NCBI GenBank assembly: GCA_015233365.1
Contig: JADFXU010000002.1
Span: 1 to 64,000 of the forward strand
DNA from: Nitrospirota bacterium
Lineage (GTDB): Bacteria > Nitrospirota > Thermodesulfovibrionia > Thermodesulfovibrionales > Dissulfurispiraceae
Direction: 5' to 3'
Length of the DNA stretch: 64,000 bases
Numbering within the stretch: the first letter of the stretch is position 1; every line of letters begins with the position of its first letter. Below, in pieces: positions 1 through 64,000 of the stretch. Both the position numbers and the translations under genes were made by a program. The notes under the pieces were generated by a model. The model worked only from the letters and a program-made list of their open reading frames with translations, was not told where the DNA came from and made no database searches.

Positions 1-2584
1 CCTGCAATCGCTTTTTAGCCTCATCTGTGAGGCTGTCTTCGCCCGGTATCAGGAAATACGCGTAGGCCTGGACATTGCCTCTTCCCACCCGTCCCCTGAG
101 CTGATAAAGATCAGCCAGCCCGAAGGTATCCGCCCTGTCTATGATAATGGTGTTGGCAACGGGGATATCGAGGCCCGAGCCTATAATTGAACTGCAAACA
201 AGGGTAGTTACGTCGCCGTTCAGGAAGCGCAGCATTATTTTTTCGAGTTGGACTTCAGGCATTTGTCCGTGTGCTATGGCCAACCGGGCCTCAGGCACCA
301 GCCTTCGCACATACTCAGCCATTTTTTCTATGTCCCGCACCCTGTTGTGAACGAAAAAGACCTGGCCGTCCCTTTTCAGCTCTCTTTCGACCGCCTCCTT
401 TATTGTTTTGTCATTAAAGGGAGTGACAATGCTCCTCACCGCAAGTCTTTCTTCAGGCGGTGTCTCAATAGTGGCGATTTCTCTGATGCCTGACAATGAC
501 ATATGCAGTGTCCTTGGAATGGGTGTCGCAGTGAGCGTAAGGATATCGACACCCTTCTTTAATTCTTTAAGACGCTCCTTCTGGGCAACCCCAAAACGGT
601 GCTCTTCGTCAATAATCAGCAGCCCGATGTCAGGAAACCGGATATCCTTGTTCAGGAGCATATGCGTACCGATAATAATATCTGTTTCACCATCAGCCAG
701 GGCTTTGACCGATTGCCGTATCTGTTCCTTGTTTTTAAACCTGCTCAGGTAGTCGATTTTCACCGGAAATCCTGAAAAGCGCATTTTAAAAGTCCTGTAG
801 TGCTGTTCGGCCAGCAATGTCGTAGGCACAAGGACAACTACCTGTTTGCCGTCGAACAGGGCCCTGAAAGCGGCCTTTATCGCAACCTCGGTTTTGCCGT
901 AACCTACATCGCCGCAAAGCAGCATGTCCATTGGGGTTTCCGAATGCATGTGTTTTTGAATCTCCTCAAATGCCTTTATCTGGTCGGGCGTCTCATCATA
1001 TGGAAAGAAATCATCAAACTCCCTGTGCAGGGAGGTGTCTTCACTGAAAACGAAGCCACGGGAAATCTTTCTCTCGGCATAAAGCCTGACCAGTTTGTCG
1101 GCCATTTCCTGGATTCTTTCTTTGATCCGGCGTTTTGTTTTTTGCCATTTCTTGCTTCCAAGCCTCTCTATGGCAGGCGTGTGCCCTTCACCGGCGCTGT
1201 ACTTTTGGAGTTTATCAATGCTGTAAAAAGGAATATATAACCGGTCGCCGTGAGCATACTCCAGGGTTATCATGTCCTCTTCGTAGCTGCCGGTCTTTTG
1301 TCGCTGAAGTCCTGTGAACCTTCCTATGCCGTGGTCCTTATGTACTACGAGATCACCTGCCTTGAGATCGTCGATCGTGAAAAGAAGCCTGGAAGCTTTC
1401 GATCGCTTAATGGATCTGTAAGCAGGCCGTTCGCCGAAAAGTTCCCTGTCAGTCAGGATGAGTGCATTTTGTATCCGAACACCGGATGAAAGTGTACCGG
1501 TTATGATGCTGACGCCGCCCTCGTAAGATTCGAGGTCTTTGTTACTGAGAATCGGAGCTATTACTCCCCCGTCGAACAAGATATCTTTGAGACGTTCAGC
1601 CTGGGCCCGCGAGGGGAGCACCATCAGGATATTGGAACCGGCCGATTTGATGGCCGAAGGTATATCACTAAGTTCTTTGCGTTCTTCGGTTAAAATCCCC
1701 ATGCCTTTGACAGATTGTTCCATGGCATCGATTCCTTCTCCGGAAAAGGGCAGGTGGGATACAGTATAAAGCCGGCAAGCCGGCAAGGCGGGCAGCTGGT
1801 CAGGTTGAAGTGCGCCTTCGATAAGGAATACCTCAGGATTTTCAACAGCTGCCAGTTCATGGATTATGGTGCCGCCCGGATCATCCTCGCTAGCCGGAAG
1901 AATCGACAATCCCTGGACTTCCCTCACTGAACGCTGCGTTTCTATATCGAAAGCGCGAATCATTTCTATCTGATCACCGAAAAACTCTATCCTTACCGGC
2001 ATGTCTTCGCCATCCCCCCCAAAGTCTGTGGCTGTTGGGGGACCCCCGGTTGCCTGGCAAGTTGCAGGGTAAATATCGAAAAGCCATTCTCTTTGGCTGT
2101 ATTCTCCTTTTTCTACGACGACACTTGACTTCTTATACCCGAGTCGCACGAGCATAGCGTTCAATGTGTCCCGCCCTATGGATACCCCTCTTCTGAGAGT
2201 AATAACGGAATCCCTTATCGCTGAAAAGGTGAATCCTGTCCCGACAGCCTCCGGAGAAGTGACGATGCCGATGTTTCCCTGAGTGCTCGCAGCCAGAACT
2301 ACTGATGCTCTCCTTCCAATCGATTCAGGGCCAGACGCAGGCGGGAAGAGACTGATTGTCCTGTCAATGCCGGGAAACAGTCGCATGAAAGAAAGAAGGT
2401 CGTTGTAAAGTGCACGGGCGGATTCGGGGGAACCCTCGATTACCACAAACGGGCCGGTATGGCATAAAAGCAATAGCGCAAAATGGGCGACAGAGCAGTT
2501 ATAAAGTCTCCCCTCGCTGCTTTCCGTCAAGTTCTTAAGGAGTTTCGAAGCGTGCTGTATTAAGTTCTGATGCAGATTTGGCAT
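1..2584 (-). CDS. mfd: Transcription-repair coupling factor Mfd (3' end outside window)
   Basis: Mfd is a cytoplasmic ATP-dependent translocase that removes RNA polymerase stalled at lesions and recruits UvrA. About 861 codons are present, reading continuously from ATG at 2584 to the window edge. The family is usually about 1100-1200 residues, so the C-terminal discriminator region is missing. Visible in order: a UvrB-like N-terminal region (PVRIEFFGD), the RNAP-interaction region (DLVVHKDHGIGRF), Walker A as GDVGYGKTEVA, the DEEHRFGV box, TATPIPRTL, and helicase motif VI as LYQLRGRVGRG. A short Gly/Pro-rich insert sits just before PVRIEFFGD (about 2010-2065). A TATAAT-like -10 box lies on the minus strand at 2600-2605, giving a very short leader. 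Confidence 0.96.
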   Translation of the reverse strand, partial: MPNLHQNLIQHASKLLKNLTESSEGRLYNCSVAHFALLLLCHTGPFVVIEGSPESARALYNDLLSFMRLFPGIDRTISLFPPASGPESIGRRASVVLAASTQGNIGIVTSPEAVGTGFTFSAIRDSVITLRRGVSIGRDTLNAMLVRLGYKKSSVVVEKGEYSQREWLFDIYPATCQATGGPPTATDFGGDGEDMPVRIEFFGDQIEMIRAFDIETQRSVREVQGLSILPASEDDPGGTIIHELAAVENPEVFLIEGALQPDQLPALPACRLYTVSHLPFSGEGIDAMEQSVKGMGILTEERKELSDIPSAIKSAGSNILMVLPSRAQAERLKDILFDGGVIAPILSNKDLESYEGGVSIITGTLSSGVRIQNALILTDRELFGERPAYRSIKRSKASRLLFTIDDLKAGDLVVHKDHGIGRFTGLQRQKTGSYEEDMITLEYAHGDRLYIPFYSIDKLQKYSAGEGHTPAIERLGSKKWQKTKRRIKERIQEMADKLVRLYAERKISRGFVFSEDTSLHREFDDFFPYDETPDQIKAFEEIQKHMHSETPMDMLLCGDVGYGKTEVAIKAAFRALFDGKQVVVLVPTTLLAEQHYRTFKMRFSGFPVKIDYLSRFKNKEQIRQSVKALADGETDIIIGTHMLLNKDIRFPDIGLLIIDEEHRFGVAQKERLKELKKGVDILTLTATPIPRTLHMSLSGIREIATIETPPEERLAVRSIVTPFNDKTIKEAVERELKRDGQVFFVHNRVRDIEKMAEYVRRLVPEARLAIAHGQMPEVQLEKIMLRFLNGDVTTLVCSSIIGSGLDIPVANTIIIDRADTFGLADLYQLRGRVGRGNVQAYAYFLIPGEDSLTDEAKKRLQ

Positions 2585-2599
2585 ACCTGATATGATTTA

Positions 2600-2605
2600 A
2601 TTATA
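2600..2605 (-). promoter_or_regulatory. Candidate -10 box for mfd
   Basis: Read on the minus strand this is TATAAT, 15 nt upstream of the mfd ATG. No convincing -35 is seen because that position falls inside the heptamer array at 2613-2645. Inference from sequence only. Confidence 0.4.
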
Positions 2606-2612
2606 CTATAAA

Positions 2613-2746
2613 GCAGGCGAAAGGCTAAGGGCTAAAGGCAAAAGGTTGAAATCAAAACACAGACAGAGGTATATTTGCATTATTAAGTCGTTATCCTTTG
2701 GCCTTTTGCCCTTGGCCTTTAGCCTGCTGTTTTGTCTTTCGCCTGC
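2613..2746. repeat. Heptamer inverted array, GGCTAAA/GGCAAAA words
   Basis: The left arm (2613-2645) is four 7-nt words of the type GGCTAAA or GGCAAAA. The right arm (2695-2746) carries the reverse complements (GCCTTTT, GCCTTTA). About 50 nt separate the arms. The start of the heptaheme cytochrome gene lies between the arms and the right arm is coding. Confidence 0.85.
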
Positions 2747-3332
2747 TGTTATTTTTGCCGCGCAAAAGAGCGACTGTGTCGAATGCCATCGTAAGGTGAC
2801 GCCGGGAATAGTGCAGCAACACCTTCAAGGCAAAATGGCCAAGGCGGGGGTCGATTGTTCTGCATGCCACGGATCAGAGCACAAAAAAGCGGATGACTCG
2901 AAGCTGGCCAGGCTTCCTACCCCCGGGACCTGTGCCGGGTGCCACAAGAAACAGGCTGACCAGTTCAAGTCGGGCAAGCACATCGGCAGGAACGATATGA
3001 ATTCCCCGGAATCCATGCGTTACGGAAATGCACAATGTGATGCCTGCCACAGCAGGCATTTATTCAGTAAACTGGAAGCACAGAATCCAAATGTCTGCCG
3101 CGCCTGTCATGCATTGCAATGGGAAATATGGTCGACATCCAGGCATGGCATAATCTGGCAGATAGAGGGCAAATGGAGCAAGAGGGTTCCTGCCTGCCGG
3201 ACTTGTCATATGCCGGACGGGGACCATTCCGTCATGGTAACCCCCGGCAAAATGGTCCGCACCTGCACAAAGTGCCATGGGGCCGGCTACGTAAAAAAAA
3301 TGTTGGATGTTGAATGCCGGATGTTGAATTAA
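2646..3332 (+). CDS. Secreted heptaheme c-type cytochrome
   Basis: A 228-residue periplasmic electron carrier. Seven CxxCH heme sites are visible: CVECH, CSACH, CAGCH, CDACH, CRACH, CRTCH and CTKCH. Extra histidines (for example in QQHLQGK and SRHG) could be distal ligands. The N-terminus has a basic stretch, then a hydrophobic core of about 20 residues ending in a signal-peptidase-like site before AAQKSD. The first usable in-frame start is TTG at 2646, directly after an AAAGG stretch; no ATG start is available. The hydrophobic core and the last dozen residues are both encoded by heptamer-repeat arms. The spacing of heme sites suggests a NapC/NrfH or hydroxylamine-oxidoreductase-like multiheme protein. 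The exact redox partner cannot be read from the sequence. Confidence 0.85.
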   Translation: MKSKHRQRYICIIKSLSFGLLPLAFSLLFCLSPAVIFAAQKSDCVECHRKVTPGIVQQHLQGKMAKAGVDCSACHGSEHKKADDSKLARLPTPGTCAGCHKKQADQFKSGKHIGRNDMNSPESMRYGNAQCDACHSRHLFSKLEAQNPNVCRACHALQWEIWSTSRHGIIWQIEGKWSKRVPACRTCHMPDGDHSVMVTPGKMVRTCTKCHGAGYVKKMLDVECRMLN

Positions 3333-3381
3333 GGAATAAAATATTTTTTGTTCCCCTTTCAAAATCCAACATCGAACATTT
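3299..3381. repeat. Heptamer inverted array, TGTTGAA words
   Basis: The left arm has four words (TGTTGGA, TGTTGAA, TGCCGGA, TGTTGAA). The right arm has two clear complementary words (ATCCAAC, ATCGAAC). The left arm encodes the cytochrome C-terminus and its stop. The array sits between convergent genes and may act as a terminator. Confidence 0.75.
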
Positions 3382-3390
3382 GTTTGGCTT

Positions 3391-3705
3391 TTATTCCACC
3401 GGAGTAACCACAGCCATTACCACCAGTTTTTCTCCCTTATTCGCCTCAAACCCGTGGGAGACCATGGGGTCGCACAGAATGCATGTCTTTTCATCAGCCT
3501 CTATGCGCTCCTCACCGACGGTAAAGGTGCCTTTTCCCTCGACACAATACATGAGCAGCCTGAGAGGAGCTTTATGGGGTTCGAGCTTCTGCCCTGCGTC
3601 CAGGCACATAAGTGCGACACGCATTTCCGGCTTGTCGGAAACCATCTCGCGTGAAATCTTGTCAGGATAAAATTTAATCAACTTCTTAAGATCGAGCACT
3701 TCCAT
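3391..3705 (-). CDS. Small single-domain cupin protein
   Basis: A 104-residue protein with a cupin double-stranded beta-helix pattern. Motif 1 is degenerate (PHKAPLRLLMYCVEGKG in place of the usual two-His/Glu set). Motif 2 is also partial (CDPMVSHGFEA). One His in each motif plus nearby Cys residues could still bind a metal, but the standard three-His/one-Glu set is not complete. There is no signal peptide, so it is probably cytoplasmic. It stands alone between convergent and co-directional neighbours. Substrate unknown. Confidence 0.8.
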   Translation of the reverse strand: MEVLDLKKLIKFYPDKISREMVSDKPEMRVALMCLDAGQKLEPHKAPLRLLMYCVEGKGTFTVGEERIEADEKTCILCDPMVSHGFEANKGEKLVVMAVVTPVE

Positions 3706-3793
3706 AATATACCCCCTTCTCTAATGTGTAATGCCAAGAGCTAACTCACATTATTTATAAATCCTGCTCGACACCATACCCCATAATGCTATC

Positions 3794-4708
3794 TTACCAC
3801 CATCTCCAGAGAGCAACAATGAATACGATAACAAAGGTAAGCACCAGGTTCATATATGCAAAAACGTAGAAAAGCCGTTGATGAAACGGCATCGGCAGTT
3901 TTTTGGCTGTCAATAAAAGATTTCCTGCAACGGGCATTGCAAGCACCTTTTCTTCACCATGGGGCGCTGTTTTCAGCAGATCGGTCATGTCCTGCCCCGC
4001 ATTATGTTTTCTCAAATGAGAACCGCCCTTCCAAAGCCTGCTCTGTGTCAAATCGTAAACCACACCTTTATAAGCGACATAGGCCGGCCTTCCCTCTTTC
4101 CCGTCAAACGCGGCCAGTTCATCCGGCGTATAAGTGCCGGACGCACTTTTGACAGCCGCTTTCCGCTGCGTGCGCAACCTGGGGCCTATGAAAATGGTCA
4201 CTATGAGCGCACTCAGGAACATAACGGCAAACAGCGCTATTTTGATACTGAGGAGAAGGCCGAACCGCGTTGTATAAAAAGATTGCAACGAAGGCATTCT
4301 GGCGATAGTAAGCAGAATGCCCGTTATGAGAACAACAATCATAGATATCCAGCCGAGCCGCATTTCCCCGCGGGGAAGCCCCTTTACGGCATATGCCGGT
4401 TTCAGAAGCAGGTGGACATAAATGATGGCTCCGAACCAGATTATAGCCGCCATTATGTGGAAATAGCCGATGAACAACCGCACAATTCTCTGCGCCCGGG
4501 TAATCGGCCTGTAATGTTGCTTCGCCTGAAGTTCCTCTAAATACTTCCTGCCCTTTTCAGTGAGAGGTCTTCCCCCTGCCGGGTTAACATGGCATTCAGT
4601 ACACGCAAGTCCCGTTTTCTGCGCAAATTCGGGCGTAGCATACGATAACGACGGAAGAGAGAGACATAAAAAGACGAAAAGAAAGCCGGTAAAAAATATA
4701 TGTTTCAT
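3794..4708 (-). CDS. Membrane c-heme / CopD-like / cytochrome b5-like fusion
   Basis: About 304 residues with three modules. An N-terminal signal peptide is followed by one c-type heme site (ACTECH, about residue 36-41). Three transmembrane helices with two histidines follow (region around YFHIMAAIIWFG), resembling CopD/DUF4149 membrane proteins. A b5-like domain (about 195-265) has VVYDLTQSRLWKGG, a His in RKHNAGQDMT and a second in APHG as the likely heme-iron ligands of bacterial b5-like domains. A final transmembrane helix ends in WRWW. It starts 7 nt after the carbonic anhydrase stop, so the two are probably cotranscribed. GTG at 4711 is an alternative start. Role inferred: membrane electron transfer. 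Confidence 0.75.
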   Translation of the reverse strand: MKHIFFTGFLFVFLCLSLPSLSYATPEFAQKTGLACTECHVNPAGGRPLTEKGRKYLEELQAKQHYRPITRAQRIVRLFIGYFHIMAAIIWFGAIIYVHLLLKPAYAVKGLPRGEMRLGWISMIVVLITGILLTIARMPSLQSFYTTRFGLLLSIKIALFAVMFLSALIVTIFIGPRLRTQRKAAVKSASGTYTPDELAAFDGKEGRPAYVAYKGVVYDLTQSRLWKGGSHLRKHNAGQDMTDLLKTAPHGEEKVLAMPVAGNLLLTAKKLPMPFHQRLFYVFAYMNLVLTFVIVFIVALWRWW

Positions 4709-4714
4709 CACTGT

Positions 4715-5419
4715 TCACTGTTTAATGATTTCGACTTCTCCGCTCTCGTCGTTGTATATGCCGGTAACAATTTGGATTGCCCCTGCACCGACCAGGTTAT
4801 TTACAACAGGGCTTTTCCTGAGCAGGTATTTTCTCTGAATCAGGATGTTTTCCCTGATAGCATTATGGAGGATGTCCTCTTTACTGCCGCCCATTGCAGC
4901 AGCTTTTTTAACAGCCGGTACAATTTTTCTGACCAGCGCCATAATATTATCCTGGCTTATCTCTTTTGTTTCGACCGCAGCCTTAACTACATCGCATTTA
5001 TCATGTCCCAGGATAATGAGAAGCGGGGTGTGGAGTCGTTTGGCTGCGTATTCGATGCTGCCCACTGAGATGGGATCAAGAACGTTACCCGCTGTCCGTA
5101 TTGCGAATATGCTGCCAGGGCCCTGATCGAAAATGATTTCAGGGGCCACCATTGAATCCGAGCAGGCAACCACTATTGCCCACGGATGTTGTTTGAGATT
5201 CTTTGACTGCACGTGACGCCCCGAAGCAAAGCGCTTATTACCGTCGAGAAGCTTGCTTAACGCTTCATAACTATTAAGTTTGATTGGTGTGCCATCGCTT
5301 TTTTGAGCATCCGCAAAGGCAATACCGAAAGTAAGCAGTAAGCAGTAAGCAGTAAGCAGTAAAAGGCGGGGAAACAGCTTATTAATTTTCAGAATAGTAT
5401 TAATTTCATTCTTCACCAT
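4715..5419 (-). CDS. Secreted beta-class carbonic anhydrase, dyad Arg replaced by Met
   Basis: Beta-carbonic anhydrases interconvert CO2 and bicarbonate at a zinc site. A 234-residue protein with an N-terminal signal peptide (hydrophobic LLLLTAYCLLLTFGIAFA) predicts a periplasmic enzyme. Zinc ligands are present as Cys and Asp in ACSDSMVAPE and His and Cys in GHDKC. The usual motif is CSDSR; here Met stands where the arginine of the Asp-Arg dyad should be. The core of the signal peptide is encoded by tandem GTAAGCA heptamers. It is the first gene of a probable two-gene unit with the c/b5 membrane protein. Activity may be altered or lost. Confidence 0.88.
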   Translation of the reverse strand: MVKNEINTILKINKLFPRLLLLTAYCLLLTFGIAFADAQKSDGTPIKLNSYEALSKLLDGNKRFASGRHVQSKNLKQHPWAIVVACSDSMVAPEIIFDQGPGSIFAIRTAGNVLDPISVGSIEYAAKRLHTPLLIILGHDKCDVVKAAVETKEISQDNIMALVRKIVPAVKKAAAMGGSKEDILHNAIRENILIQRKYLLRKSPVVNNLVGAGAIQIVTGIYNDESGEVEIIKQ

Positions 5420-5474
5420 ACGTCCTCCTAATCGGCTATTTCTTGCTTTTTAGCGCCTACTGCTTAGTGCTTAC
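5331..5474. repeat. Heptamer inverted array, GTAAGCA words
   Basis: The left arm (5331-5369) has four perfect GTAAGCA copies plus GTAAAAG. The right arm (5447-5474) reads as GTAAGCA, CTAAGCA, GTAGGCG, CTAAAAA on the opposite strand. The carbonic anhydrase start codon (5419) lies in the spacer and the left arm is coding for its signal peptide. Confidence 0.88.
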
Positions 5475-5934
5475 TTTCTTTACTGTTCAGTATCTTTTCA
5501 ATGATCCCCGTGGTCGACACCCCTGCAACGTATGGCAGGCTGTGCACTTCAGAAACAATATCAGAGCCCACGATGTCCTCTTTATTCCAGTCGCCGCCCT
5601 TCACCAGCACATCCGGTCTGATCGATTTTATAAGTTCGTGCGGGGTATTTTCAGAGAAGAGTGTCACATAATCGACGGCTTCGAGAGATGCGAGGACCTC
5701 TGCTCTATGTGCTTCTTCATTAATAGGCCTTTGAGGTTTCAAACTGCTGACAGAAACATCGGAATTCAGGCCGATGATCAGAATATCTCCAAGTTTCCGG
5801 GCCTCTTTCAAGTAGCGGACGTGTCCAACGTGCAGCAGGTCAAAACAACCGTTGGTGAAGACTGTTTTCTTCCCTTCGGATTTGAGCTTTGTAACGACTT
5901 TCCTGAGTTCATCCCGCGAAAGTATTTTGGACAT
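5464..5934 (-). CDS. hldC: D-glycero-beta-D-manno-heptose 1-phosphate adenylyltransferase
   Basis: Nucleotidyltransferase that makes ADP-heptose for lipopolysaccharide inner core (equivalent to the C-terminal half of E. coli HldE/RfaE). About 156 residues with TNGCFDLLHVGHVRYL (the HxGH nucleotidyl-transfer motif) near residue 30 and the VKGGDWNKE segment near 110. No kinase domain is fused, so a separate HldA-type kinase is expected elsewhere. ATG at 5934 is preferred over the upstream TTG because AGGG lies 7 nt before it. Lies just downstream of rseP. Confidence 0.92.
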   Translation of the reverse strand: MSKILSRDELRKVVTKLKSEGKKTVFTNGCFDLLHVGHVRYLKEARKLGDILIIGLNSDVSVSSLKPQRPINEEAHRAEVLASLEAVDYVTLFSENTPHELIKSIRPDVLVKGGDWNKEDIVGSDIVSEVHSLPYVAGVSTTGIIEKILNSKESKH

Positions 5935-5961
5935 GTTCAACCCTGCAAGCCTTTCTATTTT

Positions 5962-7044
5962 TCACGGCAACGGTTTGCCGCTGAGAATTCTGAAGATGTC
6001 GTTGTACATCGCAAAGATCATCAGCATGACCAGAAGGGAGAGGCCGATACGCTGAGCAATCAGAACGGTCTTTTCGCTCAAAGGTTTCTTTCGTATGGCT
6101 TCGAGGCCCAGGAAGAAGATATGCCCGCCGTCAAGGACCGGGATGGGCAGCAGATTCAATATGCCGAGATTAATGCTTATAATAGCGGCAAAAATGAAAT
6201 AGCTCAGGGCGCCGGCTGTCGCCTGTTTTTCGGCCAGTTGGAATATCAGAATCGGGCCGCCGATAGTTTCAGCGGGAATGATCCTCTGTATGAGTTTTAT
6301 TATTCCGACTACGGTTAAAGATGAGATTTCCCATGTTTTCAGCAATGCGCTCCCGGCAGCGCCTGTCAGGTTTTCTTTGATTATAAACGTGTCTCCCGAC
6401 GGTTTCACGCCTATGAGGCCCAGCTCCCGCTCTTCTCCGAAGAGGTCTTTCATTTTTTTCCTGTCAGGAGTTATTGATACGGTAAGGACCAGGGTATTCC
6501 TTTGTACCGTCAGCACCAGAGGTTTGCCCGGGCTGCCGTGAATTATATCGGTCATCTCGGCCCATTGTTTAACAGGGGAGCCGTTAATAGCCGCAATTCT
6601 GTCCCCTTTTTGCAGCATGGCTTTAGCTGCCGGGGTGTCCGGCATGACCTCTCCAATTGTGGGGAGCAGGGTGGGCACTCCTGCAAGATAAACAAAAAAG
6701 AAAATAATGAGGGCGGTCAGCAGATTGAACAGGGGACCTGCCAGGATAACCAACACTCTCTTATATGCAGGCTGGTAGCGGAATGAGCGCTCCTTCTCGA
6801 AAGCATCCGCATCATCTTTAACATCACCGATGTCCTCTTGTCCGAGCATTTTCACATAGCCTCCGAGAGGCACGGACGAGATCACGTATTCGGTCTCCCC
6901 GAGCTGTTTACCGATGACCCTGGGCCCAAAACCCAGCGAGAACTTGAGGACCTTTATCCCGCTGATTTTTGCAAACAGAAAATGTCCCATTTCATGGATA
7001 AAGATTAGAAAGCCGAACAATAAAATGGCAGATATGATACTCAA
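5962..7044 (-). CDS. rseP: RIP metalloprotease RseP
   Basis: Site-2 intramembrane zinc protease that cleaves anti-sigma factors and signal-peptide remnants. 360 residues. Zinc motif FIHEMGHFLF lies in the first helix, one PDZ domain is centred near residues 115-200, and the C-terminal LLPIPVLDGGH motif supplies the third ligand. A single PDZ fits the shorter RseP/RasP type. The start is TTG at 7044 with AGGGA about 8 nt upstream. Follows dxr in the same direction, the common uppS-cdsA-dxr-rseP order. Confidence 0.95.
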   Translation of the reverse strand: MSIISAILLFGFLIFIHEMGHFLFAKISGIKVLKFSLGFGPRVIGKQLGETEYVISSVPLGGYVKMLGQEDIGDVKDDADAFEKERSFRYQPAYKRVLVILAGPLFNLLTALIIFFFVYLAGVPTLLPTIGEVMPDTPAAKAMLQKGDRIAAINGSPVKQWAEMTDIIHGSPGKPLVLTVQRNTLVLTVSITPDRKKMKDLFGEERELGLIGVKPSGDTFIIKENLTGAAGSALLKTWEISSLTVVGIIKLIQRIIPAETIGGPILIFQLAEKQATAGALSYFIFAAIISINLGILNLLPIPVLDGGHIFFLGLEAIRKKPLSEKTVLIAQRIGLSLLVMLMIFAMYNDIFRILSGKPLP

Positions 7045-7063
7045 CTAATTCCCTCTCTAACTA

Positions 7064-7156
7064 AAATGTTGAATGTTGAATTTTAAATGTTGAATTGTGG
7101 TAAAAAAAGTTATTAGTTTTCCTTAATTCAACATTCAACATTTAAAATTCAACATT
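7064..7156. repeat. Heptamer inverted array, TGTTGAA words
   Basis: Both arms have four words (TGTTGAA, TGTTGAA, TTTTAAA, TGTTGAA and complements) with a spacer of about 28 nt. The right arm overlaps the dxr 3' end and encodes its last residues and stop codon. Confidence 0.9.
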
Positions 7157-8307
7157 CTTATAGCTTCTTCCCTTGCCCAGTTATCAGCTTCAAGGATTGC
7201 GGCTATGTCACCGGCAGGCTGCATTAAATGGGATGCCATTACTTTTTCTATTATAACAGGTATTTTATTGAAACCAATAATGCCGTCCAGGAAGGCCCTG
7301 ACTGCGATCTCATTGGACGCGTTGAGGACAGCCGGCAAAGTGCCCCCCTTCTTCAGTGCCTCATAAGCAAAAGACAGGCAAGGGAACGTGGCAGTATCCG
7401 GCCTTTGAAAGGTAAGTCCCGGCAGAGTTTCCCATGAGAGGGGTTTCAGGACAGAGCAGAGCCTTGCAGGATAAGACAGGGCATAGGCAATAGGCCCTTT
7501 CATATCAGGCTGAGAAAGCTGCGCCATATAGCTGCCGTCCGTAAACTCTATGATGGAATGAATGATACTCTGGGGGTGGACCAGTACATCTATTTTCCCG
7601 ATGGGCAGACCGAAAAGGTAATAGGCTTCGATCACTTCAAGTCCTTTGTTCATCAGTGTGGCCGAATCTATGGATATTTTCTGCCCCATACTCCAGTTCG
7701 GGTGTTTGAGTGCGCTGCCCGGCGAGACTGTTTCAAGTTCTTCCGCTGTTTTGCCGATGAATGGCCCGCCTGATGCGGTAAGGATTATTTTTTCCACAGA
7801 GGCTTTTTCGTAACCGTGCATGCACTGGAAAATAGCGCTGTGCTCGCTGTCAACCGGCAACAGTGTCGTGCCGTGGAGCCGGGCCTCAGAAAGTGCAAGG
7901 GCTCCAGCCATCACCAGGGTTTCCTTGTTTGCTATCCCCACTGTCTTGACTGCCTTTATCGCAGCAAACGTGGGCAGGAGTCCTGCTGCACCCACAATGG
8001 CCGATATCACAATATCCGCCCCGGGCATTGAGGCCGTACTGCAGATGCCGTCAACGCCGAAGCGTATTTCAGGGACAGTAGCGGAAGTTGCGCGCAGCGC
8101 CGGGGAATCGCGAAGGGCCCGATAGCTTTTTTCATCGGATACGGCAACTATTTCCGGATGGAACTGCCGTATCTGTTCCGTGAGCAGTCCGGTATTCCTG
8201 CCGGCAGTCAGGCCGACGACTTTGAAGCGGTCGGGAAACCTTGCGACCACATCGAGCGTGCTTTTTCCTATTGAACCCGTGGAACCGAGGATTACTATTC
8301 TTTTCAT
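7135..8307 (-). CDS. dxr: 1-deoxy-D-xylulose 5-phosphate reductoisomerase
   Basis: Second enzyme of the MEP isoprenoid pathway; converts DXP to MEP with NADPH. 390 residues. Visible: N-terminal NADPH fold ILGSTGSIGKSTLDV, the ANKETLVMAG segment, metal-site region PVDSEHSAIFQC, catalytic-loop TASGGPF, HPNWSMGQKISIDSATLMNKGLEVIEA and VHPQSIIHS. Starts inside the cdsA stop (ATGA overlap at 8304-8307). Its last residues (RMLNFKC) are encoded by a heptamer-repeat arm, so the natural C-terminus has been replaced or extended by repeat sequence. Confidence 0.97.
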   Translation of the reverse strand: MKRIVILGSTGSIGKSTLDVVARFPDRFKVVGLTAGRNTGLLTEQIRQFHPEIVAVSDEKSYRALRDSPALRATSATVPEIRFGVDGICSTASMPGADIVISAIVGAAGLLPTFAAIKAVKTVGIANKETLVMAGALALSEARLHGTTLLPVDSEHSAIFQCMHGYEKASVEKIILTASGGPFIGKTAEELETVSPGSALKHPNWSMGQKISIDSATLMNKGLEVIEAYYLFGLPIGKIDVLVHPQSIIHSIIEFTDGSYMAQLSQPDMKGPIAYALSYPARLCSVLKPLSWETLPGLTFQRPDTATFPCLSFAYEALKKGGTLPAVLNASNEIAVRAFLDGIIGFNKIPVIIEKVMASHLMQPAGDIAAILEADNWAREEAIRMLNFKC

Positions 8308-9113
8308 AGAAAAAGTGTCACCAGGTATAAGACAGGTCCAGCGAAGAGCGCCCCGTCTATTTTATCAAGAATTCCGCCGTGACCCGGAATGAAAGACCCC
8401 GAATCTTTAATGTTCGCATCACGCTTGAACATGGATTCTACAAGGTCTCCGGCAATTGTCACTGCACCGATGGCTCCGCCGAATATAATAAGCTCGGGGA
8501 ACCCGTTATGTTTCAGCAGCAGAGAACCGAGAATGAGCGACGCAATTATGCCTCCGGTAACCGAACCCACTGCCCCGGCAACGGTCTTGTTAGGGCTGAC
8601 TGCCGCATAGAGCTTTCTCTTTCCTATGCTTTTGCCGACGTAATAAGCCATGCTGTCGGCGGCATAAACGCAGCCGTATAAAAAAAGGATCAATTCATAT
8701 CCCTCCATTCGCAAATACCACTGTGCTATCAGCAGATTGGGAATATAGAAGACGCCCACCACAGCCGGCGCAATGTCTCTTAAGGCTGCAACCGGATCTT
8801 TTTTCATGAACAGCCTTGCCAGTGCGATCAGCATGAATGAGAGTATTAGCGAAAAAGTCTGCAAGCCCATGGCCGCGGACCGGAGGCCGGGGAAGCGCAC
8901 TACTAAAAAGGGAACACAGAGCATGCAAATGCCGCTGAAAATTCCTATTAAAGAGAGTAACCTGTCGGTTTTATACATCGAATAGAATTCGGCCTGCGCT
9001 ATGACGCTGACAACGACCAGGAGAAAAAGAAAGCAGGGGGCCGAAAGTTTTGAAATATAGAAGTAAAACAGAGGCAGAGCGATCATTGCAACAACGAGTC
9101 TTTTCAGGTGCAT
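8304..9113 (-). CDS. cdsA: Phosphatidate cytidylyltransferase
   Basis: Integral membrane enzyme making CDP-diacylglycerol from phosphatidate and CTP. About 269 residues, multiple hydrophobic helices, and the C-terminal signature region GDLVESMFKRDANIKDSGSF followed by IPGHGGILDKIDG. A longer in-frame extension to 9254 only reads back through uppS, so ATG at 9113, 4 nt after the uppS stop, is chosen. Overlaps the dxr start by 4 nt, so uppS, cdsA and dxr are translationally coupled. Confidence 0.95.
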   Translation of the reverse strand: MHLKRLVVAMIALPLFYFYISKLSAPCFLFLLVVVSVIAQAEFYSMYKTDRLLSLIGIFSGICMLCVPFLVVRFPGLRSAAMGLQTFSLILSFMLIALARLFMKKDPVAALRDIAPAVVGVFYIPNLLIAQWYLRMEGYELILFLYGCVYAADSMAYYVGKSIGKRKLYAAVSPNKTVAGAVGSVTGGIIASLILGSLLLKHNGFPELIIFGGAIGAVTIAGDLVESMFKRDANIKDSGSFIPGHGGILDKIDGALFAGPVLYLVTLFL

Positions 9114-9117
9114 GTCG

Positions 9118-9840
9118 CTAAACACCCCACTTGTCGGGCGCCTTTTCGACTTTGCCGAAGCGCCTGCTTCTTGTACGGTATTCGTGAATTGCATCGAGCA
9201 GTTCTTCTCTTGTGAAGTCCGGCCACAACGTATTCGTGAAATAGAATTCAGCATACGCCGACTGCCAGAGCAGAAAGTTGCTCAGCCGCATTTCACCACT
9301 GGTCCTTATGATCAGGTCAGGGTCGGGAATCCCGGCAGTATCAAGGAGCCCGGCAATGTAGTTTTCGGTGATGTCGTCAGGGCCGGCACCCATTGCGATC
9401 GCTTTTTTCAAGGCCCTTATTATTTCATCTCGTCCGCCGTAGCTGAGTGCGCACTGCAAAATAAGATTGCTGTTGTGCCTGGTCTCATTTTCAGCGAATT
9501 CTATAACGGTCCTGATATTTTCAGGGAGTTTCTCCCTGTTCCCGACAATCCTGAACCGGATGCCTTCCCTCATGAAGTTTTCGAACTCTTTTTGGAGAGT
9601 CGATTCGAGGAGCGTCATAATTACCGCAACCTCCTGCTCGGGCCGCATCCAGTTCTCTATGGAAAATGCATAGATAGAAAGCACCTCCACCTGTACTTCT
9701 CTGGCTGCTTCGACTATCTCATGCACCCTTTCCACGCCGCGCTTGTGGCCTTCGGACCGCGGCAACCCTCTCATCTCCGCCCATCTGCCGTTGCCGTCCA
9801 TGATGATGCCTATATGCTTAGGTATATTTCGTTCTTCCAT
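9118..9840 (-). CDS. uppS: Isoprenyl transferase (undecaprenyl diphosphate synthase)
   Basis: Cis-prenyltransferase that makes the C55 lipid carrier for peptidoglycan and O-antigen. About 240 residues with IGIIMDGNGRWA near the N-terminus, SIYAFSIENWMRP, and RTSGEMRLSNFLLWQSAYAEF near the C-terminus. ATG at 9840 has AGGA 6 nt upstream. The open frame continues 14 codons further, but these come from a heptamer-repeat arm and are unlikely to be translated. First gene of the uppS-cdsA-dxr-rseP run. Confidence 0.96.
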   Translation of the reverse strand: MEERNIPKHIGIIMDGNGRWAEMRGLPRSEGHKRGVERVHEIVEAAREVQVEVLSIYAFSIENWMRPEQEVAVIMTLLESTLQKEFENFMREGIRFRIVGNREKLPENIRTVIEFAENETRHNSNLILQCALSYGGRDEIIRALKKAIAMGAGPDDITENYIAGLLDTAGIPDPDLIIRTSGEMRLSNFLLWQSAYAEFYFTNTLWPDFTREELLDAIHEYRTRSRRFGKVEKAPDKWGV

Positions 9841-9851
9841 GTAAGTCCTAA

Positions 9852-9947
9852 GAATGTCGGATGTTGAATGCTGAATGTTCAATTGCGGAGTTCAAAGATT
9901 ATTATTCTTTCCTTAATTCAACATTCAAAATTAAACATCCAACATTT
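9852..9947. repeat. Heptamer inverted array, TGTTGAA/TGCTGAA words
   Basis: Left arm words TGTCGGA, TGTTGAA, TGCTGAA, TGTTCAA. Right arm words TTCAACA, TTCAAAA, TTAAACA, TCCAACA. About 25 nt of spacer. Lies between the VCBS-type gene and uppS. Confidence 0.85.
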
Positions 9948-9954
9948 AATATTT

Positions 9955-11673
9955 TCATCTCCCCTTCAGCGAATATATATACAGATTGGAGGAAAAGAAA
10001 GGGTCTTCCCCTTTCAATATGTTCAGAGCCCTGGCGGTGAGAGACCCTTTTGCCAGAATGACCATCCGGTCGCCTATCAGATCAAAATCGAGCAAATTCC
10101 CTCCCGCATTCTTGATAAAGTCTCTTTCCTCAATGGCGGCTCCGTTCCACCACAAGCCTTTTATCGACGTAGACCCATATCCGAGTCCGAGCACTTTTAT
10201 CGCACTAATCGAACCCAGGAGAGGTTTGCGTTTAGGCGCAAGCAGTTCATTGTTGGATACTATCAGCCTGTCTTTTACCGACCAGGTCCCGCGGCTTGCA
10301 AACAATCCGGATTCCTTACTGAACGTTATCTGTAAGCCGCCGAAGTCCTCTTTGCTCATCCACAAACGGATTCCTTTATCATTATAAACATTCAGAAAGC
10401 CTCTCTCGTCCCACGCAGCAATAGATTGTCCTCCTTCGGGCGAGATGAAGGGCTGGAAATCATAAATATTTACGCCGGCCGGCAGTTTCAGGATATCTCC
10501 TTTTCTGAACTTGTTATCGGCAAAGGTAAAAAAGTATACAGGCCCGTCATAGCCTTCTCTCCGGCTGAATGCCTGTGCAATCGCCTGATTCCCGAGTTTT
10601 CTTAAGAAGCGGTCTTCGATCTTCAACAACTGGGTGAATCTCGAATCCTGGAATTCATAGATATAGGAGACGACATCGTCGCCCTGCATGGCGGTAATAA
10701 GTATCTCATCCCGGCCGTCTTTGTTTAGATCGATAGCATCCATCCAGATAATCTCACCGCCCGGAATGGTGAACACTTCCGTTGCCTTAAGATTGACACC
10801 GGGGCGGTAAATTCTTATTTTGTTGCCATAAGCGAGCAGTATCTCCGGGTTGCCGTTGCCTTCCAGGTCACCTGCCGCAAGGCGGTCCGCTTTAAAAGGC
10901 AGATGAAAAGTCAGCAATACTTCTCCCTCTGTTGGTATAAAAAGGCCTGCCTTGAATCTCAGTTCTTTAACGCTGAGCTTGTCAGCCGAAACCATTTTTT
11001 GCGAAAAAGGTTTTTCATCGCCCACCCAAAAAAGGTCCTGTTTGAGGTCCACAATTTCGGCTGAAGTCTCGGAATGCAAGATTATTGCCGCGGCAGCTCC
11101 CTTGGCCTTCGCGTCCGCGAGAACCCTGGAAACATCATTTGTCTCGATGCCTGTATCGATGAGTTCAAAACGGTTCGTATCCCTGAGCACCTGGTAGTAA
11201 GCGTCGCCCAAAAACCAGTCGATATCGCCCTGGTAAAACAGCACTTTTATTTTAGTGGCCGGAATCTTGAGCCTGGCTCCGGCAAAATTTTCCGGGTTGC
11301 CTTTAATAACAACACCGGTTGCACCATTTTGAGCAACCGAGGTGACTTCAACGGTTCCGATAGGGAGATCAATATTGCCGAGAGGTTCTTTAGTAACCGG
11401 ATGATAAAACTCTGCTCCTTCTTTAGACGCAGTGAGCCGCATGCCTTTTTTTAAAGATACTTGAGGTCCGGGCTCGATTTTTACCGAGTTGCCTTCAACA
11501 GAAGTAATTGTCCCTGCCACGCGGGCGAAATAAGAGAGGGTCTCCTCCTTCAGTTGCTTAAGAGCGGTCTCTGCGTCGTTTTCCAGGGCATTTTTCTGCG
11601 TAAAACCGGGCTGCGCAAAAAAAAGCAAAGATAAGAGTGAGGCAAGCGCAGCAATTCCTGCTTTTTGGAGCAT
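9955..11673 (-). CDS. Secreted FG-GAP/VCBS-type repeat protein, FlgT-like N-region
   Basis: About 572 residues after choosing ATG at 11673, which has GGAGGAT about 8 nt upstream. A signal peptide (LASLLSLLFFAQPGFTQ) precedes a beta-rich domain with the SLKKGMRL and GTVEVTSV pattern seen in FlgT-like C-domains. Then come integrin-like FG-GAP/VCBS motifs with calcium-loop spacing (AAGDLEGNGNPEILLA, DAIDLNKDGRDEILIT). A beta-propeller in the periplasm or at the outer membrane is likely. Function not known. It is preceded by a long heptamer array that separates it from the divergent bamD. Confidence 0.7.
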   Translation of the reverse strand: MLQKAGIAALASLLSLLFFAQPGFTQKNALENDAETALKQLKEETLSYFARVAGTITSVEGNSVKIEPGPQVSLKKGMRLTASKEGAEFYHPVTKEPLGNIDLPIGTVEVTSVAQNGATGVVIKGNPENFAGARLKIPATKIKVLFYQGDIDWFLGDAYYQVLRDTNRFELIDTGIETNDVSRVLADAKAKGAAAAIILHSETSAEIVDLKQDLFWVGDEKPFSQKMVSADKLSVKELRFKAGLFIPTEGEVLLTFHLPFKADRLAAGDLEGNGNPEILLAYGNKIRIYRPGVNLKATEVFTIPGGEIIWMDAIDLNKDGRDEILITAMQGDDVVSYIYEFQDSRFTQLLKIEDRFLRKLGNQAIAQAFSRREGYDGPVYFFTFADNKFRKGDILKLPAGVNIYDFQPFISPEGGQSIAAWDERGFLNVYNDKGIRLWMSKEDFGGLQITFSKESGLFASRGTWSVKDRLIVSNNELLAPKRKPLLGSISAIKVLGLGYGSTSIKGLWWNGAAIEERDFIKNAGGNLLDFDLIGDRMVILAKGSLTARALNILKGEDPFFSSNLYIYSLKGR

Positions 11674-11758
11674 TGAATTAATCCTCCGAATTTTAACTGG
11701 ATTGCGATAAGAAATGCTTCTTTCATCGAGCATTGGATATGAAACAGTTTAAAATATG

Positions 11759-11903
11759 GAAAAGGCAAAAGGCAAATGGCAAAAAGGCCAAAACCGGCTA
11801 AAGGCTGAGGGCTAAAGGTCAAAAAAAGAAAAAACAACTGCTGGTAAAATAAAAAATCTGTCGTTGTCTTTGCCTTTAGTCTTTTGCCTTTTGCCGGTTT
11901 TTT
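11759..11903. repeat. Heptamer inverted array, GGCAAAA/GGCTAAA words
   Basis: A long left arm (11759-11827) of GGCAAAA, GGCAAAT, GGCTAAA, GGCTGAG and GGTCAAA words. The right arm (11866-11903) has TTTGCCT, TTAGTCT, TTTGCCT, TTTGCCG. It lies between divergent genes, so it cannot be a simple terminator here. Confidence 0.85.
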
Positions 11904-11920
11904 ATGTTTTAATATTAACA

Positions 11921-12676
11921 ATGAAAAAAATCAGGATGTTGGCAGGTTTTGTGCTTTTAGCCGTATTTTTTGCGGTGCTTGGCGGATGCGGCGGGAAGCA
12001 GGTCAAGAAGGATGAAGATTTTGATGCCGAGAAGTTTCTTGCCAAGGCCGGCAATCTCGTTGATGAAAGGAATTACGATGATGCACGGAAGGTGCTTCTC
12101 GAGGTAAAGAACAGGGACACTACGAAGAAGTATGCTCCCATTGCACAATTGAGGATTGCCGACTCCTATATTAAAGACGGTGATTTCGAGCATGGCATAG
12201 AGGAATATAAAAAATTTCTTGAACTGTATCCGGACAATCCGAAGGCGTCATATGTTCAGTACCAGATTGCAATGGCTTACTTCCAGCAGATCGAAGGAGT
12301 CGACCGGGGGCTTGGCGCTGCGCGGAGTGCGCTGAAGGAATTAGACCGTCTGAAAGAGCTGTATCCGCGAAATCCTTATCGGGAGATCATAACACTCAGG
12401 GCGGAGAAATGCAGGGACATTATTGCTGAAGGCGAATTTTATGTTGGAGAATTCTACTACAAAAAGGAATCATATCAAGCTGCGATAGTCAGGCTTGAGG
12501 CCCTGCTCAAGCAGTTCCCGGATTATAAAGGCAACGATCGGACATTGCTGCTCCTCGGAAAATCATATAAAGCTCTTAAGATGACAGACAAGGCCAGGGA
12601 GTTTTTTCAAACACTTATAGATCAATATCCGTCAAGTCAGTTTGTCAAAGAAGCCAAAAAGGGCGCTCAAGGTTAG
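11921..12676 (+). CDS. bamD: Outer-membrane assembly lipoprotein BamD-like (TPR)
   Basis: BamD is the essential TPR lipoprotein of the BAM complex that inserts outer-membrane proteins. About 251 residues. The lipobox LGGC at about residue 21 follows a short hydrophobic signal. TPR-like units then repeat (for example SYIKDGDFEHGIEEYKKFLE, YPDNPKASYVQYQIAMAYF and LGKSYKALKMTDKAREFFQ). ATG at 11921 is chosen; the longer frame starts within a heptamer arm. The start of the next gene lies 7 nt past the stop. YbgF/CpoB-like TPR proteins are the main alternative. Confidence 0.85.
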   Translation: MKKIRMLAGFVLLAVFFAVLGGCGGKQVKKDEDFDAEKFLAKAGNLVDERNYDDARKVLLEVKNRDTTKKYAPIAQLRIADSYIKDGDFEHGIEEYKKFLELYPDNPKASYVQYQIAMAYFQQIEGVDRGLGAARSALKELDRLKELYPRNPYREIITLRAEKCRDIIAEGEFYVGEFYYKKESYQAAIVRLEALLKQFPDYKGNDRTLLLLGKSYKALKMTDKAREFFQTLIDQYPSSQFVKEAKKGAQG

Positions 12677-12683
12677 CAGTACC

Positions 12684-13319
12684 GTGAATTATCATTACTA
12701 TCCCGCCTTTATGGACCTTAGAGGCAAAAATTGTGTTGTTATCGGCGGTGGAAAAATAGCTGAAAGAAAAGTCTTGTCTCTGCTTCGTTGCGGTGCAAAC
12801 GTTACGGTTATAAGTCCTTTTGTAACCGTGGTGCTTGCTGAATATAGCGGAAGAAGACGGATAAGGCATATAAAAAGAAACTACAGAAAAGGTGACCTTG
12901 GAGAGGCCTTTCTCGTTATTGCCGCCACGTCCGACGAAGAGGTGAACCGTGAAGTTTCCCTTGAGGCCCCGTGCCTTTTGAATGTAGTTGATGCGCCTGA
13001 GCTGGCCAACTTTATTGTGCCGTCAGTCGTGAAAAGAGGACCGCTGGCATTTGCCGTGTCAACGTCGGGTGCGAGCCCTGCGTTGGCAAAAAGTATCAGA
13101 AAGGAGTTGGAACTGCTGTATGATAAGGAGTTCGGTATCTTTGTCGATTTTCTGGGCAGACAACGAAAAAATGTATTAAGAGGTATTGCCGACGAGCAGA
13201 CGAGAAAACGAATCATAAAACAGATCTCCGGACCCGGGATAATCAAAAAATTAAGAAAAGAAGGACTGGAGAAGACAAAGAACAGCATTTTGAAAAGGAT
13301 AAAAGAGGCAAAAGGCTGA
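12684..13319 (+). CDS. Precorrin-2 dehydrogenase / sirohydrochlorin ferrochelatase type
   Basis: NAD-dependent enzyme converting precorrin-2 to sirohydrochlorin on the way to siroheme (Met8p/CysG-N family). About 211 residues with YPAFMDLRGKNCVVIGGGKIAERK as N-terminal Rossmann motif (shown here in family terms), SGASPALAKSIRKELE, and a helical C-terminus. GTG at 12684 fits the family start (xYxYPxFxDL) and avoids a 35-nt overlap with bamD. The stop is formed within a GGCAAAA-type word. No cysG-A or hem genes are adjacent. Confidence 0.9.
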   Translation: MNYHYYPAFMDLRGKNCVVIGGGKIAERKVLSLLRCGANVTVISPFVTVVLAEYSGRRRIRHIKRNYRKGDLGEAFLVIAATSDEEVNREVSLEAPCLLNVVDAPELANFIVPSVVKRGPLAFAVSTSGASPALAKSIRKELELLYDKEFGIFVDFLGRQRKNVLRGIADEQTRKRIIKQISGPGIIKKLRKEGLEKTKNSILKRIKEAKG

Positions 13320-13384
13320 CAGACTGCGAGGGAATGACGACTTGTTTACGAGTGTCAGTTTTTATTTTAGTTTGGCCTTTAGCC
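13307..13384. repeat. Weak heptamer pair (GGCAAAAGGC / GGCCTTTAGCC)
   Basis: A short GGCAAAAGGCTGA stretch at the end of the precorrin-2 dehydrogenase gene and a partly complementary TTTGGCCTTTAGCC before the next gene. Probably a degraded member of the heptamer family. The pairing is short. Confidence 0.45.
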
Positions 13385-13410
13385 ATGTTTTTAATAATTA
13401 GGAGATGGCT

Positions 13411-14334
13411 ATGTTGAATGTCGGTGTTATAGGCGTCGGGTATCTCGGGCAGCACCATGCCCGCATTTATGCCGAACTTGATGATGTCAGGATGGTTGCT
13501 GTAGCTGATACGGACAAAGTGCGTGCCGGCGAGATTGCAAAAAAATACGGCTGTGAAGCGTTTACTGATTACCGTGAACTTCTTGACGAAGTGGACGCAG
13601 TGAGCGTAGTCACCCCGACGACTTTCCACTATGACATAGCTATGGATTGTATCCGGGCGGGCAAGGATATACTGATTGAAAAACCCATTACTGCCACAAC
13701 AGAGGAAGCGGACCGGCTTATTACGGCTTCGGAAGCGGCAGGCACCCTTATCCAGGTGGGCCATCTGGAGCAGTTTAATCCGGTTGTGCCGGCCTTATAC
13801 CCTTTGCTCAATTCGCCCGGATTTATTGAGGCGGAGCGGCTGTCCCCATTTCAGGGCAGGGGGATTGACGTAGACATCACTCTTGACCTTATGATCCATG
13901 ACATTGATGTCGTGCTTTCCATAATGGACGGAAACCCCTTGAGTGATATTAAAGCGGCGGGCGCAAAAGTATTGACCGATACTATCGATGTTGCAAAGGT
14001 GTGGCTGGAGTTTGCCGATGGCGCCAGTGCATTGCTTGCCGCAAGCAGGGTGGCATCCGATAAATCGAGAAAGCTCACCATTTACCAGGAAGATTCATAT
14101 CTGGTCATGGATTACCAGCGGATGGAAATAACAAAATTCTTCAGGCACGGAGACAGGATTGTCAGCCATGCGATTCAGGTTGACAGAAAGGAGCCGCTTA
14201 AGGAGGAACTGAAGGACTTTGTGAAATGCGTCGGCAGCAGAAACAGGCCGGCTGTATGCGCCATAAAGGGACGTAATGCATTAAGGGTTGCTCTTCAGGC
14301 AGGGGCAAAGATTAAACAGGGGTGGCAAAAGTGA
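13411..14334 (+). CDS. gnnA: Gfo/Idh/MocA oxidoreductase, GnnA-like (lipid A diaminosugar)
   Basis: About 307 residues. N-terminal NAD fold VGVIGVGYLGQHHARIY, then EKPITATTEEADRL, the catalytic-site region typical of Gfo/Idh/MocA enzymes. ATG at 13411 has AGGAG 6 nt upstream. It overlaps the next gene as TGATG, and lpxB, waaA and lpxK follow. In known systems GnnA oxidises UDP-GlcNAc at C3 and GnnB transaminates it, giving UDP-GlcNAc3N for amide-linked lipid A. The gnnA role is inferred from this context; WlbA-type sugar dehydrogenase is the alternative. Confidence 0.78.
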   Translation: MLNVGVIGVGYLGQHHARIYAELDDVRMVAVADTDKVRAGEIAKKYGCEAFTDYRELLDEVDAVSVVTPTTFHYDIAMDCIRAGKDILIEKPITATTEEADRLITASEAAGTLIQVGHLEQFNPVVPALYPLLNSPGFIEAERLSPFQGRGIDVDITLDLMIHDIDVVLSIMDGNPLSDIKAAGAKVLTDTIDVAKVWLEFADGASALLAASRVASDKSRKLTIYQEDSYLVMDYQRMEITKFFRHGDRIVSHAIQVDRKEPLKEELKDFVKCVGSRNRPAVCAIKGRNALRVALQAGAKIKQGWQK

Positions 14335-15431
14335 TGAAACCTATGATCGACTTAAAGAAACAATACGCGGAAATTAAAGATGAGATACTACATGTCGTCA
14401 ATGAAATACTGGAAAGCTCGCAGTACGTTCTCGGCAAAAGAGTTTCGGATCTCGAGACGGGAATCAGGGACTATCATGGCGTAAGGGAGGCTATCGGCGT
14501 CGCTTCGGGGACCGATGCCCTTCACCTGGCAATTAAGTCTCTCGGCATCGGGACAGGAGACGAGGTCATAACGAGTCCCTTCACCTTTTTTGCCACTGTT
14601 GAGGCCATTTTATATACCGGGGCCAAGCCGGTTTTCGTCGATATCGATCCTGATACATACAATGTTGACCCCCTGCTGCTGGAGAAAAAAATAACAAAAC
14701 ATACAAAGGCAATACTTCCGGTACATATCTTCGGCCATCCTGCGGATATGGAAAAGATCATGGATATCGCGGCGGCGAATAGCCTGAAGGTAGTGGAAGA
14801 TTGCGCGCAGTCTTTCGGAGCATCGTTGCACGGGAAGAAAACCGGGAGCTTCGGCGATGCCGGATGTTTCAGTTTCTACCCGAGTAAAAATCTGGGCGCC
14901 TGTGGCGACGGTGGGATGGTTGTCCTTAATAACCAGGACATTGCCGATGCAATTAAGATGTTGAGGAACCACGGTTCCAGAGGGGGGTACCGGCATGAAT
15001 GTATAGGCTACAACAGCAGGCTTGATGAAATACAGGCCGGGATCCTTCAGGTCAAATTCAGGAAGATCGATGAATACAACGGCAGGAGACGCGAGAACGC
15101 GCATATGTATAACCGGCTGCTCGCGGACAGCGTTGTCTGCCCCGTGGAACTGCCTGGCGCAGTTCATGTCTACCACCAGTATACGATCAGGAGTCCCAGG
15201 AGAGATCATATTCAGCAGAAGCTGAAGGAACAGGGAATCCCGTCGGTTGTCTATTATCCCATTCCTCTGCATTTGCAGAAGGCCATGGAATATCTGGGTC
15301 ACCGTGAAGGAAGTTTCCCCATGGCGGAGCGGGTGTCAAAGGAAGTGCTCTCGCTGCCGATGTATCCGGAGCTTGAGGCTGCGGACATACACTGCGTGGC
15401 AGACGCGATCCGGGCATGCTTGAAAGAGTGA
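14334..15431 (+). CDS. gnnB: DegT/DnrJ/EryC1 aminotransferase, GnnB-like
   Basis: PLP-dependent sugar aminotransferase of about 365 residues. Visible: GTDALHLAIKSLGIG near the N-terminus, VPVHIFGH-type segment (LPVHIFGHPADM), EDCAQSFGA, and FSFYPSKNLGACGDGG, whose lysine is the PLP-binding residue. RNHGSRGGYRHECIGYNSRLDE follows, as in the family. ATG at 14334 shares bases with the upstream stop, and its 3' end overlaps lpxB. Paired with the GnnA-like gene it should make the 3-amino UDP-sugar used by LpxA. Substrate is inferred from context. Confidence 0.8.
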   Translation: MKPMIDLKKQYAEIKDEILHVVNEILESSQYVLGKRVSDLETGIRDYHGVREAIGVASGTDALHLAIKSLGIGTGDEVITSPFTFFATVEAILYTGAKPVFVDIDPDTYNVDPLLLEKKITKHTKAILPVHIFGHPADMEKIMDIAAANSLKVVEDCAQSFGASLHGKKTGSFGDAGCFSFYPSKNLGACGDGGMVVLNNQDIADAIKMLRNHGSRGGYRHECIGYNSRLDEIQAGILQVKFRKIDEYNGRRRENAHMYNRLLADSVVCPVELPGAVHVYHQYTIRSPRRDHIQQKLKEQGIPSVVYYPIPLHLQKAMEYLGHREGSFPMAERVSKEVLSLPMYPELEAADIHCVADAIRACLKE

Positions 15432-16603
15432 TGATTATCGCCGGTGAGAGTTCCGGAGAACTATACGGCGCTCTCCTTTCCGGAGTACTCAGGTCACGCA
15501 ACCCGGAGCTTCGCATTGCCGGTGTCGGCGGAGACAGAATGAAGTCGGCGGGCGTGGAACTCATATCGGAGATAGCCAGTTCTTTCGGCCTCATCGAGGC
15601 CGTCAGGACATTCGGGAAAATCAGACAGACGTTCAAAAAAATAGTTGCCTTTTTTACTTCCTTTGCTCCCCAGGTTGTCGTTCTGATAGATTATCCGGAT
15701 TTCAACATCCCTGTTGCGCGGGAAGCTAAAAAACATGGTATAAAGGTGTTCTATTATGTGAGTCCCCAGGTTTGGGCCTGGAGAACGAAGAGGGTTGCCA
15801 CTATAGCGAAACTGGTCGATGCAATGGCCCTTATACTGCCTTTCGAGAATGATCTGTACAGCAGAGCGGGTGTTCACTGCAAGTTTGTCGGCCACCCCAT
15901 AATGGACGAAATAGCGGAAGTGACACGCAATACTGATAATTCCCTTCTCTCAATCAAAACAGAGCTTGGTCTCCAACCTGACAGGCCGGTTGTAGTGCTG
16001 ATGCCGGGCAGCAGGCCTCACGAGGTGCAAAAACTCCTGCCTGTAATGGCCGGTGCTGCTGCCGCTCTCAAAGAGCGCTCCCCTGAATATCAGTTTGTGC
16101 TTCCGGTTGCGTCTAACCTTGGCAGCGATGCCCTGGCAATCATGCATAAGGAGTTGGGGAAATTCGCGCATCTTTCTCCGGTTACGACGACCCAGTCCAT
16201 CAAGGCGCTTCTTTCAGCGGACTACGCTGTCATTGCCTCCGGCACAGCCACTCTGCAGGCGGCCCTTTTGGGAGTGCCCATGGTAGTACTCTATAAACTT
16301 TCCCCGTTCACTTATTTCGTGGGCCGGCTTGTTGTAAAAGTGAATCATGTCTCCCTCGTGAATATTCTGCTCGATAAATCTGTTCAGGGTGATTCGGGAC
16401 TCAGAATCAGGGAACTGCTGCAGGGCCAGGCAAATAAAAAAAATGTAACGGAGGAGCTTTTCCGTATATCCGGCGATCACGAATACAGGAATGCCATGAT
16501 TTCACAAATGGGAAAGGTGCGATCACTCTTTCTGAACCGGAATGCATCGCTGAGCGTTGCTGAAATGGTTGAAAATCTGCAAGCCGGCGAGCTGGCAAGC
16601 TAG
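15416..16603 (+). CDS. lpxB: Lipid-A-disaccharide synthase
   Basis: Membrane-associated GT19 glycosyltransferase joining UDP-diacyl-hexosamine and lipid X into the lipid A disaccharide. 395 residues with MIIAGESSGELYG at the N-terminus (family usually GEASGD), IDYPDFN, YVSPQVWAWR, VGHPIMDE, LMPGSRPHEV and ASGTATLQAAL. ATG at 15416 is preferred to ATG 15431 because the first beta-strand (ERVMIIAGE) would otherwise be lost. Overlaps the aminotransferase by 16 nt. Confidence 0.96.
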   Translation: MLERVMIIAGESSGELYGALLSGVLRSRNPELRIAGVGGDRMKSAGVELISEIASSFGLIEAVRTFGKIRQTFKKIVAFFTSFAPQVVVLIDYPDFNIPVAREAKKHGIKVFYYVSPQVWAWRTKRVATIAKLVDAMALILPFENDLYSRAGVHCKFVGHPIMDEIAEVTRNTDNSLLSIKTELGLQPDRPVVVLMPGSRPHEVQKLLPVMAGAAAALKERSPEYQFVLPVASNLGSDALAIMHKELGKFAHLSPVTTTQSIKALLSADYAVIASGTATLQAALLGVPMVVLYKLSPFTYFVGRLVVKVNHVSLVNILLDKSVQGDSGLRIRELLQGQANKKNVTEELFRISGDHEYRNAMISQMGKVRSLFLNRNASLSVAEMVENLQAGELAS

Positions 16604-16621
16604 TCGGGGGAGCGGACTATA

Positions 16622-17887
16622 ATGTTCAACGGGTTATACAGCGCTCTTTATACTGCGGCATTGGCCTTTCTTCTGCCTTTTGAATATTTAAAGCGGCCGG
16701 TGGAATTGCGCAAGCGATGGCTGGTGGAGCGTTTCGGCATTTATGAGGCTGCGCGGTTCTGCTGCGCGCCCGTATGGATACATGCGGTTTCGGTCGGCGA
16801 GGTCATTGCATCGGTCCCCCTTTTAAAAAAAATAAAAGAGAGGCATCCGTCACTCGATGTTATTATTTCAACGGTGACTGACACGGGCCAGAAGGTTGCG
16901 AGGGAGCGCGCCGGGGCTTATGCTGAAATTATTTATGTGCCTTTCGACTTTCCTTTTGCCGTTAGAAATGCTCTTTGTAAAGTAAGACCGGCGGTTTTTA
17001 TAATAATGGAAACGGAGTTGTGGCCCAATATTATCCGGATACTGAAGGAGAATAATGTTCCCGTAGTTCTTATGAACGGCAGACTATCGGAACGTTCACA
17101 TAAGGGATATAAGAAAATGGTTTTCTTTATCAAACATGTTCTCCGCAACTTCACTTTTCTCTGCGTGCAGGATGACATATATGCGGAACGTTTCAGGAGC
17201 CTTGGCGCGGAGCCTGAACGGATAAAAGTACTCGGCAGTTTCAAATTCGATACCCGGCCTTCTTCCTCGGTGCCGGCATGGACTGAAACCCTGTCCGGCC
17301 CCATCATCATTGCAGGCAGCACGCACGAAACCGAAGAGGACTTGATTCTCGATGCCTATATGCGGTTGAAATCCGACTTTCCCGGCCTTAATCTTATAAT
17401 TGCGCCGAGACATCCGGAGCGTTTCAGGACGGTGGAGGAACTCCTCAAAAAGAGCGGACTGAAATATATAAAGAGATCGGATATCCCATTCCGTAATGGA
17501 GATACGGAAAAGACCGCATCAGGCCTTGTTGTTCTCCTCGATGTCATCGGAGAGTTATCTGCTGTTTACGGGGCCGCTGATATTGCAGTCATGGGAGGCA
17601 GTTTCATTGAACACGGCGGGCAAAATCCCCTGGAACCCGCATTCTGGAGAAAAGCTGTCGTCTGCGGGCCCCATATGGAAAATTTCCCCTTCATGGAAGA
17701 GTTTTATTCCTCAAAAGGAGCCGTTATGGCGGAGGCCCGGCTGCTTTACGGTGTTTTGAAAGGCTTGCTTGATTCACCTGAAGAAATGCATCGCATGGGC
17801 GGTATTGCAAAAGACCTATATGAAAAAAACTCCGGTGCTACCGACAGGGCAATGGAAATCATAGAGAAAATATTAACTACCAGATAA
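16622..17887 (+). CDS. waaA: 3-deoxy-D-manno-octulosonic acid (Kdo) transferase
   Basis: GT30 enzyme of the inner membrane adding Kdo to lipid IVA. 421 residues. An N-terminal anchor, WIHAVSVGEVIAS, FPFAVRNAL, METELWPNI, VLMNGRLSERS, the second Rossmann domain with AGSTHETEEDLI and APRHPERF, and GGSFIEHGGQNPLEPA near the C-terminus. GGGGGAG lies about 8 nt before ATG 16622. Placed between lpxB and lpxK. Confidence 0.96.
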   Translation: MFNGLYSALYTAALAFLLPFEYLKRPVELRKRWLVERFGIYEAARFCCAPVWIHAVSVGEVIASVPLLKKIKERHPSLDVIISTVTDTGQKVARERAGAYAEIIYVPFDFPFAVRNALCKVRPAVFIIMETELWPNIIRILKENNVPVVLMNGRLSERSHKGYKKMVFFIKHVLRNFTFLCVQDDIYAERFRSLGAEPERIKVLGSFKFDTRPSSSVPAWTETLSGPIIIAGSTHETEEDLILDAYMRLKSDFPGLNLIIAPRHPERFRTVEELLKKSGLKYIKRSDIPFRNGDTEKTASGLVVLLDVIGELSAVYGAADIAVMGGSFIEHGGQNPLEPAFWRKAVVCGPHMENFPFMEEFYSSKGAVMAEARLLYGVLKGLLDSPEEMHRMGGIAKDLYEKNSGATDRAMEIIEKILTTR

Positions 17888-18000
17888 AAGGTGAAAGGTC
17901 AAAGGTCAACGGTGAATCAAAAACAGGAAATAAGAATGGGTTTTTTGTCTTCGTCCTTCTTTGTATTACCTTTGACCCTTAACCTTTTACCTTTAACCTT
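17886..18000. repeat. Heptamer inverted array, GGTCAAA words
   Basis: Left arm GGTGAAA, GGTCAAA, GGTCAAC, GGTGAAT. Right arm TACCTTT, GACCCTT, AACCTTT, TACCTTT. The spacer is about 50 nt. It lies between co-directional waaA and lpxK and overlaps the waaA stop. Confidence 0.87.
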
Positions 18001-18006
18001 AATTTT

Positions 18007-19047
18007 ATGACACCGCTGGAACTTCTCTACTATACGGGCTATGTTTTAAAAAAGAAGCGCAGCTTCAGGCTTCAGAGAAGGCTTCCATATCCGGTAATCA
18101 GCATCGGCAATATCACAGTCGGCGGAACAGGAAAGACCCCGGCCACAATAGCGGTTGCCGAAGAATCCATAAGGAGGGGGTTCACTCCTGTAATCCTGAC
18201 AAGAGGATACAAGGGAAAGGCGAAAGGGCCCTGTGTTGTCTCCGGCAGGAGACTGCCTGTCAGGAATTACCTCGGCGATCCGCGCAGCATAATTCAAGAC
18301 GTTAAAGATGCCGGTGACGAGCCTGTGCTTATGGCGGAAACGTTGAAGGGCGTGCCTGTCATAAAATCCCCTAACAGATACGAAGGGGGCATTTTCGTGC
18401 TTCAATCTTTTTCATTCAATGCCTCCGCCCCTTTGATATTTATTCTTGATGACGGGTTCCAGCACTGGGGTCTTTACCGTGATATCGATATTGTCCTTGT
18501 CGACGGACTTAATCCGTTCGGCAACAGGAGGATGCTGCCTCTGGGGTCATTGAGGGAGCCGATAAAAGAGCTGAGGCGGGCCGATATCCTTGTCATCACG
18601 AGGCAGCGTAATGAACAGCTTGCCGTCGAGCTCAGGGGCATATGGCATGGGAAGCCGGTCTATTTTTCCGAATACAATGTTACGGGGGCCAGGAGCAGGA
18701 CGGCCGCTGAATTTTCATTGGAAGCGTTAAGAGACAAAAGAGTATTGGCTTTTTGCGGTATAGCGCATCCGGAATCATTCGAACAGACGCTTTCGTCCCT
18801 TTCGGTCCAGCTCGCCGGATTCAAGATATACAGGGATCATCATTTTTATACATCCGCGGACGTCGATTATCTCGACAGGCTGGGCAGGTCGCTCAATTGC
18901 GATCTCTTCCTGACAACTGAAAAAGACATGGTCAAACTCAAAACACTGAAAATTCCGGACACTGTCTGCAGTCTCCAAATGGAGTGGAACACGGACGCGG
19001 CTTTTTATGATGACGTGTTCAAAAGGATAGTAGCCGGCAGCAAGTAG
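18007..19047 (+). CDS. lpxK: Tetraacyldisaccharide 4'-kinase
   Basis: Inner-membrane kinase phosphorylating the 4' position of the lipid A disaccharide. 346 residues. Walker A is SIGNITVGGTGKTPAT, then LTRGYKGKAKG, GDEPVLMA, LDDGFQHWGL and DGLNPFGN, ending with the TTEKDMVKL segment. ATG at 18007 follows the right arm of the heptamer array by 6 nt, so the array forms most of the intergenic leader. Confidence 0.96.
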   Translation: MTPLELLYYTGYVLKKKRSFRLQRRLPYPVISIGNITVGGTGKTPATIAVAEESIRRGFTPVILTRGYKGKAKGPCVVSGRRLPVRNYLGDPRSIIQDVKDAGDEPVLMAETLKGVPVIKSPNRYEGGIFVLQSFSFNASAPLIFILDDGFQHWGLYRDIDIVLVDGLNPFGNRRMLPLGSLREPIKELRRADILVITRQRNEQLAVELRGIWHGKPVYFSEYNVTGARSRTAAEFSLEALRDKRVLAFCGIAHPESFEQTLSSLSVQLAGFKIYRDHHFYTSADVDYLDRLGRSLNCDLFLTTEKDMVKLKTLKIPDTVCSLQMEWNTDAAFYDDVFKRIVAGSK

Positions 19048-19060
19048 TCAGTTCTTGCCT

Positions 19061-20245
19061 TTAGGGTTTGCAAAGTTGTCCGCTCAGTTTTTCCCTCCCG
19101 TAAGGTGAAAGCATTCGCAGTTCTTTTATAATCGGGGGGAGCACCTCGATCACTTTTTCGATTTCAGGTTCGGTGCTGTAACGGCTGAGCGAAAACCTTA
19201 TTGACCCGTGCAGCGCCGTGAACGGCACGCCCATTGCAATCAGCACATGACTGGGTTCGAGCGATCCCGACGTGCATGCGGACCCTGATGAAGCGCATAT
19301 GCCGTACTCATCGAGCCTGAGCAGAATAGCTTCTCCCTCGACATATTCAAAACTGATATTGGTGGTATTCGGCAGGCGCTGTTTGACATCGCCGTTGACC
19401 CTGGCATCAGGGCACTTTGCGAGAAGTGAGTTCTCAAGTTTGTCCCTCAATCTGCTCACGTGCCTGCTCTCTGTTTCTAGGTTTTCCATCGCAAGCTCGC
19501 AGGCCCTGGCAAGACCGACAATGGAAGCGACATTTTCTGTACCGGCCCTCCTGCCGTGCTCCTGATGGCCTCCGATAATATAGGGACAAAAACGGGTGCC
19601 TTTTCGTATATAGAGAACGCCGATACCTTTTGGCGCGTGCAGTTTGTGACCTGAAAGTGACATCATATCGACAGGGAGAGTCTTTACGTCGATGCGGATC
19701 TTGCCTGCTGCCTGGACAGCGTCGGTATGAAAAAGAATCCCCCGCTCCCTGAGAGCTGTCCCGATATCCTCTACCGGGAAGATGACTCCGGTCTCATTAT
19801 TGGCATACATTATGGACACTATGGCAGTGTCGTCGTCGAGCGCCTTGTAGAAGGCGTCCATAGAAAGCCTGCCCATGTTGTCGACCGGAAGAAATGTGAT
19901 GCGGTAACCCTTGCGTGCAAGGTGCTTGCAGAAATTATATACCGCCGGATGTTCCACCCTTGCGGTTATGATATGTTTTTTATGAGGATTTATTTCAAGG
20001 GCGCTCATTATTGCCGTATTGTCGCTTTCGGTGCCGCAGCTGGTGAAGACAATTTCCCCGGGTTCGGCCCCTATTAGGGCAGCGACTTTTTCATGCGCCG
20101 CTCTCAACACGGGTCCGAGCTGCCCGCCGAAAGTGTGCATGCTCGATGCATTGCCATAAAGCGTACTCATGTATGGAAGCATAGCTTCCAGTACTTCAGG
20201 CGCAACAGCGGTTGTTGCATTATTGTCGAGATAAATCGTGGTCAT
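19061..20245 (-). CDS. nifS: Cysteine desulfurase NifS/IscS
   Basis: PLP enzyme releasing sulfur from cysteine for Fe-S clusters. 394 residues. YLDNNATTAV at the N-terminus, SCGTESDNTAI, VEHPAVY, ANNETGVI, SLSGHKLHAPKGIG (PLP-lysine), and the mobile-loop cysteine in SSGSACTSG. Overlaps the nifU stop as ATGA, a tight nifU-nifS pair. No nitrogenase genes are visible nearby, so a general housekeeping or nif-like role is possible. Confidence 0.95.
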   Translation of the reverse strand: MTTIYLDNNATTAVAPEVLEAMLPYMSTLYGNASSMHTFGGQLGPVLRAAHEKVAALIGAEPGEIVFTSCGTESDNTAIMSALEINPHKKHIITARVEHPAVYNFCKHLARKGYRITFLPVDNMGRLSMDAFYKALDDDTAIVSIMYANNETGVIFPVEDIGTALRERGILFHTDAVQAAGKIRIDVKTLPVDMMSLSGHKLHAPKGIGVLYIRKGTRFCPYIIGGHQEHGRRAGTENVASIVGLARACELAMENLETESRHVSRLRDKLENSLLAKCPDARVNGDVKQRLPNTTNISFEYVEGEAILLRLDEYGICASSGSACTSGSLEPSHVLIAMGVPFTALHGSIRFSLSRYSTEPEIEKVIEVLPPIIKELRMLSPYGREKLSGQLCKP

Positions 20246-21084
20246 CCTTCTTTTTCGGCCTCCACTGTAATATCACTGCTCACGAGTTCCCTTAATTTTT
20301 CCTCTATCCCTTTTATGGTGACCACGCCCATCGGGCATCCTGTGCACATTGCGCGCAGGGCAACGATCACCTTTGCTCCGTCGACATCGATGAGTTCTAT
20401 GTCTCCATTGTCGGCCTGCAGCCGCGGCCTGATTTCCGTTTCGATCACATCCTGAACAAGCGCGATCTTCTGCAGGTTGGTCAGCTTCCTGGGTTCTGCT
20501 GGTCTCAAGGGAACGGGCTTCAGCGCCCAGATGTCCCTGAGGATAGCTTCGATATCCGGGATACAGGTGCCGCACCCGCCCCCCGCTTTTGTATAATTCG
20601 TTACATCTTCAAGTGTGGTAAGGCGGTTCTCCTTTATCACCTTTCTAAGCTTCTCTTCAGTTACATCAAAACACTTGCAGACGAGCCGCTGTCCCGCTTC
20701 AGGAACAGGGACAAAGCCCCTGTAATTGGCGATGGCAGCCTCAAGAGCCTCTTTCCCCATTACAGAGCAGTGCATCTTTTCTTCGGGCAGGCCGCCCAAA
20801 AAATCCGCTATGTCCTTGTTTGTGAGCTTAAGCGCTTCGTCGGGCGTCTTTCCTTTGACCAGTTCGGTAAGGGCCGACGAACTGGCTATTGCAGAAGCAC
20901 AGCCGAAGGTCTGGAATTTTGCATCTACAATCCTGCCGGTATCCTTGTCGATTTTAAGGGTAAGCTTGAGGGCGTCGCCGCAAATTAAACTGCCCACTTC
21001 TCCCACTGCGTCGGGGTTTTCTATCTCACCCGCGTTTTTTGGATGGAGAAAGAAATCTTTGACTTTTTTAGTGTATTCCCACAT
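20242..21084 (-). CDS. nifU: Fe-S scaffold NifU (IscU, BFD-type [2Fe-2S] and Nfu domains)
   Basis: 280 residues with the full three-domain NifU layout. An IscU-like N-domain carries the three scaffold cysteines (LICGDAL, FGCASA, HCSVMG). A central BFD-like [2Fe-2S] domain has VCKCFDV and GGGCGTC. A C-terminal Nfu domain has MCTGCPMG. It is the scaffold on which the downstream desulfurase assembles clusters. First gene of the pair. Confidence 0.95.
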   Translation of the reverse strand: MWEYTKKVKDFFLHPKNAGEIENPDAVGEVGSLICGDALKLTLKIDKDTGRIVDAKFQTFGCASAIASSSALTELVKGKTPDEALKLTNKDIADFLGGLPEEKMHCSVMGKEALEAAIANYRGFVPVPEAGQRLVCKCFDVTEEKLRKVIKENRLTTLEDVTNYTKAGGGCGTCIPDIEAILRDIWALKPVPLRPAEPRKLTNLQKIALVQDVIETEIRPRLQADNGDIELIDVDGAKVIVALRAMCTGCPMGVVTIKGIEEKLRELVSSDITVEAEKEG

Positions 21085-21126
21085 GCTCTTTATTTAACAC
21101 AGATGCAAAATCTTGTCAATAATGAG

Positions 21127-21204
21127 CCAATAGCCGATAGCTAAGAGCCGGGAGCTTAAAGACAAACTCAAAAACTTTTTGGCTCTTAACTCTTAGCTAT
21201 TTGG
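21127..21204. repeat. Heptamer inverted array, CGATAGC/TAAGAGC words
   Basis: Left arm CAATAGC, CGATAGC, TAAGAGC, CGGGAGC. Right arm GGCTCTTAACTCTTAGCTAT plus TTGG. The right arm encodes the final residues and stop of ilvA. A short spacer of about 25 nt makes it a plausible strong hairpin. Confidence 0.85.
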
Positions 21205-22379
21205 AAACCTTCCCCGCTGATTGCCGCGGTCATCTCCCTGACGTGATCGAAACCCCTTGCCTCCAGTGTGAGGATGACGAGTGTTTTGCCGACGGGGATG
21301 TCCTGGACAAGCCTGTCATGCACGACGTTGAGTATGTTGCCGCCGTGACGGGCGATAATCCCTGTAAGCCGATGAAGCCTGCCCGGCGCATCTTCGAGAA
21401 TAACTTTCAGTACGGCTATTCTGCCGCTCGACAGGAGGCTTTTGTGAATTATCCTGTCGATAACGGTGAAATCGATATTCCCCCCGCTTATGATAAGGAC
21501 TGTTTTTTTGCCTTTGAAACGATCGCCGTGCTCGATCAGGGCAGCGAGCGGGACGGCACCGGCGCCTTCAACGACCAGCTTCTTGCGTTCCAGGCAGAGG
21601 AGGACTGCCCGGGCAATAGATTCCTCCGTCACCTTGATCATGTCATCGACATATTTGCGCATGATTTCAAAAGTTCTGGCCCCGGCTTTTCCCACTGAGA
21701 TGCCGTCGGCCAGTGTGGGCTGGACCGGGACTTCGATGAGTTTCCCGGAATGAAATGACTCGTATGCGGAAGGCGCCGAGACGGCCTGGACACCTATTAT
21801 TTCAGTGCCGGGCGACAGCGACTTTATTGCGAGGGCTATGCCCGCAACGAGACCGCCGCCCCCTACAGGAACAACTACTGCATCGGCGTCTTGCAGGTCA
21901 TGGAGCACCTCGATGCCTATAGTGCCCTGGCCGGCTATCACAGCGTCATCGTCAAAAGCGTGAACGAACGTATACTGTTCCTGTGAGAGCGCATAATTGA
22001 GGGCGTCGGTAAAGGATTCACCATGTAAAATAACGTCGGCGCCATACCCCTTTGTCGCTTCCTGTTTGACCAGCGAAGCCTGCAAAGGCATAACAATAGT
22101 TGCCTTTATGCCGAGACTGCTTGCCGCGAATGCGACCCCCTGTGCATGATTGCCCATCGAGGCAGCAATGACCCTGGCCTCAGGTTTAAGGCGGGACAGC
22201 TTGCTGAAAGCCCCCCGGACTTTAAAAGAGCCGGTTTTTTGAAGGTTTTCGGCCTTCAGGTATACTTCCGCGCCGAACATCTCACTGAATGAAGTGGAAT
22301 ATATCAGCGGCGTTTTATGGATATACGTCGAAAGGTAACGGCATGTTTCCTTAATGTAAGAGATATCAAGTGTCTTCAT
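21186..22379 (-). CDS. ilvA: Threonine dehydratase with C-terminal ACT-like domain
   Basis: PLP enzyme deaminating threonine to 2-oxobutyrate (isoleucine precursor). 397 residues. PLP-lysine in KTGSFKVRGAFSKL, ASMGNHAQGVA, VPVGGGGLVAG (phosphate loop), and a C-terminal ACT-like domain with LKVILEDAPGRLHRLTGII. The single ACT-like domain and length resemble the shorter IlvA/TdcB type. The last residues IAKS and the stop are from the heptamer arm. Confidence 0.93.
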   Translation of the reverse strand: MKTLDISYIKETCRYLSTYIHKTPLIYSTSFSEMFGAEVYLKAENLQKTGSFKVRGAFSKLSRLKPEARVIAASMGNHAQGVAFAASSLGIKATIVMPLQASLVKQEATKGYGADVILHGESFTDALNYALSQEQYTFVHAFDDDAVIAGQGTIGIEVLHDLQDADAVVVPVGGGGLVAGIALAIKSLSPGTEIIGVQAVSAPSAYESFHSGKLIEVPVQPTLADGISVGKAGARTFEIMRKYVDDMIKVTEESIARAVLLCLERKKLVVEGAGAVPLAALIEHGDRFKGKKTVLIISGGNIDFTVIDRIIHKSLLSSGRIAVLKVILEDAPGRLHRLTGIIARHGGNILNVVHDRLVQDIPVGKTLVILTLEARGFDHVREMTAAISGEGFQIAKS

Positions 22380-22458
22380 GTAAGTTTAATGATACCACAA
22401 TTATAGCCGGGAGCCTGGACTCCGGGCTCTCCACTTTATTTTTTTGAAGTATTTTCTC

Positions 22459-22464
22459 TATAAT
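22459..22464 (+). promoter_or_regulatory. Candidate -10 box, near-leaderless receiver-PilZ gene
   Basis: A perfect TATAAT lies 9 nt before the ATG at 22474. Transcription would start about 3 nt upstream of the ATG. No good -35 is visible. Confidence 0.45.
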
Positions 22465-22473
22465 TCGGATGTG

Positions 22474-23199
22474 ATGAAGAAATTAAAAGTGCTTATCGCA
22501 GATGATACCGCTTCCATGCGCAAGTTTGTGAAGTATGGACTCGAAAAGAGTTTTCCCAGTATTCTTGTGGATGAGGCTGTAAACGGCAGGGAGGCCCAGG
22601 CGAAACTGGACCATACGGAGTACGACCTTGTTCTCTGCGACTGGGAAATGCCGGACATCAACGGCGACAAAATTCTCGAATGGGTGAGAAGCCATCCTAC
22701 GATCAACAGCACGCCTTTCATCATGGTAACATCGCGAAACGATAAAGAGAGCGTAATGCAGGCAATTCAGGGCGGTGTGAACTCTTATGTTGTAAAGCCC
22801 TTCAGCGCAGAAAGCCTGGCGCAAAAGATCACGGCGGTTATTGATCACTTTGACAGAAGGGAATTCCAGCGTTTCGAGGTGAATGGCAGCGTCAATCTGC
22901 ATTTCGGAGACCAGGCTATCAGGGGAAAAATTATTGATGTCAGCATGGGCGGGATATTCAGTACGGTCGGCAGAAAGTCCCCTCTCCCGGCGATCTTTGA
23001 AAAAGTGATGGTGGACATAAAACTTGAGATTTCCGAGAAGTTGGGGGGCATCGAGGGATTCGTAATCAGGTTGCAGGCGGCGGAATCGTTTATCGATTCC
23101 GAGAACGTGAAAATCGCTGTAAAATTTATGGACCTTCCCGATCAAAGGAAGCAGGAATTGCAACGGGTCATGAGTTCATTGAAACAGCAGGCGCAGTAG
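22474..23199 (+). CDS. Response regulator with C-terminal PilZ domain
   Basis: About 241 residues. The N-terminal receiver domain has acidic DD in LIADD, the phospho-acceptor aspartate in LCDWEMPDING, and the lysine in VVKPFS. The PilZ domain (about 125-235) shows RREFQRFEVNG (RxxxR) and DVSMGG (D/NxSxxG), the two c-di-GMP binding motifs. It is therefore likely a phosphorylation-gated c-di-GMP effector, possibly in motility or exopolysaccharide control. No cognate kinase is adjacent. Confidence 0.9.
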   Translation: MKKLKVLIADDTASMRKFVKYGLEKSFPSILVDEAVNGREAQAKLDHTEYDLVLCDWEMPDINGDKILEWVRSHPTINSTPFIMVTSRNDKESVMQAIQGGVNSYVVKPFSAESLAQKITAVIDHFDRREFQRFEVNGSVNLHFGDQAIRGKIIDVSMGGIFSTVGRKSPLPAIFEKVMVDIKLEISEKLGGIEGFVIRLQAAESFIDSENVKIAVKFMDLPDQRKQELQRVMSSLKQQAQ

Positions 23200-23210
23200 A
23201 TAAATAATTA

Positions 23211-23242
23211 AAGGCGATAATCTATTGCCTATTGCCTGTAGG
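23211..23242. repeat. Short heptamer pair (TATTGCC words)
   Basis: AGGCGATAAT followed by two TATTGCC words. A small member of the heptamer family between the receiver-PilZ gene and tRNA-Val. Confidence 0.4.
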
Positions 23243-23267
23243 AAGTGTTAATTTATGAGCGTACCAA

Positions 23268-23342
23268 GGGCGATTAGCTCAGTGGGAGAGCGCTTCCTTC
23301 ACACGGAAGAGGTCGTAGGTTCAATCCCTACATCGCCTACCA
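23268..23342 (+). tRNA. tRNA-Val (CAC)
   Basis: 75 nt including encoded CCA. Acceptor GGGCGAT pairs with ATCGCCT (one G-U). The D-arm is GCTC...GAGC. The anticodon stem CTTCC/GGAAG encloses loop TTCACAC with anticodon CAC. T-arm GTAGG TTCAATC CCTAC. Confidence 0.95.
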
Positions 23343-23397
23343 TTCAATAAAAGCCGGCCAAACACACGGTTTCTAATTTTTCTGCTAAAATAAACAC

Positions 23398-23438
23398 GGA
23401 AGGCAAAAGGCTCTTTTGACCTTAGCTCTTGGCCTTCC
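23398..23438 (+). terminator. Hairpin after tRNA-Val, heptamer-like
   Basis: GGAAGGC at 23398-23404 pairs with GGCCTTCC at 23431-23438, followed by TTTC. It may terminate the tRNA and also resembles the GGCAAAAGG array family. The spacer is about 25 nt. Confidence 0.5.
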
Positions 23439-23467
23439 TTTCACTCTCAATACGGACAGGGGTGTTT

Positions 23468-24067
23468 GTGAGCAGAAAAGAAAAAAGCGACCTTGCAATC
23501 GCCAATTACAGTAAGATCATTGAGTCGAACCCGAAAGATTACAGGGCTTACAACAATCGGGGCAATGCTTACCAGCAGCGGGGCGACTATGATCTTGCCA
23601 TCGCCGATTACAGCAAAGCCATTGAACTGAACCCTTCCTTCGACCTTTGCTACATCAACCGGGGCAACACTTATCAAAAGGCAGGAGATTACGGGCAAGC
23701 CATCGGTGATTATGACAGAGCGATTGCGATAAATCCGGCAAACAGTATGGCCTGGAACAACAGGGGTTTTGTGTATATGTTAATGCAGAAATATGACGAA
23801 GCCTGGAAGGACCTGAGAAAATCGATTGAGATCAACCCGAACAACATATACGCCTTGAACAGTGTGGCTGAATTCTATGCCGCCAAAAACAATGCCGCCG
23901 CTGCATGCAAGTGGCTGAACAAGGCAATTGAAAAGGGGTACAACAACTGGGGTTATATCAAGACATCCGATACGTACGACAATATCCGAAGCTCCGCCTG
24001 TTTCAAGAAGATAATAACAGACCTGATGGGCGAAAGGCGAAGGACTGAGGGCCAAGGACTGAGTTAA
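23468..24067 (+). CDS. TPR repeat protein
   Basis: About 199 residues made of tandem TPR units (NRGNAYQQRGDYDLAIADYS, NRGNTYQKAGDYGQAIGDYD, NRGFVYMLMQKYDEAWKDL), with a less regular C-terminus. No signal peptide with the chosen GTG start at 23468, which has AGGGG 8 nt upstream; the longer frame begins in a repeat arm. The final residues (GERRRTEGQGLS) are encoded by a heptamer arm. Likely a cytoplasmic protein-interaction scaffold. Partner unknown. Confidence 0.75.
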   Translation: MSRKEKSDLAIANYSKIIESNPKDYRAYNNRGNAYQQRGDYDLAIADYSKAIELNPSFDLCYINRGNTYQKAGDYGQAIGDYDRAIAINPANSMAWNNRGFVYMLMQKYDEAWKDLRKSIEINPNNIYALNSVAEFYAAKNNAAAACKWLNKAIEKGYNNWGYIKTSDTYDNIRSSACFKKIITDLMGERRRTEGQGLS

Positions 24068-24114
24068 GAAGTTGAAAACTTTCTTGCTCAGTCCTTGGCC
24101 CTCAGTCCTTCGCC
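24036..24114. repeat. Perfect 28-bp heptamer hairpin, GACTGAG/GGCCAAG words
   Basis: The left arm (24036-24063) is exactly four words: GGCGAAG, GACTGAG, GGCCAAG, GACTGAG. The right arm (24087-24114) is its perfect reverse complement. A 23-nt spacer separates them. It lies between convergent genes and could terminate both. It is the cleanest example of the family in the window. Confidence 0.93.
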
Positions 24115-24118
24115 TTGG

Positions 24119-25867
24119 TCAGCGAATGACTTCGAATATGCGATATTGGTCTGAAGGCACCTTCCCGACAGCAAACGGAAGCGGCCCAAACACATCCGAA
24201 TAGAAGCCGGCTCCGAGTTTACTGTTCGCTGTTGTTACAACGGCACTTTGGGGCACTTCGATTATTTCAATCAACCTGACGTATTCCTCATGCGGCAGGA
24301 AGTTGTTTGAACTGTTACGGGGAACAGCAAAGATATCACCCGGAGCTGGCCACAGTCGAACATCAAAAGGCTTTGCGCCGAACTCCTGCATGTAATACTG
24401 AAATCCCCAATGCCCTGTAAACCAGGTATTGTGCCCTTTGCTGATGTATTTGTCCCTGGTATCGGCGGCGGCTGCCCGGGCACTGTCGGCAAATTTATAG
24501 TCAGCCCAGGTCACTGCCAGCGATACAACCGCCGCCCCTATCAGAGGAATAAGTACTTGCCTCAGACAAACAGGTTTCCGAAGGCTTCTTCGTTGTTCCA
24601 TCCTGCGTCCTATCAGTATGCCTGCTGCCGGAACCATAGGGAGAATTGATCTTGCGGCTGTGGTCCAGTTGACAAAGGCGGCAAATACAAAAGTCCCCAT
24701 GACCCAGAGGAGCAACAGGCTTGAACCGGCGTCTTTTCGGTCCTTGAAGTCCAGTATGGAGATTGCCAGCAAACTGATACCGCTGCTGATGAATAGGCCA
24801 AACTCTAATGCGGCAATCCAGCGGGCAGCTGCGTCCGCGGGAAGCCGGTATGTCCCAATTGATCCGGCAGAGGCTACAACTACAGCCATGATAACCGTGA
24901 GTGCCGCCCCGGCAGAAACTTCTTTCCAGGACCAGATCAGATTTGTAAAGAGAAGAACTACGATAATGCAACCGCCTGTGAAAGACAGACCGACTAACAA
25001 CTTTGGCAAGGACCATCTCCCAAAATTCGACGGCGCATCGATAGCATATGAAGCTGCGTCCATAAGCAATCCATGGCCATAGAGCGAATGCGTCTCCCAT
25101 TGGTACCAGGCGAGGACGGCAACAGACAGCAGCATGAACAATGCCCAACGTCCGACACTGCGGCGCTTAAAAACCGAGTAGAATAACAGCAATGGAATAA
25201 GGGCCATGCCAAAATACTTCGTCAGGGCGCAAATTGGGATAAGTATGGCGGAAACCAAAAGCAGGGGGAATTTATTATTATCTACGCCCGAAACCCAGAA
25301 ATAAACGGCAAAAACCCAGAAGGCCAGCATCATTATATCGGACATAACTGTTGTGCTCGAAACCAGAAAGACAGGTGTCAGCAATGCGGCAAGGCCTGCC
25401 AATAACGGATGCATGCAGAATTTCTCTGCAATCAGAAAAGTGCCTGTGATAACGGCTATAGCCGGGATCAAGAAGGCGATGTGAAGCGCGGTCTCGTTCC
25501 ATCCCAAAATAGAGGCGACGGCAGCTATATAATACGAGACAATCGGAGGGTTTTTGTTGACATCCGCCATCCGCTCTTCGATCCCGTACCAGTTGACGTT
25601 GAACCCATAAGGATCAAGCGGATTAGCCTGTATATTTTTCGCGGTCCAGATGAACAGGGGGTCATCGATGTGAAAGGGTTTGCCCACGAATGGCAGAAGA
25701 CATAAAAAGGTAAGTACAACTAACAATAATATGCGGGCCTTTCTTTCCGGGCTGCTATTCTTCAGGATAACCTTTTCGGCATACTCCCCCAAGCCTCTTT
25801 TTTCCGGAGCGTTAATCGGCTCAAGAGGCTTTTCTTTAGATTTCCTTTTCTTTCTTTTCTCACCCAT
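24119..25867 (-). CDS. ArnT/PMT-like GT-C glycosyltransferase
   Basis: 582 residues with a basic N-terminal tail and about 10-12 hydrophobic helices. The first external loop has HIDDPLFIW, the acidic pair expected at the active site of ArnT/GT39-type enzymes, which use polyprenyl-phosphate sugar donors. PIVSYYIAA and a C-terminal periplasmic portion follow. The substrate is not visible. It is 15 nt downstream of the two TMTC-like genes, so all three probably form one operon for periplasmic glycosylation. Confidence 0.85.
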   Translation of the reverse strand: MGEKRKKRKSKEKPLEPINAPEKRGLGEYAEKVILKNSSPERKARILLLVVLTFLCLLPFVGKPFHIDDPLFIWTAKNIQANPLDPYGFNVNWYGIEERMADVNKNPPIVSYYIAAVASILGWNETALHIAFLIPAIAVITGTFLIAEKFCMHPLLAGLAALLTPVFLVSSTTVMSDIMMLAFWVFAVYFWVSGVDNNKFPLLLVSAILIPICALTKYFGMALIPLLLFYSVFKRRSVGRWALFMLLSVAVLAWYQWETHSLYGHGLLMDAASYAIDAPSNFGRWSLPKLLVGLSFTGGCIIVVLLFTNLIWSWKEVSAGAALTVIMAVVVASAGSIGTYRLPADAAARWIAALEFGLFISSGISLLAISILDFKDRKDAGSSLLLLWVMGTFVFAAFVNWTTAARSILPMVPAAGILIGRRMEQRRSLRKPVCLRQVLIPLIGAAVVSLAVTWADYKFADSARAAAADTRDKYISKGHNTWFTGHWGFQYYMQEFGAKPFDVRLWPAPGDIFAVPRNSSNNFLPHEEYVRLIEIIEVPQSAVVTTANSKLGAGFYSDVFGPLPFAVGKVPSDQYRIFEVIR

Positions 25868-25882
25868 ACTTCAAGTCTTCCT

Positions 25883-25923
25883 TCAGCGCCTGACCTCTGA
25901 CGCTCGACGCTCGACGGTTTTTA
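25883..25923. repeat. One-armed heptamer array, GACGCTC words
   Basis: Two consecutive GACGCTC copies followed by GACGG, encoding the C-terminus of copy A. No complementary arm is evident. Confidence 0.5.
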
Positions 25924-27661
25924 ATAATTGCCGGGCTTTTTGATCATCCGGTTCTATTTCTAATCCTTTCTTCAATTCCCCATAAGCTTTTTCCATTTGC
26001 CCCATCCTGTAATAATCCAGTCCGAGGTTGAAATGAGCCCCGGCGAAATCAGGTTTCAGCCTGATAACGGTTTTAAATTCATCTGCTGCTTTCTCCGGCA
26101 TATAGAGGGCCTGATAGGTGCCGCCAAGATTGTAATGCGTATCAATATCATCCGGCTTCAGTCTAATGGAAATCAGAAATTCCTCTTCGGCCTTCTCAGG
26201 CATATTGCTGGAGTTATAGAAGACGCCGAGATTGTTATGGGCCAGAGGATTTTCAGGTTCCTTAGCGATAACATAAGTCCATAAAGTGAAGCTGTTTTTC
26301 CATACGGCAATCTGTTTATAGGTTAAAAATGACAGAGGACCAGCGATCAGGATTGCTGCAGCAATAACCAAACCCGCCCCTGCACCCTTCCGGAGATAGG
26401 ACTTTTTCCAGAGCCATGCAGCAAGTAGCCCAGCCACAATGAACGGGCCGAGACTGGGCAGATAAGTATACCTGTCCGCCATTGCCTGGCCCCCCACCTG
26501 AACGATGCCGAGCACAGGGAGCAGGGTGAGGACATAATAACCCCAAACAGCCAACCATAACCTTTGTTTCTTCATCATGACTATGCACGCTGCCGTAATG
26601 CCGGACACAAGAATGACCGATAAAAAATACTCTGCAGAGAACAGCGATATGTTCCTGGGATATGGATAATACGGTATCAGATTCACAGGCAATACCATTT
26701 TCCAAAGGTATGACAGGAGAGATTCGGCAGCCACAAGCATCCGTGGGGACAATGGTATTATTTCAAAAGTTTGTAATGCACCCCCTGCCTTTTGCGCCAG
26801 AACAGTAAGTACCGACGAAATAATACTCAAGGCAATAAGCGGGAGTTTCTCAAGGAGTGCGGACAGGAATGTTTTCATGGACCGGATTCTGTTAAAGGGA
26901 CAGCAGTCCAAAATAAGGAAAACTCCCGGCAGGGTGACTGCCATGGGCTTGCTTAAAAGGGCAAGGGCGCTCAGGCCTGCTACGAGCAGGTAATGCCTGT
27001 TCAGGAATGCCCCGGGATAATCTCCCTCTTTGGCAACGCTCACATATTTTGTATAAGCCAGTATGCTGAGCAGGAAAAACATTGCGCACAAGAGGTCCTT
27101 TCTCTCGGAAACCCATGCCACCGACTCCACATGAAGAGGGTGAAGACCGAACAATAAACCTGTCACTGCAGCAGCGACAAGATAACTCCCCTCCAGAGAG
27201 GAGCTATCAGTTGTTTTTGAGTTCCTGGCTTTTTGCAGGGGAGGGTTCTGTTGCCGTGAATGTTGCCATGCCTCCAGGAGTTTGGCAACCACAATTACCA
27301 CGATAAAGGTGTTGGCGGCGTGCAGAATATTGTTGGTCAGGTGGTGCCCCAGAGGATTCAACCCCCAGACGGCATAATCCAGGGCGTGGGAAAACCATGT
27401 CAGAGGGTGCCAGTTGGCGCAATAGAAAGCCGAAGACGCCCACCTGAAAAAAGATAAGTTAAGCGTATGTATATGCGGGTTCTTGTATATATAGCAGTCG
27501 TCATCCCACATCACGAATTCACTATGAAGGCAGGAGAAATAAACGACGAATGTCAGCAGAAAAACGGCTGTGGCAACCAAATATCTAACACTCAGTAATG
27601 ATTTTGTGTGCGGGGAATTTTGTACTTCGTCCTTCGGCTTTAACCTTTTGTCTTTAGTCAT
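25883..27661 (-). CDS. TMTC-like GT-C membrane protein with C-terminal TPRs (copy A)
   Basis: 592 residues. The N-terminal half has about 10 membrane helices and the conserved first loop EFVMWDDDCYIYKNPHIH and NWHPLTWFSHALD, as in TMTC-type putative O-mannosyltransferases. About four TPRs follow (for example AHNNLGVFYNSSNMPEKAEE). The central region (26289-27553) is apparently identical at DNA level to the upstream paralogue, whereas the N-terminal tail and TPRs differ. The start overlaps the upstream gene by 8 nt and its first codons come from a heptamer array. Glycosylation role inferred. Confidence 0.82.
   Translation of the reverse strand: MTKDKRLKPKDEVQNSPHTKSLLSVRYLVATAVFLLTFVVYFSCLHSEFVMWDDDCYIYKNPHIHTLNLSFFRWASSAFYCANWHPLTWFSHALDYAVWGLNPLGHHLTNNILHAANTFIVVIVVAKLLEAWQHSRQQNPPLQKARNSKTTDSSSLEGSYLVAAAVTGLLFGLHPLHVESVAWVSERKDLLCAMFFLLSILAYTKYVSVAKEGDYPGAFLNRHYLLVAGLSALALLSKPMAVTLPGVFLILDCCPFNRIRSMKTFLSALLEKLPLIALSIISSVLTVLAQKAGGALQTFEIIPLSPRMLVAAESLLSYLWKMVLPVNLIPYYPYPRNISLFSAEYFLSVILVSGITAACIVMMKKQRLWLAVWGYYVLTLLPVLGIVQVGGQAMADRYTYLPSLGPFIVAGLLAAWLWKKSYLRKGAGAGLVIAAAILIAGPLSFLTYKQIAVWKNSFTLWTYVIAKEPENPLAHNNLGVFYNSSNMPEKAEEEFLISIRLKPDDIDTHYNLGGTYQALYMPEKAADEFKTVIRLKPDFAGAHFNLGLDYYRMGQMEKAYGELKKGLEIEPDDQKARQLLKTVERRASEVRR
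26289..27553. repeat. 1265-bp direct repeat, copy A
   Basis: By reading and by matching sub-segments it appears identical to 28264-29528, at a constant offset of 1975 bp. Both ends are sharp: flanking coding sequence within the same two genes diverges. It covers the membrane domain of the TMTC-like proteins. Confidence 0.92.
27618..27661. repeat. One-armed heptamer array, CCTTTTG/TCTTTAG words
   Basis: Four words TCCTTCG, GCTTTAA, CCTTTTG, TCTTTAG at the junction of the two TMTC-like genes. They encode the first residues of copy A. No nearby complementary arm was found. Confidence 0.55.
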
Positions 27662-29636
27662 TAACCCGCAGCCTCTTTGTTATTTCTTCCAACAATTGCC
27701 GGGCCTGTTGATTGTCCGGCCTTATTTCCAACCCTCGAGCCAATTCACTTCGCGCCCTTTCCATCTGTCCCATTTTATAGTAGACATATCCAAGATAGAA
27801 ATGCGCCTCAGCGAAATCAGGTTGCAACCTGACTGCGGCCAGAAATTCCTCTTCGGCCTTGTCAGGCATATTGCCGGAGTTATAGAAGACGCCGAGATTA
27901 AAATGCGCCCCGGCATTATCGGGTTTCAGTCTAATAACGGTCAGGAATTCTTTCTCAGCCTTGTCAGGCATATTGCGGGCTTGATATAAGACGCCGAGAT
28001 TGGTATGCGCTTCAATGTTATCAGGCTTCAGGCTGACAGCGGTCAGAAATTCCTCTTCGGCCTTGTCAGGCATGTTAAGGGACTTATAGACGAACCCAAG
28101 ATTATTATGCGCCTCAGCGTAACCAGGCCGCAGCCTGATGGCAGTCAGGTATTGTTCGATGGCCTTGTCAGGCATGTTGAGATGGCGATAGACAATGCCG
28201 AGATTGTAATGTGCCAAGGGGGCATCTTCAGGTTCCTTCCCGGCAATATAACTCCAAAGGTTCAAGCTGTTTTTCCATACGGCAATCTGTTTATAGGTTA
28301 AAAATGACAGAGGACCAGCGATCAGGATTGCTGCAGCAATAACCAAACCCGCCCCTGCACCCTTCCGGAGATAGGACTTTTTCCAGAGCCATGCAGCAAG
28401 TAGCCCAGCCACAATGAACGGGCCGAGACTGGGCAGATAAGTATACCTGTCCGCCATTGCCTGGCCCCCCACCTGAACGATGCCGAGCACAGGGAGCAGG
28501 GTGAGGACATAATAACCCCAAACAGCCAACCATAACCTTTGTTTCTTCATCATGACTATGCACGCTGCCGTAATGCCGGACACAAGAATGACCGATAAAA
28601 AATACTCTGCAGAGAACAGCGATATGTTCCTGGGATATGGATAATACGGTATCAGATTCACAGGCAATACCATTTTCCAAAGGTATGACAGGAGAGATTC
28701 GGCAGCCACAAGCATCCGTGGGGACAATGGTATTATTTCAAAAGTTTGTAATGCACCCCCTGCCTTTTGCGCCAGAACAGTAAGTACCGACGAAATAATA
28801 CTCAAGGCAATAAGCGGGAGTTTCTCAAGGAGTGCGGACAGGAATGTTTTCATGGACCGGATTCTGTTAAAGGGACAGCAGTCCAAAATAAGGAAAACTC
28901 CCGGCAGGGTGACTGCCATGGGCTTGCTTAAAAGGGCAAGGGCGCTCAGGCCTGCTACGAGCAGGTAATGCCTGTTCAGGAATGCCCCGGGATAATCTCC
29001 CTCTTTGGCAACGCTCACATATTTTGTATAAGCCAGTATGCTGAGCAGGAAAAACATTGCGCACAAGAGGTCCTTTCTCTCGGAAACCCATGCCACCGAC
29101 TCCACATGAAGAGGGTGAAGACCGAACAATAAACCTGTCACTGCAGCAGCGACAAGATAACTCCCCTCCAGAGAGGAGCTATCAGTTGTTTTTGAGTTCC
29201 TGGCTTTTTGCAGGGGAGGGTTCTGTTGCCGTGAATGTTGCCATGCCTCCAGGAGTTTGGCAACCACAATTACCACGATAAAGGTGTTGGCGGCGTGCAG
29301 AATATTGTTGGTCAGGTGGTGCCCCAGAGGATTCAACCCCCAGACGGCATAATCCAGGGCGTGGGAAAACCATGTCAGAGGGTGCCAGTTGGCGCAATAG
29401 AAAGCCGAAGACGCCCACCTGAAAAAAGATAAGTTAAGCGTATGTATATGCGGGTTCTTGTATATATAGCAGTCGTCATCCCACATCACGAATTCACTAT
29501 GAAGGCAGGAGAAATAAACGACGAATGTTATGAGTGCAACAGCAGCCGCAATATAATATTTAATATTAGTGAGTCTCCCGGGATTGGAGAAGGGGTTCTT
29601 CACCGGGTTATAAGTTTCTTTGTTCTTCTTTTTCAT
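27654..29636 (-). CDS. TMTC-like GT-C membrane protein with C-terminal TPRs (copy B)
   Basis: 660 residues with the same architecture as copy A: a GT-C-like membrane half with WDDDCYIYKNPHIH, then about six TPRs (for example AHYNLGIVYRHLNMPDKAIEQ). The 21-residue difference at the N-terminus and the extra TPRs show that the two genes differ outside the shared core. It is the first gene of the probable three-gene glycosylation operon. No good promoter was identified upstream. Family function (sugar transfer from a polyprenyl carrier) is inferred. Confidence 0.82.
   Translation of the reverse strand: MKKKNKETYNPVKNPFSNPGRLTNIKYYIAAAVALITFVVYFSCLHSEFVMWDDDCYIYKNPHIHTLNLSFFRWASSAFYCANWHPLTWFSHALDYAVWGLNPLGHHLTNNILHAANTFIVVIVVAKLLEAWQHSRQQNPPLQKARNSKTTDSSSLEGSYLVAAAVTGLLFGLHPLHVESVAWVSERKDLLCAMFFLLSILAYTKYVSVAKEGDYPGAFLNRHYLLVAGLSALALLSKPMAVTLPGVFLILDCCPFNRIRSMKTFLSALLEKLPLIALSIISSVLTVLAQKAGGALQTFEIIPLSPRMLVAAESLLSYLWKMVLPVNLIPYYPYPRNISLFSAEYFLSVILVSGITAACIVMMKKQRLWLAVWGYYVLTLLPVLGIVQVGGQAMADRYTYLPSLGPFIVAGLLAAWLWKKSYLRKGAGAGLVIAAAILIAGPLSFLTYKQIAVWKNSLNLWSYIAGKEPEDAPLAHYNLGIVYRHLNMPDKAIEQYLTAIRLRPGYAEAHNNLGFVYKSLNMPDKAEEEFLTAVSLKPDNIEAHTNLGVLYQARNMPDKAEKEFLTVIRLKPDNAGAHFNLGVFYNSGNMPDKAEEEFLAAVRLQPDFAEAHFYLGYVYYKMGQMERARSELARGLEIRPDNQQARQLLEEITKRLRVND
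28264..29528. repeat. 1265-bp direct repeat, copy B
   Basis: Partner of 26289-27553. No mismatch was noticed in the segments compared by eye. Confidence 0.92.
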
Positions 29637-29642
29637 AACTGC

Positions 29643-29680
29643 CTATTATAAAAAGGGCAAATGGCTAAAGGCAATTCCTA
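29643..29680. repeat. One-armed heptamer array, TGGCTAA words
   Basis: Words GGGCAAA, TGGCTAA, AGGCAAT just upstream of the copy B start. The rest of 29640-30056 has no convincing gene; it holds the sigma-54 promoter, palindrome and leader structures listed separately. Confidence 0.5.
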
Positions 29681-29794
29681 AATCAACCATGTTCAATAGG
29701 TATAATGTATCGTCAATTCACATAATGTGGCGGAATAGACACAGTATCAGACAGATATCCGATTTTTTGTTCTGTAATTTCAGGTAGTTATATC

Positions 29795-29810
29795 TGGCAC
29801 AGATGTTGCT
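29795..29810 (+). promoter_or_regulatory. Sigma-54 (-24/-12) promoter for the porin
   Basis: TGGCAC at 29795-29800, five bases, then TTGCT at 29806-29810. This matches the sigma-54 consensus TGGCAC-N5-TTGC(A/T), with exactly 10 nt between GG and GC. Transcription would start near 29821, giving a leader of about 235 nt to the porin GTG at 30057. A bacterial enhancer-binding protein would be required. Confidence 0.75.
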
Positions 29811-29924
29811 TTTCCACTTAGTGGCTAGTTGCGCTCTTTGAAACACAGTTAAGCTTGATTATTTTATATTACATATGTATACTATGGCTGTTTTTAGATT
29901 CTCACAATATATTATTTATAAGGC

Positions 29925-29946
29925 TTGTTTCCGTTAACGGAAACAA
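29925..29946. promoter_or_regulatory. 22-nt perfect palindrome in the porin leader
   Basis: A perfect dyad centred on GTTAAC with arms TTGTTTCCG and CGGAAACAA, about 105 nt after the predicted start site. It has no T-run after it, so it is not a typical terminator. It could be an operator or an RNA hairpin. Confidence 0.55.
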
Positions 29947-29960
29947 AATCCATAGCAAAA

Positions 29961-29970
29961 GGGAGGTGAT
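29961..29970 (+). promoter_or_regulatory. Strong Shine-Dalgarno without an adjacent gene
   Basis: GGGAGGTGAT is fully complementary to the 16S 3' end over GGAGGTGAT but is about 90 nt before the porin start, and no ATG-started frame follows. It could be a ribosome standby site. Confidence 0.45.
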
Positions 29971-30010
29971 ATAATATAACCAGGTAGCGAACACGGAGTA
30001 TCAGGAAGTA

Positions 30011-30053
30011 AATCCGCCTTTGGCGGATAAACTGAACTAACCTTGGAGGTTAG
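30011..30053 (+). promoter_or_regulatory. Leader hairpins at the porin start
   Basis: AATCCGCC-TTT-GGCGGAT at 30011-30027 and CTAACC-TTGGA-GGTTAG at 30037-30053. The second folds the Shine-Dalgarno GGAGG of the porin (start GTG 30057) partly into its stem. Confidence 0.5.
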
Positions 30054-30056
30054 GAA

Positions 30057-31652
30057 GTGAAAAAAATCTTATCAATACTCTTGGGCATGCTGCTCGTCTT
30101 CGGGTTTGCCGCCAGTGCATTCGCTTTGCACACCGACATTCCTTCAGAAGACTCAACGCCTGCAGTAGCTGCAGGCACCACATCAATCACCTTAAGCGGT
30201 GAAATCAGGGAAAGATACGATACCAGAGCAGTCTATTTTAACAAGGAAGTTCCCATGTTTCAGCGTATGGACAGCAGGGTAAGACTCGGCTTCGATGCCA
30301 AAATGTCCCCGAACACCGAAGGATTCGTTATGCTTGAATCCACCAACGAGGATTCCAGTGATACTGCGGGCGGCGATCTGAATTACTGGGGCGCAGGCGC
30401 AACGGGCAAGGCTTCAACCACTCAGCCTTATAATGCTTCTTTTGCAAGAGGCTCGTTTGGCGGAAAACTTGGCACCTCTTTGGGCGACGAACCTAAAGGA
30501 TTTATGGGCATTCGCGAGGCATGGATACTGCATCAGGGTACCGGCCTTTTGGGAGTCAATTCAGGATTTAAAGTCGGTCATATGTCGCTTATACTCGGCA
30601 ACGGTTTATTTTTCAACCATACCTATTATGGCGACGATGCCGCTTTGGTTTTTGTGAACCCTATCAAAGAACTTGAACTCGACGCTCTTGCCATCAGGCT
30701 CAACGGGCAAAGCCTTAACCTGAGCAGCGATGTCAACGCTTACGTGTTTGCAGCAACTTACAAGCCTGACAAGAAAACCAGCATTGGCTTTGACGTGACC
30801 TATCTTGACGGTCAGAATCTCGGAGATACGGCTACAGTCAGCACCTTGTTGGCAGGGCCTGTTACCCCTTCCGGCCTCAGCACCTCTTCTATCCCCAGCG
30901 TCCACCTGTGGAACTTCGGGTTGAGGGGCAATACTGAAATTGCCGGCTTAGGCATATATGTCGATGGTGAAATACAGACAGGTTCCGAGGATATGTCCGG
31001 GCAGCCTAGCGGCGCCTTGAATTTAGTAGGCGGCACAGGCAATATGGATTTCAAAGGTAAGGCAATCCAGGCAGGTATCAATTACAAACTGAACCCTGTA
31101 AAGCTCTCCCTCGATTATGCATATGGCAGTGGTGACAGCGGCAACAATAAAAACAACTTCAATACTTTTGTCACCACCGTGGGACCGGAACAGCACTACA
31201 CCTATGTATATGAGTACCGTACCACGAATGCGGCCGGCACAGCTTACGGCGGTCTTCAGAATACCTGGTATCTGCATCTCGGCGCAAATGCCGATGTAAT
31301 GAAGGACCTGAACGCCGATCTTGGCGTCTACTACCTCCGTGCAGCTAATGCACTTACCGGTGATAATGGGGCCAATACAGGCAACTTGACCAGAATCTAT
31401 ACCGCTTCGACCGGTTTAGTTAAGAATGATGCTATCCCCGGTGGAGTGTCTGGCAGCACCAGCATCGGTACTGAAGTTGATGGAAAGCTCACCTACAAGA
31501 TTGACAAGGGCCTGCAAGTATTTGTTGAAGGCGGCTACCTTTGGGCAGGAAGCTTCTGGAAGAATTATTACACTGTTGCTGGTTCGACGTACGGCCAGAC
31601 CAAAGTTGATAATGTTTGGGTAGCAAGAGAAGGAATCCAGCTCAACTTCTAA
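30057..31652 (+). CDS. Outer-membrane porin-like beta-barrel protein
   Basis: 531 residues. A signal peptide (ILSILLGMLLVFGFAASAFA) is followed by alternating beta-strand sequence and a C-terminal phenylalanine (IQLNF), typical of Omp85-inserted barrels. It resembles the alginate-export-like porins often annotated in environmental Gram-negatives. The start is GTG 30057, with GGAGG about 8 nt upstream. Preceded by a sigma-54 promoter and followed by a clear terminator, so it forms a single-gene unit. Substrate unknown. Confidence 0.82.
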   Translation: MKKILSILLGMLLVFGFAASAFALHTDIPSEDSTPAVAAGTTSITLSGEIRERYDTRAVYFNKEVPMFQRMDSRVRLGFDAKMSPNTEGFVMLESTNEDSSDTAGGDLNYWGAGATGKASTTQPYNASFARGSFGGKLGTSLGDEPKGFMGIREAWILHQGTGLLGVNSGFKVGHMSLILGNGLFFNHTYYGDDAALVFVNPIKELELDALAIRLNGQSLNLSSDVNAYVFAATYKPDKKTSIGFDVTYLDGQNLGDTATVSTLLAGPVTPSGLSTSSIPSVHLWNFGLRGNTEIAGLGIYVDGEIQTGSEDMSGQPSGALNLVGGTGNMDFKGKAIQAGINYKLNPVKLSLDYAYGSGDSGNNKNNFNTFVTTVGPEQHYTYVYEYRTTNAAGTAYGGLQNTWYLHLGANADVMKDLNADLGVYYLRAANALTGDNGANTGNLTRIYTASTGLVKNDAIPGGVSGSTSIGTEVDGKLTYKIDKGLQVFVEGGYLWAGSFWKNYYTVAGSTYGQTKVDNVWVAREGIQLNF

Positions 31653-31661
31653 ATTCAGTAA

Positions 31662-31688
31662 TGTGTTATGCGTAATGCATAATGCGTG
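31662..31688. repeat. One-armed heptamer array, GTAATGC words
   Basis: GTTATGC, GTAATGC, ATAATGC, GTG. It sits immediately before the terminator of the porin gene. Same word class as the array at 40421. Confidence 0.55.
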
Positions 31689-31694
31689 AAAAAG

Positions 31695-31726
31695 AAAAAG
31701 GCGGGCCGTAAGGCCCGCCTTTTTTA
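31695..31726 (+). terminator. Rho-independent terminator of the porin gene
   Basis: The GC-rich stem GGCGGGCC/GGCCCGCC with loop GTAA is flanked by AAAAA and TTTTTT. It could act in both directions. Confidence 0.92.
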
Positions 31727-31763
31727 TATGGCGAATATGGAGTCAGACAGTGGCTGGGATCAA

Positions 31764-32246
31764 TTACGGCTCTCGAGTGACGTTCTCTCCCAATATCTTT
31801 TGCAACTGCGAATCTATCGATTTTTTATGTGAGCCGTTCCAGTAGACCTTGCCGCATTCCACGCAGGTAAAAAAAGACGTAGCGTTCATAAAGACATATT
31901 CGGGGACGCTGCGCGCAACAGCGTCTCTATCCGCCGGGGCAAGCTTGCCGTTGCACAGGGTACATCGCGGCGACCCCCCTCCGGTCTCCACCTTGTCAAG
32001 GGCTGACAGTACCTCTTTCAACTGCCCGAAGGTATCATTGGAGTGTATGAGAACTGTTCTCTGCGGCCCTTTGCGTTCCGGAATTCCGGTATCGCGGGTC
32101 AGGACTATCCTGTCCTCCCGGCGGGCGATATTGATGAGTTCGCTGTCGCTGATTGTCCTGGAATATAATGTATCGAAGCCGCGGAGCCTGAGCCATCTGG
32201 CCAGACTTCCCAGCATTGCATCGCAGATAAAACGGGGAGAATCCAT
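31764..32246 (-). CDS. Mut7-C RNase domain protein
   Basis: 160 residues of the Mut7-C (DUF82) family. FICDAMLGSLARWLRLRGFD at the N-terminus supplies the catalytic-type Asp, VLTRDTGI a second, and a C-terminal zinc ribbon has CTLCNGKL and FTCVECGKVYW. Such proteins are putative PIN-like RNases. The C-terminal zinc ribbon is complete. It stands between the porin terminator and the rpo hairpin. Substrate unknown. Confidence 0.88.
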   Translation of the reverse strand: MDSPRFICDAMLGSLARWLRLRGFDTLYSRTISDSELINIARREDRIVLTRDTGIPERKGPQRTVLIHSNDTFGQLKEVLSALDKVETGGGSPRCTLCNGKLAPADRDAVARSVPEYVFMNATSFFTCVECGKVYWNGSHKKSIDSQLQKILGENVTREP

Positions 32247-32262
32247 ACAAGCAAATCAAGCA

Positions 32263-32346
32263 GGATGTTGAATGTTGAATTTTGGATGTTAAATTATGGA
32301 AGTTTTTTCCCTTAATTCAACATTTAGCATTCAACATTCAACATTT
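32263..32346. repeat. Heptamer inverted array, TGTTGAA words, at rpoC end
   Basis: Left arm ATGTTGA-type words and right arm complement, four each, with a spacer of about 17 nt. It sits just after the rpoC stop (minus strand) and may terminate the rpo operon. Confidence 0.88.
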
Positions 32347-32353
32347 CTACTTG

Positions 32354-35300
32354 TTACTCCGCTATTTCTGCTTCTTCGTGTTCAAGCTGCATGGAATAGA
32401 AATCGCCTTTGATGAAGGTGTCCCTGTAGACCTGCATTCCGGAACCTGCCGGAATGACCCTGCCCATAATGACGTTTTCCTTCAGTCCTCTCAGTTCGTC
32501 CACCAGCCCGCTCAGCGCTGCCTCTGTCAGGACCCTTGTGGTCTCCTGGAACGATGCGGCAGATACCCAGCTTTCTGTCGAAAGAGAGGCTTTCGTGATG
32601 CCGAGGAGCAGCGGCCTGCCCTGGGCAGGTCTTCCCCCGTCTCCTCTGACGCGCTCATTCTCTTCGGCGAATACCATTCTGTCGACCTCATCGCCTATCA
32701 GGAATATCGTGTCACCGGGCTCCTCAATACGTATTTTTCTCATCATCTGGCGGACGATAACTTCAATATGTTTATCATTGATAGAGACGCCCTGAAGACG
32801 GTACACCTTCTGAACTTCGTCAACAAGATAGCCCTGCAGTTCCTTAGGGCCGAGTATGTCGAGTATGCTGTGCGGATTTACTGCTCCATCCATCAGCGGC
32901 TCTCCGGCCTTGACCCAGTCCCCTTCGTGGACAGTAACGTGCTTGCCCTTGGGAATCAGGTATTCCCTTGATTCACTGCCGCCTTTCACCAGAACGACCC
33001 GCATGCCTTTATGTGCTCCCCTGAACTCTACAATACCGTCGATTTCACTGACAATCGTCTGTTCCTTGGGCTTCCGGGCCTCGAAAAGCTCGGCAACTCT
33101 CGGCAGACCGCCGGTGATGTCTTTTGTCTTTGTGGTTTCCCTCGGGATCTTGGCAAGAATATCGCCGGGAGCAATGAGGTCCCCCTTGTCAACAAGAATG
33201 TGCGCTCCAGCCGGCAGCTGATACCGGGCAGGGTTGTTGGTGCCGGGACTCTTTACGGTTTTGCCATGGTCATCCTTAATAGAAATTCTGGGTCTCATAT
33301 GGGCCGGATAATCAATAACGACCTTATGAGCGAGACCGGTGGTTTCGTCTACCTCTTCTTTGAAGGTCACGCCTTCGACAATGTCGCCAAGCGCAATCCT
33401 CCCTCCTATTTCCGTCAGGATAGGCGTGGAATATGGGTCCCATTCGACCAGCCGCTGGTTAGACTCCACCTTCTGGCCGTTTTCCACAAATATTCTCGCG
33501 CCGTAAACAAGGTTGTATTTTTCTTTTTCGCGTCCGGTCTTATCGACGATAGCGAGCACGGCGTTGCGGTTGAGAACGATCCGTACACCTTCTTTGGTCT
33601 TAACAGCGCTCACATCTATGAACTTTACAAACCCTGAATTCTTCGGAGCCAGCGTCGCCTGTTCGATGACTTTAGTTGCAGCTCCACCTATATGGAACGT
33701 CCGCATGGTGAGCTGCGTGCCGGGCTCGCCGATGGATTGCGCCGCGATGATGCCTATCGCCTCTCCGATCTCGATCTTACCGCCTCTGGCAAGGTCTCTT
33801 CCGTAGCACTTCCCGCATACTCCGATTTTTGAATGACAGGTTAGAACTGAACGTATCTTCACCCGGTCGATGCCGGTCTCCACAATCTTTTTCGCAAGCT
33901 CGTCATCGATTTCCGCGTTTCTGTTCGCAATGATCTCATTGTTCACGGGGTCTTTGAGCGTCTCCGCAAGGGTCCTGCCGAATATGCGCTCTTCGAGCGA
34001 CTGGATGATCTCCCCTCCCTCAATAAGCGGGATCACTGTAATACCTTCTCTTGTGCCGCAATCTTCCTCGATGAGGATGACGTCCTGGGCGACATCGACG
34101 AGCCTCCTGGTGAGGTATCCCGCATTAGCGGTTTTCAAAGCGGTATCAGCAAGACCTTTACGTGCGCCGTGAGTCGAGATAAAATACTGCAGCGGCGTAA
34201 GGCCCTCCCTGAAGTTGGCGGTAATAGGGGTCTCGATGATCTCACCGGACGGCTTTGCCATCAGGCCTCTCATCCCGGCAAGCTGACGTATCTGGGCCGC
34301 GCTGCCCCTCGCCCCTGAATCAGCCATCATAAAGATGCTGTTGAAAGACCGGCTCTCTTTTATCTCCTCTTCGGACAATGGCTTGCCTTCTTCGGCGCCC
34401 AGTTCTTTCATCATTTCATCGGCGATCTTCTCGGTGACATTCGCCCAGATGTCGATGACTTTGTTATACCGTTCACCCTGAGTAATCAGACCATCGGCAT
34501 ACTGCCGCTGGACTTCCATAACTTCCTGTTCCGCATCTCTGATAAGCTCCGCCTTTTTGGTTGGGACATGCATATCATCAATGCAGATCGAAATGCCGGA
34601 ATTTGTCGCATATTTGAATCCCAGGCGTTCCAGTTCGTTCAGGAATACGACTGTCTCACGTTTCCCCGATACCTTGTGAATATACTCGATCAACTTTCCA
34701 AGTTCTTTCTTTGTCAGTTCCCTGTTAATCGCTTCGAATGGAATGTTCTTGGGCAGTATCTCGCCGAATATGATCCTTCCCACTGTTGTTTCGACAACGC
34801 CGCCGTTCATCCTGACCTTGACGGCCGCATGCTCGTCGATAACGCCGGAGTCATAGGTAATGAGGACATCCTCGGTATCGGCAAAGGTCTTTCCTTCACC
34901 GCGGGCGCCCTTCCTCTTTTTTGTCAGATAATAGAGGCCCAGGACCATGTCCTGTGTCGGGACTACAACAGGCTTTCCATTGGCAGGCGAAAGCAGGTTG
35001 TTTACCGAAAGCATCAGGATTCGCGCCTCTATTTGTGCTTCAACGGACAGCGGGACATGCACAGCCATCTGGTCGCCGTCAAAGTCGGCATTGAATGCCG
35101 TGCAGACGAGAGGGTGCAGCTTGATTGCCTTCCCTTCGACCAGCACAGGATCAAAAGCCTGTATGCCGAGGCGGTGCAGTGTAGGCGCCCGGTTCAGGAG
35201 CACCGGGTGCTCGCTGATCACGTCTTCGAGGGCGTCCCACACCTCGGGACGTTCATTCTCGACAAGCCTTTTTGCCTGCTTTATGGTTGTAGCATAACCT

Positions 35301-36466
35301 TTTTCTTCAAGTTTATTGAACACGAAGGGTTTGAAAAGCTCAAGAGCCATTCGCTTCGGAAGCCCGCATTGGTTCATCTTTAGTTCAGGACCGACCACAA
35401 TGACCGAACGGCCCGAATAATCGACCCTCTTGCCGAGCAGGTTCTGTCTGAAACGGCCCTGCTTGCCCTTGATCATGTCGCTCAGCGATTTCAGGGCGCG
35501 TTTGCCTCCCGCCTTTAATACCTTGGCGCGCTTGCTGTTATCAAAAAGCGCATCCACGGCCTCCTGGAGCATTCTTTTTTCGTTCTTGATAATGACGCTC
35601 GGGGCTTTCAGTTCCATGAGCCGTTTTAGCCTGTTGTTCCTGTTGATGACTCTACGGTAGAGGTCGTTCAGGTCCGAAGTGGCGAAACGGCCGCCGTCGA
35701 GAGGAACAAGAGGTCTCAGATCAGGGGGCAGTACCGGAACGATATCAAGAATCATCCAGTCAGGCTTGTTCTCTGATCTCAGGAAAGATTCCACCGTCTT
35801 TATCCTTTTTGAAAGCTTTCTCTTAACTCCGAGGGACGAGACAGAGTCGATCTTTTCCTTCAACTCCGCCGCAAGCGTTTTAAGGTCAACTTTCCTCAAA
35901 AGTTCGCGGATTGCATCAGCCCCCATGCCTGCCTTGAACCTGCTGCCGAATTCGGCCAGCTTCTTTTTGTGCTCGTCCTCTGAGAGCAGGTCTTTTTCTT
36001 TTAACGGGGTGTCTCCGGCGTCAATTACTATATACTCTTCAAAATAAAGCACCTTCTCAAGCTGCCGTATGGTCATATCGAGGAGCGTCCCGATCCTGCT
36101 CGGCACGCCTCTAAGCAGCCACACATGGGCAACGGGGGTTGCCAGTTCGATGTGCCCCATGCGCTCCCTTCTTACCTTTGACTGTATGACTTCGACCCCG
36201 CATTTATCGCAAATAACGCCGCGATGCTTCATCCGTTTGTATTTGCCGCAGAGACATTCCCAATCTTTTACAGGACCGAATATCTTGGCGCAGAAAAGCC
36301 CGTCGCGTTCGGGCTTGAAGGTGCGGTAATTTATCGTTTCAGGTTTCTTGACTTCCCCATAGGACCATTCCCTGATCTTCTCGGGTGACGCAAGTTTTAT
36401 CCTTATCGCGTCGAAGTCTTTAGGGTTCTTCGGTTTTTGAAAAAGGGCATAAATATCTTCTATCAA
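32354..36466 (-). CDS. rpoC: DNA-directed RNA polymerase beta' subunit
   Basis: 1370 residues. Zinc-finger [23 protein letters not shown] (four Cys) near the N-terminus, the catalytic NADFDGDQM, and a second zinc-binding cluster with [20 protein letters not shown] jaw region and Lys-rich C-terminus follow. It begins with TTG at 36466, overlapping the rpoB stop (TTGA), with GGAGG in the end of rpoB. Last gene of the block. Confidence 0.98.
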
Positions 36467-39400
36467 CCTAATTCCTCCCTCTTTTTCTTTTTCTCCAGGA
36501 GTTCAACATCGAGTCCTAGACTCTGGAGCTCTTTTATTAATACGTGGAAAGACTCAGGTATTCCGGGTTCCAGTATTGGATCGCCTTTCACGATCGCCTC
36601 GTACATGCGCGACCTTCCGCTGATGTCGTCGCTCTTCACAGTCAGGAATTCCTGGAGCGTATGAGCTGCGCCGTAGGCCTCCAACGCCCAAACTTCCATT
36701 TCACCAAGTCTCTGGCCGCCGAACTGGGCCTTTCCGCCCAACGGCTGCTGCGTTACGAGAGAGTACGGTCCGATGGACCTGGCGTGTATCTTATCGGCGA
36801 CAAGATGGTGCAGCTTCAGAATGTACATGCATCCAACTGTTACCGGCCGCTGGAAGGGCTCACCTGTTCTACCGTCGTGAAGCATTATCTGTCCTGTCGT
36901 AGGGCGGCCCGCTTTTTTCAACAGGTCCTTGATCTCGCTCTCTTTTGCGCCTTCGAAAACAGGCGTAGACACATGCAGGCCGAGAGTTTTTGCGGCCCAG
37001 CCGAGATGAATTTCGAGTATCTGTCCAACGTTCATACGCGAAGGCACGCCCAGGGGGTTCAGAACCAAATCAACGGGAGTGCCGTCCGGGAGATACGGCA
37101 TATCCTCTTCAGGGAGCACCATTGATACAACACCCTTGTTTCCATGGCGCCCGGCCATTTTATCTCCCACCTGTATTTTCCGCTTCATAGCTATGAAAAC
37201 TTTGACCACTTTGTTTACGCCCGGAGACAACTCGTCTCCTTTCTTGATCCTTTCTATGCGCTCCTGGTAGCGTGCTTCAAGTTGTTTGATGTACTGGGTA
37301 GTCGCATTATACAGTGTTTCTATCTGTGTCCTGACATCGGCACTATCTATTTTCACTCTGAGCAGATGATCATCTTTGATCCTGCCCACCTGCGCCTCTG
37401 TCAGCTTCTTGCCTTTCTGTCCTATTTGTTCTTTACTTTTCGGATCAGCGAAATCCTCGGCAAGTTTCTGCTCGACCAACAATTTTCTTATTTTTACAGC
37501 ACGCTCCTCCCTGAGGATCTTGATCTCCTCCTCAAGGTCACGCTGCAGTTTATTTATGTCATCCTCTTCTATGCTCTTTGTACGCTTGTCCTTTTCAACT
37601 CCTTTTCTGGAAAGGACCCTCACGTCGACGATAACGCCTTCTATCCCCGGAGGCACATAAAGGCAGCTTTCCTTGACCTCCTCGGCTTTTTCGCCGAATA
37701 TGGCGCGCAGCAGTTTTTCCTCGGGGGTCAGCATTGTTTCGCCTTTAGGCGTTACCTTGCCGACAAGGATATCGCCGGGCTTTACCTCTGCGCCGATTCT
37801 GATTATGCCGCTTTCGTCCAGATCTTTCAGCGCCTCTTCTCCAACATTCGGGATGTCCCTGGTGATGTCTTCGGGGCCCAGCTTCGTGTCACGGGCCTCA
37901 GCCTCGAACTCTTCAATGTGTATTGAAGTAAACACATCATCTTTTACCAGTCTCTCATTGAGCAGCATCGCATCCTCAAAGTTGTAACCGCCCCAGGGCA
38001 TAAAGGCAATGGTCACATTCTTACCCAGTGCAAGTTCGCCGAGATCGGTTGAGGGTCCGTCAGCCAGCACGCTGCCGGGCTCCACTATGTCCCCAACGTT
38101 GACAATCGGTTTCTGGTTCATGCAGGTGCCCTGGTTGGAGCGGTGGAATTTGACAAGATTGTGAATGTCAACGCCTCCCTCTCCCGAGCCCCTCACCACT
38201 ACCCTGCCGGAATCGACGCTTTCGACGATGCCGGCCCGTTTTGCAAGCACAAGCCACCCCGAATCTTTCGCGGCAGCGTGTTCCATGCCCGTGCCTACAA
38301 TCGGCGCATCCGGTCTCAAAACAGGGACGGCCTGGCGCTGCATATTGGAACCCATAAGTGCCCTGTTTGCGTCGTCATTCTCGAGGAACGGGATCAGTGC
38401 CGCAGATACGCTTACAATTTGCTTGGGCGAAACATCCATGTACTGGACTTCTTCGGGTGTGACGATTCTAAAATCACCGCCCGCCCTCGCCGATACCGCC
38501 TCTCCCACCAGGTGCCCTTTCTTGTCGACCCGGGATGTTGCTTCAGCAATAATGTTACTTTCACCCTGTATGGCGGACAGGTACACGATTTCCTTTGTCA
38601 CACGTCCCTGTTCGACCCTTCTGTAAGGCGCCTCTATGAATCCGAAGTCGTTTATCTTGGCGTACGATGCGAGAGATGTAATAAGTCCTATGTTAGGTCC
38701 TTCAGGCGTCTCGATCGGGCATATCCTGCCGTAGTGTGTAGGATGAACGTCTCTCACTTCAAAGCCGGCCCTTTCCCGCGTCAGTCCTCCGGGGCCCAGA
38801 GCAGACAACCTTCTCTTGTGCGTTATTTCCGACAGGGGATTGGTCTGGTCCATAAACTGGCTTAACTGGCTCGAACCGAAAAACTCCTTCACGGCGGCCA
38901 TTACGGGTTTAGCGTTAATCAGGTCATGGGGCATTGCGCTTTCCAGTTCTGTCAATGTCATTTTTTCCTTGATCGCACGCTCCATGCGCACAAGACCTAT
39001 CCTGAAATGGTTTTCCAGGAGTTCCCCGATTCCGCGTATCCTCCTGTTGCCTAAATGGTCGATATCGTCGACTTCTCCCCTGCCTGTTCTGAGATTGAGC
39101 AGGTAACGCACGATTTCGACAATGTCCTTGTCAGTAAGGACTCTCATGGTCAGAGGCACATCGAGGCCGAGTTTCTCATTGACCTTCAGCCTGCCTACAG
39201 GAGAAAGGTCATACCTCTTGGGGTCGAAAAACAGTCCGTTGAAGAGTTCGCGGGCTGCGTCCTCGGTAGCGGGCTCTCCGGGCCTCAGTTTGCGATAGAT
39301 CTCTTTCAGTGCCTCTTCCTGCTTAGCCACTTTGTCCGTCAGAAGCGTTTCTCTGAACGAAGGCAGGTAGTTCACATTGTCTATAAAGAGCAGAAGAAGC

Positions 39401-40404
39401 TTGCTTATCTTGAGGGAAAGTACCTTATAGAAGACCTCTTCGGTAATTTCCTTGTTCCCGTCGAGAATGATCTCGCCCGTTGAGGGATCGACGATATCGG
39501 TGAGCGTGACCCTGCCGATTATGTCGCTGCCCGATAATGGGATTTCTCTTATCCCGGAAGCTTCCATTTTCTTGAGTGCAGCCTTTGTGATCTTGCTGGC
39601 TTCCTTGACGATTACTTCACCGGTTTTGGATGCAATGATATTCTGTTTCGCCCGCACTCCGGCAAGCACTTCGCTGACCACCCGTGTGTAATCGTCCTTG
39701 CCCTTTATAATTATCTCTTCCACCGGATAGAATGTCCGCAGGAGGTCTTCGTTGGAATAACCGAGGGCCTTCAGCACAATTGTCGCGGGTAATTTCCTCC
39801 GCCGGTCGATCCTTACGTAAAGTATGTCCTTGGAATCGAACTCGAAATCCAGCCAGGAACCCCTCGCCGGAATTGCACGCGCTGTATATAAAAGCCGTCC
39901 GCTCGCATGCGTCTTGCCCTTGTCCGGGGCAAAATAAACGCCGGGGGAACGATGTAACTGGCTTACAATTACCCGCTCGGTGCCGTTTATGATAAAGCTT
40001 CCGGTTTCGGTCATTACGGGCATGTCGCCTATGTAGACTTCCTGCTCCCGGGATTCCTTCAGGCGCTTGTTTCCGCGTTCGTCCTTCTCCCAGATATTAA
40101 GTCTAACCTTGATCCTCAGGGGAGCCGCATAAGTAAGGCCTTTAAGGATGCACTCGCGAGGCGTCAGCTTTGATTCGCTAAGAGTATACGAAATAAACTC
40201 AATAGATGCCGTATCGTTATAATCGGTTATGGGGAAAACGCTGTTGAAAGCCGAATACAGACCTTCATCTGTCAGCTGTTCCTGTGCAACATCCTTCTGC
40301 AGGAACCTTTCGAATGACCTTTTCTGGAATTCTACAAGGTAAGGGACTTCCAGAACCAAAGGAACTTTTCCAAAATCTACTCTCTCTCTCAGAAGATTGG
40401 CCAT
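36463..40404 (-). CDS. rpoB: DNA-directed RNA polymerase beta subunit
   Basis: 1313 residues. Rifampicin region [31 protein letters not shown], catalytic GYNFEDAM, and C-terminal [27 protein letters not shown] are intact (positions in family order). GGAGAGAT lies before ATG 40404. The unusual point is that a heptamer hairpin (40421-40521) separates it from rplL in what is usually one operon. Confidence 0.98.
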
Positions 40405-40420
40405 ATCTCTCCTTTTTTTT

Positions 40421-40521
40421 GTGATGCGTAATGCGTCATGAGTGATGAGTAACTGGTAACGCGCAACGAGTCAAAGGAATCTTTCCTTTTTACTCATCGC
40501 GCATTACGCATTACCCGTCAC
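40421..40521. repeat. Heptamer inverted array, TAATGCG/TGATGAG words
   Basis: Left arm TGATGCG, TAATGCG, TCATGAG, TGATGAG. Right arm TTACTCA, TCGCGCA, TTACGCA, TTACCCG. Lies between rplL and rpoB. Confidence 0.9.
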
Positions 40522-40526
40522 GGTTA

Positions 40527-40907
40527 TTATTTGATTTCTACTTTAGCCCCTTCTGCCTCGAGTTTGGCCTTAATTGACTCCGCTTCTTCCTTTGAGACGC
40601 CTGTTTTTACGGGCTTAGGCGAGCTGTCCACCAGATCCTTGGCTTCTTTAAGCCCGAGGCTGGTGAGTTCTCTCACGACTTTGATAACCTGAATTTTCTT
40701 GTCGCCTACCGCCATCAACATAACATCAAAGCTTGATTTTTCCTCGGCAGCGGCGGGCGCGGCTGCGGCCCCCGGAGCTGCAGCAACTGCAACCGGAGCC
40801 GCTGCGGTAACCCCGTAGCGCTCCTCAAATTCCTTGATGAACTGCGACATCTCAAGAATAGTCATATTATCAATAAAGCTGAATACATCGTCCTTTGTGG
40901 CTGCCAT
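40527..40907 (-). CDS. rplL: 50S ribosomal protein L7/L12
   Basis: 126 residues. N-terminal dimerisation domain, the Ala-rich hinge ([19 protein letters not shown]), and C-terminal domain with [24 protein letters not shown] and AEGAKVEIK. Forms the stalk with L10. ATG 40907 follows AAAGGAGGA. Downstream of rplJ, separated by the hairpin at 40929. Confidence 0.97.
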
Positions 40908-40928
40908 CTAAAACGTCCTCCTTTATAT

Positions 40929-40992
40929 AGTGTCGGTGACCGGTATCAGTGTCAGTCAGGGATTCCTTTACCGACACTGACCCCGGCACTAA
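40929..40992. repeat. Inverted array, GTGTCGG/TGACCGG words
   Basis: Left arm GTGTCGG, TGACCGG, TATCAGT. Right arm TACCGACACTGACCCCGGCAC-like complement. The 7-nt period is less regular. Lies between rplJ and rplL. Confidence 0.7.
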
Positions 40993-41510
40993 TCACTTTT
41001 TTTATTTTTTACAGCATCTAATGCGTACGCAAATTGTGCTACCGTGGCATGAAGTGAGCCTGCCAGTTTCGACAACGGCGCCTGGAATGTCCCAGCCAAC
41101 ATGCCGAGAAGAACATTTCTCGGCGGCAGCTTGGAAAGAGATTTAAGGTCATCGAATGAGAAGAGCTTTCCTTCCACAATGCCGCTCTTGACCTTGAGTT
41201 TGTCGTTCTTCTCCGAATAATCGAGCACTTTTTTTGCGGCAGCCACCGGGTCGTCAAAACCGAAGGCAACCCCGGTCGGGCCGACAAAAAACTCTTTTGC
41301 AGCTTCAACGGGTGTCCCCTGCACGGCTATGTTTATAAGAGTATTTTTGGCAATCTTATACTCTGCGCCGGCTTCCTTCAGGGTCTTGCGCAGTTCCGCG
41401 ATCTCGGCCACTGTCAGTCCCTTGTACTCAGTGAAGACAACAGCTTTGGAACGTGAAAACCTTTCAGTCAGTTCCGCAATTTGTTGGGTTTTCTTTTTCT
41501 TGGTAATCAG
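40989..41510 (-). CDS. rplJ: 50S ribosomal protein L10 (inferred CTG start)
   Basis: With ATG/GTG/TTG starts only, the frame begins at GTG 41411 and gives 140 residues, lacking the conserved N-terminus. Reading upstream in the same frame adds 33 residues (TKKKKTQQIAEL and AVVFTEYKGLTVAEIA) that match the family start, and total length becomes 173. The only fitting start is CTG at 41510, 6 nt after a strong AGGAGG; ATT at 41507 is the alternative. L10 forms the stalk base with L12 and is an autoregulator via its mRNA leader. Confidence 0.9.
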   Translation of the reverse strand: MITKKKKTQQIAELTERFSRSKAVVFTEYKGLTVAEIAELRKTLKEAGAEYKIAKNTLINIAVQGTPVEAAKEFFVGPTGVAFGFDDPVAAAKKVLDYSEKNDKLKVKSGIVEGKLFSFDDLKSLSKLPPRNVLLGMLAGTFQAPLSKLAGSLHATVAQFAYALDAVKNKKSD

Positions 41511-41564
41511 AAGATTCCTCCTTTCCCAGAGACCAGCTTTCAGTTGGCAGTTAAAAGCAAAAAA

Positions 41565-41647
41565 GAAATGTTGAATGTTGAATGCTGAATGTTGAATTAA
41601 TGTAAAGTTCCATAATTTAACATTAAAAATTCAACATTCAACATTTC
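41565..41647. repeat. Heptamer inverted array, GTTGAAT words
   Basis: Left arm GTTGAAT, GTTGAAT, GCTGAAT, GTTGAAT. Right arm four complementary words. It lies inside the rplJ leader, between the candidate L10-binding region and the rplJ start. Confidence 0.88.
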
Positions 41648-41652
41648 TTTCT

Positions 41653-41800
41653 GCTGTAATATCCTCTGCTACTGTCTCGGTAGGCTGGACTGTTGCGCCG
41701 CCAATTAAAGTACACAGCTTGCTGCTCCTGAAGTTTGAAGCCCCCCATCAGATAATGTGAAAAGAGATATCAGCTAAGCCGTACTACCTACTGTCTCTGA
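41653..41800 (-). ncRNA. Candidate L10 (rplJ) mRNA leader
   Basis: On the minus strand, GACAGTAGGTAG near 41797 and CCTACCGAGACAGTAG near 41690-41672 can pair and carry the repeated GACAGTAG found in L10(L12)-binding leaders. The position, between rplA and rplJ, matches the known autoregulatory site. Secondary structure was judged by eye only. Confidence 0.65.
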
Positions 41801-41811
41801 CTCATGAATAA

Positions 41812-41817
41812 TTATAC
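41812..41817 (-). promoter_or_regulatory. Candidate -10 box for rplJL-rpoBC
   Basis: TATAAT on the minus strand just after the rplA stop. Predicted start near 41805 would give a leader of about 295 nt that includes the L10 site. No convincing -35. Confidence 0.45.
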
Positions 41818-41830
41818 AGGCAAAGCCTGT

Positions 41831-42520
41831 TTATCCTACTTTCAGCCCTGTTAAATCGACTTTGATCCCAAGCCCCATGGTGGATGACATGGTGATTTTC
41901 TTAATATACTTCCCTTTTGAAGCAGAGGGCTTGGCCTTGACCACGGATTTCAGGACAGCCATCGTATTTTCAAGGAGCTTTTCCCTGTCGAACGAAACCT
42001 TTCCTACGGTCACATGCACAATGCCCGCTTTTTCCACTTTATATTCCACTTTGCCTGCTTTAATCTCTTTGACTGCCTTGCCGATATCAAACGTTACCGT
42101 ACCCAGCTTTGGATTGGGCATCAGCCCCCTCGGTCCGAGCAATTTGCCAAGTTTGCCGACCATTCCCATTAAATCCGGCGTTGCCACGGCCTTGTCAAAA
42201 TCGAGCCATCCTTTCTGGATTTTCTCGACCATGTCCTCGGCACCGACGAAATCAGCGCCGGCATCCCTCGCCTCTTTTTCCTTCTCGCCTTTCGCAAAGA
42301 CCAGCACACGCACAGGTTTCCCTGTTCCGTAGGGAAGCACAACAGTTCCCCTTACCATCTGGTCGGACTTTTTTGCGTCGACTCCAAGGTTTATTGCGAT
42401 ATCAACTGATTCGTCGAACTTTGTGACTTTATTCTCCTTGACCAACCCTATCGCTTCCTCGACGGTATATTGTTTAAGAGTATCAACCTTTTGCGCTGCA
42501 TTGTCCAGCTTCTTGCCCAT
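41831..42520 (-). CDS. rplA: 50S ribosomal protein L1
   Basis: 229 residues. [42 protein letters not shown] and the C-terminal TMGLGIKVD are family signatures. L1 binds 23S rRNA at the E-site stalk and regulates its own operon. ATG at 42520 is 14 nt after the rplK stop. Confidence 0.98.
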
Positions 42521-42534
42521 TTACCTGGCCCTCC

Positions 42535-42963
42535 TCAATCCTTTATTTCCACACCCATGCTTCTGGCAGTGCCCTTGATCGTACTCATTGCAGACTCAAG
42601 CGATGTGGTATTAAGGTCTGGCAATTTTGTCTTAGCTATCTCTTTCACCTGGGCATTAGTCAAGGCGCCGACCTTGTCCTTGTTTGGAACGCCCGAGCCC
42701 TTCACAATGCCTGAAGCCTTCTTGATCAGTTCGGATGCCGGCGGTGTTTTAAGCACGAATGTAAAAGACCTGTCATTGTAAATGCTTAATACTGCCGGGA
42801 TCAGTGTATCGCCCATGCTCTGGGTCTGAGCATTGAACTGTTTACAGAATTCCATAATATTGATTCCGTGCGGCCCCAGCGCAGGTCCGACAGGGGGTGC
42901 CGGGTTCGCCTTTCCAGCAGGTATCACAAGCTTAACCTGTGCTACTACGTCTTTCTTAGCCAT
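42535..42963 (-). CDS. rplK: 50S ribosomal protein L11
   Basis: 142 residues. [35 protein letters not shown] at the N-terminus and the C-terminal [28 protein letters not shown] rRNA-binding region (both shown in fragments here). GGAGGT lies just before ATG 42963. Downstream of nusG, separated by the hairpin at 42984. Confidence 0.98.
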
Positions 42964-42983
42964 CTATGACCTCCAAAATTAAG

Positions 42984-43084
42984 ACAGGTGATAGGCTATA
43001 GGCGATAGGCCATAGGTAAAAACAAAAAACATTTTTTCTCTTTTTTTACCCATCGCCTATTGCCTATTGCCCATAGCCTGTTTT
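42984..43084. repeat. Heptamer inverted array, GATAGGC/TATAGGC words
   Basis: Left arm GATAGGC, TATAGGC, GATAGGC, CATAGGT. Right arm ATCGCCT, ATTGCCT, ATTGCCC, ATAGCCT. An AT-rich spacer of about 20-25 nt. Lies between nusG and rplK. Confidence 0.92.
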
Positions 43085-43608
43085 TATGCTTTTTCGACCT
43101 GCGAGAAGGCCAGTTCCACTGGTGTCTGCCTCCCGAATATGCTTACCATGACACGCAGCCTTCCGTGGTCCATATCAACTTCATCCACATAGCCGACAAA
43201 GTTGCTGAAAGGGCCGTCAATAATACGGACGTTTTCGCCCTTTTCATACTGGCTCTTCACCATCGGCGCAGGTCCTTTTTCGATCTGCTGGAGTATGACC
43301 TCGACCTCTTCTTCAGGAAGCGGGACCGGCCTTGCCCCACCTACAAACCCTGTCACACGCGGGGCATTCTTAACCAGGTGCCAGGTGTCGTCATCCAACT
43401 CCATTTCTATGAGGATGTAACCGGGATAAAACTTTCTGTCGCTCTCCCGTTTTTTCTTCCCTTTAAGTTCCACGATTTTCTCCGAGGGAATCAGTATTCT
43501 GGTAATTCTTTCCTCAAGTCCTTTCAACTTGATCTTTTCTTCTATGGAGATCTTTACCTTTTCCTCATAGCCTGAATATGTATGTACAACGTACCAGCTT
43601 TTGCCCAT
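43084..43608 (-). CDS. nusG: Transcription antitermination protein NusG
   Basis: 174 residues. NGN domain with WYVVHTYSGYEEKVK and FYPGYILIEMELDDDTWHLVKN; KOW domain with KGENVRIIDGPFSNFVGYVDEV (fragments in order). Modulates RNA polymerase pausing and Rho. Starts 8 nt after the secE stop. Confidence 0.97.
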   Translation of the reverse strand: MGKSWYVVHTYSGYEEKVKISIEEKIKLKGLEERITRILIPSEKIVELKGKKKRESDRKFYPGYILIEMELDDDTWHLVKNAPRVTGFVGGARPVPLPEEEVEVILQQIEKGPAPMVKSQYEKGENVRIIDGPFSNFVGYVDEVDMDHGRLRVMVSIFGRQTPVELAFSQVEKA

Positions 43609-43616
43609 TGTCCCTC

Positions 43617-43802
43617 TTATTTTACGATCAAACTTACAATTTTTGACAGACTGACGTCGACAATCCCCAGAAACACCGAAACAATAAACACTGTAGTAAT
43701 AACAACCCAGGTAGAGCCAATAAGCTCATCCTTCGATGGATAAGTGACCTTTTTTGCCTCTGTCCTTACTTCCCTGAAAAAGTTCTTGATCTTGTCAAAC
43801 AT
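43617..43802 (-). CDS. secE: Preprotein translocase subunit SecE
   Basis: 61 residues, one C-terminal transmembrane helix and the amphipathic segment VRTEAKKVTYPSKDELIGST before it. Short single-helix form of SecE. Lies between tRNA-Trp and nusG. Confidence 0.96.
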   Translation of the reverse strand: MFDKIKNFFREVRTEAKKVTYPSKDELIGSTWVVITTVFIVSVFLGIVDVSLSKIVSLIVK

Positions 43803-43829
43803 TCCGTCTCCATTTGCCCCTGCTTTTTA

Positions 43830-43905
43830 TGGCAGGCCAGGAGGGATTTGAACCCCCAGCCCTCGGATTTGGAGTCCGATGCTCTGCCGTTAGAGCTACT
43901 GGCCT
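43830..43905 (-). tRNA. tRNA-Trp (CCA)
   Basis: 76 nt including encoded CCA. Acceptor AGGCCAG pairs with CTGGCCT. Anticodon stem TCGGA/TCCGA with loop CTCCAAA gives anticodon CCA. T-arm GGGGG TTCAAAT CCCTC. Its first two bases overlap the rpmG stop codon. Confidence 0.96.
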
Positions 43906-44056
43906 ACGCTTTTGTCTCCTTGTGCAGGCTGTGTTTTCTGCAATGCCTGCAATACTTCTTGAGCTGGAGTTTCTCAGTAGTGTTCTTCTTGTTTTTCATA
44001 TTTGAGTAATTTTTATTTTTGCACTCGGTGCACTGAAACAAAATTATATCTCGCAT
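43904..44056 (-). CDS. rpmG: 50S ribosomal protein L33
   Basis: 50 residues, too short for many ORF callers. [18 protein letters not shown] and [16 protein letters not shown] carry the two CxxC pairs of a zinc ribbon. The TAG stop (43904-43906) shares two bases with tRNA-Trp. It follows the tuf fragment by 2 nt. Confidence 0.96.
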
Positions 44057-44058
44057 GG

Positions 44059-44436
<378 letters not shown>

Positions 44437-44489
44437 TCTTAAGCCTTATGAACACCTGATTTGCGATGGATGCGCGGTCCACATAGGGA

Positions 44490-44720
44490 TTAGACTTTAG
44501 CCAGCAATTCAAAATAGTGGTCTCTTGATATACCGGCTGTTCTCAAATTGTTTTTGATGATTGATGTCGGCACTTCATCGTATGCAGGAATAACGACAGG
44601 TCGTGGAATTCCTTCTTTAACATAAGACCGATGGCTCCCTTCCTGTCTCGCAAAACGAAAGCCTGCAGCGAGAAAGACTTTCTCAAGTTTCTTCCATGGG
44701 ACAGGTGTTATTCGGGACAT
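44490..44720 (-). CDS. hicA: HicA-like mRNA interferase toxin
   Basis: 76 residues. PVPWKKLEKVFLAAGFRFARQEGSHRSYVK shows the HicA dsRBD-like fold with the catalytic-type His in GSHRSYVK. The HicA toxin cleaves mRNA. It starts 3 nt after the antitoxin stop, typical of the pair. Confidence 0.9.
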   Translation of the reverse strand: MSRITPVPWKKLEKVFLAAGFRFARQEGSHRSYVKEGIPRPVVIPAYDEVPTSIIKNNLRTAGISRDHYFELLAKV

Positions 44721-44723
44721 TGT

Positions 44724-44993
44724 TCAGACAGTCACAGCAGTTGAATGTCGTTCTATGGCAATCCACATAGGACAAACCCATTTTCCATCCAGAAGCTCGT
44801 ACCCGCTTTCCTCCAGTACATCATTGACTGTTCCTATATCCGATGCAGTTGCAAGGAAGAGGTGTACCGCCTCGTCTAAAGCCTTTCGCGCATCTTCCGG
44901 CGTCTTGCCTGAACTCATAACATCCAACGGCATTGCATGAGCTATAAACTGGGTGCCTTCTTTCCAAATTTGAACTGTGTATTCGATGTCCAT
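44724..44993 (-). CDS. hicB: HicB-like antitoxin
   Basis: 89 residues. Degenerate RNase-H-like fold with YTVQIWKEGTQFIAHAMPLDVMSSGKTPEDARKALDEAV (fragments) as in HicB. Strong AGGAGGT before ATG 44993. No long C-terminal DNA-binding domain is obvious. It precedes hicA, the order seen in many hicBA modules. Confidence 0.87.
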   Translation of the reverse strand: MDIEYTVQIWKEGTQFIAHAMPLDVMSSGKTPEDARKALDEAVHLFLATASDIGTVNDVLEESGYELLDGKWVCPMWIAIERHSTAVTV

Positions 44994-44999
44994 AAAACA

Positions 45000-45494
45000 C
45001 CTCCTGCAGCTGTACCTCTATTTGATGATAACATTTTTCCATCACCGGTATACGCACGTGGATTCATGACAGGCGCTACAGTGAAAAAACAGCATAAATA
45101 TCTGGAATGTCGTTCAGCCTGTCCTGAGTACAAGCAAAAACAAACGTTATATGGTCGCCTTAATCGAACAATAGTACTTACTGTAATATGCGGTGCCAAT
45201 AGTCAGGAGTTGCGTTTACAGGTACTGTAAACACAAATAGTGTTCAGGACAAGTTATAGACGCGGTATAGACGCGATTCTTGCCCGCAAACCCGTGTCAG
45301 TGCTCATTCTTGCGACAGCTTCGAGTCCCCTCGCCCAACCCATTTCACTTTTTAAAACAGCCACTTGAAAGCCCTAAAATATGCCATTGACGAGCCGTCG
45401 ACAGCAAGCCTTTTATTTCCAGTCATTTTTGAGTTTATCTGCCGGAATTGACAAATCTTTGCCGTGACATGATATTCTATGCGACTGAACAAAG
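45000..45494. other. Intergenic region, no gene seen
   Basis: No frame with family-like sequence. It contains two TATAGACGCG copies (45255-45264 and 45266-45275) and, near its right end, a TTGACA box followed by TATTCT/TGATAT. Otherwise nothing recognisable. Confidence 0.7.
45448..45478 (+). promoter_or_regulatory. Candidate sigma-70 type promoter for the 45513 gene
   Basis: TTGACA at 45448-45453 with a -10 of TGATAT (16-nt spacer) or TATTCT (19-nt spacer). Start of the gene is 35-40 nt downstream. Confidence 0.5.
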
Positions 45495-45512
45495 TTGACT
45501 GGGAATTATAAA

Positions 45513-47309
45513 ATGTCTATTAAAGACTCGTACCGGCGAAGCCTTCTGATCGGAATTATTTTTGTTACTGCTTTCCTTATCTACATAATTGCTCCAGTTA
45601 CGTATGTCACGGACTCACATTACTCTATGGCATTAAGCCAGGGCATAATGGAACATGGAAGCTTTAGATTGGACCACTATATTTTTACAGGTGCCGGTAA
45701 TGTATGCGATCCAAAATGGGGTAAATTACCTTATCATATTCAAGAGATTAATGGTCACACATATTACTATTACCCGCCCGGATCATCCGTCCTTTCTATC
45801 CCTTTTGTTGCAGCTATGCATCCATTTGGGATATCGGCGGTAAATAATGATGGGACTTACAATGCCGGTAGTGAGGAAAAGCTTGAGCGTACCTTAGCTG
45901 CTCTGCTGATGGCAGGACTGACATGCATTTTTTTTATGACTGCAAGGTTGCTTTTACCGACTTATTGGAGTCTGGCTATCGCAATAAGTGGTGGTTTTGG
46001 TACGTCGGTTTTCAGCACTGCATCCAGGGCAATGTGGATGCACACCTGGAGCATTTTTCTTTTAGGATTTGTTCTTTTTCTTCTCTTTAAAGCCTTTATC
46101 AACAAGAAATCACCAAATCCAATTCTGCTTGCCACTCTGCTTTCCTGGATGTATTTTACACGACCAACCAATAGCATCAGTATAGTAGGGATTGCCTTGC
46201 TTGTTCTAATTTATTCCCGTTCGATTTTTATTCCTTTTGTTATTACCGGACTCATATGGGCTTCTCTTTTTGCGGGATATTCATGGCATTACTTTGGCAA
46301 ATTGCTGCCTGACTATTTCGCGCCGGGTAATCTTTTTGGTCCAGCAACTTTTTTTCAATATTTTTGGAAAGGGCTGGCCGGAACTATGATCAGCCCCGCG
46401 CGTGGCTTACTCGTTTATACCCCTTCTTTGCTGTTTGTGGGATTTTTATTGGGAAGCTATTATCGGAGAATTCAGTTTAAAGCATTAATGTGGTGTGGCG
46501 TTGCCGTTTTTCTTGTGCATTTGATCACTATATCAGAATTTCCCACTTGGTATGCCGGGAGTTGTTATGGTCCAAGATATATGACCGATATGGTCCCATG
46601 GCTCATACTTTTGTCGGCAATAGCTGTTGATGCCATGTTATCTCATATGCAAGAAGACTTTCATCGGCAGATTAAAGAAAAAATTTTGCTGACTGTGGGT
46701 GTGATACTGGTGTTATTCAGTATATTTATGCATGGACGTGGTGCATTATGCAGCGCCACCCATGATTGGAATGATGTACCGAACAATATTAATTACCACC
46801 AGGAGCGAATATGGAGCTTTAAGTACCCACAATTTATGGCAGGCCTTATTAGTATCCCAATTTCCAAAGAGACGATGGGAGAAGGAGAAACATGCGACAA
46901 GCCCGTTTACGGCGCACCCGGCGGCTTACCGGAATCCGGACCAGTGATTTGCGAGGGCTTTTTAGACTCCGTGAACGGCTCGAAACCACTACCGGATGGC
47001 CTGACAGCCTCTTCAGGCATCCTGTTAGTCGAGGGCTGGGCGACAATCTCGGGTAAGGACGCTATTATCCCTGACGTTGTCTTCGTGACCCTGACAAACG
47101 GCAGAGGAAAACTTTACGTCAAAGCCAGGTCTGTAACCCGTAAAGACGTGAATGAAAATTTTAAGCAGCCGCAAATGCCGGATCCCGGTTATAAGGCAGT
47201 CATTGATGTTTCAGAACTGAGTGGAAGGTACTTTCTGGGTATTGCGCGGTTTTACAAAGGTAAACTTGAGAGTTGCAGCCAATTCAACATTCCTGTGGTG
47301 ATTAAATAG
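45513..47309 (+). CDS. Multi-pass membrane protein, GT-C-like, with C-terminal soluble domain
   Basis: About 598 residues. About ten hydrophobic helices from residue 10 to about 390, with a first external loop containing YVTDSHYSMALSQG and EHGSFRLDHY. A soluble C-terminal part (about 460-598) has many Gly and Pro. The body is AT-rich compared with the neighbouring ribosomal and riboflavin genes, but the C-terminal part is less so. No known catalytic motif was identified. GT-C glycosyltransferase-like is the best guess. ATG at 45513 is preferred to the upstream TTG. Confidence 0.6.
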   Translation: MSIKDSYRRSLLIGIIFVTAFLIYIIAPVTYVTDSHYSMALSQGIMEHGSFRLDHYIFTGAGNVCDPKWGKLPYHIQEINGHTYYYYPPGSSVLSIPFVAAMHPFGISAVNNDGTYNAGSEEKLERTLAALLMAGLTCIFFMTARLLLPTYWSLAIAISGGFGTSVFSTASRAMWMHTWSIFLLGFVLFLLFKAFINKKSPNPILLATLLSWMYFTRPTNSISIVGIALLVLIYSRSIFIPFVITGLIWASLFAGYSWHYFGKLLPDYFAPGNLFGPATFFQYFWKGLAGTMISPARGLLVYTPSLLFVGFLLGSYYRRIQFKALMWCGVAVFLVHLITISEFPTWYAGSCYGPRYMTDMVPWLILLSAIAVDAMLSHMQEDFHRQIKEKILLTVGVILVLFSIFMHGRGALCSATHDWNDVPNNINYHQERIWSFKYPQFMAGLISIPISKETMGEGETCDKPVYGAPGGLPESGPVICEGFLDSVNGSKPLPDGLTASSGILLVEGWATISGKDAIIPDVVFVTLTNGRGKLYVKARSVTRKDVNENFKQPQMPDPGYKAVIDVSELSGRYFLGIARFYKGKLESCSQFNIPVVIK

Positions 47310-47408
47310 GCGAATATGATCCAAGAGTATATACAATCCCCTCGCCGCGCCCATTTGTTCTATCCTGCTGACACTAAAGTTCCTGTCTATATTTAGGAGG
47401 GAATATTG

Positions 47409-48146
47409 ATGTTTCGGAGAGTCACCCCTGGAACCGGCAGCAGACTGACTGTTGTTGACCACGCTGAGACGTACGGCAGACATGTGCTCCGGAACGTAGT
47501 GCAGAAACTCGATGTCTCTCTTTGCGTGGACTTGGGCTGCGGCGCCGGGGATGATTTGCAAATAGTCATGAAGTCGCACCCGGCCGCCAGGTGTTTTGGA
47601 ATCGACTACGGAGACTGGAACAAAGACAAGCTGATGCAAATGGGCATCGAGCCTGTTTCCATTAACATTGAAACTGAGCGTCTTCCGTTTAATGATGAAT
47701 CCGCAGATCTTGTAATTGCAAATCAAGTTTTTGAGCACACGAAGGAAATCTACTGGATAAACCATGAGATATTCAGGGTTCTTAGAGTCGGAGGGCACCT
47801 TTATCTCGGCGTTCCAAATGTTCTCTCGTTGCACAACAGGATATTGGGCCTCCTTGGGGTCCATCCGACAAGCGCCAAGATGATTTCAGCACATCTGAGA
47901 GTTTTTTCCAGGAATGATACGCTTCTTTTTTACAGGGAGATAGCAAGCGATTTCGCCTCTCTGCAGGGCTTTTATGGCTCCCAGTTCTATCCATTTCCCG
48001 GATTTCTTGCGCGGCAATTGGCGAGGATGTTTCCTTCTTGCGCGTTCTCAATATTCTTCCTGTTCAGGAAGACAGGCCCATACAGCAATCAATTCATTGA
48101 CCGGCTTTCGCAGGTTGTACTGGAAACGAATTTCTTTGCGGGCTAA
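47409..48146 (+). CDS. SAM-dependent methyltransferase (class I)
   Basis: About 245 residues. Motif I is VDLGCGAGDD, the acidic loop is GIDYGDWNKD, and motif IV-like is ANQVFEHTKEIYWI. This is methyltransf_11-type. Substrate unknown; sugar or lipid methylation would fit its membrane-protein neighbour. ATG 47409 with AGGAGG about 9 nt upstream. It follows the GT-C-like gene by about 100 nt. Confidence 0.85.
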   Translation: MFRRVTPGTGSRLTVVDHAETYGRHVLRNVVQKLDVSLCVDLGCGAGDDLQIVMKSHPAARCFGIDYGDWNKDKLMQMGIEPVSINIETERLPFNDESADLVIANQVFEHTKEIYWINHEIFRVLRVGGHLYLGVPNVLSLHNRILGLLGVHPTSAKMISAHLRVFSRNDTLLFYREIASDFASLQGFYGSQFYPFPGFLARQLARMFPSCAFSIFFLFRKTGPYSNQFIDRLSQVVLETNFFAG

Positions 48147-48305
48147 CCTGCCTGACAACTCGCTTCACCGGAGTCCGCGTTCGCGGCGCTCGCTCTTCGT
48201 CCGCAAGCTTGGGCGTCAACTATTTCTACCGTGAATCATCGGTAATGTCTCAGTTTGTTACAAATTTGCCGCAGTCTCGTGTTAGAATGAAGGAAATACT
48301 TATAT

Positions 48306-48378
48306 GCGCCTGTAGCTCAGCGGATAGAGCATCAGCCTCCGGAGCTGAGGGCCAGAGGTTCGAATCCTCCCAGGCGCG
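48306..48378 (+). tRNA. tRNA-Arg (CCG)
   Basis: 73 nt, no encoded CCA. Acceptor GCGCCTG pairs with CAGGCGC. Anticodon stem TCAGC/GCTGA with loop CTCCGGA gives CCG. The T-arm is CAGAG GTTCGAATCC.... An extended -10 like TGTTAGAAT lies about 20 nt upstream. It abuts the convergent ribBA stop. Confidence 0.95.
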
Positions 48379-49593
48379 CTAAACATTTTCCAGTATGTGT
48401 CCCATTTTTCTCTTTTTGGTCTGGAGGTAGATGATATTCTTATCGTGCGGCGCGACTTCCGCAGGCACGCGTTCAACGACCTTGAGCCCGTAACCTTCCA
48501 GACCCACAATCTTCTTGGGGTTGTTCGTAATCAGCCGCATCTTCCTTATACCGAGGTCTACCAGTATCTGGGCGCCGACGCCATAGTCTCTCAGGTCGGC
48601 CTTGAACCCCAGCTTGAGGTTGGCTTCCACTGTATCAAGGCCCTTGTCCTGAAGCTCATACGCCATAAGCTTGTTCGCAAGCCCTATGCCCCTGCCTTCC
48701 TGTCGCATGTAAAGGACAACTCCCTTGCCCTCTGTTTTTATGATTTCCATCGCTTTGCGCAGCTGTTCGCCGCAGTCGCAACGCTTTGATCCGAACACAT
48801 CTCCGGTAAGGCACTCGGAATGCACTCTGACCAGCACTCTGTCATCGGGTTTTATATCTCCCTTGACCAGCGCCACATGAATATTGGGGTCAACGTCATT
48901 GGAATAGGCGATGGCGGTAAAATCCCCGCCGTGCTTGGTAGGCATCTGCACAGTAGCGATTCTCCTCACGAAACGTTCGGTGCGCATGCGGTAACGGATG
49001 AGGTCTTTGACAGTGATCAGCTTTAATCTGTGCTGTTTCGCGAATTCCTGGAGCTGAGGCATCCGCGCCATGCTGCCGTCGTCGTTCATGATCTCACAGA
49101 TAACTCCTGACGGGTTAAGTCCGGCCAGCCTTGAGAGGTCAACCGAACCTTCAGTTTGTCCGGCCCTTTGCAGAACACCACCGCGCTTGGCTCTTAGCGG
49201 AAAGATATGACCCGGCCTTGCAATGTCTTCCGGCTTGGCCTTTGGGTCTATCGCAGTGAGGATAGTATGTGCCCGGTCATGAGCCGAGATCCCCGTAGTA
49301 ACGCCTTTCTTGGCCTCTATGGATACCGTAAACGCCGTGCCGAAGGTCGAAGTATTGTCATCTGTCATCATCGGAAGCTTAAGTTCATCGACTTTCTGCG
49401 GGGTCAGCGACAGGCAGATGAGTCCCCTGCCGTATTTTGCCATAAAATTAATTGCTTCGGCGGTGACCTTTTCAGCAGCCATGCAAAGGTCGCCTTCGTT
49501 TTCCCTGTCCTCGTCATCCACGAGGATTACCATTCTGCCTTTTGCAATATCATCAAGGGCTTCTTCGATCGTATTGATTTTGGCCTTATCCAC
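48379..49593 (-). CDS. ribBA: 3,4-DHBP synthase / GTP cyclohydrolase II
   Basis: Bifunctional enzyme of riboflavin synthesis. About 404 residues. RibB domain: [12 protein letters not shown] (acidic loop), [29 protein letters not shown]; RibA domain: [21 protein letters not shown] and [10 protein letters not shown], with the zinc cysteines in the first. The frame extends to 49689 but GTG 49593 has GGAGG 7 nt upstream and matches the family start. Confidence 0.96.
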
Positions 49594-49719
49594 TGAAAAA
49601 CCTCCGTAGAATGCATTAACGCCTGGAAGCTCGTAAGCCGACAAGCGAAACAGCCTAAAGTATAACAGAAACATAAACAGCCTTTCCAATAGTCCTCATT
49701 CATAATTACCGATTTATGC

Positions 49720-49725
49720 TATAAT
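49720..49725 (+). promoter_or_regulatory. Extended -10 box, near-leaderless MBL gene
   Basis: TGCTATAAT carries a TGn extension and a perfect -10. The ATG at 49734 begins 9 nt after it, so the mRNA would have almost no leader. Confidence 0.55.
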
Positions 49726-49733
49726 CTGCAATT

Positions 49734-50501
49734 ATGAAAATAACTGTTCTCGGTTGTTCAGGCGCGCAGTTCCCTGGACATAATCCCGCCGGCTTCCTGT
49801 TGGACGGTAAAATACTCTTCGATGCAGGGAGCCTGACAACTGTGCTGGACGGCCATGCACAATCAAAGATCAAGGATATCTTCATTACGCATGCGCACCT
49901 CGATCACATCAGAGATATCTCTTTTCTGGCCGATAACATCATTGTGGCGAAGAGAAAGCAGAACGTGAATATCATCAGCATCCGGTCTGTCATAAGCACG
50001 ATCAAAAAGAATCTGCTCAACGATTCACTGTGGCCCGATTTTACCATGATACCCGATTATGAAAATGCCGTTTTGCGGTATCTCACTGTAACAGAGGGAG
50101 CGCCATTAAAAGTAAATGGATATCATATTACCGCTTACAGGGTAAATCATTCGGTCCCTGCCGTGGGATATCTCGTGGAAGACAGAAAAAATAAACGGTT
50201 CTTTTATACCGGTGATACAGGTCCTACCGGCTCTACATGGAAAAAAATAGGGGACAGGAAGCTTGATTGCCTGATTATCGAAGTCTCCTTTCCGAACAGA
50301 ATGAGCGAAATGGCGGCGCTAACAGGTCATCTCACTTCAAGGCTGCTCAAAGAGGAAATCCGGAAGATAAAGCAGATGCCGGACAGGATTTATATAACCC
50401 ATATAAAGCCCCAGCACCTCAGGGTCATCCGGGCTGAGATCGAAAATCTCGGGATGAAGAATATCAAATTGTTGAAAGACCGGGACGTGATTTCCATATA
50501 A
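49734..50501 (+). CDS. MBL-fold hydrolase, class II cAMP phosphodiesterase-like
   Basis: 255 residues. The metal motif ITHAHLDHI (HxHxDH), then HSVPAVGYL and FFYTGDTG, and a further His in ITHIKP. The arrangement resembles class II 3',5'-cyclic nucleotide phosphodiesterases and related RNase Z-type MBL proteins. It could therefore lower a cyclic nucleotide. Substrate inferred only. Confidence 0.82.
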   Translation: MKITVLGCSGAQFPGHNPAGFLLDGKILFDAGSLTTVLDGHAQSKIKDIFITHAHLDHIRDISFLADNIIVAKRKQNVNIISIRSVISTIKKNLLNDSLWPDFTMIPDYENAVLRYLTVTEGAPLKVNGYHITAYRVNHSVPAVGYLVEDRKNKRFFYTGDTGPTGSTWKKIGDRKLDCLIIEVSFPNRMSEMAALTGHLTSRLLKEEIRKIKQMPDRIYITHIKPQHLRVIRAEIENLGMKNIKLLKDRDVISI

Positions 50502-50502
50502 A

Positions 50503-50584
50503 AATAGCTAAGAGTTGAGAGTCCGGAACTAGGAGCTCAAAGGCTTTTTAATTCTAAGCTCTTAGCTCTCGGCTATCAGCTATT
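50503..50584. repeat. Heptamer inverted array, TAGCTAA/GAGTTGA words
   Basis: Left arm TAGCTAA, GAGTTGA, GAGTCCG, GAACTAG, GAGCT. Right arm AGCTCTT, AGCTCTC, GGCTATC, AGCTATT. Spacer about 20 nt. It lies between convergent genes (MBL and ribE). Confidence 0.86.
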
Positions 50585-51219
50585 CACATGAACCCCGACT
50601 GTTTCAGGGCTGAGAGCAGCGAAGTACTGCTGTCCGGACGGACAAATTTCGCTACATATTTGGCAAGGATGTCGGGTTCCAGGTTGACAGTACTGCCCGC
50701 CCCCTTAAACCCCAGTGTTGTGGACTTGGCTGTATGGGGTATGATCACTATGCTGAAGGCATCTTTAAACACATCAACTACAGTGAGGCTTATGCCGTCT
50801 ACGGCAACAGAGCCTTTTTCGACCAGATACTTCAAGATGCCGGCAGGCGCTTCGATTTCAATCCTGACCGCGTTTCCAGAGACGGTCTTTGACCGTATTT
50901 TGCCGGCGCCTTCGATATGACCGGTAACGAAGTGCCCGCCCATTTTGGAGTTCGGCGTCAATGAGGGTTCCAGGTTCACGCGGTCGCCTTTTTTAAGGCT
51001 TTCAAGGTTAGTGCTCTTTAAGGTCTCATAGGAGACATCGAAGAAAAGAATGTTTTTGTCTGCCGCAGTCACGGTCAGGCATATACCGTTGACAGCAATA
51101 CTGTCGCCGATGGCAGCATCGCGAACAATATCGCCTGCAGCTACCGAGAGGCGGGAACTCGCGGTCCCTTTTTCGACAGATGCAATCTCACCTAATTCAA
51201 CAATGATTCCGGTAAACAT
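50584..51219 (-). CDS. ribE: Riboflavin synthase alpha subunit
   Basis: About 211 residues, two lumazine-binding repeats. MFTGIIVELGEI at the N-terminus, DSIAVNGICLTV in the first repeat, GHFVTGHIEG between repeats and GSVAVDGISLTV in the second. The internal duplication is obvious. ATG 51219 shares a base with the lepB stop (TAATG). No FMN riboswitch was found upstream. Confidence 0.96.
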   Translation of the reverse strand: MFTGIIVELGEIASVEKGTASSRLSVAAGDIVRDAAIGDSIAVNGICLTVTAADKNILFFDVSYETLKSTNLESLKKGDRVNLEPSLTPNSKMGGHFVTGHIEGAGKIRSKTVSGNAVRIEIEAPAGILKYLVEKGSVAVDGISLTVVDVFKDAFSIVIIPHTAKSTTLGFKGAGSTVNLEPDILAKYVAKFVRPDSSTSLLSALKQSGFM

Positions 51220-51824
51220 TATTTTACTATTCTTCCCATCCGGCTGATGCGGGGAGACGTCGTTGTGCTGTCCCACGACCAGTAGATTATCATTGCCTTG
51301 CCTTTTATCAGCTTCAGATCAACATAACCCCAATACCTGCTGTCGTAGCTCTGGTCCCTGTTGTCGCCCATGACGAAAATCTTGTCTGAAGGCACAAGAT
51401 AGGGGCCGAAATTGTCCCTCGGCTCTATACTGTTTATCGAACTATCGGTATGCTGCGTGTATGGTTCATTCATACGCTGGCCGTTTACAAAGACGACTTT
51501 GTCTTTTTCCTCGACTATGTCCCCTCCGACGCCGACAACCCTTTTAATGAAGTCTTTGCTCAAATCTTCCGGATATCTGAAAACGACAATATCGCCTCTT
51601 TTCGGGTGTGTAATAACCAGGACCTTTTTATCGGAAAAAGGGACCTGTGTTCCATATATAAACTTGTTGACGAGAATATGATCGCCTATGAGCAGAGTCG
51701 GGATCATGGATCCCGATGGTATTTTAAATGCCTGTACAATATAAGTCCTTATAACGAGCGCAAGTATGAGTGCCGTGCCGATGGCTTTTATATATTCCAA
51801 AGCCTTATTCTGTTTGTTTCCCAA
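51219..51824 (-). CDS. lepB: Signal peptidase I
   Basis: About 201 residues. One N-terminal membrane helix, catalytic serine in IPSGSMIPTL, the lysine in KDFIKRVVG, and GDNRDQSYDSRYWG near the end. TTG at 51824 is chosen because GGAAGGAG lies 6 nt upstream; the longer frame reads into the palindromic element at 51847. Removes signal peptides at the inner membrane. Confidence 0.94.
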   Translation of the reverse strand: MGNKQNKALEYIKAIGTALILALVIRTYIVQAFKIPSGSMIPTLLIGDHILVNKFIYGTQVPFSDKKVLVITHPKRGDIVVFRYPEDLSKDFIKRVVGVGGDIVEEKDKVVFVNGQRMNEPYTQHTDSSINSIEPRDNFGPYLVPSDKIFVMGDNRDQSYDSRYWGYVDLKLIKGKAMIIYWSWDSTTTSPRISRMGRIVK

Positions 51825-51846
51825 GCTCTTCTCCTTCCAAGGATTG

Positions 51847-51969
51847 ACGGTCTCGTAAAAAGTCCATATGCTGCGTTGCGCTGCATCCTTCGTCACTGCG
51901 GTGTACGAACAAGTACGCCTCATTCCTCAGGATTTGCGCGCCTTGCCTATGAACTTTTTACGAAACCGT
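51847..51969. repeat. 123-bp palindromic REP-like element
   Basis: Terminal inverted repeats ACGGTCTCGTAAAAAG (51847-51862) and CTTTTTACGAAACCGT (51954-51969) with one mismatch. The interior is also roughly self-complementary, with a central GTGTACGAACAAGTACGCC hairpin. Elements with such TTTTTACGA ends are familiar from several delta-proteobacterial genomes (memory, not searched). Between lepA and lepB. Confidence 0.85.
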
Positions 51970-52013
51970 TTATTTTTAATCTTGTTGACGTCTTTTTGCA
52001 AGTACGTCAGGAT

Positions 52014-53804
52014 TTATTCCTTTACCTTGAGAACAGTCAGGAAGGCTTCCTGGGGGATTTCCACCTTTCCGATCTGCTTCATTTTCTTTTTGCCCTCTTT
52101 CTGTTTCTCAAGCAGCTTCCTTTTTCTCGTAATATCGCCCCCGTAACACTTTGCGAGAACATTTTTTCTCATTGCCTTGACACTTTCCCGCGCTATTATC
52201 TTGCCGCCGATGGAAGCCTGTATGGCGATTTCGAACATTTGCCTCGGTATGACCTGTCTCAGCTTTTCCACAAGCTGCCTGCCCTTATAATAAGACGTAT
52301 CGCTGTGCACAATCAAGGAGAGTGCGTCTACAGGTTCCCCGTTCAGCAGCACATCCAGCTTAACCAGCTTGGACGGCCTGTAGCCTATAAATTCGTAATC
52401 CATGGACGCGTAACCGCGCGAAACCGATTTGAGCCGGTCGTAAAAATCCCAGAGGATTTCATTGAGTGGAATCTCGTAACCCACCATTATGCGGTCTTTG
52501 CTGATAAAAGTGAATTCCGTCTGGGCGCCGCGTTTTTCCTGGCAAAGCTCGAGTATCTGCCCTATGTATTCCTGAGGCACAAAAACCGATACTTTAACAT
52601 ACGGCTCCTCTATTTTTTCAAACCGGTCCGGAAGGCTGCTCGGGTTATCAATAAAAAATTCTTCGCCCTTTGTGCCTGTGACACGATAAATGACCGTGGG
52701 GGCGGTAGTGATCAGCGAGAGCTGGAATTCTCTTTCGAGGCGCTCTTTTATTATCTCCATGTGGAGGAGTCCCAGAAAGCCGCACCGGAAGCCGAAACCG
52801 AGCGCGGAGGAGGTCTCCGGCTCGAAGCTGAAGGAGGAGTCGTTCAGGCGCAGCTTTTCAAGCGCGTTCTTCAACTCCTCATACTGGATGTTTTCGACCG
52901 GATAAAGACCCGAAAAGACCATCGGCTTTATTTCCTTGTATCCCGGAAGCTGGCTTTCAGCGGGGCGGGCGGCGTCCGTAATTGTGTCCCCTATCTTCGT
53001 GTCACCGACTGTCTTGATGCCTGCAATAAGATATCCCACTTCCCCTGCCGAAAGCTGGGGCACCTCTTCCATTTTAGGAGTGAAGACGCCCACCTTGGTG
53101 ATTTCGTGTTCTTTTCCTGCAGCCATAAGTCTCATTTTCATGCCGGGCCGCACCGTTCCGTCGAAGACCCTGATAAGGACGATTACACCCTGATAATTAT
53201 CAAACCATGAATCGAAGATAAGGGCCTTAAGAGGAGCTTCGCCGGTACCCTTGGGGGGCGGCACCTTCCTGACAATGGCATCGAGTATCTCCTTTGTTCC
53301 GATCCCTTCTTTAGCGCTTGCAAGGATCGCTTCGGAGCAATCTATTCCGATTGCCTCCTCTATCTGCTCCTTCACTTTTTGCGGTTCGGCCCCGGGCAGG
53401 TCTATTTTGTTGATTACGGGAATGATTTCATGATTATGTTCAATGGCGAGATAAGTATTGGCAAGAGTTTGCGCCTCAACGCCCTGGGTGGCATCGACAA
53501 CGAGCACGCTGCCCTCGCATGAGGCGAGGCTCCTGGATACTTCATAAGAAAAATCGACGTGGCCCGGGGTATCGATCAGATTAAGCACATACTCATTACC
53601 GTCATCGGCTTTATAGCCGAGCCTCACCGCATGGGCCTTGATCGTAATGCCGCGCTCCCGCTCCAGATCCATGGAGTCGAGCACCTGCTCCGTCATCTCT
53701 CTGGAGCTCAAGGCTCCCGTATACTCAAGCAATCTGTCGGCAAGGGTGGACTTTCCGTGGTCAATATGGGCAATTATCGTAAAATTGCGGATGTTTTTTT
53801 GCAT
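52014..53804 (-). CDS. lepA: Elongation factor 4 (LepA)
   Basis: About 597 residues. G1 [21 protein letters not shown] (G3), NKIDLPGA (G4), then the LepA-specific C-terminal domain. EF4 back-translocates or remodels stalled ribosomes. ATG 53804 shares bases with the ROK kinase stop (TGATG); GTG 53807 is an alternative. Confidence 0.97.
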
Positions 53805-54736
53805 CACGAATTGCGGTCAAGAATGAGATGTGCAGCACCGACGAGTCCGGCATCATCCCCCAGGGTGGAAGCAATAATCTGTACGTTATCATAAAGCTCC
53901 TTCAGTGCCCTCCTGGATGCCTCTTTTATTGCGGTTTCAACATAAATGTTCCATGCCCCTATGAGCCCTCCAGTAAGGATTATTGCCTCGGGGCTCATGA
54001 TGTTGATTATACCGGCAATGCCGATGCCGAGCCCTTTGCCTGCCTCGCGCAAAACATTTCTTGCCAGGGGATCTCCTTCAAGCGCGGCATTATAAATGTC
54101 TTTGGCCTTGATTTTATAAAAATTGCCGTTATTGAAATCCCTCAGAATGCTGCTTCCGCCCTTTTCAAGCTCGGCGACTGTGTTGCCTATAATAGCGGTT
54201 GCAGAGGCATACAGTTCGAGGCATCCTACATTGCCGCAGGGGCATTGCCGGCCTCCCGCGTTTATGCTCATGTGGCCTATTTCAGCGGCTACCGGAAGGA
54301 GCTTATCATGAAAAACTATCCCACCGCCTATGCCTGTGCCCAGGGTCAACATGACAAAGTTTCTGATATTCTTCCCCGCACCTGAAATTTTTTCACCATA
54401 TGCAGCTGCATTGGCATCGTTTTCAACAACAATTCGTGCCTTATAGTGTTTGCCTATTTCAGACTTCAGGTTAACACCGTCCAGTTTCGGAATGTTAGGA
54501 GATTTGATGACAATCCCGTTTGACCTGTCTACCAGACCCGCTGCCGCAATGCCTATGCCGGCAACATCCGCGGCATTCGGAGCGTATACTGATTCCAGCA
54601 ATTTGAACAGGACTTGCAAGGGGTCTTTACCGGTAGACGCCTTTGATTTCGAAACGACCTTCCCGTCCAAATCGAAGAGGGCGGCCCTTATGTTCGTACC
54701 GCCTAGATCGACACCTACAATATATTTATTTGCCAT
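53804..54736 (-). CDS. ROK-family glucokinase
   Basis: 310 residues. [13 protein letters not shown] (phosphate), [32 protein letters not shown], and the ROK zinc motif [10 protein letters not shown]. It phosphorylates glucose or a related sugar. First gene of the pair with lepA. Confidence 0.92.
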
Positions 54737-54912
54737 TCACTTTCCCAGGGTCTGCAAACGAATGCACAAGCAGTCCCTAATAACAATATATTATTTTAAA
54801 AACACTGACAGGCCAACCAGCCGGTAAGCCCTAAGGTTATATCTCTGGGGAACTCTAATGTAATATCACCATGAATATATTACCATATCCGGCTGCTTTG
54901 CGCAAAGTGTAC

Positions 54913-54997
54913 AGCTAATAGCCAAGAGCTAATAGCCGAGAGCTCAAAATTAAGGAGCCTGTGAACTCTTAGCTCTGGACTCTTAGCTCTTGGCTAT
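54913..54997. repeat. Heptamer inverted array, AGCTAAT/AGCCGAG words
   Basis: Left arm AGCTAAT, AGCCAAG, AGCTAAT, AGCCGAG, AGCT. Right arm AGCTCTGGACTCTTAGCTCT-type complement. Spacer about 26 nt. Lies between the divergent ROK gene and polA, immediately upstream of the polA -10 box. Confidence 0.88.
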
Positions 54998-55004
54998 CTT
55001 GTGA

Positions 55005-55010
55005 TATAAT
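55005..55010 (+). promoter_or_regulatory. Extended -10 box, near-leaderless polA
   Basis: TGATATAAT (TGn extension plus TATAAT) ends only 5 nt before the polA ATG at 55016. Transcription would begin at or just within the start codon. Confidence 0.55.
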
Positions 55011-55015
55011 CAAAA

Positions 55016-57769
55016 ATGGTTCTTTACCTTATCGATGGAAACTCCTATTTCTACAGGGCCTACCATGCGATAAAAAGGCTTTCCAACTCAAAAGGGATTC
55101 CCACAAACGCTGTCTACGGATTCACGACAATGATGCTGAAGATCGTCCGTGAGAAAAAACCTGATGCCCTTGCAATAGTTTTTGATTCACCGCTGCCGAC
55201 TGAACGGCACAGACTCTATGAACACTATAAAGCTCAGAGGCCTGAAACTCCGGGTGACCTGGTTGTTCAGATCCCCCGGATCAAGGAGATAATAAATGCC
55301 TTTAACATCCCGGTTTTCGAGATGCCCGGGTATGAGGCGGACGATGTGATCTGCACACTCGCAAGGAAGGCCGCCTTACAGCAGGCCGGTGTATTTATAG
55401 TGACCGGCGACAAAGATATGATGCAGGCAATCAATACGTCTATTAGAATTTACGACCCCATGAAAGAAGTTGTTATTGATGATGAATACATCAGGGAGCG
55501 CTTTGGAATGCCCCCTGAAAACATCGTCGAAATCATGGCGCTCACCGGTGATGCCGTCGACAATATACCGGGTGTTAAGGGCATCGGGGAAAAGACCGCT
55601 AAAAGTCTGCTTCTGGAGGCCGGGGGGCTGGACAAACTGTTGAGCTATCCTGAAAGAATAGAAAACAAGCGTCTGAGAAAAATGGTAATCGAAAACATCG
55701 AACAGATCAGGTTGAGCAAAGCGCTTGTGACTGTCGACGGGAATGTGCCGGTTGAGGCAAATCTGCCGGAACTCAGGATCAAAGAGCCGGACTGGGGTGC
55801 ACTTCTTCGCCTGTTTACGGAACTCGAATTCAGCAGCCTTGTAAAGCTCATCCCCTCAGGAGATTATGCCCCGCGTGGAGAATATATCACGATTGTCAGT
55901 ATTAAACATCTTCAGGAGTTTCTCGGGGCGAAAGATTCCCCTGGGCAGATTCAATATGCGCTCTTTGGGGATGACATCAATGAGTCGGAGCAGACCTCTT
56001 GCGCTTCAGGCATTATCCCCGAATTGTCATTCGACATAGAGGCCACAGGCAGAAAACCTATGAGCGATATTATTGTAGGGATTGCCCTGTGCAGGGAAAA
56101 AGGGAAGGCGTATTACGTGCCCATCAGACATTCGGGCATCCATTGCCCGGAAGATCAGCCGGTCGCGGGCCACGCCGCATCGTATAATGTTCAGGATGCC
56201 CTGGCTGTTTTAAAGCCGGTACTCGTGGACCCTGCCGTTGCGAAGACAGGACACAATCTCAAATATGACATGCTGATACTAAGACAGGAAGGAGTCCGCG
56301 TGCAGGGTACGCTTTACGATACTATGGTGGCGTCTTACCTGTTGAACCCCGTCAAACCCGATCACAGTCTCGAAAATTCGGCAAGTGAATACCTGAAACA
56401 CAAGAAACGCCCTTTTGCCGAAGTCCTCGGCAAAAGGCGATCATTCGCAGAAGTTCCCATTGACGAGGCTACGCGGTATTCTGCCGAAGATGCCGAACTG
56501 GCAATGGAACTGAAAGATGTTCTTTTCGGCAATCTGGAGAACGCGGGGCTCGAACGCCTGTACTTTGAAATCGAGATGCCGCTTATCTATATCCTGACGG
56601 ATATGGAAGAGACCGGAATTAAAATCGATGGGGAACGCGCGGAACAGTTGTCAGGGGAACTCGAACGTGACCTGGAGGCATTGCAGTCAAGGATATATGC
56701 GCTCGCAGGCAGCACCTTTAACATAAACTCGCCGCGCCAGCTTTGCAAGGTGCTTTTTGATGACCTCGGGATGAAACCGCTGAAAAAAACTAAAACTGGA
56801 TATTCCACAAGCGTGGATGTCCTCGAGGAACTTGCAAAAAGCCATGAACTCCCAGGGGAAATTCTTAACTACAGGACACTCTTTAAACTTAAAACAACGT
56901 ATACGGACACGCTGCCCGAACTTATCAATGCAAGGACAGGCCGCATCCATACTTCTTTCAACCAGACGGTAACCGCGACAGGGCGGTTAAGCAGCAGTGA
57001 CCCCAACCTCCAGAATATCCCGATACGCGGTGAATGGGGAATGAAAATCAGGGAGATTTTTATTGCAGCTGAGGGTCATTTGCTTGTTTCAGCAGACTAC
57101 TCCCAGATTGAGTTACGCATTCTTGCACACATGAGTGAAGACGAAAGCCTTATTGAGGCTTTTAAAAACAACATTGATGTTCATGCCAGGACAGCCTCGG
57201 AAATATTCGGAGTGCCGTTCGAAGCTGTCACGCCCGATATGAGGAGGATGGCCAAAGTTGTAAATTTCGGGATTGCCTATGGAATGAGTTCCTACGGGTT
57301 GTCCGAAGCGCTCTCCATAACGTCCAGGGAGGCGGCAGTGTATATAGAAAACTATTTCAACAGGCATACCGGCGTAAAACGCTATATTGAACGCATGATA
57401 CAGGCAGCGCAGCAGCATGGCTATGTTGCCACTCTTGTCGGCAGAAGAAGGCCGTTGCCTGAAATTACCAGCGCTAATGCGGTGATCAGACAGCAGGCAG
57501 AGAGGCTTGCCGTCAATACCCCGATCCAGGGCACTGCCGCTGATCTTATTAAGATAGCTATGGTGAGGGTTTCAAAGGCACTGAAGAAGAGGGCCCTTTC
57601 AGCAAGGATGCTCCTGCAGATTCACGATGAACTTCTTTTTGAAGTGCCTGAAAACGAGATAGATGAAACAGTGGAGTCAATCAGGGTTGAAATGGAATCC
57701 GCCCTTAATCTTTCGATCCCCCTGAAAGTAGAGATAGGGCAGGGGAAAAACTGGGCTGAGGCCCATTAA
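55016..57769 (+). CDS. polA: DNA polymerase I
   Basis: 917 residues with all three domains. The 5'-3' exonuclease has LIDGNSYFYRAYHA and DKDMMQ. The 3'-5' exonuclease keeps its acidic residues: SFDIEATG, TGHNLKYDML and YSAEDAELA. The polymerase domain has DYSQIELRILAH, RRMAKVVNFGIAYGMS and QIHDELLFE. Replication-repair enzyme. Both exonuclease sites look active. Confidence 0.98.
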   Translation: MVLYLIDGNSYFYRAYHAIKRLSNSKGIPTNAVYGFTTMMLKIVREKKPDALAIVFDSPLPTERHRLYEHYKAQRPETPGDLVVQIPRIKEIINAFNIPVFEMPGYEADDVICTLARKAALQQAGVFIVTGDKDMMQAINTSIRIYDPMKEVVIDDEYIRERFGMPPENIVEIMALTGDAVDNIPGVKGIGEKTAKSLLLEAGGLDKLLSYPERIENKRLRKMVIENIEQIRLSKALVTVDGNVPVEANLPELRIKEPDWGALLRLFTELEFSSLVKLIPSGDYAPRGEYITIVSIKHLQEFLGAKDSPGQIQYALFGDDINESEQTSCASGIIPELSFDIEATGRKPMSDIIVGIALCREKGKAYYVPIRHSGIHCPEDQPVAGHAASYNVQDALAVLKPVLVDPAVAKTGHNLKYDMLILRQEGVRVQGTLYDTMVASYLLNPVKPDHSLENSASEYLKHKKRPFAEVLGKRRSFAEVPIDEATRYSAEDAELAMELKDVLFGNLENAGLERLYFEIEMPLIYILTDMEETGIKIDGERAEQLSGELERDLEALQSRIYALAGSTFNINSPRQLCKVLFDDLGMKPLKKTKTGYSTSVDVLEELAKSHELPGEILNYRTLFKLKTTYTDTLPELINARTGRIHTSFNQTVTATGRLSSSDPNLQNIPIRGEWGMKIREIFIAAEGHLLVSADYSQIELRILAHMSEDESLIEAFKNNIDVHARTASEIFGVPFEAVTPDMRRMAKVVNFGIAYGMSSYGLSEALSITSREAAVYIENYFNRHTGVKRYIERMIQAAQQHGYVATLVGRRRPLPEITSANAVIRQQAERLAVNTPIQGTAADLIKIAMVRVSKALKKRALSARMLLQIHDELLFEVPENEIDETVESIRVEMESALNLSIPLKVEIGQGKNWAEAH

Positions 57770-57846
57770 ACTGTAACTCCTGACGGGTGTGCGTTATGAG
57801 TGGAAGGGTTATGCATCACGTATTACGGTTTCCTGGTATTTTTCCC

Positions 57847-57875
57847 TTGACAAATAGACACCTTCCTGTTATTGT
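57847..57875 (+). promoter_or_regulatory. Candidate promoter for the HU gene
   Basis: TTGACA at 57847-57852 with TATTGT at 57870-57875 (17-nt spacer). The HU start is 57937. Confidence 0.5.
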
Positions 57876-57936
57876 GTATACCGACTTGAACTGTACTAAT
57901 TAATTAATATATCGAGAGAAAAGGGGGGTAATAATT

Positions 57937-58209
57937 ATGACGAAGGCAGACCTTATCGAGAAGATAGCATCGGGTACAGGTATTTCAAAGGCCGATGCGG
58001 GAAGGGCACTGGATGCGACTATCGATGCAGTTAAATTTGCTCTGAAAAAAGGGCAAAAAGTTACACTGGTAGGTTTCGGAACGTTCTCAGTTGTAAAAAG
58101 AAAAGCCAGAAAAGGCCGCAATCCGAGGACAGGAGCCGATATTAAGATACCGGCAGCTAAAATCCCGAAATTCAGTGCCGGAAAAACATTGAAAGATGCA
58201 GTTAAATAA
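57937..58209 (+). CDS. hup: HU-family DNA-binding protein
   Basis: 90 residues. [15 protein letters not shown] helix start, [22 protein letters not shown] carries the DNA-intercalating Pro arm, and the C-terminus [14 protein letters not shown] matches. Nucleoid protein. Strong GGGGGG ribosome-binding site 10 nt upstream. Single-gene unit. Confidence 0.97.
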
Positions 58210-58268
58210 TAATTAGCAGGGCAAACCCGGCGACATATTGCCGGTTTTAACGAGGGTTTATTAATAAG

Positions 58269-58309
58269 AAAGAGGTGGGGGGATTATTATTCCTTCCACC
58301 TCTTTACCG
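58269..58309 (+). terminator. Hairpin terminator after the HU gene
   Basis: AAAGAGGTGG pairs with CCACCTCTTT across about 18 nt. A second smaller stem (AAACCCGGC/GCCGGTTTT) lies at 58224-58250. Confidence 0.7.
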
Positions 58310-58334
58310 TTTGACAGACAACAAGCCTCTGCAG

Positions 58335-58676
58335 TCATGAACAGGACTTGTCGTTGATATCCGTAGCTATGTAGACATCATTCTTTTCGTTGTACGTCAC
58401 GTTCACCATGTCGCCTGCCCTGAGGTCGCTGAGACTCTTGAATCCATCGCATTTCATCACGATTGTCGATTCCCCGGTGCTGAAAATGTATCCGCCGAGG
58501 TCGCCGGGTACTGGTGCTATGGATGGGTGAAACGGTTTGACTGCCAACGTTTTTGCCTGGCTGTCAATGGCCTTGACCTCTCCCCAATAGTTGCCCGTCT
58601 CTTCTCCGGCAATAACTGCACCTATGATTGACAACACGAAAAAAATTGCTATCGCTATGGTAACTATCTTATTCAT
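58335..58676 (-). CDS. Small secreted protein of unknown function
   Basis: 113 residues. Signal peptide (VTIAIAIFFVLSIIGAVIAGE). The mature part is beta-rich (GEVKAIDSQAKTLAVK, DMVNVTYNEKNDVYIATDI) and resembles small periplasmic OB-fold or DUF5666-like proteins. One Cys pair could be a disulfide. A purine-rich GGAGGGT lies before the ATG. Function unknown. Confidence 0.7.
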   Translation of the reverse strand: MNKIVTIAIAIFFVLSIIGAVIAGEETGNYWGEVKAIDSQAKTLAVKPFHPSIAPVPGDLGGYIFSTGESTIVMKCDGFKSLSDLRAGDMVNVTYNEKNDVYIATDINDKSCS

Positions 58677-58680
58677 GGTA

Positions 58681-58858
58681 CCCTCCTTTACATCAGGCCG
58701 TGCGGGCCCTGGTTAAATGTATCTTTAAGCAGCTCCTGATTAAAGAGTACCAAAATAGTCCTGTTTACACAACAAAAAGAACCATTATTTGCCTATGACG
58801 TTCAATAAAGCTGCCGGTCACGCTAAAAAAGGCCGGCAAACGCTATATGCTATACTAA
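58681..58858. other. Intergenic, no gene seen
   Basis: Between the small secreted gene and the TIR element. AAAGGCCGGC-type GC patches but no frame or clear promoter was identified. Confidence 0.6.
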
Positions 58859-59042
58859 AGTGCCTCTATTCACAAATGAGGTTGCATTCGAGCGCCGCTC
58901 TGCCCCAAAAGTCTTCGACTTTCGGGAACCCCGAAGAGTTGATAAACTCTTTGGGGTAGAACTGTACGCCTCAGTCGCGCGCCTCGCCGGCGCGGCGCAT
59001 CGACGCTCTCGGTGCGACACCGCATTTATGAATAGAAGCACT
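58859..59042. mobile_element. 184-bp MITE-like element with terminal inverted repeats
   Basis: The left end AGTGCCTCTATTCACAAATG (58859-58878) and the right end, read inverted, AGTGCTTCTATTCATAAATG (59042-59023) match except at 2 positions. Inside are two strong hairpins: AAAGTC-TTC-GACTTT and CCCCGAAGAGTT...AACTCTTTGGGG. It is GC-rich toward the right. It ends 7 nt before the universal stress protein start. It carries no transposase and no protein signature in either strand. Confidence 0.78.
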
Positions 59043-59049
59043 AAAATAC

Positions 59050-59928
59050 ATGGACCATAAAAAAACAATACTCGCCGCAGTCGATTTCGGGGCTGATACA
59101 GAAAAAGTTTTGTCGTATGCTTTATGGTTGTCTCAGGCTCTCGATGATGGCGACGGTGACATCACCATGCTCAATGCAATGGATTATGCCCTTACTCCTC
59201 CTGCCTACCTTCTGCCCTATATTGATCAGGAAGAAGAGGCAATCGGGGCGGAGTTGAAGAAATGGGCCGATCTTCTGAAGCCATACGGTGCAACCGCAAG
59301 AGGAAGGATCGCGTTCGGAAGGCTTGTAGAAACTTTCAGCAAAACAATACTCGAACTTACAGTTGCGGCCCTTGTACTTGCTCACAAATCTCACCTGATA
59401 AGGACCAGCAGTTCGGAGCGGCTGATGAAATCGCTGGCCATTCCCATGCTGGTTGTCCGGGGACAGAAAGCTGACAGCTCCGTATTGGGTTCAGTCGCGA
59501 TAAAAAATATTTTGTGCGCCGTTGATTTTTCCGATCACTCACGAAAGGCTTTTGAATTCGCGCTCTTTTTATCGCGAAAAAATTCGTCCACCCTTACAGT
59601 CACACATATACTCTCAAGCATTAAACTGGAAAAAAGTTTTGACAGGCTGAGTAATTTGAGCGAAGAGGAAAAACAAGGATATAGGAATCACTCATATCAG
59701 GAGGCGGAGAAATCGATATGTTCTCTGTCAGACATATGTGACGGGGCAGAGCGCATTGTCCGGACAGGGGTCCCTTATAAAGCGATCAATGAGCTTGCAG
59801 TGGAGAAAAATGCAGAGCTGGTTGTCATCGGGGCGCAGGGCGTTTCTTCCACAAAGGGTGTTCTGCTCGGAAGCGTCGCGGAAGCACTGGTCAAATCTTC
59901 ACCTTGCCCTGTGATGCTTGTACGTTAA
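59050..59928 (+). CDS. Universal stress protein, two UspA domains
   Basis: 292 residues. Two UspA domains, about 1-140 and 150-292. The second has the ATP-binding pattern G-A-Q-G, nine residues, then G-S (VIGAQGVSSTKGVLLGSVAEAL). The first lacks it (HKSHLIRTSSSERLMKS), so it may not bind ATP. The stop is directly followed by the next gene's ATG (TAAATG). No clear RBS before the start; the MITE-like element ends 7 nt upstream. Confidence 0.92.
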   Translation: MDHKKTILAAVDFGADTEKVLSYALWLSQALDDGDGDITMLNAMDYALTPPAYLLPYIDQEEEAIGAELKKWADLLKPYGATARGRIAFGRLVETFSKTILELTVAALVLAHKSHLIRTSSSERLMKSLAIPMLVVRGQKADSSVLGSVAIKNILCAVDFSDHSRKAFEFALFLSRKNSSTLTVTHILSSIKLEKSFDRLSNLSEEEKQGYRNHSYQEAEKSICSLSDICDGAERIVRTGVPYKAINELAVEKNAELVVIGAQGVSSTKGVLLGSVAEALVKSSPCPVMLVR

Positions 59929-60975
59929 ATGATACAACCTGTTTTGTTTCTCATCTTCAGCCTCCTCATGATACTGCTCAGCGCCGAATTTTTCACTAAT
60001 GGCATCGAATCGTTCGGCAGACGGCTCTCGTTGTCCCAGGCTGTTGTCGGAAGCATATTCGCGGCGATCGGCACTGCCTTGCCCGAGACCATACTTCCAC
60101 TTGTAGCCATTCTGCTGCATGGCGGCGATACGGCAAGGAAGATCGGCGTAGGAGCCATACTCGGCGCACCTTTCATGCTTTCGACACTTGCTTTTTTTGC
60201 TGTAGGACTGACAGTGCTGATCTGCAGGCTCCGGAACAAAAGGAAATTCGTCCTCCATGTTGAGCCCGGTTCCACTAAACGGGACCTCGTCTTTTTCATT
60301 GTCATGTATGGCGCAGCCATTTTCGTTCCCTTCCTTGTACCCCACAGTCATCTACTGGTTGGAGGTTTTCTTGTCTCCGGTTATGTGCTGTATGTGTACT
60401 CTGCATTTAAGGCGGAAAGCGCTGATATCCTCCATGCCGAACAGCTGCATTTTGAGAAGCTGTATACGGACTTCAGGCGGTTTGCCGGCATGGAACTCGG
60501 ATCAGCGAGGCCTGAACCATACAAAAACACGTCATTGTTACTCATTTGCTTTCAGGTAACCGCCTCGCTTGTTACTATGGTGGGCGGCGCCCATATATTT
60601 GTAGGGGGTCTTGAAAGGCTTTCACTCTCGTGGGGAATGAGCCCTCTGTTGTTTGCTCTGCTTGTCGCACCCATTGCCACTGAATTGCCCGAAAAATTCA
60701 ATAGCATAACATGGACGCTGAAAGGCAGGGACACTCTTGCCCTCGGAAACATCACGGGCGCAATGGTGTTTCAATCGACTTTTACAGTCTCGGTCGGGCT
60801 GTTTTTTACCGACTGGCGTATTTCGGGACTGGCTCTTCTGTCTGCTGTCCTGGCGCTGGTCTCTTCTCTGATTGTCATTGTGAGCATTCAATTTGGAAAG
60901 AAAGTCTCACCCGGTGCCATGCTTTTCGGGGGAGTAATTTATGCCATTTATGCGCTTGCCATATTAAGCTCATAG
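59929..60975 (+). CDS. CaCA-family sodium/calcium exchanger-like protein
   Basis: 348 residues, about 10 helices. Two alpha-repeats carry the exchanger acidic motif: AIGTALPETILP in the first and APIATELPEKFN in the second. A cytoplasmic loop lies between them. It should exchange Na+ or H+ with Ca2+ or another cation across the inner membrane. It starts right after the USP stop, so the two genes are coupled. Confidence 0.9.
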   Translation: MIQPVLFLIFSLLMILLSAEFFTNGIESFGRRLSLSQAVVGSIFAAIGTALPETILPLVAILLHGGDTARKIGVGAILGAPFMLSTLAFFAVGLTVLICRLRNKRKFVLHVEPGSTKRDLVFFIVMYGAAIFVPFLVPHSHLLVGGFLVSGYVLYVYSAFKAESADILHAEQLHFEKLYTDFRRFAGMELGSARPEPYKNTSLLLICFQVTASLVTMVGGAHIFVGGLERLSLSWGMSPLLFALLVAPIATELPEKFNSITWTLKGRDTLALGNITGAMVFQSTFTVSVGLFFTDWRISGLALLSAVLALVSSLIVIVSIQFGKKVSPGAMLFGGVIYAIYALAILSS

Positions 60976-60992
60976 CTCATGGCCGCACTACA

Positions 60993-62951
60993 CTACCTGC
61001 GGATAGAGCGGATAAATTCCTTTAATTGTTCTTCATTCTCCAACGGCTCATAACATGAACCGCCCATACACGGGATGATGCGGTTGCGGTCTTTGGAGTA
61101 AACAATGCTTGCATATGGGACGAATAGAGAGGCAGCCGCATCGGCGAGCCTGCTCTCCGGAAGAGCTTCCACTGTCAGCCGCATCATGTTAAAATACGCA
61201 TCCAGCGAGCAGAAATAATGTCCGGCATGGACGCCTAACTCGCTTACATTTGCCGAGAAAGTCTCAAGCGAAATCTCCGCATACCGCTTGTAGAGTGAGT
61301 TGTCGGTTGCGTAAAACAATTTAATCAGCAGCGCGATCGCTGCGGCATTAGCCGATGGATGCGGAATGTCTTCAACACCTTTCAGCGCGAGGTCGAGCAC
61401 TGCCGTATCAGCATCGAAAAAGCCGCCCCCGTCCTTGTCCCAGAATCTATCTATGCATTGCTCCATAAGCTGATCGGCCTTTTGAAGATATTCTCCCATG
61501 CCGCTGACTTCATAAGCTGCGACAAGGGCCTCGATCAGATATATGTAATCGTCCGACAGCGCGCTTATTTCGTCGGAATGGAGCAGTTCTTTGCCCGGCC
61601 AGCGGATTTCCAGCACTCTTTTCAGACTCTTAAGTGCAAAATCTTTGACGGCAATTTCCTTAAATGCCCGGTACGCCTTAAAATATGATGTTACCATCAT
61701 GCCGTTCAAAGAGGTGTAAACCGTTGCATCGATGAAGGGCTCTTCCCTGGTCTGGCGTGCCTGAAGCAGTTTTCTTTTCCCCTCCCTGATAACATCGTCA
61801 ACCCGACCCGCATCTATTTTGAGTTTACGGGCGATGTCGCCGCTTTCAGCGGCAATAAACAGGACCCGCTTCGACCTGTCGTGGTGCATGCTCCCCCGTT
61901 CGTGCAGCAGGTGCAGGGAGAGCACCTGAAATTCCTCATCATTCAGCACTCTCCTGAAATCATCTTCGGTCCAGGTAAAATACCCTCCCTCATCATCCGG
62001 GGTGACGTCGGCATCCTGGCTTGCATAAAACCCTCCCTCCGGACCTGAAAGGACATCCCTGGTAAAGCTGATAATTCCCATTGCGACTTCTTTGAAATAT
62101 TCGTTGCCGAAAATGGACCAGGCATCGACATAATTTCGCAGAAGCCATGCATTATCGTCGGCCATTTTCTCGAAGTGAGGAACGGTCCATCCTTCATCAA
62201 CAGAGTAGCGGTGGAACCCCCCCTTGAGCTGATCATGTGACCCGCCTTTGGCCATGGCCTCGAGTGTTTTTATCGCAGCGTGGCCGCACGGCTTATTGCC
62301 TGTAAAAAAATACCTGTAAAGCAGGAATGAGATCGCGCCGGGCATGGGAAATTTCGGGGCAGTGCCGAAACCTCCGTTTAGAGGGTCAAACTGCGACAAT
62401 ATAGTGCTCTGCGCGGCGTCAAGCAGCGCTCTATTTATTTCTCCCCGGCCAGCGGGTTTCAGCCTGATAAAATCCATGAGCCGTTCGGTAAAACTTTCGA
62501 CTTCCTGCCTGTTGGACTGATACATTTTGATGATTTCCCTTAGCACCTTCTTAAAGCCCGGTCTTCCGAGGCTGTCTTCAGGCGGGAAATAGGTGCCTCC
62601 GAAGAACGGCTTTTTGTCAGGGGTCAGGAAGACGCTCAGGGGCCAGCCGCCTCCGGCTCCAATTGCTGTCACCGCCCGCTGATAGCGTCTGTCGATATCC
62701 GGCCGTTCATCCCTGTCGAGTTTAATGCTTACAAAATTCTCGTTGAGAAGCGCGGTAATTTCGTCATCGAAAAAACATTCTTTTGCCATTACATGACACC
62801 AGTGGCACCATATGGCTCCGGAACTGAGGAAAACCGATTTGTTCTCTCGGCGCGCTTTTTCGAATGCTTCGTCGGACCAGGGATACCAATCTATTTTCTG
62901 GTCAGCGGCATGTGTCAGATAGGGAGACCTCTCTCCAGCGAGTCTGTTCAT
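60993..62951 (-). CDS. DUF255 thioredoxin-like / (alpha/alpha)6 protein (YyaL, SSP411 family)
   Basis: About 652 residues. The thioredoxin-like N-domain has NRLAGERSPYL, WYPWSDEAFEKA and WCHWCHVM (CxxC), and GGWPLSVFLTPD. A long helical glycosidase-like domain follows, with HDQLKGGFHRYSVDEGWTVPHFEKM. ATG 62951 overlaps the previous stop as ATGA. Its cellular role is not established. Confidence 0.93.
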   Translation of the reverse strand: MNRLAGERSPYLTHAADQKIDWYPWSDEAFEKARRENKSVFLSSGAIWCHWCHVMAKECFFDDEITALLNENFVSIKLDRDERPDIDRRYQRAVTAIGAGGGWPLSVFLTPDKKPFFGGTYFPPEDSLGRPGFKKVLREIIKMYQSNRQEVESFTERLMDFIRLKPAGRGEINRALLDAAQSTILSQFDPLNGGFGTAPKFPMPGAISFLLYRYFFTGNKPCGHAAIKTLEAMAKGGSHDQLKGGFHRYSVDEGWTVPHFEKMADDNAWLLRNYVDAWSIFGNEYFKEVAMGIISFTRDVLSGPEGGFYASQDADVTPDDEGGYFTWTEDDFRRVLNDEEFQVLSLHLLHERGSMHHDRSKRVLFIAAESGDIARKLKIDAGRVDDVIREGKRKLLQARQTREEPFIDATVYTSLNGMMVTSYFKAYRAFKEIAVKDFALKSLKRVLEIRWPGKELLHSDEISALSDDYIYLIEALVAAYEVSGMGEYLQKADQLMEQCIDRFWDKDGGGFFDADTAVLDLALKGVEDIPHPSANAAAIALLIKLFYATDNSLYKRYAEISLETFSANVSELGVHAGHYFCSLDAYFNMMRLTVEALPESRLADAAASLFVPYASIVYSKDRNRIIPCMGGSCYEPLENEEQLKEFIRSIRR

Positions 62952-63364
62952 TTTCTGAAAAACCCGAGTTTCTCGATCTCGGTCATTGCCCATTGATCTT
63001 CAAGCAATTCGTCCCCGGCCAGGTTTTCTTTTGTCCGCGCGTATTCCTTAAGAAAATACCAGGCTATACGTTTCTCAATGCTGTTGAGCCGTTTGTCCAC
63101 ATCCGCAGCAACATCTCTGACTGCCCACCGGACGCTTAGTCCGTTGATGATGCCGTCGAGCAGTTCATCGCTTATCTCCGCCTGCATCATCATAATTAGC
63201 CGGTCATTCTCTGTGATCAGTTTCATGGGCTGTGCAGGTTCACTCAGCGTGAGGTTCTTCTTTTTCGCCCAAGAAATTATACTTGGCACATAAAAAATAT
63301 CGGAAATGAAGAATTCCCTGCCGAGATTTCTCAACAACCCATCTAAGTCCTGAGTAAAAATCAT
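62948..63364 (-). CDS. Hypothetical protein, cytoplasmic
   Basis: 138 residues with no signal peptide or membrane segment. A helical segment DVDKRLNSIEKRIAWYFLKEY and a hydrophobic centre are visible. Not recognised. GGAGGA lies 4-5 nt before ATG 63364. Overlaps the DUF255 gene, so they are likely cotranscribed. Confidence 0.65.
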   Translation of the reverse strand: MIFTQDLDGLLRNLGREFFISDIFYVPSIISWAKKKNLTLSEPAQPMKLITENDRLIMMMQAEISDELLDGIINGLSVRWAVRDVAADVDKRLNSIEKRIAWYFLKEYARTKENLAGDELLEDQWAMTEIEKLGFFRK

Positions 63365-63394
63365 TATGTCCTCCTTGCATCGCAGCTTGCAAGT

Positions 63395-63841
63395 CTAAAA
63401 TGTCGCCGGGTCTTCAGGGGGAAGCTCACTCTCGTCAAAGGGCATGACCCCGAGCTGTCTCATGACAGATTCGATCCCTTCAAGCATGGCTGAATAATCG
63501 TAATCGGACAGGCTTTCATGCAGAGCCTGATCCACTACCCGGTCAAAAGCTTCATAATCGAATGTCCTGTCAAGCACGCCGGACCGGGACAGCACATCAA
63601 AAATGGTTTTATCGTCGTTAAGGTTGTCATCAGCAGAAATGTTGAGCAATGCCCGATGACCGGGCAAGAGCAGGTACCACTGCATTGCGCTGCCCAGGGC
63701 ATCGTAAAGCGTCACAATGCCTGCCGCGATCTTTCCCTGTCTGAGCCTTCGCTTTCCACCCCGTATGTGCAGTTTTGCCTGTTGCAGCGCAGCTGCTTCA
63801 GGACCGAGTTCATCAGCGTTCATTAATCCCGCATGCGGCAT
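63395..63841 (-). CDS. Hypothetical protein, helical
   Basis: 148 residues. An N-terminal helical stretch (AAALQQAKLHIRGGKRRLRQGKIAAGIVTLYDALGSAM in part) and an acidic C-terminus (ESELPPEDPATF). No recognised domain. It starts 4 nt after the upstream gene's stop, and about 30 nt precede the next gene. Likely one operon with its neighbours. Confidence 0.65.
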   Translation of the reverse strand: MPHAGLMNADELGPEAAALQQAKLHIRGGKRRLRQGKIAAGIVTLYDALGSAMQWYLLLPGHRALLNISADDNLNDDKTIFDVLSRSGVLDRTFDYEAFDRVVDQALHESLSDYDYSAMLEGIESVMRQLGVMPFDESELPPEDPATF

Positions 63842-63845
63842 TGCA

Positions 63846-64000
63846 TCACCCTTTGAGGTGCAGATCGTAAAGCGCTTTGCCGATCAAAAAATCCACCCAC
63901 GATATCATTATATCGGGGAGCGTGGATTTTATCAGCATCGAGCCGGGGGGCAGGGATTTCGCTATCATTTCAGCAATGCTGAAATGGGCCATGAATACTG
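63846..64000 (-). CDS. C-terminal part of an unknown protein
   Basis: The frame is open from the window edge to TGA at 63846-63848. About 50 residues visible, including PPGSMLIKSTLPDIMISW and a C-terminal LIGKALYDLHLKG. Too little to identify. First visible gene of the run ending in DUF255. Confidence 0.6.
   Translation of the reverse strand, partial: VFMAHFSIAEMIAKSLPPGSMLIKSTLPDIMISWVDFLIGKALYDLHLKG

Follow-up and report, generated by a model that had tools for sequence, protein, structure and literature searches.

Probable recurrent recombination within the membrane core of neighbouring TMTC-like genes in a Nitrospirota bacterium

Introduction

The O-mannosyltransferases TMTC1-4 belong to the GT-C/PMT clan and carry a DUF1736 domain, and full-length homologues exist in prokaryotes. 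One of their motifs, K-E-(T/Q)-x-x-T (M4), carries the metal-binding glutamate (PMC7801869). Gene conversion is known between prokaryotic paralogues, and long-lasting cases that extend over the full length are rare; the study in question dealt with such evolution in 26 genes (PMC6053082). Among the papers covered by a literature search, none reports gene conversion in the TMTC-like family. A different kind of modular gene is represented by Rhs, in which the displaced C-terminal tips are exchanged cassettes.

Here, we describe two adjacent TMTC-like genes, A and B, in a Nitrospirota genome (G000); the window, that is, the whole stretch of DNA that was analysed, comprises 64,000 nucleotides. The pair shares several features with concerted evolution as described in PMC6053082: paralogues within a genome resemble each other more closely than they do orthologues, and tandem duplicates are among the cases. 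However, that study deals with full-length concerted evolution, whereas A and B are homogenised in an internal domain only, with divergence at both ends. The joining of a conserved core to variable ends is also reminiscent of Rhs genes (PMC2935791). Unlike those of Rhs, the ends of A and B are the homologous ends of old paralogues and not exchanged cassettes.

Organization of the gene pair

The two genes lie in tandem, B being the upstream member, with an overlap of 8 nt between the stop of B and the start of A (Table 1). The original prediction stated that both contain an exact core of 1265 bp at an offset of 1975 bp, and this is confirmed: there are 0 mismatches, and it is the sole long exact run at that offset. 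Both genes enter the identical stretch at codon 37, in the same phase, and leave it in codon 458, where the membrane domain ends. A genome-wide DNA search recovers the core in two copies only, those of A and B, and a protein search of the genome reveals no third gene with this core. The unique 710-bp stretch between the cores indicates that the tandem order is real and old. Hybrids combining the N-terminus of B with the C-terminus of A (592 aa), or the N-terminus of A with the C-terminus of B (660 aa), around the core are both open reading frames.

Table 1. Features of the tandem pair and its surroundings in the window
Feature	Position	Strand	Basis
Gene B, 660 aa, TMTC-like, TM core and about six TPR units, upstream member	27654..29636	-	ORF; TPR Pfam matches in tail
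Gene A, 592 aa, TMTC-like, core as in B, shorter TPR tail	25883..27661	-	ORF, Pfam, sequence
Core of B (residues 37-457), from the second half of TM1 through EL1 (WDDD) to the last TM helix	28264..29528	-	Exact match; hydropathy, motif positions
Core copy in A, identical to 28264-29528	26289..27553	-	Exact match
Unique 710-bp stretch between the cores: TPR tail of B and N-terminus of A	27554..28263	-	Sequence comparison
Diverged N-terminal 36 codons of B	29529..29636	-	Sequence comparison
Diverged TPR tail of A	25883..26288	-	Sequence comparison
Downstream co-oriented GT-C-type gene (PMT_2, PF13231), 15 bp past A	24119..25867	-	ORF, Pfam

The TPR tails (27790-28215 and 26022-26243) are made of 102-bp (34-aa) units. 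The tail of B is about two to three units longer than that of A, indicating that the tails also evolve by gain and loss of units. Elsewhere, in a TMTC-like gene of a Methylomirabilota MAG (L034:7347-7925), TPR units spaced 306 bp apart are 94% identical over 273 bp, which would represent a recent TPR amplification.

The surroundings contain two further repeats. A strong hairpin (24034-24116; 40-bp arms, 90% complementary, 3-bp spacer) sits between convergent genes ending at 24067 (+) and 24119 (-), and probably represents either a palindromic repeat or a terminator acting in both directions. A 43-bp inverted repeat (32306-32348 and 41564-41606) has copies that are 93% complementary and 9.2 kb apart; it contains a TTCAACATT-like repeated motif and is possibly a dispersed intergenic repeat.

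Relation to TMTC proteins

A and B are probably GT-C-like membrane glycosyltransferases with C-terminal TPRs, as suggested by their domain layout and motifs. In common with TMTC1-4 (PMC7801869), they have an N-terminal domain of several TM helices whose first outer loop carries a DD motif, together with RxD and lysine...threonine motifs, the conserved Arg of (E/D)RxxY and TPRs arrayed at the C-terminus; Pfam TPR matches are found in the tails of both. The first of these motifs appears as WDDD in the loop after TM1 (residues 52-55 of B), the RxD motif (M3) as SERKD, and the M7 arginine, which precedes the late TM helix, is present in DRYTY (396-400). Among five homologues, W52, D53 and D54, R187 and D189, and R397 are all invariant. 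The M4 motif, in contrast, reads SKPMAVT: Lys238 is kept, while a proline occupies the position of the metal-binding glutamate of the K-E-T motif in TMTC1-4 (PMC7801869). There is also no Pfam match to DUF1736, and the membrane core is without any Pfam match at an E-value of 0.001. On account of the proline and the lacking DUF1736 match, the proteins are designated here as TMTC-like and not as members of the TMTC group. In an AlphaFold model of B, the TPRs (residues ~490 to 650) have a pLDDT of ~90, and the membrane part, modelled with 5 sequences in the input, is mostly below 60.

Among named relatives, the nearest that were found are Nitrospirae MAGs, for instance L033. In this order, TMTC-like genes frequently occur as pairs or larger arrays.

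Divergence inside and outside the core

Between A and B, the core has 0 changes at ~304 synonymous sites. Identity drops at once beyond both edges, and the divergence of the N-terminal and TPR regions that had been predicted within these genes is substantial. The N-terminal 36 codons are 49% identical in nucleotides, with a pS of 0.77, and the TPR tails following the core are ~62% identical, with a pS of 0.59-0.66 and a pN of 0.22-0.32, ranges that reflect different alignments of the TPR units. For a core as diverged as its flanks (62-75% identity), the chance of 1265 matching bases would be 10^-158 or less; a permutation test of the internal tract against the flanks gave 0 of 2000. Since the flanks are near saturation, a simple recent duplication, which had already been judged the poorer explanation from the sequence, is excluded.

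A more elaborate form of this idea supposes a recent tandem duplication after which the N-terminus and TPR tail of one copy were replaced by foreign sequence. The core is indeed identical, and repeats are readily gained and lost in TPR tails, in units of 102 bp. However, two independent replacements would be needed, both ending at the core edge and both keeping homologous TM1 and TPR ends; moreover, the near-saturated flanks are homologous and have a pN below pS, as in old paralogues, and the partial internal core tracts seen in relatives fit conversion rather than duplication of a whole gene. Such a history is highly improbable.

Shared tracts in related genomes

The longest run of identical codons was compared between adjacent mates, unlinked pairs of the same genome and cross-genome pairs, all within the subfamily of the query. 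Significant runs occur in eight of nine adjacent pairs, and seven of them exceed every control pair. Their lengths are 421 codons in the window, 42 in G081:C8 and in G174:C75, 30 in L033/G082 and in G085, 25 in G081:C37, 16 in G135 and 11 in G173. The ninth pair (L224/G161) is without a tract, its longest run being 4 codons. The controls reach at most 8 codons in unlinked pairs of the same genome (n=11) and 11 in cross-genome pairs (n=501), so that the run in G173 equals the cross-genome maximum and is borderline by that control alone. In G046, two core-bearing genes occupy one locus with other genes between them, and the longest run is 5 codons. All runs above the permutation threshold in the subfamily are located in the membrane core and none in the ends. 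This contrast between adjacent and unlinked pairs supports gene conversion, one of the two explanations that the original prediction had preferred.

In G081, contig C8 starts with exactly 127 bp identical to the core of the downstream mate, and an identity of 98% continues for 262 bp before falling at the TPR junction. At the protein level, the core tails of these two mates are 99% identical and their TPRs 61% and 50%, and the core tail of each mate is only 40-63% identical in amino acids to the copies of relatives. The contig of the G174 pair likewise starts with exactly 127 bp common to the core of its downstream mate. Both contig starts look like the same kind of graph loop left unresolved, a shared tract being where a graph with k=127 breaks. 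In two genomes other than G000, contigs (L220:1-127 and L213:1-127) start with exactly 127 bp that recur in the core of the next gene. In G082/L033, G085 and G081:C37, the mates share runs of 75-92 bp. With a length below 127 bp, these would escape merging in a k=127 graph; they would therefore be real if those assemblies used a similar k.

One relative of the same genus, G001, has two copies on different contigs, with a core identity of 75% in nucleotides, no shared tract and a longest run of 7 codons. The core of the window is 64-65% identical to these copies, against 100% between A and B, and in the core tree A=B stands beside both G001 copies. Synteny with G001 is restricted to a 46-residue Mut7-C match, and the downstream GT-C gene has no homologue there. 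As the G001 copies are non-tandem and share no tract, no close orthologous pair dates the event. Trees of the N-terminal or TPR segments are no help in dating the duplication either, these segments being too short and too diverged.

Identity without any recombination might also be produced by very strong purifying selection on the DNA itself, such as on an overlapping element, and no other part of the protein is as well conserved as the core. This explanation is already refuted by the low identity to G001 and by the unlinked and cross-genome copies, which never exceed runs of 8-11 codons.

The sharing of cores by tandem TMTC-like mates is not general and fails in other subfamilies. In genus g18, the pairs keep their orthology across three species, with mates ~50% identical in nucleotides, and two of these pairs lie in a single-contig genome. 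In g56 and others, there are no significant runs except one of 8 codons in L054. Cores as diverged as their flanks, which the original prediction regarded as speaking against it, are thus encountered only in other subfamilies, such as that of g18, and in the non-tandem G001 pair; tandem mates of the same subfamily repeatedly share core tracts.

Possible contribution of the assembly

The contig ends of G000 overlap exactly, by 127 bp between the start of C2 and the end of C59, and by 126 bp between the start of C23 and C13, C16 and C59; N-reading stretches (e.g., the ends of C53, C54, C56, C57 and C58) were set aside in this comparison. These overlaps identify G000 as a k=127 short-read de Bruijn assembly. 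Because a 1265-bp repeat exceeds the span of short reads, the path from left flank over core, middle and core to right flank was most likely deduced from a loop in the graph, and both the exact identity and the number of units (two or more) presumably derive from graph topology.

It could be imagined that the cores are really ~97-99.9% identical and that bulge collapse in the de Bruijn assembler wrote one consensus into both. Recombination would still be required, but the perfect identity, and with it the very recent conversion, would not be real. The k=127 signature of the contig ends is in line with this, as is the fact that no 16S gene was found in the G000 assembly. Furthermore, according to a review (PMC8021871), metaSPAdes removes bulges so aggressively that most differences between strains are collapsed, and few repeats are resolved when metagenomes are assembled from short reads; the corresponding tract in G081 is 98% identical and not 100%. 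On the other hand, such polishing leaves the contrast between core and flanks unexplained. Among simulated sequences of 1265 bp, a 127-mer is shared by none at 90% identity, 12% at 95%, 59% at 97% and 90% at 98%, and pairs at or below 90% essentially never share one. Since merging requires shared 127-mers, the cores must already have been ~97% identical or better. Collapse can polish near-identical cores, but diverged ones cannot be turned into a shared core in this way. Of the read collapse that had been proposed for this locus, the power to bring the cores to exact identity in a k=127 assembly stands and the power to generate the shared core does not. We regard polishing of this kind as possible, though rather unlikely.

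A more radical view is that the tandem is a chimera, with a single core or a second gene that has a different core. Short-read graph loops can be mis-threaded, and metagenomes hold mixtures of strains. Against this, the 710-bp middle joins the tail of B to the start of A in an operon-like overlap and needs a core on either side, the graph must contain each of the four core junctions, and relatives have pairs in the same tandem arrangement that share core tracts. A pure artefact is very unlikely.

Probable recombination between neighbours

The explanation that we favour, with a probability of roughly 0.8, is that A and B form an old tandem GT-C-like/TPR pair in which homologous recombination between neighbours would repeatedly have overwritten the membrane core, the latest time over the whole 1265 bp. 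Each event would replace part of the core of one neighbour with that of the other, and the window, with its whole core homogenised, would be the extreme case of a recurrent process. The agent would presumably be RecA-type recombination. The N-terminal and TPR ends would already be too diverged to pair, thereby setting the edges of the tracts. As for the direction, transfer from B to A seems slightly favoured: the GC3 of the core (0.553) equals that of the B tail (0.552) and not that of the A tail (0.481). The events may be either non-reciprocal gene conversion or unequal crossing-over with expansion and contraction, the footprints of the two being the same.

Within the proteins, conservation is highest in the core, and the restriction of tracts to it may therefore be mechanical and need not imply selection for a uniform core. 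A uniform core with diverse TPRs might nevertheless have a selective value. Going further, the tandem GT-C/TPR transferases of this bacterial group could be speculated to constitute a modular recombining system, in which the catalytic membrane domain is interchangeable through ongoing conversion, TPR tails diverge as recognition modules and crossovers within the core give in-frame hybrids; at present this is a doubtful and very tentative proposal.

Some caution is advisable with exact identity in short-read assemblies of this kind, which may be consensus. Core tracts such as these are likely to be under-reported, since short-read contigs break exactly inside them, and tandem arrays of TMTC-like genes are probably under-counted for the same reason. 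In-frame hybrids and copy-number variants are predicted to occur in long-read populations. The pattern would represent domain-limited, recurrent gene conversion that occurs across several families of one order in the little-studied TMTC-like proteins of bacteria.
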